IMG/VR virus record: IMGVR_UViG_3300009149_000197
Location: 1 to 28,964 of that record
Reading direction: 5' to 3' (one strand)
Length of the DNA: 28,964 nucleotides
Source of the DNA: a virus
Shown here: positions 1 through 28,964 of the stretch, piece by piece
Position numbering within the stretch: position 1 is the stretch's first letter
How the letters are laid out: every line of letters starts with the position of its first letter
Made by a program: the position numbers and the translations under genes
The notes under the pieces: generated by a model
What the model was told of the DNA's origin: nothing
Seen by the model: only the letters and a program-made list of their open reading frames with translations
The model's database searches: none

Positions 1-722
1 AACTCTGTGATTCCGCAATAGGCTGGGATTATGAGTATATCTGATTGCCAAAAGCGCTTGCCAAAGATTCTATCTGTTTCCCACCCGGCCTCGTGATAGT
101 GTGCTCGCAATACTATTCGTGGCGGCGTATTTCCCATATCAATTTCTTGGTTCATTAGAGACTTTAGATAGTAGCGAAGTTGATTTCCTTTCGTCCACTG
201 GCGAATTCCCGTACTCGGGCCGTGATGTGCATAATCGATCAGCACTCCGTCTACTGTTGCTAGGCCATGTGACAAGACGCTTATGTCCACCTTGGGATAT
301 TCGGCTCGTAGCTGGTTCGCCATGACGATTGGGACCGTTCCCTCATCAAACTCGTGGCTGGGCGTTCCCTTGGCAAGTCGCAAAATCGATATATGATCCA
401 TCCACGGCTCGAATATATCTATCGCCATGACAATCTGATCTGCCGTGCGGGTAGTGATAATCCCCTTCTGATATTTCTTGCCCCAGGTAGCGTCCCCAAC
501 GAACAACAATATCACCCGGTCGCCAGCAGCCCACTCCAGTAACTCGGTGCGGTCTTTCTCATAGTTGCGCCAGAGCCAATTTTGTACTGCTGTCATCTCT
601 GGCTTATAAAGCTCGTCGTTCCCGAACTCATCCTCCTGCCAGAGTTCCGTCTCTGGCGACAATAGCCCCAACTTGTGGCCACAATGTATATCCGCCAAGG
701 CAGCCACGATGGTACGGCTCAT
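1..722 (-). CDS. Calcineurin-like metallophosphoesterase, partial (C-terminus off the left edge)
   Basis: An ATG at 720-722, with AGGAGG about 10 nt upstream, opens a frame with no stop through 240 codons to the window edge. The order of motifs fits a metal-dependent phosphoesterase: DIH at residues 11-13, VGDATWG at 75-81 (the GD block), a degenerate SHE at 122-124 where the family usually has GNHE, HHG at 166-168, and AHYHEAG at 207-213, matching the final GHxHxxG block. Such enzymes use two metal ions to cleave phosphomono- or diesters; the substrate here is unknown. It starts 24 nt after the holin-like gene, so it is probably the next gene of the late operon. The atypical GNHE block and missing C-terminus leave specificity open: phosphatase, nuclease or cyclic-nucleotide phosphodiesterase are all possible. 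Confidence 0.75.
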   Translation of the reverse strand, partial: MSRTIVAALADIHCGHKLGLLSPETELWQEDEFGNDELYKPEMTAVQNWLWRNYEKDRTELLEWAAGDRVILLFVGDATWGKKYQKGIITTRTADQIVMAIDIFEPWMDHISILRLAKGTPSHEFDEGTVPIVMANQLRAEYPKVDISVLSHGLATVDGVLIDYAHHGPSTGIRQWTKGNQLRYYLKSLMNQEIDMGNTPPRIVLRAHYHEAGWETDRIFGKRFWQSDILIIPAYCGITE

Positions 723-746
723 AAGCCTATCTTCCTCCTCTCTATT

Positions 747-1025
747 TTACAACCAACCACGTCCCCTGGCAAATGCCATAAAGATAACTCCCAGCACCTG
801 CATACCATTAGTCCCCATAATCCACACCTCCAGGTGTCTAACACGCCGAGGTAGATCATCCATCTTCAGTAATGCTTTTTGGTTCTCTTTGGCCATAGGG
901 GCTATCGTCTCCATGGTGTTTTTTATTACTGCCAGCGTTACGGCATCCTCTGTCCCATTATCGCCCTGGACAAGTGCAGCCGTGGCCACGGCAATTCGCT
1001 CAATGTCCTCATCTGTGATTGCCAC
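747..1025 (-). CDS. Small protein with one C-terminal membrane segment, holin candidate
   Basis: This 92-aa protein probably starts at a GTG one base after the stop of the upstream 288-aa gene, with a G-rich ribosome site just before it. Residues 1-60 are hydrophilic and predicted helical. Residues 67-86 (VWIMGTNGMQVLGVIFMAFA) form one probable transmembrane helix, followed by a short basic tail (RGRGWL). An amphipathic N-terminus with a single C-terminal membrane helix resembles XhlA/haemolysin-type holin accessory proteins, and the location after the tail genes is where lysis genes often lie. No endolysin is visible beside it, so the lysis role is inferred from topology and position only. 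It could also be another small membrane protein. Confidence 0.5.
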   Translation of the reverse strand: MAITDEDIERIAVATAALVQGDNGTEDAVTLAVIKNTMETIAPMAKENQKALLKMDDLPRRVRHLEVWIMGTNGMQVLGVIFMAFARGRGWL

Positions 1026-1026
1026 G

Positions 1027-1893
1027 TCAATACCCCCCTGGCGTTATCCCACCTGTATATCCCCGCAAAATCCATACTATGCCAGTCTCTAGACTTTCCA
1101 CAACGTCACCGTTCGCGAAGCGGCAGGCCCTGAAATCCTTCTTGTTGCCGTCCTGGAATCTGATCGTCACGATCACGATAGGCGTTAATTGCGCCCCTAG
1201 GTCATCATTGCCTGCAACTATGATTATCCGGTCATCAAACACATCGCACCAGTCGCCTATTGCGTCCTGCCGGTCATAGCTGTCACGCAGCTCTTCTGTT
1301 ATCCGATAACGGACGAACGGTACAATACTATCACCTGGCGGAGTACCGGTCGGCTCAGGCGTCCCTGTTTGTGTTGGCATAGTCCCCTCGGTTGGACTTT
1401 CGGTTACACATGTAAGGGTCGGCGTCGCCCAGACTATACTCGGCGTCGTAGTTGCGCACGGCACGCAGGTCTCTATCGGCAATGGCGGTGGACATTCTCT
1501 CGTCGGCTCACACGTTGGACACAGAAGTTCGTCTATCGGCTTGACGTACACGGTCACTCTATGCAACTCACAATCCCAGCCTATGCTCTCAATCAGCCAA
1601 TCAGATTCAGACTCTCGAATTTTGACGCCAACCAAATCAGAAATGAAATGCCAGTTTCCACCACTAGTCCAGTAGCGCTGGCCCGTCGGTATCTGTAACA
1701 ACAAGTCCACTCCTGGCTGTACGTTACTTCCGAATCGCACTAGAACGCCCCACCCTATAGACTCGGCCACAATCTCAGATGTCAGAGGGCATAGCGCCCC
1801 TAGCTGCCACAGACCCCACCCCGCACGCGCACCGAGATAGGCGCAAAAGAGGATCGCTATTATGACAATCGCCCCAAACCAAAAGTTTTTCAT
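1027..1893 (-). CDS. Membrane-anchored exported protein with Cys/Pro/Thr-rich spacer, function unknown
   Basis: The 288-aa product starts with a short charged N-terminus and a strong hydrophobic helix (residues 5-22), predicted to anchor the protein with the rest outside the membrane. A globular part (about 35-118) is followed by a low-complexity spacer (about 122-190) rich in Pro, Thr and Cys; cysteines at 125, 128, 134, 143, 146 and 162 include two CxxC pairs. A second globular part (about 190-280) is rich in beta-strand-like segments. Pro/Thr spacers of this kind are common in exported proteins of Chloroflexota and some other phyla, a weak host hint. It lies between the last tail-fibre-type genes and the holin candidate. 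Possible roles are lysis, envelope modification or superinfection exclusion; none is shown by a recognised domain. Confidence 0.7.
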   Translation of the reverse strand: MKNFWFGAIVIIAILFCAYLGARAGWGLWQLGALCPLTSEIVAESIGWGVLVRFGSNVQPGVDLLLQIPTGQRYWTSGGNWHFISDLVGVKIRESESDWLIESIGWDCELHRVTVYVKPIDELLCPTCEPTRECPPPLPIETCVPCATTTPSIVWATPTLTCVTESPTEGTMPTQTGTPEPTGTPPGDSIVPFVRYRITEELRDSYDRQDAIGDWCDVFDDRIIIVAGNDDLGAQLTPIVIVTIRFQDGNKKDFRACRFANGDVVESLETGIVWILRGYTGGITPGGY

Positions 1894-1903
1894 AGCCCCC
1901 AGA

Positions 1904-2116
1904 TTATCTCCCTGCTTCTGCCGCCCTCTTGTCCGTTAATCCCAGTGCGTGTATCATCGCTTGCTCAGACGCATGTGTCATGCCCTGACCATGTCCACAC
2001 ATCAGCCCCCAGTGTCTCTCAGAGATAACGCTTTCACCAGGGGAAACGGGGGTCTTGGTGTTTCCTCTGAGTCCTTTCCCTTTCCCGATTCGCAATCCAT
2101 TAGAATTCGTCGGCAT
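1904..2116 (-). CDS. Hypothetical 70-aa protein
   Basis: Its ATG overlaps the end of the preceding 61-aa gene by 17 nt and is preceded by a G-rich stretch (GGGGGTGG). The product is basic at the N-terminus and contains a His/Met/Gly-rich middle (WGLMCGHGQGMTHASEQAM). I recognise no domain and no membrane segment. Tight packing on the coding strand, with a 10-nt gap to the next gene, is the main support that it is real. Confidence 0.5.
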   Translation of the reverse strand: MPTNSNGLRIGKGKGLRGNTKTPVSPGESVISERHWGLMCGHGQGMTHASEQAMIHALGLTDKRAAEAGR

Positions 2117-2285
2117 ACACCACCCCCAAGTTCTCCATCAATTCAGCTTCGCCGCCTGCCTCGTCGCACATTGCGTCCCAGTCGGACTCGCAGATGGCAG
2201 AGGCGTCACTGCGCACACCCATGTTGTCAGTCTCGGCAAGCAACAGAATACTCAATTCCCCATTACATATTAGGTAGTATTTCAC
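2100..2285 (-). CDS. Hypothetical 61-aa acidic protein
   Basis: I chose the GTG at 2283-2285 because it overlaps the stop of the leucine-rich-repeat gene as GTGA and has GGAGGG about 8 nt upstream; a longer reading from 2321 would overlap that gene by 40 nt. The product is acidic (many Glu/Asp in the C-terminal half) with a hydrophobic N-terminal third (YYLICNGELSILLLAE). No family is recognised. The overlap suggests translational coupling to the LRR protein, so it could be a partner or chaperone of that protein, which is inference only. Confidence 0.5.
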   Translation of the reverse strand: MKYYLICNGELSILLLAETDNMGVRSDASAICESDWDAMCDEAGGEAELMENLGVVYADEF

Positions 2286-3094
2286 GGCGCTGACCCTCCA
2301 TTCCAACTTATTGCGGCCCACGTTTGGAATCCCTGACTATCATCGTCAAATATCAAGTCGTGTAACATTTCCAACTCATCCAACGGCGTCGGATACCCGT
2401 CCTGATATGTCCCCGTCGGTGCAGCATTCGTCCCGCCTATGTTTAACTCAGGCGTCGCATCATCCCAGTCAGCACGTCGTGTCCAAATGTCGAGTATGCT
2501 GCTGTCAACGGCGGATTGTAACATGCCATTGTCCTGAGCCTGAATTTTCACTATCGTATTATTTAAACCGCTCAAGTCTAGCGTAGTAATGTCATTACTA
2601 GAGCAATTCAAATAGGTTAGAGCACTCAGCAAACTTACATCTAGTATAATGAGATTATTACCTGCGCAATCCAAAAACCCCAAATTGGTTGCTGCACTTG
2701 GGTCGAGTGTATCTATATCATTAGAGGCACAATGCAAAGTTGTCAAACTAGTCAACACACTTAGGTCTAGTGTAGTAACCTGATTGCCATAAAACCATAA
2801 CTTTGTCAAACTACCCGCTAAAGGATTAAGTGTGCTACCAATTGCCCCCGCAAGACTGTTGTCATGCAAATTTATCCCTGTTACATGCCCGCCAGCTACT
2901 GTAACTCCGTTCCAGTTGCCGACAATCGGGTCAGTAAGCCAGTTGGTGTTATCAGTCCAGTTAGCTCCGTCGGTGGCGTTGTAGAGCTGCACCAGCGCCA
3001 GCGCCTCGCCAATTGGCACGTCGGTGACACGCTTCCAGAGAGGTTCTGGCCCCCCTCGCCGTCGAACTTGCGTCCCCGTTATTCTAGCTCGCAT
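2282..3094 (-). CDS. Leucine-rich-repeat protein, putative tail-tip or receptor-interacting protein
   Basis: The 270-aa product has an N-terminal cap-like region (about 28-84) of the type found before bacterial LRRs (ALVQLYNATDGANWT, then NWNGVTV). About four 21-residue LRRs follow at roughly 97-180, each on the pattern L-x-x-L-x-C/Y-x-x-N-x-[IVL]-x-x-LD-x-S. There is no signal peptide. LRRs form curved solenoids that bind proteins or glycans. The gene overlaps the end of the preceding structural gene by 11 nt and lies in a run of fibre-like genes downstream of the tail hub, so a receptor-binding or adhesion role is likely. LRR proteins are uncommon in siphovirus tail modules. A secreted or intracellular host-interaction role cannot be excluded. 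Confidence 0.8.
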   Translation of the reverse strand: MRARITGTQVRRRGGPEPLWKRVTDVPIGEALALVQLYNATDGANWTDNTNWLTDPIVGNWNGVTVAGGHVTGINLHDNSLAGAIGSTLNPLAGSLTKLWFYGNQVTTLDLSVLTSLTTLHCASNDIDTLDPSAATNLGFLDCAGNNLIILDVSLLSALTYLNCSSNDITTLDLSGLNNTIVKIQAQDNGMLQSAVDSSILDIWTRRADWDDATPELNIGGTNAAPTGTYQDGYPTPLDELEMLHDLIFDDDSQGFQTWAAISWNGGSAP

Positions 3095-3608
3095 GGTACG
3101 TCACTCCTTCACCACCAACACTTACATCAAGATAGACTGTAGCGAGGTTGGCAACTATGAGGACAGTCCATTCCCCCGCAGCAAGCTCGAATCCCTTTGT
3201 GCTGCTAACGTCACTACCTCCAACATAGACTATCCCCGTGTTGGTCGCCAATGCCTTTACTGTGACATCTGATACTAGCGCCTGACTCGCTGCCAATGCC
3301 TCTGCAGAGGTCGGCGTGGTCACCGTCTTTCGCCCAGCGTAGATCGCCGTAGGTTGTGTTATGGATGTTATCCCTACAGTCCCAAGAGCAACTGCACTGG
3401 CCTGCAATACTGCTTTCAGTGAGCCTGCCCCATCAAGCTGCAGTGGATGAACATCTGTTCCATCGTCACCAGCTACGAGGATAAAGACAGCTGGCAGTGC
3501 AGCCGCCTCTGCTGCTGTTGCTGGCGTCGAGGCCACTTCAACAAGGCCAGCTTCTTCGGTGAAAAGAAATTTTGTTCCGTCTTTGTTTACTATAGTTACA
3601 CCCTTCAT
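3084..3608 (-). CDS. Putative virion/tail-fibre-associated beta-sandwich protein
   Basis: The 174-aa product starts at an ATG with a clear ribosome site (AGGAGG, 7 nt upstream). The N-terminal 30 residues are followed by an Ala-rich stretch. Residues about 115-172 look like a compact beta domain (NTGIVYVGGSDVSSTKGFEL, then AGEWTVLIVANLATVYLDV) of a kind I associate with small accessory proteins of phage tails and fibres. It sits between the CBM-like protein and the LRR protein in the tail-tip module and is most likely a structural component. No enzyme motif is visible. Confidence 0.6.
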   Translation of the reverse strand: MKGVTIVNKDGTKFLFTEEAGLVEVASTPATAAEAAALPAVFILVAGDDGTDVHPLQLDGAGSLKAVLQASAVALGTVGITSITQPTAIYAGRKTVTTPTSAEALAASQALVSDVTVKALATNTGIVYVGGSDVSSTKGFELAAGEWTVLIVANLATVYLDVSVGGEGVTYHAS

Positions 3609-3620
3609 CGTAATCCTCCT

Positions 3621-4268
3621 CTATTTAATTCCACTTAAATAACCCGTCAATCCTTTCCAGTTTTGCTTCAAGGTTTCTATTTCTCGCTCTAAGTTCTCTA
3701 TCCGCTCATTCAGATCTCCTGACGCTGGCTGCTCTATCATTTCTAACGAAACAAAATCCCAATAGGCGTCATTATGCTTGATCCCCCATTCTGCATCTCC
3801 ACACAACCATACAACGATTTCTCCGCTAATGGGAGTGAAAATCAATTCATGTTCCACCCACTGATCTACTGCCTTTGTGCCGGGCACTTCTACATTCCAA
3901 ATCGCAACATCCCCGTCCTCAACGCCTATTCGTGTTCGATAGCTGCCAGCCCAGCTTACAGCGGGCCTATCATGTTTGCTCGACCAGCACCACACCCGTG
4001 CTGTGAACTTATACGTTGCCCCAGGATGTACGGTTATGTGTTGGCCGATATAATACTGGTGTTGCCGATAAGTTGTGAACGCCTTCAGCACGGTGTGTAT
4101 TTCGCCGTCTGGCAACGGGAATGTCTCGACCCTTACCTCAGGTCGCCCGTCACTTATCTTTTCTTCCCGCCAACGAAACTCCGTCCAGCCATCGGGCAGC
4201 TCAATCTCAGAGACTCCCTCCCACTGATGCGTCCCCCCCTCAAAGTTACCGTTTTGCAATAGGTTCAT
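3621..4268 (-). CDS. CBM-like beta-sandwich protein with C-terminal coiled coil, putative receptor-binding protein
   Basis: The frame is open upstream to 4439, but I place the start at the ATG at 4266-4268: it lies 10 nt after the preceding stop, has a GGGGGG ribosome site, and the extra 57 residues would overlap the 488-aa gene and look unlike protein. The 215-aa product opens with LLQNGNFEGG, the signature start of carbohydrate-binding-module 4/9-like domains, and continues with alternating beta strands and many Trp/Tyr (about 1-165). It ends in a heptad-like helix (LNERIENLEREIETLKQNW, about 180-200), suggesting oligomerisation. A sugar-binding head on a coiled coil fits a receptor-binding or fibre-accessory role; the ligand is unknown. 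Confidence 0.65.
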   Translation of the reverse strand: MNLLQNGNFEGGTHQWEGVSEIELPDGWTEFRWREEKISDGRPEVRVETFPLPDGEIHTVLKAFTTYRQHQYYIGQHITVHPGATYKFTARVWCWSSKHDRPAVSWAGSYRTRIGVEDGDVAIWNVEVPGTKAVDQWVEHELIFTPISGEIVVWLCGDAEWGIKHNDAYWDFVSLEMIEQPASGDLNERIENLEREIETLKQNWKGLTGYLSGIK

Positions 4269-4278
4269 TTCTGCCCCC

Positions 4279-5745
4279 CTACGAATACAAAACAAACCCC
4301 TGCCCCCATAGCTCCTTGCCCCCGTAAGTATCGGCCGCGTTATAGCAATGCACACGCACGTCCACCGTGTACGTATCTGCCTCCAATTCATCTGAGTGCC
4401 AGAGCAGATTCCCGCTATGATAGTCGTTTGCCCCCACAAATCCCTGTATGTCTAGGGCCAGTGTTCCTACGCCGTCCAAATATACTTTTGCCGCAACCCC
4501 AGGATCACGCGCGGTATCTGACTTACCGTACCAGTGATACCATACCAGTATCCGTCCCGTCGCCGTCAGGGTGAAGGTCATCCCGCTGTTTGTCCATTCT
4601 ACATAAGAGGCGTCACTGAAGTTCTGGGTGGCGTCATAGGCTACCTCTACATCATCTACGAATACCGGACTGGTCGGGATGTCCGCAACTGCCGTCCCCG
4701 TAAAAAACTGATCCGTGACCATCTGAATCGTTGTGCTGGCCGTCGCCCCCGTTTTGTAGATGATCTTGCCGATGAGTACGGCGAATCCGCTCAAGATCAA
4801 TGGCAGCGTTCCCGGTGGTTGCGCTTCTTCTGCGGCTGCCAGCTTGTAACTATCACGTCCATAGACTACGTAGACATGTCCGTCGTCCGGGTGTATGTAC
4901 ACCCAATGGACACTATACTGATTCGCTGTGATATCCCCTAACGGTAGTGTCCCGTCGTCATAGTGACTATCATCAATGTCATGCTGAGCATCTGTATAAT
5001 CCCACCCCGCACCGTCTCGAGAGACGTAGCTGAACGTATCATTTCCGCCTGCCGGATTTGTATCAAATGCTGAGAATGAGATAGCATTGATTCCCTCATA
5101 GATCGTTCCTGCTGCAATCCCGAAATCACTCGTCCCCTCGTCCGTGATTGTGCATCCTGTCGCCAGCTCGATTTCCCGCAACTGCGCCGCTCGCCGATGT
5201 AGTTTTGCGACGCCGTTGGACAAGCGCATTCCTGCTGTCGTCCAGTGTATTGTATGGTCGGCCTCGTATAGGCACGTTCCGATACCGATATTCGTCGTCC
5301 CGTTGGCGGTTGCTACCTGTGTGATGATCTGCGGGTCATTGCCATTATACTGCAACACGATATGATACTTTGTATCTGAGGCGGCCATTGCGATATTGTC
5401 CTGTTCGGCCAGCGAGATTTTAACTAGCGTGTCTGTCGCCCCCGTATCGTCACGCAGCAGAGCCGTTAGCGCGCCTATCTTGATTGTATCATTGTTCGTC
5501 CCCGCAGATAGCGCCCCTCCGGTCAGTATCTGTGGCGATAGCGGGGTGTTGGCTACAACGGGCCGCCCTTTAAAAACACTATCGCCCGCAACCCAGACCA
5601 GCGCCTCTTCGTCGGCAACCGTCGCCCAGCATACATCGTCGGCGTCAGCAATGTTCTGAATGCTATCCTGGCCCGCCGTCGCCATATCATAATAAGTCGA
5701 ATCTGTCGGATTATAGAACTTTGGATTGCCGTTACCTGCGCTCAT
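4279..5745 (-). CDS. Large putative tail fibre/structural protein (488 aa)
   Basis: The product is long, beta-rich and poor in Cys and Lys, with Gly/Thr/Asp-rich stretches typical of virion fibres, no signal peptide and no membrane segment. The N-terminus (NGNPKFYNPTDSTYYDM) and the middle (about 90-290, with many Asp/His/Tyr) suggest a multi-domain fibre. The C-terminal 120 residues form another probable beta-sandwich (FVDDVEVAYDATQNFSDASY onward). It overlaps the upstream 141-aa gene by 14 nt. Position between the HxH fibre and the CBM-like protein supports a tail-fibre or baseplate-accessory role. No catalytic motif was found, so specificity is unknown. Confidence 0.65.
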   Translation of the reverse strand: MSAGNGNPKFYNPTDSTYYDMATAGQDSIQNIADADDVCWATVADEEALVWVAGDSVFKGRPVVANTPLSPQILTGGALSAGTNNDTIKIGALTALLRDDTGATDTLVKISLAEQDNIAMAASDTKYHIVLQYNGNDPQIITQVATANGTTNIGIGTCLYEADHTIHWTTAGMRLSNGVAKLHRRAAQLREIELATGCTITDEGTSDFGIAAGTIYEGINAISFSAFDTNPAGGNDTFSYVSRDGAGWDYTDAQHDIDDSHYDDGTLPLGDITANQYSVHWVYIHPDDGHVYVVYGRDSYKLAAAEEAQPPGTLPLILSGFAVLIGKIIYKTGATASTTIQMVTDQFFTGTAVADIPTSPVFVDDVEVAYDATQNFSDASYVEWTNSGMTFTLTATGRILVWYHWYGKSDTARDPGVAAKVYLDGVGTLALDIQGFVGANDYHSGNLLWHSDELEADTYTVDVRVHCYNAADTYGGKELWGQGFVLYS

Positions 5746-6157
5746 ATAACTCCAATAGTGGACTAGCTTGCTCCATCGTCAACGGCCGCGCCTGATTCAT
5801 GAGCAGCTCCTTGACCCGCTGCTGTGTCGGGGCCCAACTCATCTGCAGCATGACTGGCACGAGAATATACACCAGATCACCCCTAATCCCAGACAGTGCT
5901 TTGTCGAGATACGCTACCAGCGTGTTTAGTTGTTCTGTGCTCAGATCGCGTGTAAGTCCGACATTCTCGTACTGGATCTGCTGTCGCCCCTCAATTACTA
6001 CAGGCGTCCAGCGGATACGCTCTTTATCGGCGGCATTGATCTGCATGAACTCCCATAGCGCCTTGAGAGCCATTGCCTCGTCTAAATCTGTCAGAACGCG
6101 TGGCAACTTCCCCAGCACATCTGCGATTGTGTTTAGTTCTTGAAACGTGAATTCCAT
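5732..6157 (-). CDS. Small helical protein in the fibre module, possible fibre assembly factor
   Basis: The 141-aa product starts at an ATG preceded by GGGGAGAG and follows the HxH fibre gene by 11 nt. It is predicted mostly helical (EFTFQELNTIADVLGKLPRV at the N-terminus, LLMNQARPLTMEQASPLLEL at the C-terminus), unlike the beta-rich neighbours. Small helical proteins between fibre genes are often fibre chaperones or baseplate accessories, but no family is recognised. Confidence 0.6.
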   Translation of the reverse strand: MEFTFQELNTIADVLGKLPRVLTDLDEAMALKALWEFMQINAADKERIRWTPVVIEGRQQIQYENVGLTRDLSTEQLNTLVAYLDKALSGIRGDLVYILVPVMLQMSWAPTQQRVKELLMNQARPLTMEQASPLLELYERR

Positions 6158-6168
6158 CTCTCTCCCCT

Positions 6169-7092
6169 CTACCAGCTACCTGGCGCTGCATTATAAATCC
6201 CCGCGTGACTGTGGCGATGCTGTGCTGCATGAGCATAAATCAGTTCCCATACCCCCAACGATGTTTCACAATACGCTTGTCCTCCACTTCCCGTTATCTG
6301 GGCATCTGATGCGGGATAGTATCCCGTATCGCCTGCCGTATCATGTGTGTGATTCCCCCCCCCCGTATTGAATGTGCTTATGTCAATTCCGTTTACCCTT
6401 CCCTCTGTACTGATATTCCCAGTTGCGCAATCTATATTGATCTTGGGTTCGCCGCCCCCCCGCGCTGGCTGTGCTGGCGCTGAAAATGGCGCTAGTGTTA
6501 GGTTGCCCCCCGACGCGTGAACGTGATCGCCCCCGGGATGTGATGCCGTCACCCAGGCGGCTCCAGATCCTGCGTCGTTTGTTGCCATGTGGAAATATGC
6601 TCTACCGCTATTCCCCAGCGCCGCCCCTCCCGTAAGAGTTGCCGACTGCACCCTCGCATCTGCTATACTGTGCCAGTGGCCGTCGTATTTCTCGTATAGG
6701 TCTTTTGGCGAAACCCCGTCAATCTTGTCGCAATCTATATCACCCGTTGCATGATCTAGGTCGCAAATATCATCATCATCAGGCCCTGTGCTCGCCCCGT
6801 CAGTCCGAGTGCTAGAATTCCTCGTCACAGCATGAATATGATTCCAACCAGCTACGTATCCGTGTCCGTTCTCATAGCCCTCCCCTGTGCCAATGTTATC
6901 CTCAGCAGTATGAACATTGGTAATCCCAGACCCGTCCCAGATCGGCAGGGTTTCGGTTGCTTGAGCAACGTTATCCCCCAGCCCGTGGACGTGATTCTCA
7001 TATAGGGTTTCCATAGCCGCAAAATCAACGCCGTCCACATCGCCACAGGTGATTTCGCCCGTCGTATTGTCCAACTTCGCTACAAGCACCAT
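6169..7092 (-). CDS. Tail fibre with six HxH motifs, predicted metal-stabilised trimer
   Basis: The 307-aa protein begins directly after the stop of the hub-fibre gene. It contains six His-x-His motifs, at residues 34-36, 85-87, 139-141, 190-192, 248-250 and 292-296 (HRHSH), spaced about 45-58 residues. It also shows three longer repeats beginning near residues 8, 112 and 220, each opening with D-x-x-T-G-[ED/N]-I and a Val/Ile-[DN]-G-[VI] block. In T4 gp37, HxH motifs in a trimeric fibre coordinate iron ions along the axis; by analogy this protein may be a metal-threaded trimeric fibre or needle. It has no signal peptide or enzyme motif. A run of ten G lies in codons just before the fifth HxH. 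Confidence 0.75.
   Translation of the reverse strand: MVLVAKLDNTTGEITCGDVDGVDFAAMETLYENHVHGLGDNVAQATETLPIWDGSGITNVHTAEDNIGTGEGYENGHGYVAGWNHIHAVTRNSSTRTDGASTGPDDDDICDLDHATGDIDCDKIDGVSPKDLYEKYDGHWHSIADARVQSATLTGGAALGNSGRAYFHMATNDAGSGAAWVTASHPGGDHVHASGGNLTLAPFSAPAQPARGGGEPKINIDCATGNISTEGRVNGIDISTFNTGGGNHTHDTAGDTGYYPASDAQITGSGGQAYCETSLGVWELIYAHAAQHRHSHAGIYNAAPGSW
6355..6364 (-). repeat. G10 homopolymer inside the HxH fibre gene
   Basis: Ten consecutive C on the given strand are ten G in the coding strand, reading as the end of a Thr codon plus three Gly codons (T-G-G-G) just upstream of the NHTH motif. Gain or loss of one base would truncate or alter the last quarter of the fibre. Such tracts are classical slipped-strand sites, but they are also common sequencing-error sites. 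Confidence 0.9.
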
Positions 7093-9612
7093 TTATGCGC
7101 TATGTACCTCCAGGCTCAATCCGTGTAGCTCAATCGCTGTCCCCGCTGCATCATAGACGAACCCCGCTATTGCCCCCAACGCGGTGGCGTTATTGTAAAG
7201 TATATTGGTATTAACTCCTGGCACGGTAAGTCCTATTGTTACAAAATTCCCGCCGTCGGTAAATGACAGCGGGCTACTCGTTCGCAGTACCCCATCTCCC
7301 GCTGCCGCACCTAAATATCCTGGTGTGGCGACCGCGTCCACTGCCACTAACTCGTCGGTAGTGACTATTGCCGACCACTCTAGTTCTACTGTGCCGTTTA
7401 CGGCCTTAATCGTAAGCACTTCGTCAGCTGCGGGGGCATCTACTGGGGCACGGTAAACTACGCTTTCCAGTGTCAGAAGTGCCCCGTCAGCCCACGCAGT
7501 ATCGCCGTCTGAACCGGCAACTGAGAACTTTGTGACATTCCCATCATCTTTGACATAGACAGAATCGCCGGCCGTTGTGGGGTAAAGATACGAGCTGCCT
7601 CCGTTACGCGACCACAGAGCATGACTGGGGGTCTCGTCGGTGTCAATCCAAATATGAGGGCAAGTATCGGTTGGCTCTGCATCCTGCACATAGATAGGCG
7701 TTGCCCACTCAAGCTGCCAGGGGCTGCTGCCCCCTGACGGCGCACGCAGGTAATCACAGCCAGCCGGCGCAACTGTCGGCATTCGGTAAGCGATACCTTC
7801 CCAACTCATCAGCGCCGCTGCTATCCAGGTGGTGTTAGCGGTTGCCCCATCAACCTCAAAGCGCAAGGTCCCCGCAAAGGCGGCCCCGCTATACATGCGT
7901 AGATCTTGCGCATTACTTACAGCCATCCCTAGATTATTAATGTGCAGTGTCTCTGTTGCCCCACCGTTTGGCCGTACAGACAATGATACGTTGCTAACGG
8001 CTTTCCAAACGCCAACTGAGCCATCATCACCTATCGCGGTATTGACACCACCCTCCATATATAGGTAGACACCGCCGCTTTGATAGATATGCAGCTTCGC
8101 TGATGGTGCGGCGTTCTTGCCGATAATGACATTAACGTCATATTGGTCTGCAGCATAACGGGTATAGTAATAGCCGGTAACAGAATTATAGAGCCATAGG
8201 CAAACTCCCGACGGCAAGGCTGCAACTACTAGCTTGTGAGCCGGAGCATCTTCAGTTACCGTTGCGGTTGTCCCATCTCCCTCAATTGTAATGACACCGC
8301 TACTCGGCAATACTTCGGTAGGAGTATCGCCCTGAATCACGAACTTGTGGATATGATCCTCCCGTACTATGTGGTGTCCAGTTCCCTCCGTATTAGCTCC
8401 ACCGACATACGTAGGGGTATCGTACTCTGGGAGATAGATGTTATACACCTCAGGATTGCTCTCTGGGCCAGTGCCCCCGCGCGCACTTTTCGACGCCTTC
8501 TTAACCTCGTCGTCTCCGAACAAAAGTTCTAATTGCAACACCCCATCGGGAAATGAGAACTTAATCCCCTCCACTTTTTCATCCGCCGCATCAAGCTGCA
8601 TCCGTCGGTTGGCGTGTGTAATTTTGTCGCCCAAGAAAAACTCTTCCAACCACCTGCACGGCCCGACACGTGTGCTACTCTCCCACTCCCAGTCTTGCCC
8701 CTTCTTAATAGCGCGCTCAGCCAGAATGGTTTCCAGCTTATCCTCATTCGCTGGCTGAGCGCGGCTTTCCCATCGTCCCCAAGCCGCTATGCTAGTGGCA
8801 TCAGTGACTATATTCTCGTGCTGGTCACCGTAGACCGCATTTGACATTCCAAACCAGTCTCGGAAAAACGTCCCCTGTGGACTGGTATTAGCAATATCAT
8901 TAATCACAACTGGCACGTTGCCGTCTGTATTACTCTGAGAACGATCTGTTCCGCCACGAGGATACGCAGTGTCAAAGTTGAATTCTAGTCCACTCGCTCC
9001 AATCGTAGTCCGCAATTCAAAATCGAAATCGCGTCCTTTCGCCAACCCGTTAATTATGTCTAGTACAAACTCCCCCGTCATCGGATAATCGGCCACACTG
9101 GGAGCTGCCCCATGATTCCCCGTAACGGAAAGAGTTCCCCATCCAAACTCGCGTGAGTTTGCGTCACAATCGACTCCACTAAACATAGCGGTTACTAACT
9201 CGTGTGCCACATCGTCGGCGTGTCCGCTCTGAACATATCCCCCGTCATCAAAGGCTACTCGCGATCGAAGTAGGTACTCAACCCCCACGATCTGCATGTC
9301 AACTTTGTCAAACGCGCCCTCGCTGCTGTATCCTGTTTTCGGCTTACCGAGAATACCCCAAACGGCATGTTCCCCCAACCCATACGGCGTTATGCGAACA
9401 AACTGAATTGTATCAAAATCTATCGTTTCCCCAGCCGTCCCGTCTAGGGCAATAGTTACTTGCGCGCTATCGAGCCTATGCGTCGTAACGCCTGGCAACA
9501 GTTTCCCACTAATCGAAATGATGTAGCGATTGAGACGGCAAAGGAGAGCGCCACTCGCGCTTATAAGTTCAAATTCAAAATCATCGAATCTCGGAATGCT
9601 CGGAACCGTCAT
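7093..9612 (-). CDS. Tail hub/baseplate protein (Gp37-like) fused to a beta-rich fibre region
   Basis: The 839-aa product starts 3 nt after the Dit-like gene. Residues about 1-385 resemble the siphovirus Gp37-like or Tal-type hub that follows Dit: an N-terminal beta domain (FDDFEFELISASGALLCRLN) and a middle with DVAHELVTAMFSG and NGLAKGRDFDFEL. The part ending near residue 370 (FSFPDGVLQLELLFGDDEV) is typical of these hubs. Residues about 395-839 are Gly/Ala/Thr-rich, beta-strand-prone fibre sequence with an early HxH (DHIHKF). The hub closes the tail tube and the fibre part may reach the cell surface. No peptidoglycan hydrolase motif is visible, so I do not call a tail lysin. Confidence 0.75.
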   Translation of the reverse strand: MTVPSIPRFDDFEFELISASGALLCRLNRYIISISGKLLPGVTTHRLDSAQVTIALDGTAGETIDFDTIQFVRITPYGLGEHAVWGILGKPKTGYSSEGAFDKVDMQIVGVEYLLRSRVAFDDGGYVQSGHADDVAHELVTAMFSGVDCDANSREFGWGTLSVTGNHGAAPSVADYPMTGEFVLDIINGLAKGRDFDFELRTTIGASGLEFNFDTAYPRGGTDRSQSNTDGNVPVVINDIANTSPQGTFFRDWFGMSNAVYGDQHENIVTDATSIAAWGRWESRAQPANEDKLETILAERAIKKGQDWEWESSTRVGPCRWLEEFFLGDKITHANRRMQLDAADEKVEGIKFSFPDGVLQLELLFGDDEVKKASKSARGGTGPESNPEVYNIYLPEYDTPTYVGGANTEGTGHHIVREDHIHKFVIQGDTPTEVLPSSGVITIEGDGTTATVTEDAPAHKLVVAALPSGVCLWLYNSVTGYYYTRYAADQYDVNVIIGKNAAPSAKLHIYQSGGVYLYMEGGVNTAIGDDGSVGVWKAVSNVSLSVRPNGGATETLHINNLGMAVSNAQDLRMYSGAAFAGTLRFEVDGATANTTWIAAALMSWEGIAYRMPTVAPAGCDYLRAPSGGSSPWQLEWATPIYVQDAEPTDTCPHIWIDTDETPSHALWSRNGGSSYLYPTTAGDSVYVKDDGNVTKFSVAGSDGDTAWADGALLTLESVVYRAPVDAPAADEVLTIKAVNGTVELEWSAIVTTDELVAVDAVATPGYLGAAAGDGVLRTSSPLSFTDGGNFVTIGLTVPGVNTNILYNNATALGAIAGFVYDAAGTAIELHGLSLEVHSA

Positions 9613-9615
9613 CGC

Positions 9616-10725
9616 TTACCCCGCCGCGCTATATCTAGGATAGTGTTTAACGCCAATGGTTGCGTCATCGCCCGCCTTTCCACCAGTAAATATTAGATTA
9701 CACGTTCCATATTTGGCGAACACCAGTTGGCTGTCTGCTGAGCGATAGCCCCACCAGCTAGTGGCGGCCCCGCCCGTGCGTGTATAGGTAACTTGGATTG
9801 TCCCCGTAGGGTCTAGTTCTAGCTTCAGGACATCTTCGTTGTCTACCGCCGTACCATCGGCCGCCCCGCATACTTCTGACTCCGTCATGTTCTGAAGTAC
9901 TTCGTCCTCTTGATACGTCAGTGTTCCGGCAGAGTTGACTAGATACAACACTCCTGCTGCATCATTTCCCACCCAAGTACCCCCCGTTAGGGTATAGGCC
10001 CGCAGAACACCCGACTCCTCGGTGGTTAATCCCTTAATGGTGTCGCCAACTGTTGGCTCATTCTCCCCGCCATCATAGTCCAGCGAATAGCACATATCGG
10101 CCTCGATCTCGAATTCGCGTCCGTCTGCGTCTGTGACTTTAGGGTGGTGCACCATTCCCGTATAAGTAACTTCATGCAAATATCCGTGCCGGTCACCGCT
10201 GTTTGCTACTGCAACGTTCACAGCGGCAGTGCCGTTAAATGCTCCTGCGTCAACTTCCTCTGAATCAATCCAAAATGTTGGGTCCAGTGCGATGAATGGC
10301 AAAATAACCTTGAGTCGAGAGTATCCTGTTATCCGCCCGAATATCCATTCGTCAATTGTTCCCTCGCCATCCCAAGCTACTTTAATCAGCCGCTCATTCC
10401 CATTGGCGGCGGTGAATTTCCACGTGCCAACCTCGTCGTCTCGAATGTCCACCGCGAAATGGGCTGATAGGGATCGCAACGCCGTAACAAGAGCAGACAT
10501 AGAAATCCCTGAGATATAGAGCGGGACCTTGATCTTCCGCTCAGTGGGATTGTAAGCTCGGAACACAGCAGCGGGCGTTTTAGCTGGGATACCGCTTCTA
10601 ACCACTTCCGCGCATGGCAGCCAGCACCCAGTTGGCCCTGGCCGTGCCAGTTTGATTGTTGTACCGTCATTTAAGTCCAGCTCACTGAGTGCGCTATTTA
10701 CATGTGACGTATCATTAGCGGCCAT
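9616..10725 (-). CDS. Distal tail protein (Dit-like)
   Basis: The 369-aa product directly follows the tape measure gene with a TAATG overlap, the standard Dit position. The N-terminal half contains a beta-rich ring domain with the typical pairing of normalised-coordinate strands (RKIKVPLYISGISMSALVTA) and a block around DPTFW at about 160. There a siphovirus tail protein would switch to its C-terminal galectin-like domain (FNGTAAVNVAVANSGDRHGY). The C-terminal region (about 230-360) carries an additional beta domain. Dit forms the hexameric ring linking tail tube and hub. It is longer than the minimal family (about 250 aa), so an inserted carbohydrate-binding domain is possible. Confidence 0.75.
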   Translation of the reverse strand: MAANDTSHVNSALSELDLNDGTTIKLARPGPTGCWLPCAEVVRSGIPAKTPAAVFRAYNPTERKIKVPLYISGISMSALVTALRSLSAHFAVDIRDDEVGTWKFTAANGNERLIKVAWDGEGTIDEWIFGRITGYSRLKVILPFIALDPTFWIDSEEVDAGAFNGTAAVNVAVANSGDRHGYLHEVTYTGMVHHPKVTDADGREFEIEADMCYSLDYDGGENEPTVGDTIKGLTTEESGVLRAYTLTGGTWVGNDAAGVLYLVNSAGTLTYQEDEVLQNMTESEVCGAADGTAVDNEDVLKLELDPTGTIQVTYTRTGGAATSWWGYRSADSQLVFAKYGTCNLIFTGGKAGDDATIGVKHYPRYSAAG

Positions 10726-13700
10726 TATGTGGTGGTTGCTCCTACTAATTGATCTAGTTCAATGACGATCATCTCTGCTACTTCTCGACGCTCAACTGCG
10801 CTTAATACATCCTCCCCGTTAATTTTGAGATTGATGTTGAACTGTACCTCTTTTAACTCCGCGCCTTCCCCTTCAGGTTGCGCCCCCGTTGCCTGATTCA
10901 TATAAGCCGAAATCTGTCCGAAAGCCCTGTCGATGTCAACGTCTGCGGTCTCTATCTCTCCTAACGCCCGAATTGCCCCAACTGCCCCTGTGACTATCCC
11001 CATGATCTCTTGTACCTGGAGGCCGAACTGTTGCGCCTTGGCAAGCGCCTCCGCGCTAAAGGCGCCGCTCATCTCGATCACGTCTCCGATCATTACTTCC
11101 AAATACTCTCGTAGGTTGGCCATGCGTCGAGGGACTACATTGATCATTCCGTACTGCATCAATGCCTCAATAGCGGCCATACCTGATTTGACATAACCTA
11201 ACGCGCCCTCTAGGTTCTCTGAGAATTTAGCAAGTCCACTGGCATCTCCAGCGTCCAGAGATGTTTGTAGGTCTTTTAGCTCAGTGATAATTAAAGTCAA
11301 GTCATCGACGAATTGTCCAGACCGCTCACCCAACCTTTCTGATGAGCCTAGCGTGAGCATAGCCTTGATTGCCTCTATCCCCGGCTTGACCGTACTTAAT
11401 AACGCCATCCCGCCCTGTGTAAACCGCTGGATAGCAGGGATTGCCTCCTCTGTGATAAGGTCTGGCAATCTCCCAAGTTCTGGCATCATCTCGCCAACCT
11501 GATCCACAAAGACTGCTGCTTTCGCCCGCAAGTCAACTGTGGGGATAAACGTCCCTATCTCTCCCATCGCTTTGAGCGCGGGGACAATCGTAGCAATGGA
11601 CGCATTTAACGCCTCTGCCCCTTCTCTGGCATCAACGTCCACCTTTTTTAATGCCTCATAGAACGGTTGCAGGGCATCACCTACAAACGCGGCTAGCTTC
11701 TCAATACCCGCCTCAACGCCGACTGGCACGTCGAAATCAACTAGCTCTCTAATTGCGTTCTTGGCATGTTCAACAGCCTTATCAATGTCGGCGGCCACGT
11801 TTGCCAGTACGCGAGTTGCGGCTTGACCGGTATCTCTGCCAGCTATTTCACCCATGTCTCCAACTGCACCCTCGAACTGGCTAAAATCAGGGGCGGGGAT
11901 CTCTGGCAGATCAACGCGGAAATTCGCAAGTTGATCCTCTAGCTCTTTCAGATGTGCTCTTGCTGCGCCCAAATCCTCTTGCCGTGCCGCCCTCACCGCT
12001 TCAGCCGCACTGATAGCGCTTTGTACCATCCCCTTACTTCCCGCGGTAAAAGCCTTTACTTTATCTTCAGCTATTTTCCGCTGTTCATCAACCGCCTCAA
12101 CTCCGCCCTTGTGCTGGGTTTTTAATAGCGCTATCTGCCCGGCAATCTCGATCTTCCCTTCTGTTTCGGCCTCTACTTGGGCAAGATTAAGAGACTGTGT
12201 CGCCTTTTTGTATTGCGCTTCTAGTTCAGCAACATAAGCCCGTTGCTGGACGACTTTCTGCTGCAGGATAGCCCGTTCTTGTAACTGCTGCTGTATCGTG
12301 TAGGCATTCCGCGCCAGTGCTTGCTCGCGCGTATGGCTCTCTTGTAGCTTGGCGGCCTCATCTGTTTTCCCTGCCGCCAATAGTGCTTGCCGCTGAGACT
12401 GATATGCCTGTTCTGACTGAGCCATTTGCAAATTGAAATTGAATTGCGAGTCTAACGCAGTCATGGCTCCTTGTTGCTGAATGTTCAGCAATGCTTGCTC
12501 ATGCTGTACCGCGCTCGCCTCTAATGCAGCTTGACTTTCGACGGCGGCTAGACCAATCTGTTCATAGGCGGCCATACGTGCCGCTATCGCGGTTTCGGTT
12601 GCCTCTCCCGTTATGTCACCAGTTTCGACTTGAGCCATTTCAGCGGCTGCGGCCGAAGCTTCACGTACAGCCTGGGTTTTATCTTGCATAGCTTTTGTCT
12701 CGGCCCGTAGTGTTTCCTCATCAAGCCCACCCTTTGCCAGCAAGTCGGCTGTAGCCGCAGCTGCGGCCCCGGCCTCGCGCATAGCCACGGTTTCGGCTCG
12801 CAGAGCGTCCGTATTCAACGCAGTGATCCCAGCCATGTTCCCGGTAGATATACTAACCTGCCCCTGCATCGCATCTAGGGTTTCTAATGCCGCTACTCCC
12901 CCTGGAAGAGTGATTACAAGTTCGCGTAATTTATCCTCGAAAAAGTCAATCTGTTCCCACGGCAACGCTAGTTTTTCCATTGCTCCGCTGGAAGATTCTG
13001 CCCATCCTATAAGCATGCGAACGCCCTCGGAAACCTCATTAATGTCTTCGGCTACCTGGTGGAATTTCTGTTGCTGCGCCGCCTTGACAAATTTATTGAG
13101 GGGACCAACCACCTTCCCCAGCGCGTTCCCTAATGCAATAAGGTTTAGAGCTGCTTCCTTGATATCCGGATCGATATTCGTAATGCTCTCATGCAGATCA
13201 CGGATTGAGTCCGCTAGTTTGATCAGCATCTCTTTCGCTTCGTCCGACGTGATAAGTTTCTCAATCTTATCCGTAACAAGTTCGATGATAGGCCATAGCT
13301 CTTCAAATACTGGGATTAATGACTGCCCTACTCTATCGATCAGATTAGCTATACGAGTTTTTAGCTGTGTTATTGAGGCCGCAAATGTTCCTGTTACAGA
13401 CGGCATGCTTGCGGTGTTCGCCCTCAGCTTTTCCATGACCTGATTCATCAGCCCGATCTTGCCCTCTTCCGTCGTTAACGCGGAAACGGTTTTGCCGATT
13501 GAGGCTGCATAGGCTTTCTTAGCTGCGGTCACATCTACCGTTATAGCGAGGTTGTCGAGTATCATTTTGGACTCGCGGCCAATGCCCGTGACCAGACTGT
13601 TTAGCATATAATCAAAACTTTGGCCTGTTGCTCTCGACACTTTCTGCAACACCCCAAACGCTTCTGGCAGTTGCTGAGCCACCGTTTTGCTCACAAGCTG

Positions 13701-14012
13701 AGCCGCCTGGTTATAGCTTTTCATTAGCTCGGCATCAGAAGCCATGCCTGCCGCGCCCGCACGTAGAGCCGTCATCATCTTGTCAGCATCATCGGTTAAT
13801 CCTCTGAAGCCCGCGCGGATACCTTCAACGTCAGCAGCCTTTTTAGCTAGCGCAAATGCCCCAACGCCCACTGCGGTTAATGCTCCAATGGCCGCAGTCA
13901 TTGCTGTCTTGACAGTCTTGCCAAATTTCTTCGCGCTGGCTCCAGCAGACCCTAACGGCCCAGAGAACTTGTCCTTTAGCGCCAGTATGATTTGTAGCAT
14001 TCGGGAGCTCAT
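10725..14012 (-). CDS. Tail tape measure protein
   Basis: At 1095 aa this is the largest gene and lies between the frameshifted chaperone and Dit, the diagnostic position. The start overlaps the stop of the frameshift extension as ATGA. The N-terminus (LQIILALKDKFSGPLGSAGA) and the hydrophobic stretch at about 33-56 are typical of tape measures. A long Ala/Gln/Glu-rich helical region (about 470-700) contains heptad-like coiled-coil sequence. Its length sets tail length; at the usual 0.15 nm per residue it predicts a tail of roughly 160 nm, and the protein is thought to be ejected ahead of the DNA. No lysozyme or peptidase domain is evident. Confidence 0.92.
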   Translation of the reverse strand: MSSRMLQIILALKDKFSGPLGSAGASAKKFGKTVKTAMTAAIGALTAVGVGAFALAKKAADVEGIRAGFRGLTDDADKMMTALRAGAAGMASDAELMKSYNQAAQLVSKTVAQQLPEAFGVLQKVSRATGQSFDYMLNSLVTGIGRESKMILDNLAITVDVTAAKKAYAASIGKTVSALTTEEGKIGLMNQVMEKLRANTASMPSVTGTFAASITQLKTRIANLIDRVGQSLIPVFEELWPIIELVTDKIEKLITSDEAKEMLIKLADSIRDLHESITNIDPDIKEAALNLIALGNALGKVVGPLNKFVKAAQQQKFHQVAEDINEVSEGVRMLIGWAESSSGAMEKLALPWEQIDFFEDKLRELVITLPGGVAALETLDAMQGQVSISTGNMAGITALNTDALRAETVAMREAGAAAAATADLLAKGGLDEETLRAETKAMQDKTQAVREASAAAAEMAQVETGDITGEATETAIAARMAAYEQIGLAAVESQAALEASAVQHEQALLNIQQQGAMTALDSQFNFNLQMAQSEQAYQSQRQALLAAGKTDEAAKLQESHTREQALARNAYTIQQQLQERAILQQKVVQQRAYVAELEAQYKKATQSLNLAQVEAETEGKIEIAGQIALLKTQHKGGVEAVDEQRKIAEDKVKAFTAGSKGMVQSAISAAEAVRAARQEDLGAARAHLKELEDQLANFRVDLPEIPAPDFSQFEGAVGDMGEIAGRDTGQAATRVLANVAADIDKAVEHAKNAIRELVDFDVPVGVEAGIEKLAAFVGDALQPFYEALKKVDVDAREGAEALNASIATIVPALKAMGEIGTFIPTVDLRAKAAVFVDQVGEMMPELGRLPDLITEEAIPAIQRFTQGGMALLSTVKPGIEAIKAMLTLGSSERLGERSGQFVDDLTLIITELKDLQTSLDAGDASGLAKFSENLEGALGYVKSGMAAIEALMQYGMINVVPRRMANLREYLEVMIGDVIEMSGAFSAEALAKAQQFGLQVQEIMGIVTGAVGAIRALGEIETADVDIDRAFGQISAYMNQATGAQPEGEGAELKEVQFNINLKINGEDVLSAVERREVAEMIVIELDQLVGATTT

Positions 14013-14523
14013 CGTTGCTTTCTCATTTCGTCAGCTATGACTAATATGTGCCGACGGGGACACTCCAGTAGCTGCGAGTATCCCCATCCCATATATCGCA
14101 TGATAGCTACTTCTCCTCTGATTCGTTCTCTTCGGCGATCTCCTCTGGAAAGAACGTCGCCATCTTCTCTTCCAGAGGAGTTAGCCCCTTTTTTTCATCA
14201 ATCTCTTTAATGTGTGCGTCTAACAGCTTATTGATCTCATCGGAGACGATTCTATCCAGCCGCCTTATGCTAGATTCACTGATCGGCACTGCCTTGTTGT
14301 TGTGTGTGAGTGACCAGTCGCTCATCCAAAATAGTAGCCGCTTGATCGCATATTTGGTAAAATCGACCCGAAACCCCCCGCCGTCTGCCGTTGAAGTAAA
14401 GCTTGATCCCGCTAGTTCCTGCTCTTGCCCGTATGAGATGTCATCCAAAAACACGACATATTCGTTCCCATCGCAAATTTCCTTACGGACCGATCCTACT
14501 CCGCTTACAAAATAGTTGCTCAT
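14009..14523 (-). CDS. Tail assembly chaperone, -1 frameshift extended form (gpGT-like)
   Basis: The first 112 codons of the short chaperone frame, followed by a -1 slip at A AAA AAG (14188-14194), continue in an open frame for 59 codons to a TGA at 14009-14011, giving a predicted 171-aa product. The extension ends in YMGWGYSQLLECPRRHILV, which looks like the C-terminal part of lambda gpGT-type chaperones. It has no good independent start: an internal ATG at 14101 would give only 30 aa. In lambda and relatives the long form binds the tape measure and recruits tail tube subunits. The stop overlaps the tape measure start as ATGA, which supports translation reaching this point. Confidence 0.85.
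14107..14523 (-). CDS. Tail assembly chaperone, short form (gpG-like)
   Basis: I chose the ATG at 14521-14523: it overlaps the upstream stop as ATGA and has AGGAGGAG about 6 nt before it, whereas the in-frame ATG 21 nt upstream lacks this. The 138-aa product has a beta-rich N-terminal half, a helical middle (SISESSIRRLDRIVSDEINK region) and an acidic C-terminus (EEIAEENESEEK). It sits between tail tube and tape measure, as tail assembly chaperones do. It is made in excess over the long form and shares its N-terminal 111 residues. Confidence 0.85.
   Translation of the reverse strand: MSNYFVSGVGSVRKEICDGNEYVVFLDDISYGQEQELAGSSFTSTADGGGFRVDFTKYAIKRLLFWMSDWSLTHNNKAVPISESSIRRLDRIVSDEINKLLDAHIKEIDEKKGLTPLEEKMATFFPEEIAEENESEEK
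14140..14194 (-). promoter_or_regulatory. Programmed -1 ribosomal frameshift signal
   Basis: The slippery heptamer A AAA AAG lies in the zero frame at 14188-14194 as (GA)A AAA AAG. A 7-nt spacer follows (14181-14187). Then comes a perfect 11-bp stem, CTCCTCTGGAA (14170-14180) with TTCCAGAGGAG (14140-14150). A bulged G and a further 4 bp (AGAA/TTCT) may extend the stem, leaving a loop of about 10 nt. Heptamer, spacing and stem all match the known design of phage tail-chaperone and dnaX frameshift sites. Confidence 0.9.
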
Positions 14524-14846
14524 TCCCACTCCTCCTGTATCCATAGTTTTTTCTTCGGCTCACCTTTCCCGACCAGATGCAGATGAACATCCCGCAAAGT
14601 TATTTTGGCATCTTCAAAAACCCAAACCTCTTTGTGTCCAAAAGGAATTTCGGCCGCAAAGTTCTCGCTAAATTCTGCCAAAAACGAATCCGTGATCTTC
14701 ACCTGATCTATGTCGAGTACGCAGGCAATGGTCTTGCCGTCAGCTTCAAGACTGCCTTCGGCAAGACCGTACCACCTGATACACTCTTCTCCGCCAGCGA
14801 GAATTCTCCCGCCGTTACGGAGCGTCAACTTGACACTACTTGACAT
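14520..14846 (-). CDS. Small structural or tail-accessory protein of unknown function
   Basis: The 108-aa protein starts 18 nt after the tail tube gene behind AGGAGGAG and ends with an ATGA overlap into the tail chaperone. It is beta-rich in the first half, with an acidic middle and a basic C-terminal segment (GKGEPKKKLW). No family is recognised. Position between tail tube and chaperone suggests a tail protein or accessory chaperone. Confidence 0.65.
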   Translation of the reverse strand: MSSSVKLTLRNGGRILAGGEECIRWYGLAEGSLEADGKTIACVLDIDQVKITDSFLAEFSENFAAEIPFGHKEVWVFEDAKITLRDVHLHLVGKGEPKKKLWIQEEWE

Positions 14847-14864
14847 CTCTCTCCTCCTTTATCA

Positions 14865-15266
14865 TTATGTCGTGATATGTGCCCAGTCGCCCGCCGCGCC
14901 CCATCCAGCAGTTAGAGTAACTGCGCCGTCTACCGACGCCTCGATACTCATATCGACCCACGCCAACCCATAGTGATATTTCGTTGTTGCGCCCGATGAT
15001 GGGTACAGATACATTTTTAGTCTTTCGCCGGAAACCATCGCCGTATAAAATCCTTCGAAAGAGTCATCCCACCATGCGCTAAATTCTCCACTACAATCGG
15101 GCAATCCCTGAACGTACTGGATATTACTATCTCCCATCGCGGGTGTCGCCACTCTATCGGCCGCCATACTAAGTGACCAGCTTTGCAACGACGTGGTGGT
15201 TGTCGCCTCGCCTGCTGCGCTTGTCCCCATATACACTACGCCGCCATGCCCATGATATCTACTCAT
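14865..15266 (-). CDS. Major tail (tube) protein
   Basis: The 133-aa product starts at an ATG with AGGAGG 7 nt upstream, overlapping the previous gene by 8 nt. It is a compact beta-rich protein with tail-tube features: an N-terminal arm (HGHGGVVYMGTSA), a SWSLSMAADRVATPAMGD block of the type used in tube subunits, IQYVQGLPDCSGEFSAWWDD in the middle, and a terminal strand pair (DMSIEASVDGAVTLTAGW). Small tubes of 130-200 aa are normal in siphoviruses. It is followed two genes later by the frameshifted chaperone, which supports the call. Confidence 0.85.
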   Translation of the reverse strand: MSRYHGHGGVVYMGTSAAGEATTTTSLQSWSLSMAADRVATPAMGDSNIQYVQGLPDCSGEFSAWWDDSFEGFYTAMVSGERLKMYLYPSSGATTKYHYGLAWVDMSIEASVDGAVTLTAGWGAAGDWAHITT

Positions 15267-16329
15267 TTTCGTGCCTCCTGCTCTCGTCTACAAAAATCAA
15301 ATTGTCTATTAAGTCCCTAGCCCTGTTCTCGAACGTGTTCCCCTGAACGGCTTCACATAGTTTGCGAGCACGTTCTTCCCGTTCCTTGTCATGCCCTAAC
15401 CACCAGCGCATCATGTCGCCAAACTCAGTGGGATCTCTGAATATCGGCAATGCTCCGCCGAATACCTCTTCCGCTTCTGCCCGATCATCGCTGATAAAAA
15501 ACACACCACTTGCGGCCAGTTCATAATCTCGTGGGCCTAAACTGCTGGCTGCGCCCTCGTCAATGAGCAGAGCGTCTGGCCCATATCCTACTGATCGGCG
15601 GTGTAAGCTGAAACTCATCTTGGCCGCCTTGTACGCGGCAATAGCCCACTCGTTAGGGATTGCATCACTCTGAACGCATTGCCGTAGTGGACTATCATCA
15701 TCTAGCAGCTCCCACACCCCATATAGCCCCAGATCAATTCCCGTCCAGTCTACCTGCTCCAGGAATTCTACTCGTTCCCGAAATCCCGTGCCCACAAATA
15801 CCACGTCATGTCTAGGCATTTCTATTGTGGGCGGCTTGGTATTGTGCCGTTCTGGGTCAAACGCATGTTGCCAATAAAACGTATATGGCTGCACCTCTTT
15901 AAAGGCAGGAAGACTATTCCTCTCATTCGTCCAGCAGGCATATGCGTTCCGTGCCATTTTTAATTGAGGCGCATCATCATAAGGGCTTTCTGTGCACAAA
16001 ATTGCAATCGGCAAGTGTGCTCTATGTAATAGCTCGACCACGTCTGGATGGAAACTCATCCCCGCAACTACCAATACTAGATCGACATTGAATCGGAGTG
16101 CCCGCTCCAGTATCTGCACCGATGTCTGGTATAGAATTTCTTCTTTTGACGGAGGCGCCGCCTCTTTTATTGCGTGTAGAAAATGCAGGTACTGTGCCAT
16201 GACATTCATCCGTCCGTCTAGACTAAATCGTATCACCTCCTGCCCGTGCATCTCTAACCCCTTGGCCAGTCCGTCATGAACCTCAGCGGTTGCATAATTC
16301 GCCGCAGGGTGCACTAGAAGTATCTTCAT
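15259..16329 (-). CDS. GT-B-fold glycosyltransferase (CgeB-like)
   Basis: The 356-aa product begins KILLVHPAANYATAEVHDG, a Rossmann-type start of a GT-B enzyme. In the second domain SLGPRDYELAASGVFFISDD (about 260-285), followed by FRDPTEFGDMMRWWL, matches the donor-binding end of CgeB/glycosyltransferase 1_2-type enzymes, where a Glu/Asp after the Arg contacts the nucleotide sugar. The family transfers sugars from nucleotide donors. The start overlaps the zinc-ribbon stop as ATGA and the gene ends 8 nt into the tail tube gene, so it is expressed with the virion proteins. Acceptor and sugar are unknown; a virion protein or a pre-existing glycan are the main candidates. Confidence 0.8.
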   Translation of the reverse strand: MKILLVHPAANYATAEVHDGLAKGLEMHGQEVIRFSLDGRMNVMAQYLHFLHAIKEAAPPSKEEILYQTSVQILERALRFNVDLVLVVAGMSFHPDVVELLHRAHLPIAILCTESPYDDAPQLKMARNAYACWTNERNSLPAFKEVQPYTFYWQHAFDPERHNTKPPTIEMPRHDVVFVGTGFRERVEFLEQVDWTGIDLGLYGVWELLDDDSPLRQCVQSDAIPNEWAIAAYKAAKMSFSLHRRSVGYGPDALLIDEGAASSLGPRDYELAASGVFFISDDRAEAEEVFGGALPIFRDPTEFGDMMRWWLGHDKEREERARKLCEAVQGNTFENRARDLIDNLIFVDESRRHENE

Positions 16330-16523
16330 TCGTCATCTTCCTCTTGACGGTAATTTATGATAACTTTCTCTGAGAACTCCTCGGGCGGATCGTATGAAAA
16401 CCCCTTCGTGGGTGGGGGCAACGGGGACTCCCGCTTCGCCAAACATTCTGGGCAAACTGGCCCGTCAACCTCTCGCAATAATCGCCCGCAATCCTCGCAT
16501 GTCGTATATCCTTTACCTACCAT
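16326..16523 (-). CDS. Small zinc-ribbon protein in the modification island
   Basis: The 65-aa protein carries a probable zinc ribbon, C-x2-C at residues 9-12 (TTCEDCGRL) and C-x2-C at 24-27 (PVCPECLAK), then a Pro-rich and acidic tail (EEDDE at the end). It starts one base after the sulfotransferase stop and overlaps the GT-B start as ATGA. Possible roles are a binding partner of the neighbouring enzymes or a small regulator; there is no direct evidence for either. Confidence 0.7.
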   Translation of the reverse strand: MVGKGYTTCEDCGRLLREVDGPVCPECLAKRESPLPPPTKGFSYDPPEEFSEKVIINYRQEEDDE

Positions 16524-16524
16524 C

Positions 16525-17097
16525 TCACTCCTTCATGTATCCGTATCTATCTGCCATATCAACGATTCGTGGAAACATCTCGGGAGCGGCTCTACTTAGG
16601 TCATCCCAAGAAATGTCATTGTGCTCTCTGTGATTTGTATCTTTCGGGATACTGGTTGTCGCTACATCATACCTGATTTCGTAACCGAGTATAGCCATGA
16701 TATACGTCCACTCATCTTCAAGATTCTCAATTCGATAGGTCATACACGCTTGATCTTCGGCTAACCGATTCCACCAATACCAATAGTGGGCACTGCGTTT
16801 TAGTACCAGCCAATCAAGATTAATCGGAATCCATCGAGCAACAAAATCCCAGCTACTACTTGTCATCACGCTGGCAATGTTATTCAACGGATGACGCACC
16901 TGGTGGAAAATCCAATCAAACTGCGGTCTTGGCCCTTGCTGGTGAAACTTGGGATACGGCGGACTGGGTGCAGTCCAGACACTGCTAACTGCCCCGTCGG
17001 TTCCCAGATACTCGTGGCCAACATCTATGCCAGCCTGCTGCAAACTTCTCGCTATGTATAGCGTACCACTTCGCCCGCACCCCGTTATTAAGAACAT
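16525..17097 (-). CDS. Sulfotransferase (PAPS-dependent, P-loop)
   Basis: The 190-aa product starts with FLITGCGRSGTLYIARSLQ, the 5'-phosphosulfate-binding P-loop of sulfotransferases (GxGRSGT), and has HQVRHPLNNIASV at about 65-77, fitting the 3'-phosphate-binding block (R-x-P-x-x-x-x-x-S). It is a little shorter than typical family members. These enzymes move sulfate from PAPS to hydroxyl or amine groups on glycans, lipids or proteins. It lies between a methyltransferase (10-nt overlap) and a zinc ribbon, with glycosyltransferases on both sides, which suggests sulfation of a phage-built glycan. Host PAPS would be needed. Confidence 0.8.
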   Translation of the reverse strand: MFLITGCGRSGTLYIARSLQQAGIDVGHEYLGTDGAVSSVWTAPSPPYPKFHQQGPRPQFDWIFHQVRHPLNNIASVMTSSSWDFVARWIPINLDWLVLKRSAHYWYWWNRLAEDQACMTYRIENLEDEWTYIMAILGYEIRYDVATTSIPKDTNHREHNDISWDDLSRAAPEMFPRIVDMADRYGYMKE

Positions 17098-17648
17098 TTT
17101 GCCACCCGCCTGTAGAAACTTGTCTGCGTGGGGCTGAGTTGACTGGCGCTGTTGATCTTCGTCCCTGCAAAAACGTGCCCTTCCCAGCGAAGATCTTCGT
17201 CAAGAGATTTGCTAATCGCTCTTAGCAATCGCCAGTTAGAGTCGTCAATGACTAGATGACCGCCCACCTTGACCTTGCCCATTGCGGTTCCTATACACGC
17301 AATCCGTGTGCTACTATCGCCGTCGACAGAGACGAAGTCGAAATACTCTGACGGGAATCGTCCGATTGCAGCAGTATATTCTGCGAGACTTGTTAGAATC
17401 ACTTGCGGCGATACTCCATGCATCTCGGCTGCTTTCATCACTTCAGCATACCAACTCTGCCTGTGCTCTACTGAAACTACCATCTCTGCACGTTTCGCTA
17501 ACCAGATAGTAGAATGCCCACTGCCATACTCAAAGACTCGACACATGCCCTCATATGGTTGCAAGAGAACATCCCAATAAGCGATGGCCTCAGGAATGAG
17601 CGACGGTGTGGGATCACTTCCTATGGGTCTCACTCTATGATTATCCAT
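17088..17648 (-). CDS. Class I SAM-dependent methyltransferase
   Basis: The frame extends to a TTG at 17696, but I prefer the ATG at 17646-17648: GAGG lies 5 nt upstream and it does not overlap the previous gene. The 186-aa product contains motif I as VFEYGSGHSTIWLAKRA (SAM-binding loop), a motif II acidic residue in VVSVEHRQSW, FDFVSVDGDSS in the motif IV region, and VKVGGHLVIDDS as the following strand. The fold is clear but the substrate class is not; O-methylation of sugars, as in many glycan clusters, fits its neighbours. It overlaps the sulfotransferase start by 10 nt. Confidence 0.8.
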   Translation of the reverse strand: MDNHRVRPIGSDPTPSLIPEAIAYWDVLLQPYEGMCRVFEYGSGHSTIWLAKRAEMVVSVEHRQSWYAEVMKAAEMHGVSPQVILTSLAEYTAAIGRFPSEYFDFVSVDGDSSTRIACIGTAMGKVKVGGHLVIDDSNWRLLRAISKSLDEDLRWEGHVFAGTKINSASQLSPTQTSFYRRVAKCS

Positions 17649-17670
17649 TGTCCCCTCATAATATGAAAGG

Positions 17671-18363
17671 TCATTCTTGCTCCCACCACCCCACAACGTC
17701 TAGCCCCTTGTCGTTTAAATATACGTTCTTTGACCATAATGAATCAATTGAGTCAATAGCCGTAATCGAACTGATCTTGCTTCGATGTGGAATAACTACG
17801 CGCTCAATTTCCCGCCGATGTAGGTGTGCGCTAATAACAATATCATCATTCATGGGCCATTGCTCCCACTCTTTAAGGAGGCTGATCCTGAGCAACCCCG
17901 GCCGATATAGTGCTCCCCAATTCCCCGATAGAATTGACACTGAGACAGCGGGCCCTTCCCTCACAGAAATTGTTGCCGCTGAATTGTAATTTCTATTATC
18001 CCCCCTAAATACCCGCCCACGATAGCACGGGACACAGCCCGAATGATGTTCGCTATAATCTATCAGGTCTTCCGCCCAATGCTCACCATAGAGCACGTCA
18101 TCATCGGCAGTAATGATCATTTCGGTCTCTATATTCAGTAATGCGGGCAATAGCTTCGTGATCGGGCCATAATCTGCCGTCACTTCAACACAACAATCAG
18201 CTAAAAAATCTGGCACTTGACCATCCCAAGTCACCCCTAATCGCGTGACTTCTTTCGGAATCCAGACATATACCGGTAATCCCTGTGCCAGCAATCCATT
18301 AATGCACGGCTCAATATACGGTAGGCGGCCCGGTATGGTTGTAAGAGAGATGATTGTCTTCAT
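17671..18363 (-). CDS. GT-A-type glycosyltransferase (230 aa)
   Basis: The product starts KTIISLTTIPGRLPYIEPCI, as in nucleotide-sugar transferases, then has a GPITKLLPALLN stretch and the metal-binding DxD-type motif in MIITADDDVLYG (about 83-94). The later NWGALYRPGLL and WPMNDDIVISAHLH segments resemble the acceptor side, with a second acidic cluster (NDD). It overlaps the preceding GT2 gene as ATGA. The sugar and acceptor are unknown. A role in glycosylating virion proteins or a host-surface glycan is inferred from the neighbouring transferases and from the late operon. Confidence 0.75.
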   Translation of the reverse strand: MKTIISLTTIPGRLPYIEPCINGLLAQGLPVYVWIPKEVTRLGVTWDGQVPDFLADCCVEVTADYGPITKLLPALLNIETEMIITADDDVLYGEHWAEDLIDYSEHHSGCVPCYRGRVFRGDNRNYNSAATISVREGPAVSVSILSGNWGALYRPGLLRISLLKEWEQWPMNDDIVISAHLHRREIERVVIPHRSKISSITAIDSIDSLWSKNVYLNDKGLDVVGWWEQE

Positions 18364-18872
18364 TGCATTTTGCTCATTGCTTTTTTAATCCACATGATCT
18401 TATCTGCTAGTTCATAACACCTGGTCAGAAATGGATAATCTCCTCCTCGTTTAGGCTCAAATGCTTCTATTGCCTGCATCCACACATCTCTTTGTACCAC
18501 CACTGCGCTAATGCCTATCTCCCCAAACCCCGGACACCTCATCCCCTGCTTTGGCAATATCCTGCCCTTATGATCCATTTGCATTACGATCAGATCTGGG
18601 TCATTTGCGATAACAATGTCTCGAATCTCTGCTACAAAGTTTTCGCTTATCAATTGGTCATCATCGTCTAGAATGAAAACGTAATCCCCATAGACCTTAT
18701 CCTTATGAACTATAAGCTGGCGATTGGCCCACTCAATCCCATGGCCCTTGCTATCTTCCAGAACCAGGTGCTGAAAATCCTGATCGGTCTGTACGCGTAA
18801 GCTGGCAGCGCAAACAGCGAATTGCTCTTCCCGACTCAACAAGTGCCGAGTTACTACCGTTAGCAAGGTCAT
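18360..18872 (-). CDS. GT2-like glycosyltransferase (170 aa)
   Basis: This short GT-A enzyme begins LLTVVTRHLLSREEQF and has the metal-binding aspartates in YVFILDDDDQLISENF (about 64-79), the hallmark of family 2 transferases. It lacks the longer C-terminal half of full GT2 proteins, as do several GT2-like proteins in phages. The start overlaps the tail terminator stop as ATGA and the end overlaps the next transferase as ATGA, so it is translated in the structural operon. Donor and acceptor are not predictable from sequence alone. Confidence 0.8.
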   Translation of the reverse strand: MTLLTVVTRHLLSREEQFAVCAASLRVQTDQDFQHLVLEDSKGHGIEWANRQLIVHKDKVYGDYVFILDDDDQLISENFVAEIRDIVIANDPDLIVMQMDHKGRILPKQGMRCPGFGEIGISAVVVQRDVWMQAIEAFEPKRGGDYPFLTRCYELADKIMWIKKAMSKMQ

Positions 18873-19387
18873 TCGGAATATGTCACCGTTTCGTTTTCAA
18901 ATACCTCAAAATTGATCTCAACATAATGACAGAGCGTGTCGCCAAAAAAGCGTGGCTCAAATACGTCTATGCTGGGCCAGCTCCCCCATGTACTCATGTC
19001 TGACTTGTCCACATAGCCTCCCCACGTCAGTACCCCGTTCAATGTGGGATATTGTCGCAGATAAACTATCATAGCCTCCGCTGCATTAAATGCCGTCTTC
19101 TCTGAGGCGTCACTATCATAGACCCCGAAATATCCCAGAACCTGCACTCCGTAAACATTCCTGAACCGCCGCCCGCCCAAGTCCATATCGTCCATCTTGG
19201 TGAACGTAACTTCCCAGCCTCGAATGACTTCACTGCCGCTAACTGTAACTTTGTACCTATTTAAAAACACGCCCCAGTCGGCGGCAAACCTACGGTAGTC
19301 ATGTACCACTGCATCAGGATCAGCAGCCGCTACTAATGCCGCAACCCCGGCTCGAATCTCGGTTGCACGCGCCCCCATCGCTGTCAT
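18869..19387 (-). CDS. Tail terminator/tail completion protein
   Basis: The ATG at 19385-19387 overlaps the connector stop as ATGA; the frame also opens at 19408 but with no clear ribosome site. The 172-aa product has an N-terminal helix (ATEIRAGVAALVAAADP), alternating strands, a helix (KTAFNAAEAMIVYLRQYPT) and a terminal strand (CHYVEINFEVFE), an arrangement like lambda gpU or SPP1 gp17 family tail terminators. These cap the tail tube and join it to the head. Position after the connector and before the tail tube (interrupted by six enzyme genes) supports the call. Confidence 0.75.
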   Translation of the reverse strand: MTAMGARATEIRAGVAALVAAADPDAVVHDYRRFAADWGVFLNRYKVTVSGSEVIRGWEVTFTKMDDMDLGGRRFRNVYGVQVLGYFGVYDSDASEKTAFNAAEAMIVYLRQYPTLNGVLTWGGYVDKSDMSTWGSWPSIDVFEPRFFGDTLCHYVEINFEVFENETVTYSE

Positions 19388-20259
19388 CTTGTGTATCCCC
19401 CATGCCACACCCAGTCTCTACCATATTCTGGTTGCGTGTCCCAGTCCACCCACGCACTCGCCGGGCGTTCGCCGCCCTTACCATCAAGTCCTATGTAGTC
19501 CATATACTGCTGCTCTAATTCGTCCGCACGGTGAGCATGTTCGCTTGCCTTGGTTCGGTGATGGCTGCTATCAATAGACAGAGTCGAGTCGCTTGCCTTG
19601 GAGAACTTAACGGCCATTGCCCGGCAGCAATAAGACGCCGCCAGGTTACACACAATGAAAAAGTCCTCAGTCGGTATAGAGCTTTGTAGCATCTTGACCG
19701 TATAGCTATCCTCGTCTGCCACTGCGCTTACCTGGTAAGTAGCAATCTGAATCGAGGTCGCTTCTTGCCAAACGCTATCGGAATCCTGGTATACGTAATC
19801 ATCTTTGGCAAACCCGTGCCCCGTCTGACTTACGGCAGTGGTAGTACTTGACGCGCCCCAAATCCATGGGGTGGTATAGCGTATTCGCATGGTTTCTGTG
19901 CTGGCCGGAGAATGATTCGGAAGATAGAGATATCGTGAGCCGCTGGCCCAATAGTCATCATCCCAGTTATCGGGGTCTAGGTACGCTGGTGCTTCGTCGC
20001 TCGCAACGGTTGGCGCAGGGTAGTCAATCGACAATACCCGCGAGAAGCCCTCGCGCCAGTTGGTCAACTCTGTGGATAGAACATAATACTGGCCGCCATC
20101 GCCAGTTACGTCATCTATATCCTCGTCAGGGTTGTCACGACTATACCGAGATACGGCCTGCTTGATCTGCCGGTATCGCTCCAACTCATCTAGGATATCG
20201 TTATCGGCGTCAATGATACCGTCTACTTGCGCCAGAAACACGCTGATCAAAATAGCCAT
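19384..20259 (-). CDS. Head-tail connector/adaptor protein
   Basis: The 291-aa product starts at an ATG with GGGGAGG about 4 nt upstream. The N-terminal helix (ILDELERYRQIKQAVSRYSR) and the C-terminal helical segment (CNLAASYCCRAMAVKFSKAS, then a His/Glu-rich helix ending LEQQYMDYIGL) resemble the helical adaptor proteins that bind beneath the portal. The middle third is beta-rich, probably an inserted domain, which makes it longer than the minimal gp6-type adaptor. It precedes the tail terminator with a 4-nt overlap. Confidence 0.6.
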   Translation of the reverse strand: MAILISVFLAQVDGIIDADNDILDELERYRQIKQAVSRYSRDNPDEDIDDVTGDGGQYYVLSTELTNWREGFSRVLSIDYPAPTVASDEAPAYLDPDNWDDDYWASGSRYLYLPNHSPASTETMRIRYTTPWIWGASSTTTAVSQTGHGFAKDDYVYQDSDSVWQEATSIQIATYQVSAVADEDSYTVKMLQSSIPTEDFFIVCNLAASYCCRAMAVKFSKASDSTLSIDSSHHRTKASEHAHRADELEQQYMDYIGLDGKGGERPASAWVDWDTQPEYGRDWVWHGGYTR

Positions 20260-20277
20260 CTATCCTCCCCATCGCTA

Positions 20278-20315
20278 GGGGCAGGCAAGGAAGGAGGAAG
20301 AACCTCGCCCGCCCC
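20278..20315 (-). other. GC-rich intergenic hairpin
   Basis: In the 63-nt gap between the 164-aa gene and the connector gene, GGGGCGGGC (20307-20315) can pair with GCCTGCCCC (20278-20286) with one G-U pair; an inner GAGG/CCTC pair may form inside. There is no T tract, so I do not call it a terminator. It could be an mRNA-processing, stability or translation-tuning element. Confidence 0.4.
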
Positions 20316-20322
20316 CCAGCGC

Positions 20323-20817
20323 CTAGCTATATCGCTCGTACCAAAGATTTAGCTTCAAAGTCTCTTCATCGCCAGCCGCGCTATTAATCGTTGTCGTGCC
20401 TTCATGGTAGTATACGGCATATAGGGTCTGAACCGCGTGAAACGGATATTCTGTCCCGACCTTATAAACCATTGATCCTGCCCCACTAGCATTTTCCTCT
20501 ATCCAGTCTGACGCGGCTATTGTAATTGTGGCCACAATGGTCGGCCATTCTCCAACCACAAGGTTCGCATCCCCGTTAGCAACTGCGGGATTAGCATCAA
20601 AAATAAAAAGCCTTCCGGCTTCTGTGATAATTGCCCCGCTGCCCGTTTCGCTTGCATATAAGGCTACTGCCAATATCTTGCCGCTGCTCGGCTGGACACC
20701 TTCCAGAGTAATGCTAACACTAGGGCCATAGTCATACTGAGCAACCGCGTTGTCTTTACTTATGAGAGTTTTTAATCCCGTTTCGCGTATCCCGTCCCAT
20801 GGCTTACTCAACGGCAT
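20323..20817 (-). CDS. Putative virion-associated beta protein (164 aa)
   Basis: The product overlaps the 94-aa gene by 14 nt. It is predicted beta-rich (GPSVSITLEGVQPSSGKILA, then AVQTLYAVYYHEGTTTINSA at about 128-147) with no membrane segment or signal. It lies in the head-to-neck part of the operon and resembles capsid decoration or neck proteins in composition, but no family is recognised. Confidence 0.6.
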   Translation of the reverse strand: MPLSKPWDGIRETGLKTLISKDNAVAQYDYGPSVSITLEGVQPSSGKILAVALYASETGSGAIITEAGRLFIFDANPAVANGDANLVVGEWPTIVATITIAASDWIEENASGAGSMVYKVGTEYPFHAVQTLYAVYYHEGTTTINSAAGDEETLKLNLWYERYS

Positions 20818-21088
20818 TGATGGCCTCCTTTACGTCCCACTGAGTAATCCGCCTGTCTATATGCAGATCCCCCAGATCAACGCCATGCTCTTCGGCCAAC
20901 ACGCGCGCCCCGTCAGTGGCATCTATTACTGGCTCGTCTATCACCGGCGCGTCTAGCAGCTCTGTCTGCGCAATCTTATCGTGAAACCGCTGTCCGGCCA
21001 GCTCATAGATAACCTCTATATGATCTGCACGCAATACGGTTTTCAACACTTGCTTTGGGGCAATTCCCAAATACTCCCAAATCTCCAT
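20804..21088 (-). CDS. Small protein with a peripheral-subunit-binding-like domain
   Basis: In the 94-aa product, residues 57-92 (DGARVLAEEHGVDLGDL, then RRITQWDVKEAI) closely follow the E3-binding/peripheral subunit-binding domain pattern of 2-oxo acid dehydrogenase E2 enzymes (ARxLAxExGVDLxxV, then GRIxxxDVxxAI), but lack the GTG loop residues between the two helices. The first 45 residues are beta-rich. In a virion operon the small helical domain more likely binds a structural partner than an E3 subunit. The gene follows the paralogous decoration-type genes. Confidence 0.65.
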   Translation of the reverse strand: MEIWEYLGIAPKQVLKTVLRADHIEVIYELAGQRFHDKIAQTELLDAPVIDEPVIDATDGARVLAEEHGVDLGDLHIDRRITQWDVKEAINAVE

Positions 21089-21097
21089 GAGACCCCC

Positions 21098-21466
21098 CTA
21101 GCTGTAAACGTCACTGGTTAGCACTAGCATATACCCGCCGATTGTGCTTGCATTAGCCGCAGCATTCGCATCGAAACTCAACTCACTACCCGCCTCTACA
21201 ACTACCGGAGTTTCGGCTCCACCAAAGTGTGTGGAAATCCACTCACCAGGATCTTCTTTGTCCGCGCAGTCAATCGCCGTGATAACTCCTGAAGCGTCGT
21301 CATTTATGTCAACCGTCAATCCCGAATCATCTGTATCAGATCCGAGAGAAACGTAGACAATCGTACAATCGAAGGGAACGTTGATATAATAGTCTAACGC
21401 CCCCAGCGCAGCGCCTTCTACAGGATTTACCATCTTAATCGGGATACTCAAAAGTCGCTCATTCAT
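21098..21466 (-). CDS. Putative decoration-type protein, paralog B (122 aa)
   Basis: This beta-rich protein is a tandem copy of the upstream gene: by hand count 96 of 122 residues are identical with no gaps, including the invariant block IDCADKEDPGEWISTHFGG. It starts at an ATG behind AAGGAGA, 17 nt after the end of paralog A. It lacks catalytic motifs and signal peptide. Its position after capsid, lipoprotein and protease genes suggests a capsid decoration or fibre-type protein. Differences are concentrated around residues 11-30, 40-51 and 106-120, as expected for exposed loops. Confidence 0.7.
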   Translation of the reverse strand: MNERLLSIPIKMVNPVEGAALGALDYYINVPFDCTIVYVSLGSDTDDSGLTVDINDDASGVITAIDCADKEDPGEWISTHFGGAETPVVVEAGSELSFDANAAANASTIGGYMLVLTSDVYS

Positions 21467-21483
21467 TTTCGTGTCTCCTTCTA

Positions 21484-21852
21484 CTAGCTGTAAACGCCAC
21501 TTGTTAGCACTAGCATGTAGCCATGAATAGTTGTTTCAGCCGCTGCGTCGTTCGCATCGAAACTCAACTCACTACCCGCGTCTACATGTACTGGAGTCTC
21601 AGCTCCGCCAAAGTGCGTACTAATCCACTCACCAGGATCTTCTTTGTCTGCGCAATCTATTCCCTCGATAACCCCTGTTGCATCATCGTTTATGTCCAGC
21701 GTCAAATCGGGATCATCTGTATCTGCTCCAGCGGAAACGTAAACGATCTCGCAGTCGAAAGGGATATTGATAAAATAGTCGTCGTCCCCCAGAGCCGACG
21801 CGTCGGCCGGATTCACCATGTCAATCGGAATGCTCAGAAGTCGCTCATTCAT
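21484..21852 (-). CDS. Putative decoration-type protein, paralog A (122 aa)
   Basis: Its ATG overlaps the stop of the CHAT-like gene as ATGA. It is beta-rich and acidic, with VSAGADTDDPDLTLDINDDA and a C-terminal AGSELSFDANDA strand region, and no signal peptide or membrane helix. The near-duplicate gene follows it. High copy is plausible for a decoration or fibre protein, but the sequence does not reveal copy number. No family is recognised. Confidence 0.7.
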   Translation of the reverse strand: MNERLLSIPIDMVNPADASALGDDDYFINIPFDCEIVYVSAGADTDDPDLTLDINDDATGVIEGIDCADKEDPGEWISTHFGGAETPVHVDAGSELSFDANDAAAETTIHGYMLVLTSGVYS

Positions 21853-22406
21853 ACCACACCTCCAGCTATAATCTCAAACGCCAGTGCATCTTTGCTAGGA
21901 CATATCTTCTGTCCTAGCGCTGTCTTGAACTGACGCCAATCTAATCTCAATCTCATCTTCGCCAGTCTCAAAGCCCATCGTACTGGCAACCCCAATCTCA
22001 ATCCTCGCCACACCCATCGGGCCAATAGGTCGGCCCCTACTACCCGTCGTGCCGCCCCATAGTTCGGGCCTGGCCCTGCTATCACAATTGCACCCGCACT
22101 AGTCAACGCGCTCACAAATATATCTTCTGTGCCATAGCAGTTCGCTATAAGAACAACGCAACCACTAAGACTTGCATGTGCTAAATTTCTAATCACAAGA
22201 GCCGTCGGCTTTGATCCGTCCTGCCCTTCTCCATACCATTGTCCCTGTGCAGTGCTGTGCAATCGGAAGTAAAGCATATCTAGATCACGCAATTTCCTAA
22301 CTGGAAACTGACTAGCTATGAGTGGCGGCGAGGTCAAAGGAGTTATCCCTAGCGCCTTCTGTACGGCCACCGCCGCCACCTCGGTACAATAAGCTACTAT
22401 TCTCAC
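21849..22406 (-). CDS. CHAT/caspase-fold-like cysteine protease candidate
   Basis: The 185-aa product has the pattern of a caspase-hemoglobinase fold, CHAT-type. The strand LDMLYFRLHS ends in a candidate catalytic His50. The strand CVVLIANCYGTED carries candidate Cys90 followed by Gly, as in the CHAT L-x-A/N-C-x-x-G block. AGAIVIAGPG follows as the next strand, and ARWVWRGLRLGLPVRWALRL matches the closing helix pattern of CHAT domains (G-x-x-V-x-x-A-L). It is a single domain with no signal peptide. Its start overlaps the lipoprotein stop and its end overlaps paralog A (ATGA both times), so all three are co-translated. Likely targets are neighbouring virion proteins, but cleavage is unproven and the protein could be inactive. 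Confidence 0.55.
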   Translation of the reverse strand: MRIVAYCTEVAAVAVQKALGITPLTSPPLIASQFPVRKLRDLDMLYFRLHSTAQGQWYGEGQDGSKPTALVIRNLAHASLSGCVVLIANCYGTEDIFVSALTSAGAIVIAGPGPNYGAARRVVGADLLARWVWRGLRLGLPVRWALRLAKMRLRLDWRQFKTALGQKICPSKDALAFEIIAGGVV

Positions 22407-24430
22407 TTGATTCTTATGTAGAGCAGGTACAGTGTCAGTTCGCCAGCTTCCAGGTCATCGCCCGTCGCGCCCCACGCCACATCAATAGTATCAGCTGCGC
22501 CGCTCGGAGCAATGATATAGCCCGCCCCTGCCGCCATATACGCGCCAATAGTATCTACCCCATATCCCTGCCAACCCGCAGGCCCGTTCGCAACATCCGT
22601 GTCTGCCTTTTGTAGTTCAGCATCGTCCAAGTCCAAAATGCCGTCGGGGTCAGCAGTATCCCCCACATCAAAAGTAGCATCATCGCCTGCCGTTGCATCC
22701 CAGTCCGTGGTAACGTTAGCGTAGCAATTGAGAATGATCCAGATTTCGCCGTCAGGAACTGTAGCCAGCGTATGAGTTCCGCCAGCCCCAATTGTCCAGG
22801 TGATATCTTTTGTTATCAACGAAGGGGCCATAAAGTTCTTGACCTCAGCCGCCAGCGTGGTCAAACCGCTTATGCTAACATCCCCCGTCATGGCAATAGT
22901 GCCATCCGTGTTGTTGTCAATGGTCTCTCCATGGTCGAGCACAATGTCTGCCCCCGTGAAGGAAGCATCCTCCATGTTGATTCCATTGACCATATCGCTT
23001 GCGCCAGAGGTCATCTCGACGCCAACATCCATTTTTGCGCCGCTGTTGCTGGCATGGCTGTTCAGGAAGAGCCCCGCGTCCATGTTGGACGAGCTCTCGA
23101 TATTGATGCCATAATCGACCACAGTGTCGTTGTGCGTCTTGAAGAACAGGCCATTGGTCTGTACGTCAAAATCCTCAGTAGCCGTTGGCCCCCATTCGCC
23201 ATAGAGCAGGTTGAGCGTAGCCGAACTCCCGCCCATGTTCGACAGCATCCCGCCAGAAGTGCCACCGTGAATGGCCGCTCCCACAGCGGAGATATTGTCG
23301 TCGACAGTATAGGTCTGCGTCTCGTTCACGTTGACTAGAACGTCAATCGCGTGCAACTGATTCACTGCCACCGCTTCGCCCGCGCCTCGCATGTCCATCC
23401 GCCCACGCAGTGCATAAGCGTTCTGTACGTCTTCAATGGGATTAGAGGAGGCATAGATGCCGTTGCTACCCCCACCGGTCATATCAGCGCCCGCCGTCCA
23501 CTCTGCGGTGATCAAGTCTCCATACTCATTGGCCGTAGTCGTGCGGCTGATGTCAACTGTAGAGTTCATATCAACCGGGCCATCTGCGCGTAGCGTGCCG
23601 TCAAACTCACCATCTCCAGCTACAAGCAAATCATTATCGCCATCGGCTACATCGCCATCTACACCCGCATTGCCAACATTTAGCATGTCGCCATCAATGG
23701 CAAAGGGCCCTGCGGTTGTCAGGTCAACGTCCACGCCCAAACTACCGACATCGATGTCAATTCCGGCACCAGTTTCATCCGCATCCAAGTAGATAGCAGC
23801 TTGATCAGCTTCGTCGCCTTTGATTGTAACGCTAGCTACTTCAGACTCAATAGTTATGTCACCTGCGGCGGTATTGAAATTGCTCGCAAGATCGGCATCT
23901 AACGCAATAGCCCCTTCAGCATCAACGTCAAGCCCCGCGCTACCGGTGTCTATGTCAATTCCACCACCAGTCTCGTTCGCATCCAAGTGGATAGCATCCC
24001 CAGCCGCCTCGTCACCCTTGATGATGACACTCTTAGTCTCGGCTTCGAGGGTTAGGTCAGCAGCGCTCACGTTGAAATGACTGGCCGTATCTGCATCCAA
24101 GGTTATCGCCCCAGTAGTATCCACATCAAACGCGCCAGTTATCGACGCGTCGTCCACCACTGTGAGATTGCCGTCCGCGATATTAAGCGCGTCCTGGCCA
24201 GCCGTTCCCGTGATTTCCAACGCAGCATCTGAGGCGTCCCATAGCATAACGTCGCCACTCGTGCCGCTATACCAGGTCACATCAACGCCCGTGCCGCTCA
24301 CGCCGAAATGCGTATCACTCGTAACGTGACTCGTTCCCATCTCCTGAACTTTGTCTCGTTCGCAGCCAATCAACCCGATCATTAGGATGACGGCCAGGAG
24401 AACACTCCATATAATTCTTTTGTGTCTCAT
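22403..24430 (-). CDS. Large predicted lipoprotein with tandem beta repeats
   Basis: The 675-aa product starts with a charged N-terminus, a hydrophobic core and the lipobox LIGC (Cys23), i.e. a classical lipoprotein signal peptide; Glu follows the Cys, which in diderms often means outer membrane. Residues about 107-238 contain two 66-residue repeats (first lines GAITLDADTASHFN and GAIALDADLASNFN). A long beta-rich fibre-like region and a C-terminal beta domain (about 555-675, ending LTLYLLYIRIK) follow. It lies 24 nt after the capsid gene. It may be a surface-exposed late lipoprotein (superinfection exclusion or receptor masking), or a virion fibre whose N-terminus only resembles a signal. 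Confidence 0.7.
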   Translation of the reverse strand: MRHKRIIWSVLLAVILMIGLIGCERDKVQEMGTSHVTSDTHFGVSGTGVDVTWYSGTSGDVMLWDASDAALEITGTAGQDALNIADGNLTVVDDASITGAFDVDTTGAITLDADTASHFNVSAADLTLEAETKSVIIKGDEAAGDAIHLDANETGGGIDIDTGSAGLDVDAEGAIALDADLASNFNTAAGDITIESEVASVTIKGDEADQAAIYLDADETGAGIDIDVGSLGVDVDLTTAGPFAIDGDMLNVGNAGVDGDVADGDNDLLVAGDGEFDGTLRADGPVDMNSTVDISRTTTANEYGDLITAEWTAGADMTGGGSNGIYASSNPIEDVQNAYALRGRMDMRGAGEAVAVNQLHAIDVLVNVNETQTYTVDDNISAVGAAIHGGTSGGMLSNMGGSSATLNLLYGEWGPTATEDFDVQTNGLFFKTHNDTVVDYGINIESSSNMDAGLFLNSHASNSGAKMDVGVEMTSGASDMVNGINMEDASFTGADIVLDHGETIDNNTDGTIAMTGDVSISGLTTLAAEVKNFMAPSLITKDITWTIGAGGTHTLATVPDGEIWIILNCYANVTTDWDATAGDDATFDVGDTADPDGILDLDDAELQKADTDVANGPAGWQGYGVDTIGAYMAAGAGYIIAPSGAADTIDVAWGATGDDLEAGELTLYLLYIRIK

Positions 24431-24454
24431 TATTTTTATCTCCTATTCGCTATC

Positions 24455-26938
24455 CTACACATTCGCTTTGTAAAGCGGTCGGAAGTCGGCTACCGGTGCG
24501 CAGTCATAGGTGGAGCTAAATCTATAGATCATCAACCGCACCTTGAACCGCAAAGTATCATTCGTGAACATAGAACCAGCAGTCTCGTCCCCTGCCTCGA
24601 AAATCTCAGGTGTCCGCAGCCCACGCAAATAAACGAGATAGATCGCAGGCCATTGTCTAGGATCAGCTACTGCCGCCCAATGATCCGTTTCTGTCCATTC
24701 AGGGACTGTGATAATCTCAAATCCCTGATAGTACGGGTTCACATCGTTGTCCATCGAAACAGGCACAAACTCACTGTTGCGAATCTGCGTTGCTGTTGAT
24801 CTAAGATCAACAGGCACAAGTAGAAAATGCGGCTGAATCAGCAACTTTGTACCGGCGCCCAGCGCCTGGTCGGTTTGCTTCATCATTGCCGTCACTGCCG
24901 CGTCCCACGTTGTGTAACTTAGTGCCGTAGTCCCAAGGTTAGCGTGTCCACCTGAGCTTGAAGCTGCCGTCGCGTTGAACAATGCCCCGCTCGGGTTCAT
25001 CACGGGTCCCGTAGCAGTGTTCGTGGTGAACACCGCACTCACCAGCGCCGACTGGGTGTTAAACCACGAGTTAGACAATCGCCTTGGAAGCGATCGAATC
25101 ACATTCAACTTGTCCTTTAGCATCGTCTCCATCGTGATTCCCATATAGTTACCGCGCTTGACAAACGAAGCGGTTTCTTCCTCGTCAGTCCAGTCCATTT
25201 CAGTGTAGGCCGCGCCTTCTGTAACCGTATCCAATGTGTCCGTTCCGTACAGCCGTGCCAGAGTGATGTCGTCAATAGTATCAACTTCCTCAATTGTCAC
25301 GACGTCTTCAAACCACCGGCGACGCTCAGAATAATCGGCCGCCACTAACAGGTTCACTGTATTCTTGATGATGGTTGTAACCGTAGCGGTTGTTACCGCT
25401 TCACGCGCCCTTGACGTTAGGGGATTCCCGCCCCATACGTTATAAAGCCAGTCGGACAATCGGCGTTCCCGATAGTTTGGTCGGCCCGCGTTCTGCCATG
25501 AACGATAGGATTCGGGCATACGATCCTTGACCCAATCCTCGCTTATGCTTTCCAGCTTGCGCATTGTGCTGCTACCGGCAACCAGGTCGAGAAATGCCAT
25601 TTCAGCCTTCTCAATACTCGCCATGCCTACCTTGATATCCCCACCGCCCGCGCCGGTTATACGCCCGCTGGTATCGGCTTCGGCCTGTGCGCCCTTCAGT
25701 TGTTTCACCATTTTGTCTACCTCTGCTTCCGTTACAACGCGTCCGTCAAAAGCTGCCTCAGCTACTGCTTGAAATTTGGCCGACAGATTAGCCCTCGCTA
25801 GCTTTTTGTCCATCATGATCTGCGATTCCAGCTTGGCCACCTTCTTGGTCATACTGTCGTCCTCAACGATTTCAGTCTCTTCGACTTCGGGCTCTTCGTC
25901 AGAAGCCTCTTCAACAGGTTCCGCGTCAACTTCAGGCTCAACTTCCTGTTCGCTCTCTGGCTCGCTTTCGATAACCTCTTCTCTTATCCCCAGCTCGGCG
26001 AGGGCCGCCTTGAGCTCTTCGGGATCAGCTTCCTGCAAAAATGTCAATAGTTTACCCATCTCGTCTACTCCCTGATCTACTGTTATGGCCGCCACGATTC
26101 TATCAAATGCTCCGCCGGCAGCCGGGTTTGATACCACGTCTACTGAGAAAATGTGCTCAAAGGATTCGATGGTCGGCCACATGTCGCCCTCTACACGCAC
26201 TCGACCCACGTTTCCCGGTACGGTGTCAATGCTCAACCCAATACTATCCAGCACGCCCGCATCATGGGCGGCTTTCAATTTCTTGCCTAAAGCTTCATCT
26301 ACAACCTTCAGGCGCCCCCGCAACTTATGAGCACTCTCGTCCCACCGTACATTGACAATCGTGCCCACCCACTCGTTTGCTACGGAACGCATTCCCTGAC
26401 GCTGTTGAAACTCTTCATCGGATAAATGGTTGTCAAAAACCTTGACGCCTTCCCATAATCCGACGCTGTCACGCAATCCGTCAACACTGTACAACCGTTC
26501 ATTCTTGGAGCGAATGTACTGCCGCCCCTCGACGGTAAGCAGATCGCCGCCTTCTCTTGCGCCAATGAGCGTTACATCCCACTCGCGGCCTGTAAACTCG
26601 CCGTCCCCTTGTGCTGGTGTAACGTCAGCCTCAACGATATGTGACTCGCGCCCCACCCCTGGCCGTTCTGCGCGCCGCATTGTACCGCCACATTCTGGGC
26701 ATTTAATATCAGCACAATGTTCCTCGCTTGCCATAACATACCCGCAGTCCAGACATTCACATTGATAAGCCTCCGTTTGCTCTTTGGCAGAGCGCCACTG
26801 TGAATAACAAATAGCCGTTGCTTGATTCCGATCCTCTTCACTATCTGAGTCTAGCCCTTGATCCTCAATCACTATCGGAATGCAACGGGATATAAACTCT
26901 TGTTCTTTTTCCCCTGACGTAGGTGCCGGTAGTGGCAT
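24455..26938 (-). CDS. Fused prohead protease, linker and major capsid protein with zinc ribbon
   Basis: The 827-aa product starts behind GGGAGG (6 nt spacing). The N-terminus resembles that of other prohead proteases (ICYSQWR at about 43-49), then a zinc ribbon follows with C62-x2-C65 and C80-x2-C83. Residues about 115-285 are the HK97-type protease: VKVFDNHLS with His171 and SIGLSID with Ser236, then EHIFSVDVVSNPA. An acidic, helical linker (about 300-400) resembles the scaffold or delta domain, and about 400-827 is the HK97-fold capsid (IIKNTVNLLVAADYSERR, then GNYMGITMETMLKDKL, ending CAPVADFRPLYKANV). The protease would cut the linker after assembly. A fusion makes protease and capsid one-to-one, unlike most phages, unless an internal start is used. 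Confidence 0.88.
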   Translation of the reverse strand: MPLPAPTSGEKEQEFISRCIPIVIEDQGLDSDSEEDRNQATAICYSQWRSAKEQTEAYQCECLDCGYVMASEEHCADIKCPECGGTMRRAERPGVGRESHIVEADVTPAQGDGEFTGREWDVTLIGAREGGDLLTVEGRQYIRSKNERLYSVDGLRDSVGLWEGVKVFDNHLSDEEFQQRQGMRSVANEWVGTIVNVRWDESAHKLRGRLKVVDEALGKKLKAAHDAGVLDSIGLSIDTVPGNVGRVRVEGDMWPTIESFEHIFSVDVVSNPAAGGAFDRIVAAITVDQGVDEMGKLLTFLQEADPEELKAALAELGIREEVIESEPESEQEVEPEVDAEPVEEASDEEPEVEETEIVEDDSMTKKVAKLESQIMMDKKLARANLSAKFQAVAEAAFDGRVVTEAEVDKMVKQLKGAQAEADTSGRITGAGGGDIKVGMASIEKAEMAFLDLVAGSSTMRKLESISEDWVKDRMPESYRSWQNAGRPNYRERRLSDWLYNVWGGNPLTSRAREAVTTATVTTIIKNTVNLLVAADYSERRRWFEDVVTIEEVDTIDDITLARLYGTDTLDTVTEGAAYTEMDWTDEEETASFVKRGNYMGITMETMLKDKLNVIRSLPRRLSNSWFNTQSALVSAVFTTNTATGPVMNPSGALFNATAASSSGGHANLGTTALSYTTWDAAVTAMMKQTDQALGAGTKLLIQPHFLLVPVDLRSTATQIRNSEFVPVSMDNDVNPYYQGFEIITVPEWTETDHWAAVADPRQWPAIYLVYLRGLRTPEIFEAGDETAGSMFTNDTLRFKVRLMIYRFSSTYDCAPVADFRPLYKANV
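26057..26072 (-). promoter_or_regulatory. Possible internal ribosome site and start inside the capsid fusion gene
   Basis: A GGGAG (26068-26072) stands 8 nt before an in-frame ATG (26057-26059), codon 294, exactly between the protease domain and the acidic linker. Initiation here would give a 534-aa linker-capsid protein without the protease, which would solve the stoichiometry of the fusion. The positioning is suggestive; use is unproven. Confidence 0.45.
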
Positions 26939-26961
26939 CGCTTACCTCCCATAACACAAAA

Positions 26962-26993
26962 GGCCAGCTCGCTCCCGAGGGAACAAGCCGGCC
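26962..26993 (-). terminator. Terminator-like hairpin in the capsid leader
   Basis: On the minus strand, GGCCGGCTTGTTCC pairs with the complementary arm ending GAGCTGGCC to form a stem of about 14 bp (three G-U pairs) with a 4-nt loop, followed by TTTTGTG. It sits between the capsid promoter and the capsid ribosome site, so it would be an attenuator or an mRNA 5' stabiliser rather than an operon end. The weak T run lowers the terminator case. Confidence 0.5.
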
Positions 26994-27020
26994 CGTGTAT
27001 CTCCGTTTCACGTGTCGTTT

Positions 27021-27037
27021 GCCGCTGATGTGGCGGC
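27021..27037 (-). other. Short hairpin upstream in the capsid leader
   Basis: GCCGC (27033-27037) and GCGGC (27021-27025) can pair across a 7-nt loop on the minus strand, near the expected 5' end of the capsid transcript. With the larger hairpin downstream it makes a structured leader. A 5-bp stem alone can arise by chance. Confidence 0.35.
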
Positions 27038-27055
27038 TATTCAATTCATATAATT

Positions 27056-27084
27056 AGTATACCATAATTTTATTTCGTTGTCAA
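27056..27084 (-). promoter_or_regulatory. Sigma70-type promoter for the capsid operon
   Basis: On the minus strand, TTGACA (27079-27084) and TATACT (27056-27061) are separated by exactly 17 nt, with TGG just before the -10 element (extended -10). The -35 box matches consensus fully and the -10 box in five of six positions. It lies at the 3' end of the small unknown gene and points at the capsid gene, with a start expected near 27049 and a leader of about 110 nt. Confidence 0.85.
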
Positions 27085-27273
27085 ATCCCGCCTAAGCAAC
27101 TTTTCCTTTCCGCCTAGCTTCTCGCTCTTCCCGCTGCTCAAAAGCGTTATTTCTCGCACTTCCCGCCCATCCTTCTCGACCAGGATCATGTGCAATCCCC
27201 GTGATAGTCCACGCAACCGCAAGAGCAGTTTTTCCTCAGCTAGAGTTGGTTTCATGATTGACGGCCCATCCAT
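27070..27273 (-). CDS. Small hypothetical protein (67 aa)
   Basis: The ATG immediately follows the TAA of the gp10-like gene, with GGGAG just upstream. The product is basic and Leu-rich (KLLLRLRGLSRGLHMILVEK), with a Lys/Arg-rich C-terminus (KEKLLRRDLTTK). Its last codons contain the -35 box of the capsid promoter. No family is recognised; a nucleic-acid or capsid-interior binding role is possible from its charge. Confidence 0.55.
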   Translation of the reverse strand: MDGPSIMKPTLAEEKLLLRLRGLSRGLHMILVEKDGREVREITLLSSGKSEKLGGKEKLLRRDLTTK

Positions 27274-27690
27274 TTATCTCCCTAGATAACGTATCACATT
27301 TACCTGTGCCTTCCTAAAGAACCCGTCAATCGCAGCCTTTTTCTCTTCTGCAATTCGCATCAATGTTCGCCAACGCCCTACATGCATCCATGCCTGTTGC
27401 TCCCCGCGAACAAGCTGAGCATACCAAACACCCCCGCGTACATATCCTCGTATCCCCCCCGCCAATGTATGTACCTTTACGGACATTGTGCGAGCCATGG
27501 TAAACGTTCGCGTATAAGTTTGGCCTGGCCTATGCGGAGGATTGTATTGCGTGTAGCTTGACGCTTCCCGCTGTATTGTTAAAACAGACTTCTCCATTGC
27601 ATCATGAGTTTCTCGTTTGGCCACCTTACTGCCACCATGAAATTGCTTTATTAACTCATCAAGCCCCTTATCTTCAATCGTGAGCGCCAT
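27274..27690 (-). CDS. HK97 gp10-like/Mu gpG-like minor virion protein
   Basis: The 138-aa product starts 17 nt before the end of the gpF-like gene behind GAGGAG. It has the gp10/gpG-type layout: an N-terminal helix (GLDELIKQFHGGSKVAKRET), a PPHRPGQTYTRTF segment, beta strands (VKVHTLAGGIRGYVRGGVWY), and a C-terminal helix with repeated Lys (EEKKAAIDGFFRKA). Members of these families act in head-tail joining or virion morphogenesis. Here it precedes the capsid instead of the tail tube, so its exact step is uncertain. Confidence 0.65.
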   Translation of the reverse strand: MALTIEDKGLDELIKQFHGGSKVAKRETHDAMEKSVLTIQREASSYTQYNPPHRPGQTYTRTFTMARTMSVKVHTLAGGIRGYVRGGVWYAQLVRGEQQAWMHVGRWRTLMRIAEEKKAAIDGFFRKAQVNVIRYLGR

Positions 27691-28423
27691 CGGGCAGCTC
27701 CTCTTCCGCTATCACCGGTACTAGCCAGCACCGGCAATTAGGGTGTGCGGGAGGATTGTTTATTCCCCCTGGGAAGCTCTTCCCTAGATTACGTTGCAAT
27801 CCATGTAGCGGCTCACAAATAGGGCAAACCATTTCGTCAGCGGCCGTACACCATTCCTTTTTTTCTACTACTCGGCTGGCTTGCCATGCTTTATCATTAG
27901 CTTCTGCAAAAGCCCTCGTAGTTTCTGTTACGGCAATCATCTTGGCTCGCCATGGGGCATCAAAGATTTTTGTCATCCTGGTAGTTAACGCTGGCAAATC
28001 TTCTTGAGCCTCTATCCAATTCCGCACATTTACTCGTACGCTTTGCTTTAGTGTGTCATTGATTTTGGTAACCAATTCACCCGTGAATTCGCTTGCCCAT
28101 TCAGCGGCTTCGGTATTAATCATATCCCAGTTAACGCCAACTGCAATCGGTAACTGCCCCAAGGAATCAGTAGCTGCATCTTGCATCATTCCCTCGAAAG
28201 CTGGCAAAAGCAACTGCCTTGTCTCTTGATCTAACTCTTTCCAAAACATTGCGCTAGTTGCGGCGTCATCTATAGCCTCTGTCTGTCGCTGAACTTCCCT
28301 ACGCTTCTGTAACCACGTTATTAACTTTTGCCCATAACGACGCCAAATCTGTAATAGTGACTGTTCAATCTGCCACTCATACTGATCCCTAATACTCTGC
28401 TGTGGGTCCGCCCGGGTAGTCAC
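27674..28423 (-). CDS. Minor head protein, Mu gpF/SPP1 gp7 family
   Basis: The 249-aa product starts at a GTG that overlaps the portal gene by 35 nt. Residues about 135-240 carry the family core: WRAKMIAVTETTRAFAEAND, then EWCTAADEMVCPICEPLHG (CxxC), and the terminal PAHPNCRCWLVPV block with paired Cys. The N-terminal part is helical. In related phages the protein is packaged in a few copies inside or under the head, and affects DNA delivery. Order portal, gpF-like, then protease/capsid is standard for this type of head module. Confidence 0.9.
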   Translation of the reverse strand: MTTRADPQQSIRDQYEWQIEQSLLQIWRRYGQKLITWLQKRREVQRQTEAIDDAATSAMFWKELDQETRQLLLPAFEGMMQDAATDSLGQLPIAVGVNWDMINTEAAEWASEFTGELVTKINDTLKQSVRVNVRNWIEAQEDLPALTTRMTKIFDAPWRAKMIAVTETTRAFAEANDKAWQASRVVEKKEWCTAADEMVCPICEPLHGLQRNLGKSFPGGINNPPAHPNCRCWLVPVIAEEELPDGAHD

Positions 28424-28964
28424 CCCAAACTGCTCTGATGATCTGTCGAAAGGGGGCCTCTTCAGCGGCCTTCACCCCCTTTCCTACTTCATTGCTCATT
28501 ACCTCTTCAGGCGTCATCTCTACGCCAATCTCTGCGAATAGTTTAGCAACCACCTCAATAGCTTTCTCTCGCGGAACTAGATTCTCCATAAGTCCTATCT
28601 GTAACCCTGACATAGCCTCACTCAATGCAGTAGCCAGTTCTGCCACGTCTCGCGTTACCATCTCCGGCATCGGGATGGTAAATGCCTCGTCCTCTTGTGA
28701 ATATACCCCGCTGATTACGGCTTGATCTACGGCAAATCGTGTCGGCTCTATAAGCATACGTTGTACGACGCCCTGCTCGTGTTTTAGGCTCTTCCATGTC
28801 GGATCCCCCTGCGCTTGTGCCGTCGCCCGATTCGTTTCGCTACCCCTAGAATACCAAGCCTCAGGAAATCCCAACCCGCCCCATACGTGATTGAACGCCG
28901 CTCGGTAGGTGTCTATCGTGCCCGACTGTTTCAGGTCTGGCGCGTTAAACTCCCAGTTCTCAGA
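28389..28964 (-). CDS. Portal protein, C-terminal part (5' end off the right edge)
   Basis: An open frame runs from the right edge to a stop at 28389-28391, giving 191 codons. The first visible residues (TYRAAFNHVWGGLGFPEAWY, continuing RGSETNRATA) are typical of the clip-to-crown part of phage portals (SPP1 gp6/HK97 gp3-like), and the end includes PMPEMVTRDVAELATALS and a helical C-terminus. A TTG at 28874 could be read as a start but the frame continues upstream through conserved sequence, so it is not one. The portal is the dodecameric ring for DNA packaging and exit. Confidence 0.85.
   Translation of the reverse strand, partial: SENWEFNAPDLKQSGTIDTYRAAFNHVWGGLGFPEAWYSRGSETNRATAQAQGDPTWKSLKHEQGVVQRMLIEPTRFAVDQAVISGVYSQEDEAFTIPMPEMVTRDVAELATALSEAMSGLQIGLMENLVPREKAIEVVAKLFAEIGVEMTPEEVMSNEVGKGVKAAEEAPFRQIIRAVWGDYPGGPTAEY

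Follow-up and report, generated by a model that had tools for sequence, protein, structure and literature searches.

Virion glycosylation is known in mycobacteriophages, in which the capsid and tail tube subunits are glycosylated by glycosyltransferases that the phages themselves encode (Freeman et al. 2023, as related in PMC12619734 and PMC10877033), and the glycans on the virion act as a shield (PMC12619734). Sulfotransferases have been reported in phages as auxiliary metabolic genes (PMC10580990, PMC8290583), and their function there is described as unclear (PMC10580990). Here we describe a locus in an uncultivated tailed phage, the 28,964-base record IMGVR_UViG_3300009149_000197 (the whole of this stretch is hereafter the window), in which glycosyltransferase genes and a sulfotransferase-like gene stand together within a structural operon. 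The best explanation for this cassette is a modified version of mycobacteriophage virion glycosylation. The likeness lies in the phage-encoded glycosyltransferase, here a GT-B gene in the structural operon, adjoining the tail tube gene. The cassette differs in that a methyltransferase gene and a sulfotransferase-like gene lie beside those for the glycosyltransferases, and in that tblastn of two members of the GT-B family gave no match in 50,697 phage records. We put at roughly 0.5 the probability that the locus is a late-expressed virion glycosylation cassette, in which the GT-B enzyme would act on the virion, probably on the tail tube, GT-A enzymes would extend the glycan, and methyl and sulfate groups would cap it. 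As far as a partial coverage of the literature shows, decoration with methyl and sulfate would be a new element of virion glycosylation.

The structural operon lies on the minus strand of the window and is siphovirus-like, with an SPP1 gp7-like minor head protein, a protease/major capsid fusion, a tail tube and a long probable tape measure. Six closely packed ORFs, all on the minus strand (15259-18872), are flanked by a probable tail terminator gene upstream and the tail tube gene downstream. The upstream flank (18869-19408, minus strand) has no significant family match in Pfam or PHROG; its product is probably a tail terminator or tail completion protein, judged by its position and by relatives in the same place in two other loci, L018 (3e-26) and L061 (9e-7). 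Read from the sequence, the junctions between terminator and first glycosyltransferase gene (GT2a), between GT2a and the second (GT2b), and between the zinc-ribbon and GT-B genes are ATGA overlaps (18869-18872, 18360-18363 and 16326-16329, respectively). The methyltransferase and sulfotransferase-like genes share 10 nt (17088-17097), the GT-B and tube genes share 8 nt (15259-15266), and a 1-nt gap separates the sulfotransferase-like gene from the zinc-ribbon gene. These readings confirm the six genes and overlaps of the original prediction, and their location supports its proposal that glycan enzymes are expressed within the virion operon. A 15,010-base contig of a second IMG/VR record carries the identical stretch at 100% identity, which means that the arrangement did not arise by misassembly of a single contig. 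The exact six-gene order, for which a search of related contigs had been proposed, was found in these two contigs of the window's virus, and elsewhere only parts of it recur. With the second contig at 100% and parts of the architecture recurring in many lineages, the arrangement is not due to chance.

The gene next to the tube (15259-16329, minus strand) encodes a GT-B glycosyltransferase with a GT4-like fold, an assignment drawn from Pfam, an AlphaFold2 model and viral relatives. It matches Pfam Glyco_trans_1_2 at 1.4e-13 (51.4 bits against a cut-off of 25), and by a confident predicted model (53 sequences, pLDDT 96.4, pTM 0.92) the protein has the two-Rossmann GT-B fold. The model aligns with BshA (3mbo) at a VIA Z of 26.5 and an rmsd of 3.1 over 321 residues, and also with the GT4-type enzymes MshA and PimA. 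The phage protein thus resembles GT4-like enzymes in its above-cut-off Pfam match and in a model that aligns over nearly its whole length, but it differs from them in having ~13% identity to any solved member and in being almost confined to uncultivated phages. The model also matches the T4 alpha-glucosyltransferase bound to DNA (1y8z, Z 22.7), and with this enzyme among the matches the GT-B fold alone cannot choose between a protein, lipid, small-molecule or DNA acceptor.

Relatives of the locus were found in IMG/VR with a profile of four GT-B sequences; 256 were found and 80 fetched. The search was seeded with GT-B alone, and the tube was not selected for. Among the 82 non-self loci with GT-B, 76 extend far enough to show the next gene, and the remaining six break off within 156 bases. 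The downstream flank in the window (14865-15266, minus strand) encodes the major tail tube protein (phrog_10528 major tail protein, 8.3e-10), the proposed acceptor. A homologue of this tube lies directly after GT-B in 76/76 readable relatives, and within 133 bp in 73 of them. Clustered at 85% identity, the loci make up 58 lineages, with a median identity of about 37%. Distances between the GT-B sequences follow those between the tubes (Mantel r 0.80); 0/2000 permutations reached this value and none exceeded 0.21. GT-B and the tube have thus long been co-inherited, and they form an old, widespread gene pair. The co-divergence supports a functional tie between the two without proving it, and descent in common as a structural block contributes to it. 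GT-B was found in 3/84,980 species genomes, all from Actinomycetota, including one cultured strain, Klenkia brasiliensis DSM 44526, in which the tube follows immediately to form a minimal pair; across 297 genomes of its class, GT-B was present in Klenkia alone. A tblastn search of the phage collection with the tubes gave no match.

These relatives bear on where a sugar would be placed. A virion target, one of the two originally proposed, is likelier than DNA because GT-B adjoins the tube in all of the informative relatives and diverges together with it. That the enzymes instead glycosylate modified bases of the phage genome is very unlikely, even with the fold match to the T4 enzyme and with a weak match to a TET-associated glycosyltransferase domain (3.3e-5) in a protein adjoining a distant relative of the sulfotransferase-like gene (L102): the genes lie in the tail operon in every relative, not with replication genes, and we noticed no gene for a base-modifying enzyme, a weak point given that the window is a fragment. 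The chief rival is remodelling of the host surface late in infection, in which a glycan of the cell envelope would be modified for superinfection exclusion or progeny release and the late operon would serve merely for expression. Modification of host serotypes by phage glycosyltransferases is known (PMC12619734), and the solved structures that GT-B resembles most include enzymes acting on lipids and small molecules as well as on glycans; however, a host-surface enzyme would not need to adjoin the tube in every informative relative and to diverge with it, and no evident membrane segment was seen by eye in the six proteins. We regard this remodelling as unlikely, although a good deal less so than DNA modification. 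That GT-B adjoins the tube is also compatible with a set of enzymes that are expressed late but act on something else.

The tube itself was inspected for an acceptor site. No Ser/Thr position that is conserved among the homologues and present in the window's tube stands out as an acceptor, and no C-terminal acceptor tail was evident in the form of an added or obviously conserved Ser/Thr stretch. In the mycobacteriophage system, the capsid and tube glycans sit at the C-termini.

The genes upstream of GT-B behave differently from the pair. In a census of the 48 lineages whose upstream sequence spans 2 kb or more, using profiles built in this analysis, several seeds of which were checked against Pfam, a methyltransferase was found upstream in 33/48 lineages, a GT-A/GT2 glycosyltransferase in 32/48 and either in 42/48. 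DegT aminotransferases lie near the cassette in L036 and L045, an NAD epimerase in L073 and a UDP-sugar dehydrogenase in L010. In L018, the order is terminator, methyltransferase, sulfotransferase-like protein fused C-terminally to a zinc ribbon, GT-B and tube; in L017, it is terminator, methyltransferase, zinc ribbon, GT-B and tube; and in L019, a GT2a homologue and another GT2 precede GT-B and tube. The genes upstream of GT-B are variable cargo, mostly glycan enzymes. The original prediction of a six-gene island inserted between two normally adjacent genes does not agree with this pattern, in which GT-B is a conserved partner of the tube and the upstream genes turn over. We also rejected a joint arrival of all six genes as a single unit, since only GT-B stays with the tube across relatives while the upstream genes change.

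A mere cargo site was considered for the five genes upstream of GT-B, namely a permissive gap before the GT-B/tube pair that takes up unrelated accessory genes belonging to no joint pathway. The upstream content differs strongly among lineages and the exact set occurs only in the window's virus, as such a site would predict; on the other hand, glycan enzymes dominate the cargo, GT-B itself shows no turnover, and L018 again combines a methyltransferase, a sulfotransferase-like protein and a zinc ribbon. We consider this improbable, somewhat more so than host-surface remodelling. The simplest reading of the locus is virion glycosylation, with GT-B as a tube glycosyltransferase and the remainder as an elaboration that varies by lineage.

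The first of the upstream genes, GT2a (18360-18872, minus strand), encodes a small GT-A glycosyltransferase of family-2-like type, recognized by phrog_14775 (glycosyltransferase, 1.3e-6); its match to Pfam Glycos_transf_2 (E 0.045, 14.1 bits) falls below the cut-off of 23.3, and its relative in L019 (4e-90) occupies the same slot. The product of GT2b (17671-18363, minus strand) carries a TADDDV acidic motif and is probably a second GT-A glycosyltransferase, the least certain of the glycosyltransferases, with Glycos_transf_2 as its only Pfam match (0.056, 13.8 bits, likewise below 23.3) and no solved relative. The third gene (17088-17648, minus strand) encodes a putative SAM-dependent methyltransferase (Methyltransf_24, 1.5e-5), whose 26.3 bits lie exactly at the cut-off of 26.3 and are thus borderline; solved O-methyltransferases match it weakly (E 0.01). 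Its start is more likely the ATG at 17648 behind GAGGGG than the listed TTG at 17696, which leaves a short gap after GT2b. The methyltransferase and GT2b gave no tblastn match in the phage collection, and iterated profiles seeded with the two window proteins found no homologues in the fetched GT-B loci besides the window's virus. Of the functions predicted originally, the one for GT-B holds above the Pfam cut-off, that for the methyltransferase at it and that for GT2a by PHROG; GT2b has a weak match, the sulfotransferase is recognized by motifs only, and the zinc ribbon is weak by Pfam.

The sulfotransferase-like P-loop protein (16525-17097, minus strand) contains a 5'-PSB loop (GCGRSGT) and a 3'-PB motif (RHPLNNIAS). 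Both PAPS-binding motifs are retained in six viral sequences of its family and were present together in 0/20,000 shuffles of the window protein; the family pattern, G..R(S/T)GT followed by R(D/H)Px5S, has the order seen in known sulfotransferases. The 3'-PB motif RxPx5S occurs in 9/20, 9/12 and 1/11 members of three known sulfotransferase families and in 0/29 kinase controls, so that this second motif is missing from both P-loop kinase control families. Compared with Sulfotransfer_1, Sulfotransfer_3 and Sulfotransfer_4, the window protein shares the 5'-PSB and 3'-PB motifs in identical order but differs in having no Pfam match, with no family found at E 1. PDB sequence searches with the protein, its family profile and the L018 protein returned nothing relevant, and an AlphaFold2 model from 4 sequences was unusable (pLDDT 38). 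In hhalign, run on these three sulfotransferase families and two kinase families, the window's family aligned with Sulfotransfer_3 at P 0.001 against 0.45-0.58 with the two kinase controls, support that spans the P-loop part alone, in a set in which even Sulfotransfer_1 against Sulfotransfer_4 scores poorly. On these motifs, it is quite probable that the protein is a sulfotransferase, and we name it sulfotransferase-like.

Viral relatives of this protein were found in L091, L092, L093, L098 and the near-identical pair L102/L103, and its neighbors in their contigs include glycosyltransferases and Methyltransf_24, TylF and carbamoyltransferase domains. The sole match in the phage collection was in Phage C48C1 (Kyanoviridae), where the gene lies outside the structural operon in the region shown. 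By motif scan, the window's virus and L018 were the only ones with a sulfotransferase-like gene in the slot before GT-B, and the L018 protein is very different from that of the window (Sulfotransfer_3 at 0.011, below cut-off). The adjoining small protein with an acidic tail (16326-16523, minus strand) is a candidate zinc ribbon, with a CxxC..CxxC pattern and a weak zf-ChsH2 match (0.0019); CxxC..CxxC immediately upstream of GT-B also occurs in L017, L034 and L035. The predicted place of sulfation in the set is thus borne out in part, by the L018 slot and the conserved PAPS motifs, but not by a Pfam family.

Under virion glycosylation, GT-B would attach a sugar to the virion, most likely to the tail tube subunit encoded by the overlapping gene, and the two GT-A enzymes would lengthen the glycan or add branches to it. 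Methyl and sulfate caps may then be added by the methyltransferase and by the sulfotransferase-like protein, the latter partnered by the zinc ribbon. Translation within the tail operon would put these enzymes beside fresh tube protein, ahead of tail assembly, and the benefit could lie in altered surface charge and recognition, shielding or adsorption. The genes, their close packing and the conserved, co-diverging GT-B/tube pair are observed, and the GT-B fold is confidently modelled; the choice of the tube as acceptor, the sequence of steps, the sulfation and any advantage to the phage are what we infer. The full form, a methylated and sulfated glycan built on the tail tube of this phage, is a tentative proposal that we hold to be doubtful.

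The virion glycans that shield mycobacteriophages (PMC12619734) make this question relevant to the biology of phage particles generally. The locus suggests that glycosylation of the tail tube may be common among uncultivated phages, through a gene pair that isolate collections have missed. For phage sulfotransferases, described as unclear in function (PMC10580990), it suggests a role that can be tested. If the proposal is true, the virion would carry a sulfated glycan and phage sulfotransferases would gain a defined role, and the cassette would be a more elaborate version of a tube-linked glycosylation locus that is widespread but missed by the collections of cultured phages.

The major capsid protein of the window (24455-26938) forms a fusion with a prohead-protease/scaffold-like part, and a rubredoxin-like zinc ribbon lies N-terminally in it, at residues about 55-93. 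The capsid gene is immediately followed by that of a 675-aa protein (22403-24430), which had no significant match in Pfam or PHROG.

On three other phage contigs (L093, L098, and L102), the relatives of the sulfotransferase-like protein are neighbored by glycosyltransferases, methyltransferases, and one carbamoyltransferase; these surroundings are a different glycan cluster.

In L010, a viral locus with a relative of the GT-B glycosyltransferase, a candidate gene (L010:889-1581), with the capsid gene on one side and glycosyltransferase genes on the other, probably encodes an HNH endonuclease, judging from its sequence. Two further such loci contain, in addition to the GT-B gene, a Glyco_trans_1-type gene (L019:2539-3786 and L020:2386-3498), which lies between the genes for the minor head protein and for the prohead protease. 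This position suggests that these GT-B-family phages possess a capsid-side glycosyltransferase as well.

Follow-up and report, generated by a model that had tools for sequence, protein, structure and literature searches.

Phages are known to carry surface lipoproteins, such as Llp of T5, which is lipid-anchored on the host surface and acts in superinfection exclusion, and most of what is known of CHAT peptidases concerns immunity and cell death. In Craspase, of type III-E CRISPR, the CHAT peptidase Csx29 (TPR-CHAT) cuts a dedicated, co-encoded substrate, Csx30, once. Csx29 uses H615 and C658 (PMC10028731), and craspases cut between M and K, L and D, and A and S (PMC10028731, PMC11106740). Since the sites cut by craspase orthologues are not conserved (PMC11106740), a CHAT enzyme need not have a conserved target site. 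The CHAT fold is also found in the SAVED-CHAT filament protease and in DdvA, and clan CD includes transpeptidases: PorU, a gingipain-family sortase, cleaves and anchors cargo in type IX secretion (PMC8545088, PMC4560394). Here we describe a CHAT-like protein from the structural operon of a phage, whose one adjoining partner carries a candidate cut site, an unusually clean putative enzyme-substrate pair. From sequence comparisons we propose, at close to an even chance, a two-gene system in which the stand-alone peptidase cuts its dedicated anchored fibre substrate and frees it. In the papers searched we found no description of CHAT proteases together with phage capsids and no earlier description of fibre display and release by a phage's own peptidase.

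The window, a 28,964-nt stretch of DNA from an uncultured phage, contains the following features.

24455..26938, minus strand: capsid gene, a protease-major head protein fusion of 827 aa (PHROG 4523 and 133; PF25209, E 2.6e-26), upstream neighbour of the block
22403..24430, minus strand: membrane-anchored fibre-like protein of 675 aa (from sequence), adjoining the peptidase in every readable locus; proposed substrate
24362..24430, minus strand: signal peptide with lipobox LIG-C, codons 1-23, read off the sequence; lipidated Cys predicted at C23
24335..24346, minus strand: Q29-E30-M31-G32, an instance of Q-x-M-[S/G/A], with proposed cleavage after M31 (leader comparisons)
21849..22406, minus strand: putative CHAT-like clan CD cysteine peptidase, stand-alone, 185 aa, GTG start (model and structural matches)
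22257..22259, minus strand: codon of catalytic-candidate His50 (YFRLH)
22137..22139, minus strand: codon of catalytic-candidate Cys90 (IANCYG)
21484..21852, minus strand: 122-aa jelly-roll protein, copy 1, cement/decoration- or fibre-tip-like (model and structural matches)
21098..21466, minus strand: 122-aa jelly-roll protein, copy 2, 79% identical to copy 1 (sequence comparison)

The coordinates confirm four consecutive minus-strand genes after the capsid gene. The initial annotation joined them by two ATGA overlaps and a 17-nt gap; the gap, which separates the two 122-aa genes, is correct, as is the ATGA at 21849, and the overlap at 22403 reads GTGA, with a GTG start. Its statement that head modules normally pass from capsid to connector is true of the closest isolate, Microcystis phage Mae-JY22.

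The label 'CHAT-like' holds, both by predicted fold and by candidate catalytic residues. The structure model of the peptidase (pLDDT 84, pTM 0.83) has as its best VIA-align matches Csx29, DdvA, SAVED-CHAT, separase, gingipain and caspase, and rows 1-19 are all clan CD at Z 12.6 to 8.4, with the flavodoxin background starting at 7.6. Foldseek alone is weak (best E 1.7e-3) and puts flavodoxins and dehydrogenases alongside caspases, so the fold call rests on the VIA-align order and on the invariant His and Cys; clan CD matches in a viral structure library are likewise weak. All 31 of 31 homologues, which reach down to about 31% identity, keep H50 (in YFRLH) and C90 (in ANC), in agreement with the His-then-Cys dyad that clan CD enzymes have at the ends of adjacent core strands. 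By model and residues the protein is of the clan CD/CHAT-like fold, and its activity is putative. The CHAT profile (PF12770) matched none of the 31 family members, a C25 profile gave one weak match (E 0.13), and sequence searches of Pfam, PHROGs, PADLOC, PDB sequences and isolate phages returned no match; given no significant profile match, the peptidase is not filed in CHAT or any other named sequence family. Csx29 is the best fold match (8eex, Z 12.6), with a His-Cys spacing of 43 compared with about 40 here, and both M and L, which craspases accept at the cut site, are proposed here from the motif. Unlike Craspase, the enzyme here is only 177-190 aa across homologues and lacks both TPR and an RNA-guided partner, and its putative substrate is a membrane-anchored fibre in a phage late operon; the neighbours are capsid, fibre and neck genes, not the craspase-type set of TPR-CHAT, gRAMP/Cas7-11 and Csx30. 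SAVED-CHAT and DdvA share the fold (Z 11-12), but the enzyme here has no sensor or transmembrane (TM) domain and no adjacent defence genes.

The surface lipoprotein claimed earlier is borne out by a good predicted signal peptide on the 675-aa product, which combines a charged n-region (MRHKR), a hydrophobic core and a lipobox Cys (MRHKR..VLLAVILMIGLIG, then C23), so that lipidation is predicted. Lipoboxes recur in the fibres of four relatives (LAGC in L033, LVGC in L092, LIGC in L090, and also in L093), and a plain TM helix occupies the same place in most others, giving two kinds of anchor. Judged from the sequence, the body of the protein is repetitive and beta-rich and ends in a C-terminal beta domain. 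A profile search with the 675-aa protein itself gave no match; among its homologues, that of L025 contains Phage_depo_C (E 5e-10) and that of L030 is weakly similar to cyanophage YadA-domain structural proteins (E in the 1e-4 range). The fibre resembles T5 Llp in being phage-encoded and, by prediction, lipid-anchored on the host surface, but it is a large repetitive protein, encoded in the head module together with a peptidase partner, and bears a cut-site-like motif.

Including the window, at least 35 distinct phage loci carry the peptidase. Flanks could be read in 34 of them, and in every one an anchored fibre adjoins it, a gene order and linkage far beyond chance. The fibre may lie before or after the peptidase, and the pair occurs with two capsid types, the fusion capsid and a Mu gpT-type capsid. 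The peptidases form a main clade and a divergent clade, and the main-clade state changes at least 11 times on the capsid tree, as if the cassette were exchangeable. Phage L009, considered as an example without anchor or peptidase, was discarded as such when the pair was found 3 kb further on. The outcome that would have counted against the initial annotation, genes rarely being neighbours in relatives, thus does not apply to the peptidase and the anchored fibre, and the comparisons support reading these two as a functional pair.

The leaders of the fibres covary with the peptidase. Just outside the anchor, Q-x-M-[S/G/A] is present in 23/23 leaders beside main-clade peptidases, in 0/12 divergent-clade leaders and in 0/16 peptidase-free anchored fibres (Fisher 2.7e-11); the divergent clade pairs with L-G in place of QxM. 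In the window M31 lies 8 residues past the lipobox Cys, in V-Q-E-M31-G32. The motif does not occur in 5481 aa of fibre bodies or in 92 other ORFs with a hydrophobic N terminus from peptidase-free loci, and all 24 ORFs in the loci that combine a hydrophobic leader with QxM are these fibres or second leader-bearing beta proteins. Such second, small beta proteins, with the same leader and motif, occur in L027 and L030, and the homologous proteins of L024 and L026 lack the leader. Motif state follows the main-clade state in every independent pair on the capsid tree; on supported branches, where pairs are few, this is 5/5 (p 0.06), and for the presence of any peptidase 7/7 (p 0.016). Peptidase and leader distances correlate at r 0.74 (partial 0.65 given capsid distance, p 2e-4). 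The motif thereby makes the substrate predictable from sequence: in L005, QEMG at a contig end correctly foretold a missing peptidase gene, which proved to lie just behind the fibre once the contig ends were closed. A relaxed motif, with Met or Leu allowed ahead of G, S or A, was dropped because six peptidase-free fibres have L-[AST]-G. Several fibres of the second capsid type have it close to the position of the motif (ALAG, SLSG), which means that a hydrophobic residue there does not on its own indicate cutting. A cut-site-like sequence that is present with the peptidase and absent without it points to a fibre that would be shown on the cell surface and then cut free.

The block is two things, a conserved peptidase-fibre pair and a widespread jelly-roll family that follows the capsid gene. 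The two 122-aa proteins, earlier called nearly identical, share 96 of 122 residues (79%; DNA identity 77%), and the duplication is old since L016 has orthologues of both copies. Modelled as a jelly roll (pLDDT 92), copy 1 has among its matches tail fibre 9rkv (Z 9.8) and the cement proteins of KHP40 and Pam1 (Z 7.6-8); cement proteins overall score Z 7.4-8, near background. It resembles the KHP40/KHP30 cement proteins, the Pam1 and GP4 capsid proteins and the phage 7-7-1 fibre in fold, and the 122-aa genes likewise lie behind a capsid gene; identity to these cement, decoration and fibre-tip proteins is, however, about 8-14%, with Z (7.4-9.8) near the fold background. A single system of all four genes, with the 122-aa proteins as partners of the peptidase, would agree with the six fusion-capsid phages (the window, L008, L114, L135, L019 and L005) in which a member of this family or a similar small beta protein directly follows the peptidase, often with an ATGA overlap. 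We consider it quite improbable, given that the family lies directly behind the capsid gene in many phages without the peptidase, often without the anchored fibre too, is duplicated in three phages that lack the peptidase (L016, L014 and L104), and does not accompany the peptidase in Mu gpT-type phages. Of the functional set of four suggested earlier, the lipoprotein and CHAT-like protein therefore stand together and the 122-aa genes come away; judged from the models, these are probably head-region cement or decoration proteins that accompany the pair and are not needed for it.

Other readings keep the pair and change what the peptidase does. It might target a host protein, of defence or envelope, or trigger lysis, and adjoin the fibre only through one exchangeable surface cassette, with QxM as the structural start of the fibre fold. 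CHAT enzymes elsewhere do work in immunity and regulated death (PMC10028731), the cassette has the mobility described above, and G-x-T-[NH]-[FL], part of the juxtamembrane stretch, is also found in peptidase-free fibres. We nevertheless think this somewhat unlikely. The QxM or L-G residues alone track the peptidase, the adjoining residues being common to peptidase-free fibres (compare L089, VAL/GVTHFSGLDVTG, with L101, FSQ/GITNFSGLDVTG). This is left unexplained, as is the recurrence of the leader on a further protein of L027 and L030. Those two genomes, each with two different leader-bearing proteins, would suit a sortase-like enzyme that, having cleaved the motif, passes the fibre on to an acceptor (capsid, cell-wall group or another fibre), by analogy with PorU, which shares with this system clan CD (gingipain R fold, Z 9.7), surface-anchored proteins and a terminal signal. 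But PorU acts on the outer surface at a C-terminal domain of secretion-system cargo, whereas here the leader is N-terminal, the enzyme has no export signal, there is no secretion system and no acceptor is visible, and we regard transfer as improbable. Tight pairing and covariation would also be expected if the peptidase had ceased to cut and only bound the fibre leader, as a partner or chaperone; a pure binder would not need a His and a Cys invariant in 31/31 homologues, which makes this highly improbable. Against cutting itself, the motif ends up outside the membrane whereas the peptidase sequence has no signal peptide or other export signal, and the motif may have a structural role and be passed on within a cassette that travels as a unit.

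The surface-maturation role first proposed still appears the best reading, as the pair adjoins in every readable relative and its sequences covary. In the cutting model, the fibre would be exported late in infection, as its signal peptide suggests, and a lipid (window) or a TM helix (most relatives) would tether it to the outside of the host membrane. The peptidase would recognise the short juxtamembrane stretch and cut after Met or Leu, the bond we infer for the window being M31-G32, so that the fibre ectodomain would come away without its anchor. Having no signal peptide, the enzyme would meet its site before export or when lysis opens the cell, the latter slightly likelier; cutting at lysis would detach the displayed fibres, along with whatever they had bound, from the membrane of the dead host. 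It is possible, and we hold this part more tentatively, that the system amounts to display and release at a set moment such as lysis, with a removable lipid or TM leader, a dedicated peptidase and a clade-specific site (after QxM, or between L and G), the leader serving as a portable tag on more than one protein per genome. If so, tailed phages would encode a means to place large fibres on the host surface and remove them, which would matter for superinfection, receptor masking and release from debris, and a new protein-sorting signal with its own processing enzyme. As the peptidase is small and stands alone, the idea is cheap to test.

A search of a bacterial genome collection with the peptidase and with the capsid returned nothing usable; from TPTPT and YLPLVM-like proteins our guess for the host is a member of the Chloroflexota.

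The window record comprises 28,964 bases, and its minus strand runs from a MuF-like protein through small genes to a protease-capsid fusion and a four-gene block; after more small genes come the genes for neck and tail. Profile matches identified the fusion. The features lie as follows:

24455-26938, minus strand: protease-capsid fusion
22403-24430, minus strand: 675-aa protein with lipoprotein signal peptide (fibre-like)
21849-22406, minus strand: 185-aa protein (CHAT-like peptidase)
21484-21852, minus strand: 122-aa protein, copy 1
21098-21466, minus strand: 122-aa protein, copy 2
20804-21088, minus strand: 94-aa protein, 9 nt beyond the second 122-aa gene

The initial annotation joined the block by ATGA overlaps; this holds for the second, whereas the first is GTGA with a GTG start. 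Its remark that head modules pass from capsid straight to connector fits the closest isolate, Microcystis phage Mae-JY22, in which the connector directly follows the capsid. Four cysteines near the N-terminus of the capsid fusion (product residues ~57-90; CECLDCGY...CPECGG) form a zinc-ribbon-like pattern, which weakly matches DUF7129 and zinc-binding families of the HVO_2753 type.

In the collections searched, peptidase homologues occur only in viral contigs, and none was found in the bacterial genome collection or among isolate phages. Merging near-identical capsids left 35 distinct peptidase loci, 34 with a readable flank, and in all 34 the neighbour encodes an anchored fibre: its N-terminus bears a TM helix or a lipobox, and the body beyond is repetitive and beta-rich. 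This count includes L096, with a doubtful 95-aa ORF between the two genes, and L095, whose fibre start was read off the opposite contig end. Hence, the lipoprotein and CHAT-like genes do travel together, as initially proposed. Fusion-capsid phages, and three phages with a Mu gpT-type capsid, have the order capsid-fibre-peptidase; the remaining Mu gpT-type phages have capsid-peptidase-fibre. The pairing is one-way: 16 anchored fibres have no peptidase beside them, nor was one found elsewhere in their whole records (up to 59 kb).

No useful-level profile match to Pfam, PHROGs or PADLOC was obtained for the 185-aa protein or any homologue. A structure model built from ten phage homologues (pLDDT 84, pTM 0.83) was re-aligned against solved structures, and ranks 1-19 are all clan CD peptidases (Csx29 Z 12.6, DdvA 12.4, SAVED-CHAT 11.4, separase 10.6, gingipain R 9.7), followed by flavodoxins from Z 7.6; Foldseek alone is far less clear. 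His50 and Cys90 are invariant in 31 homologues, at identities down to ~31%, with the order and spacing of the Csx29 catalytic residues H615/C658 (PMC10028731). The modelled fold and these residues back the "CHAT-like" label; we call the protein a putative CHAT-like clan CD peptidase and place it in no named family.

Just past the anchor, Q-x-M-[S/G/A] is present in 23 of 23 leaders adjoining a main-clade peptidase, in none of the 12 whose neighbour is a divergent-clade peptidase and in 0 of 16 without a peptidase (Fisher 2.7e-11). It is absent from the rest of the motif-bearing fibres (5,481 residues), and in peptidase-free loci it follows none of the 92 other hydrophobic segments located at an N-terminus. 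Divergent-clade leaders have L-G at this position in 10 of 12 cases, as does L095. A limit on the motif argument is that L-[AST]-G also stands near the position in six fibres of the second capsid type that have no peptidase. Near-matched leaders, such as VAL|GVTHFSGLDVTG in L089 (with peptidase) and FSQ|GITNFSGLDVTG in L101 (without), show that the leader change is local. On the capsid tree the main-clade state requires at least 11 changes and presence of any peptidase 13, and the motif tracks the peptidase in every independent pair; supported branches only leave 5/5 pairs (p 0.06) and 7/7 pairs (p 0.016), respectively. Peptidase distance correlates with leader-core distance at 0.74, and at 0.65 (p 2e-4) after removing capsid distance.

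The motif also had predictive value. The contig of L005 ends inside a fibre with the leader YQEMG, with no peptidase at that end. The peptidase predicted from this leader was found by whole-record search at the opposite end; the ends share a 144-base overlap, the fibre spans the junction and the peptidase directly follows. In two further loci (L027, 5533-6063; L030, 9560-10066) a second, small beta protein starts with a TM helix and YQVM[S/G], whereas homologues in L024 (8818-9192), L026 (9468-9842) and L020 have no leader, which suggests a portable module attachable to different late proteins. Comparing L027/L030 with L024/L026 would serve as a natural control on what the leader does.

At the level of sequence and modelled fold, these comparisons establish a close gene pairing, catalytic residues within a peptidase fold, two interchangeable kinds of membrane anchor and a clade-following site beside the anchor. 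We infer that the peptidase cleaves the fibre leader after Met or Leu. During infection the fibres would be displayed on the cell. Since the peptidase lacks an export signal, the site would be reachable only before export or once lysis opens the cell, and we lean slightly towards lysis. An anchor-side cut would then release the displayed fibres, and setting surface fibres free at lysis would be the gain if this reading holds. It is possible, although we consider it unlikely, that the peptidase acts on a host target and adjoins the fibre through a shared exchangeable cassette. Sortase-like transfer of the fibre, as PorU performs (PMC8545088), seems distinctly improbable, and a non-cutting partner of the fibre more improbable still.

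Cleavage after Met or Leu would resemble the craspases, the best-studied CHAT enzymes, which cut M|K, L|D and A|S in a single substrate (PMC11106740). These sites are not conserved among craspase orthologues (PMC11106740). The phage pair appears to behave as a CHAT enzyme with its own dedicated substrate, in a context new to us; within partial literature coverage, we found no earlier account of a phage structural operon that includes a CHAT-like peptidase.

The 122-aa proteins had been included with the pair in one four-gene functional set, but their family occurs directly after the capsid gene in many peptidase-free phages. Called nearly identical, the copies share only 79% protein and 77% DNA identity, and L016, a related locus, has orthologues of both, which argues for an old duplication. 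The model is a jelly roll (pLDDT 92), nearest to a phage tail-fibre domain (Z 9.8) and a eukaryotic monooxygenase domain (9.2); among phage cement and capsid-surface proteins, several score Z 7.4-8.0, close to background for this fold. They are probably ordinary head-region proteins accompanying the pair, candidates for decoration or cement. In six phages with the fusion capsid, the stop codon of the peptidase gene overlaps or almost touches the start of such a small protein, and a functional link may exist there. At L019:8537-9550, the 122-aa protein is replaced by one of 337 aa in which a similar beta domain of ~110 aa occurs about three times in tandem.

A C-terminal E3-binding (peripheral-subunit-binding) domain (PF02817; E 5e-8 in L033, 11340-11675; weak in the window, 0.025) marks the family of the 94-aa protein, which comes after the fibre/peptidase block in most relatives; L023:5079-5405 is a further member. 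Among the tail genes (15259-18872, minus strand) lies a run of genes modifying glycans or small molecules, with a glycosyltransferase-like protein (PF13524, E 1e-13), a methyltransferase (PF13578), a weak rhamnosyltransferase match and a sulfotransferase-like start (GCGRSGT); L008 has a similar insert at the equivalent position. Also in the tail region, 2282-3094 (minus strand) encodes a protein of 270 aa that contains leucine-rich repeats (LRR_4, E 1e-9).

Follow-up and report, generated by a model that had tools for sequence, protein, structure and literature searches.

Most of what is known about CHAT enzymes, which have a caspase fold, comes from cellular signalling and defence. Among the closest described systems are Csx29 and TPR-CHAT of type III-E CRISPR, whose catalytic residues are a histidine and a cysteine, H615 and C658 in Csx29 (PMC10028731) and H585 and C627 in TPR-CHAT (PMC9729208). 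Csx29 has a dedicated substrate, Csx30, which is cut between residues 427 and 429; deletion of M427 blocks this cleavage, and no single residue of Csx30 is essential by alanine substitution (PMC10028731). Other enzymes of the same fold, the gingipains and separase, are large secreted or eukaryotic proteins, and some clan CD enzymes join proteins rather than only cutting them (PorU, GPI transamidase). The sortase/LPXTG and exosortase/PEP-CTERM systems are familiar cases in which a dedicated enzyme serves proteins that bear a membrane anchor and a short tag. In phages, head maturation proteases of the HK97 and Mu type have another fold. In bacterial polymorphic toxins, which are a different setting, caspase-like domains have been described as peptidases that carry out processing (PMC3482391), and a search of the open-licence literature, in which absence is weak evidence, found no account of a CHAT or caspase-fold protein encoded in phage virion clusters.

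Here, we describe a computational analysis of a 28,964-nucleotide stretch of viral DNA (IMG/VR record IMGVR_UViG_3300009149_000197, positions 1 to 28,964; hereafter the window), in which a first-pass annotation had placed a CHAT/caspase-fold-like protease within a phage structural operon. What is new is the conserved pairing of the gene of this putative enzyme with the gene of a tagged, anchored protein, which is found in 20 of the 20 loci where the neighbour can be read.

Results

The gene and its surroundings

The enzyme gene lies downstream of the capsid gene, between the gene of a 675-aa anchored protein and tandem genes encoding proteins of 122 aa, all on one strand (Table 1). An intact copy is present in a second, near-identical record (L001). 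Because the reading frame is intact in L001 and 23 further loci encode homologs with both of the predicted catalytic residues, it is more than a chance occurrence; the 185-aa open reading frame is a real gene of an undescribed family carried by uncultured tailed phages. The first-pass annotation, made without database searches, had described a 185-aa protein with His50 and Cys90 40 residues apart, which held, the gene lying on the minus strand where no strand had been given. The ATGA overlaps that it claimed on both sides held in part, as only the downstream overlap is ATGA and the upstream one is GTGA. Its remark that the module already carries a prohead protease is fair, in that the neighbouring capsid protein matches protease-capsid fusion families.

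Table 1. Positions of the enzyme gene, its predicted catalytic codons and associated genes (window coordinates unless a locus is named)
Feature	Position	Strand	Basis or remark
Clan CD / CHAT-like cysteine peptidase candidate	21849..22406	minus	185 aa, GTG start; ORF list, homologs, model
His50 codon, predicted catalytic histidine	22257..22259	minus	After predicted strand 44-48; 24/24 homologs
Cys90 codon, predicted catalytic cysteine	22137..22139	minus	After predicted strand 84-87; 24/24 homologs
675-aa anchored repeat-rich protein, candidate substrate or partner	22403..24430	minus	GTGA overlap with enzyme gene
N-terminal hydrophobic anchor, residues 6-23 of 675-aa protein	24362..24415	minus	Hydrophobic stretch computed
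QEMG, residues 29-32 of 675-aa protein, a Q-x-M-[S/G] tag	24335..24346	minus	Candidate cleavage or docking site
122-aa decoration-like protein, first tandem copy	21484..21852	minus	ATGA overlap with enzyme gene
122-aa decoration-like protein, second tandem copy	21098..21466	minus	79% identical to first copy
827-aa major capsid protein, Phage_capsid_4	24455..26938	minus	Matches protease-capsid fusion families
Second tagged protein of L039	L039 5533-6063	plus	Anchor and Q-x-M-[S/G] on a different body, without Pfam match
Second tagged protein of L048	L048 9500-10066	plus	Anchor and Q-x-M-[S/G] on a different body, without Pfam match

Several other features of the window were recorded. The tandem duplication of the decoration-like genes (21098-21852, minus) is also seen in L009/L012 and L015, and the capsid protein (24455-26938) has a zinc-ribbon-like N-terminal stretch at about residues 59-90, a sub-threshold Pfam match, that is absent from the L009 homolog. 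A run of sugar- or methyl-transferase-like genes lies inside the structural operon at 15259-18872 (minus). It comprises Pfam matches to Glyco_trans_1_2 (15259-16329) and, exactly at its cut-off, to Methyltransf_24 (17088-17696), a sub-threshold rhamnosyltransferase match (18360-18872), and a protein at 16525-17097 that looks like a sulfotransferase by eye and has no Pfam match; this run is possibly a virion-modification cassette. Near the contig end, a leucine-rich-repeat protein (LRR_4, E 1.2e-9) is encoded at 2282-3094 (minus).

Homologs and conservation of the predicted dyad

Starting from the enzyme protein alone, one near-identical record was found (L001). Relatives of the capsid and decoration proteins were fetched, and a blastp comparison of all their open reading frames yielded two enzyme homologs, 46% and 44% identical and likewise encoded immediately ahead of the decoration gene (L020 and L022, for which L032 and L035 are aliases, first reached through these neighbouring proteins). 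A three-row alignment kept His50 and Cys90; searches with it reached 19 viral loci, and a larger alignment reached 25. With the exclusion of L001, which duplicates the window protein, and of L042, which encodes the same protein as L027, the working alignment contained 24 sequences, in which the homologs are 42-52% identical to the window protein.

Both His50 and Cys90 are invariant in this alignment (24/24), as are Cys7, Ser26-Pro27-Pro28, Arg48, Trp57, Asn115, Asp126, Arg152 and Asp173. The conservation of His50 is partly built in for 18 of the 24 rows, since this residue sits inside one retrieval pattern; it is present in all six rows that were retrieved without the pattern, and two more rows, L032 and L035, had initially been reached by way of neighbouring proteins. 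Cys90 was in no pattern of the viral searches that retrieved homologs. Homologs lacking both residues would have refuted the protease claim, and there were none among the 24.

Sequence profiles did not identify the family. Neither Pfam nor PHROGs matched the window enzyme. The Pfam CHAT profile (PF12770) matched none of 18 family members at E up to 10, the later six rows not being covered, and gave no match in the whole record; the enzyme is therefore called CHAT-like, and not a member of that family. Peptidase_C25 gave a sub-threshold match in only one of 18 members (E 0.13), no peptidase sequence profile reached its cut-off for the enzyme family, and PADLOC anti-phage defence profiles matched none of the 24 members at E up to 10. 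The best hits of PDB sequence searches were unrelated, searches of annotated phages and plasmids returned no significant homolog (three matches at E = 6 in one search), and the 62 and 29 pattern matches in bacterial and archaeal genome contigs contained no relative. Three sets of weak matches were taken as Rossmann-like noise: those to an alpha/beta-hydrolase (E 0.0011, a single member of 18) and to Bag6_BAGS (E 0.0062, two of 18), and scattered NCBIfam ones (best E 0.0057, an oxidoreductase, five of 24 members).

Predicted structure

A confident model needed the homologs. AlphaFold2 gave a pLDDT of 88.2 and a pTM of 0.86 on the 24-row alignment, and a useless model with a pLDDT of 39.5 from the single sequence. 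In the former, His50 and Cys90 each lie just after a predicted strand, and helices 124-137, 142-163 and 170-175 are predicted to follow the sheet, so that the His-strand, the Cys-strand and the closing helix pattern named in the first-pass annotation all held.

The top three Foldseek matches were DdvA, Csx29 and TPR-CHAT, with E-values of 0.003-0.009; none fell below E 0.001, and the weak matches included flavodoxins and dehydrogenases. Foldseek alone would not settle the fold of the enzyme, and realignment of 1000 chains separates the classes. The top 26 realigned rows are clan CD peptidases, with Z 8.0-12.1 over 147-172 residues, a count in which we take the DdvA rows and 7x8a to be clan CD although their titles do not say so. 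TPR-CHAT (7y85) and Csx29 (8eex) both reach Z 12.1, over 155-158 residues and at 12-15% identity. They are followed by DdvA (8rw5, Z 12.0) and SAVED-CHAT (8tl0, Z 11.9), at 13-19% identity, and by the gingipain RgpB of family C25 (4ief, Z 11.9) and separase (5fc2, Z 10.3), which share the fold at 6-20% identity. Caspase-3 reaches Z 8.2. Non-peptidases start at 8.0, and flavodoxins reach at most Z 8.0, over 120 residues. For this tool a Z under 8 may mean merely a common arrangement, and the top group stands 4 units above that value. CHAT structures, among which we take DdvA to belong, make up five of the top six realigned rows and are tied with RgpB. CHAT, C25 and separase are nearly tied by Z, and the safe name is therefore clan CD peptidase, CHAT-like.

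When residues 1-184 of the model are aligned to Csx29 567-750, His50 and Cys90 fall near 616 and 656, as against the catalytic H615 and C658; over the TPR-CHAT range 534-715 they fall at about 583 and 623, as against H585 and C627. This agreement, within 1-4 residues, is an end-to-end estimate from the aligned ranges and involves no residue-level superposition. Absence of a caspase-like sheet, or a wide separation of the two residues, would also have refuted the claim. The sheet is present in the model, and both residues are at strand ends in the register just described, no exact distance having been read. A single-domain clan CD (caspase/CHAT/gingipain/separase) fold with a His50-Cys90 dyad is well supported as a model prediction, from which peptidase activity is inferred; the kinship to CHAT rests on comparison of the predicted structure only. 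Thus, the claim of a CHAT/caspase-fold-like protease is supported for fold and dyad, whereas membership of Pfam CHAT at the sequence level is not, and proteolysis is not shown.

Among viral structures, the closest match is an uncharacterised protein of 320 aa from Myoviridae sp. ctWaE18 (BFVD A0A8S5MXG5; Foldseek probability 0.91, E 0.034), which is possibly another phage protein of the same fold.

A tagged, anchored protein is encoded beside the enzyme

Partners were surveyed at 24 enzyme loci, with L001 standing for the window and L042 left out. Candidates were plus-strand open reading frames with an N-terminal hydrophobic stretch, defined by a hydropathy rule that did not use the tag, and the start was moved to an inner ATG in two loci (L036, 4188; L046, 5214). 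At four of the 24 loci (L028, L041, L043 and L045) the contig ends before the N-terminus of the neighbour; the rule flagged in L045 only a reading frame inside the enzyme gene, which was discarded. An anchored protein flanks the enzyme gene in all 20 loci with a readable neighbour N-terminus. Eighteen of these genes overlap the enzyme gene or adjoin it within 18 nt, and the others are 40 and 138 nt off; the proteins of L030 and L046 are truncated by the contig end.

Each of the 20 anchored neighbours carries exactly one Q-x-M-[S/G] motif, positioned 6-12 residues past the hydrophobic stretch. Their N-termini are dissimilar (15-27% to that of the window), yet the Q and the M are invariant. The tagged proteins fall into 16 groups at 60% identity and 7 at 40%, and are not 20 independent cases. 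Within the window (32 genes scanned, 9116 residues) the motif occurs only in QEMG of the 675-aa protein, and the background is 34 occurrences in 265,894 residues (1246 open reading frames of 100 aa or more, near-duplicate loci being skipped). Among 80 open reading frames with an N-terminal hydrophobic stretch, 22 carry the tag right after it, all of them in enzyme-bearing loci. Those beyond the 20 neighbours are one second protein each in L039 and L048, which are 66-67% identical to each other and resemble the first tagged proteins of these loci mostly in the N-terminal part only. A viral scan seeded with tagged N-termini reached 11 loci, none of them outside the contigs on which the enzyme was already known; as 10 of the 11 had seeded the query, the converse, a tag without an enzyme, was tested weakly.

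Four loci (the window, L027, L032 and L035) have the anchored gene upstream of the enzyme gene and a capsid protein related to the Phage_capsid_4 protein of the window; in the other 16 readable loci the anchored gene lies downstream. L049, the only locus of the downstream arrangement run through Pfam, has a capsid of the Mu gpT type. The side on which the anchored gene lies therefore flips between phages, across two capsid types. The pairing of enzyme, tag and anchored protein is a strong correlation.

The 675-aa protein shares 53% identity over its C-terminal 146 aa with the anchored neighbour of the enzyme in L036. Its anchor ends in a lipobox-like LIGC (residues 20-23), read by eye, and the anchors of both the window and L049 look by eye like lipoprotein signals. 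The anchored protein of L037 has a C-terminal Phage_depo_C domain (E 5.4e-10), and the upstream protein of L043 has a Phage_depo_C match just below the cut-off; the partner therefore looks like a surface or fibre protein.

Relatives without the enzyme

In L012, L015 and L024 an anchored protein occupies the same slot with no enzyme (L012 is on the same contig as L009, L015 on the same as L023, and L025 is a near-copy of L024). The tag is present in 20 of 20 anchored neighbours with the enzyme and in none of these three without it, as dedicated sorting systems would show, the control group being small at three lineages only. The fetched stretches of L013, L014, L021 and Microcystis phage Mae-JY22, the last judged by eye, contain no enzyme and have no anchored protein after the capsid gene, and the whole records behind L004, L005, L006, L008 and L009 contain no enzyme homolog anywhere. 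A capsid tree was sought for independent co-loss of enzyme and tag; none of its eight inner branches was well supported, and gains and losses were not countable. In this poorly resolved tree L012, which lacks the enzyme, is the nearest row to the window; VEMPF stands at the tag position of its anchored protein and is possibly a decayed tag, on the strength of one case.

In the anchored protein of L015 (11171-12298, plus) the hydrophobic stretch ends in TAVAQ, a signal peptidase I-like site by eye. Host processing may replace the phage enzyme in this enzyme-free locus.

Discussion

By a modest margin, we favour the view that the gene encodes a phage CHAT-type cysteine protease processing a tagged, membrane-anchored surface protein, with protease activity and cleavage both inferred. 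The enzyme, for which the gene, the invariance of the dyad in this set and the predicted fold are shown, would be co-translated with the phage head and decoration genes. At the N-terminus of its partner, for which adjacency and the co-occurrence of enzyme and tag are likewise shown, a short basic stretch leads into the hydrophobic anchor, and one Q-x-M-[S/G] site stands 6-12 residues beyond it. This tag would be what the enzyme recognises and cleaves, a cut behind the Met being the simplest case; both the role of the tag as a cleavage site and the position of the cut are inferred. The cut would separate the anchor from the surface domain, and the mature protein, whose destination is also inferred, would join the virion or leave the membrane. 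Of the targets suggested in the first-pass annotation, the conserved pairing and the tag speak for the lipoprotein, that is, the 675-aa protein, whose cleavage is inferred. The decoration proteins are not favoured, as they lack the tag and also occur without the enzyme, and nothing points to host defence proteins (PADLOC, 0/24).

The main difficulty for processing is one of topology. The enzyme has no evident export signal, and from the basic N-terminus and the anchor the tag is predicted to lie outside the membrane, away from a non-exported enzyme. Cutting before membrane insertion, after lysis or inside the assembling virion would avoid this difficulty; none of these is shown. Additionally, the lipoprotein-like anchors of the window and L049 would be handled by host signal peptidase II, which counts against processing by the phage. 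The tag could possibly be a structural or docking element instead.

The likeness of the enzyme to Csx29 and TPR-CHAT includes the order and register of the His-Cys dyad as well as the fold, and Csx29 with Csx30 offers, by analogy, a parallel for the reading of a dedicated protease and its substrate. The phage enzyme differs from both in that its 185 aa stand alone, without TPR or regulatory domains, in a phage head module with no CRISPR link and without a Pfam CHAT match. SAVED-CHAT and DdvA differ in that their CHAT-fold regions lie inside larger proteins. Sortase and exosortase systems are similar in the co-occurrence of an enzyme gene with proteins bearing an anchor and a tag, two bodies being tagged in L039 and L048, but the phage tag is N-terminal, the enzyme belongs to clan CD and the setting is a phage. 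Head maturation proteases of the HK97 and Mu type are likewise encoded in the head module, and the phage enzyme, too, would act on a phage structural protein; the window already has a protease of that type fused to its capsid protein, and L049 has one encoded by a gene of its own.

A bolder reading, which we judge more apt to be wrong than right, is that of a phage protein-sorting system, in which a single-domain clan CD enzyme serves a portable N-terminal tag borne by different surface proteins. The tag would consist of the basic segment, the membrane anchor and Q-x-M-[S/G], and the enzyme would cut, or cut and transfer, so that its action would determine whether a fibre or decoration protein is retained at the host membrane or enters the virion. 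If true, phages would have their own equivalent of sortase-type systems, based on the caspase/CHAT fold.

Four rival explanations were considered. The enzyme and its neighbour might form a signalling or exclusion pair, in which the lipoprotein-like partner would be placed on the surface of the host and the CHAT-like enzyme, in the cytosol, would act on sensing superinfection, much as CHAT proteases serve as switched effectors in bacteria. Known CHAT proteases are switched enzymes, Csx29 being activated by target RNA (PMC10028731), the anchor has an exported look, and the adjacency holds in all testable loci. However, the 4-bp overlaps with neighbours inside the head module suggest that the gene is expressed late, the partner resembles a fibre protein and in L037 has a C-terminus of depolymerase type, and no defence-system profile matched any of the 24 members; we regard such a pair as unlikely. 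It is similarly improbable that the enzyme is a counter-defence or host-takeover protease that would cleave a host protein, its position beside the anchored gene being incidental. Phages can carry small single-domain proteases as accessory genes, and the enzyme is absent from the fetched stretches of L012, L013, L014, L015, L021, L024 and Microcystis phage Mae-JY22. Against this stand two observations: a tagged protein is encoded next to the enzyme in all 20 testable loci, across two arrangements and two capsid backgrounds, and anchored proteins from loci that lack the enzyme also lack the tag.

A transpeptidase-like, or sortase-like, enzyme would cut at the tag and join the surface protein to a virion or host component. 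A short tag and anchor common to different bodies resembles sorting signals, and RgpB, a C25 enzyme, scores with the best structural matches; nothing, however, identifies an acceptor, and known sorting tags of the sortase-like kind are C-terminal. We regard this proposal, too, as improbable. Least probable of all, and very unlikely in our view, is that the protein is not a peptidase but a flavodoxin- or Rossmann-like one whose likeness to CHAT reflects a common alpha/beta arrangement. The lack of any Foldseek match below E 0.001, the flavodoxins and dehydrogenases among the weak ones, and the lack of a peptidase profile at its cut-off are consistent with it. It is opposed by the realigned clan CD scores (Z 8.0-12.1 over 147-172 residues, against 8.0 over 120 for flavodoxins) and by a His50 and Cys90 that stand in catalytic register and never vary.

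The favoured reading, that of a protease dedicated to a tagged partner, yields a small stand-alone CHAT-type candidate with a predicted short recognition motif that can be tested in vitro. Such a conserved phage family, encoded in virion gene clusters alongside a candidate substrate that bears a candidate site, would widen the range of the CHAT/caspase fold to include phage morphogenesis.
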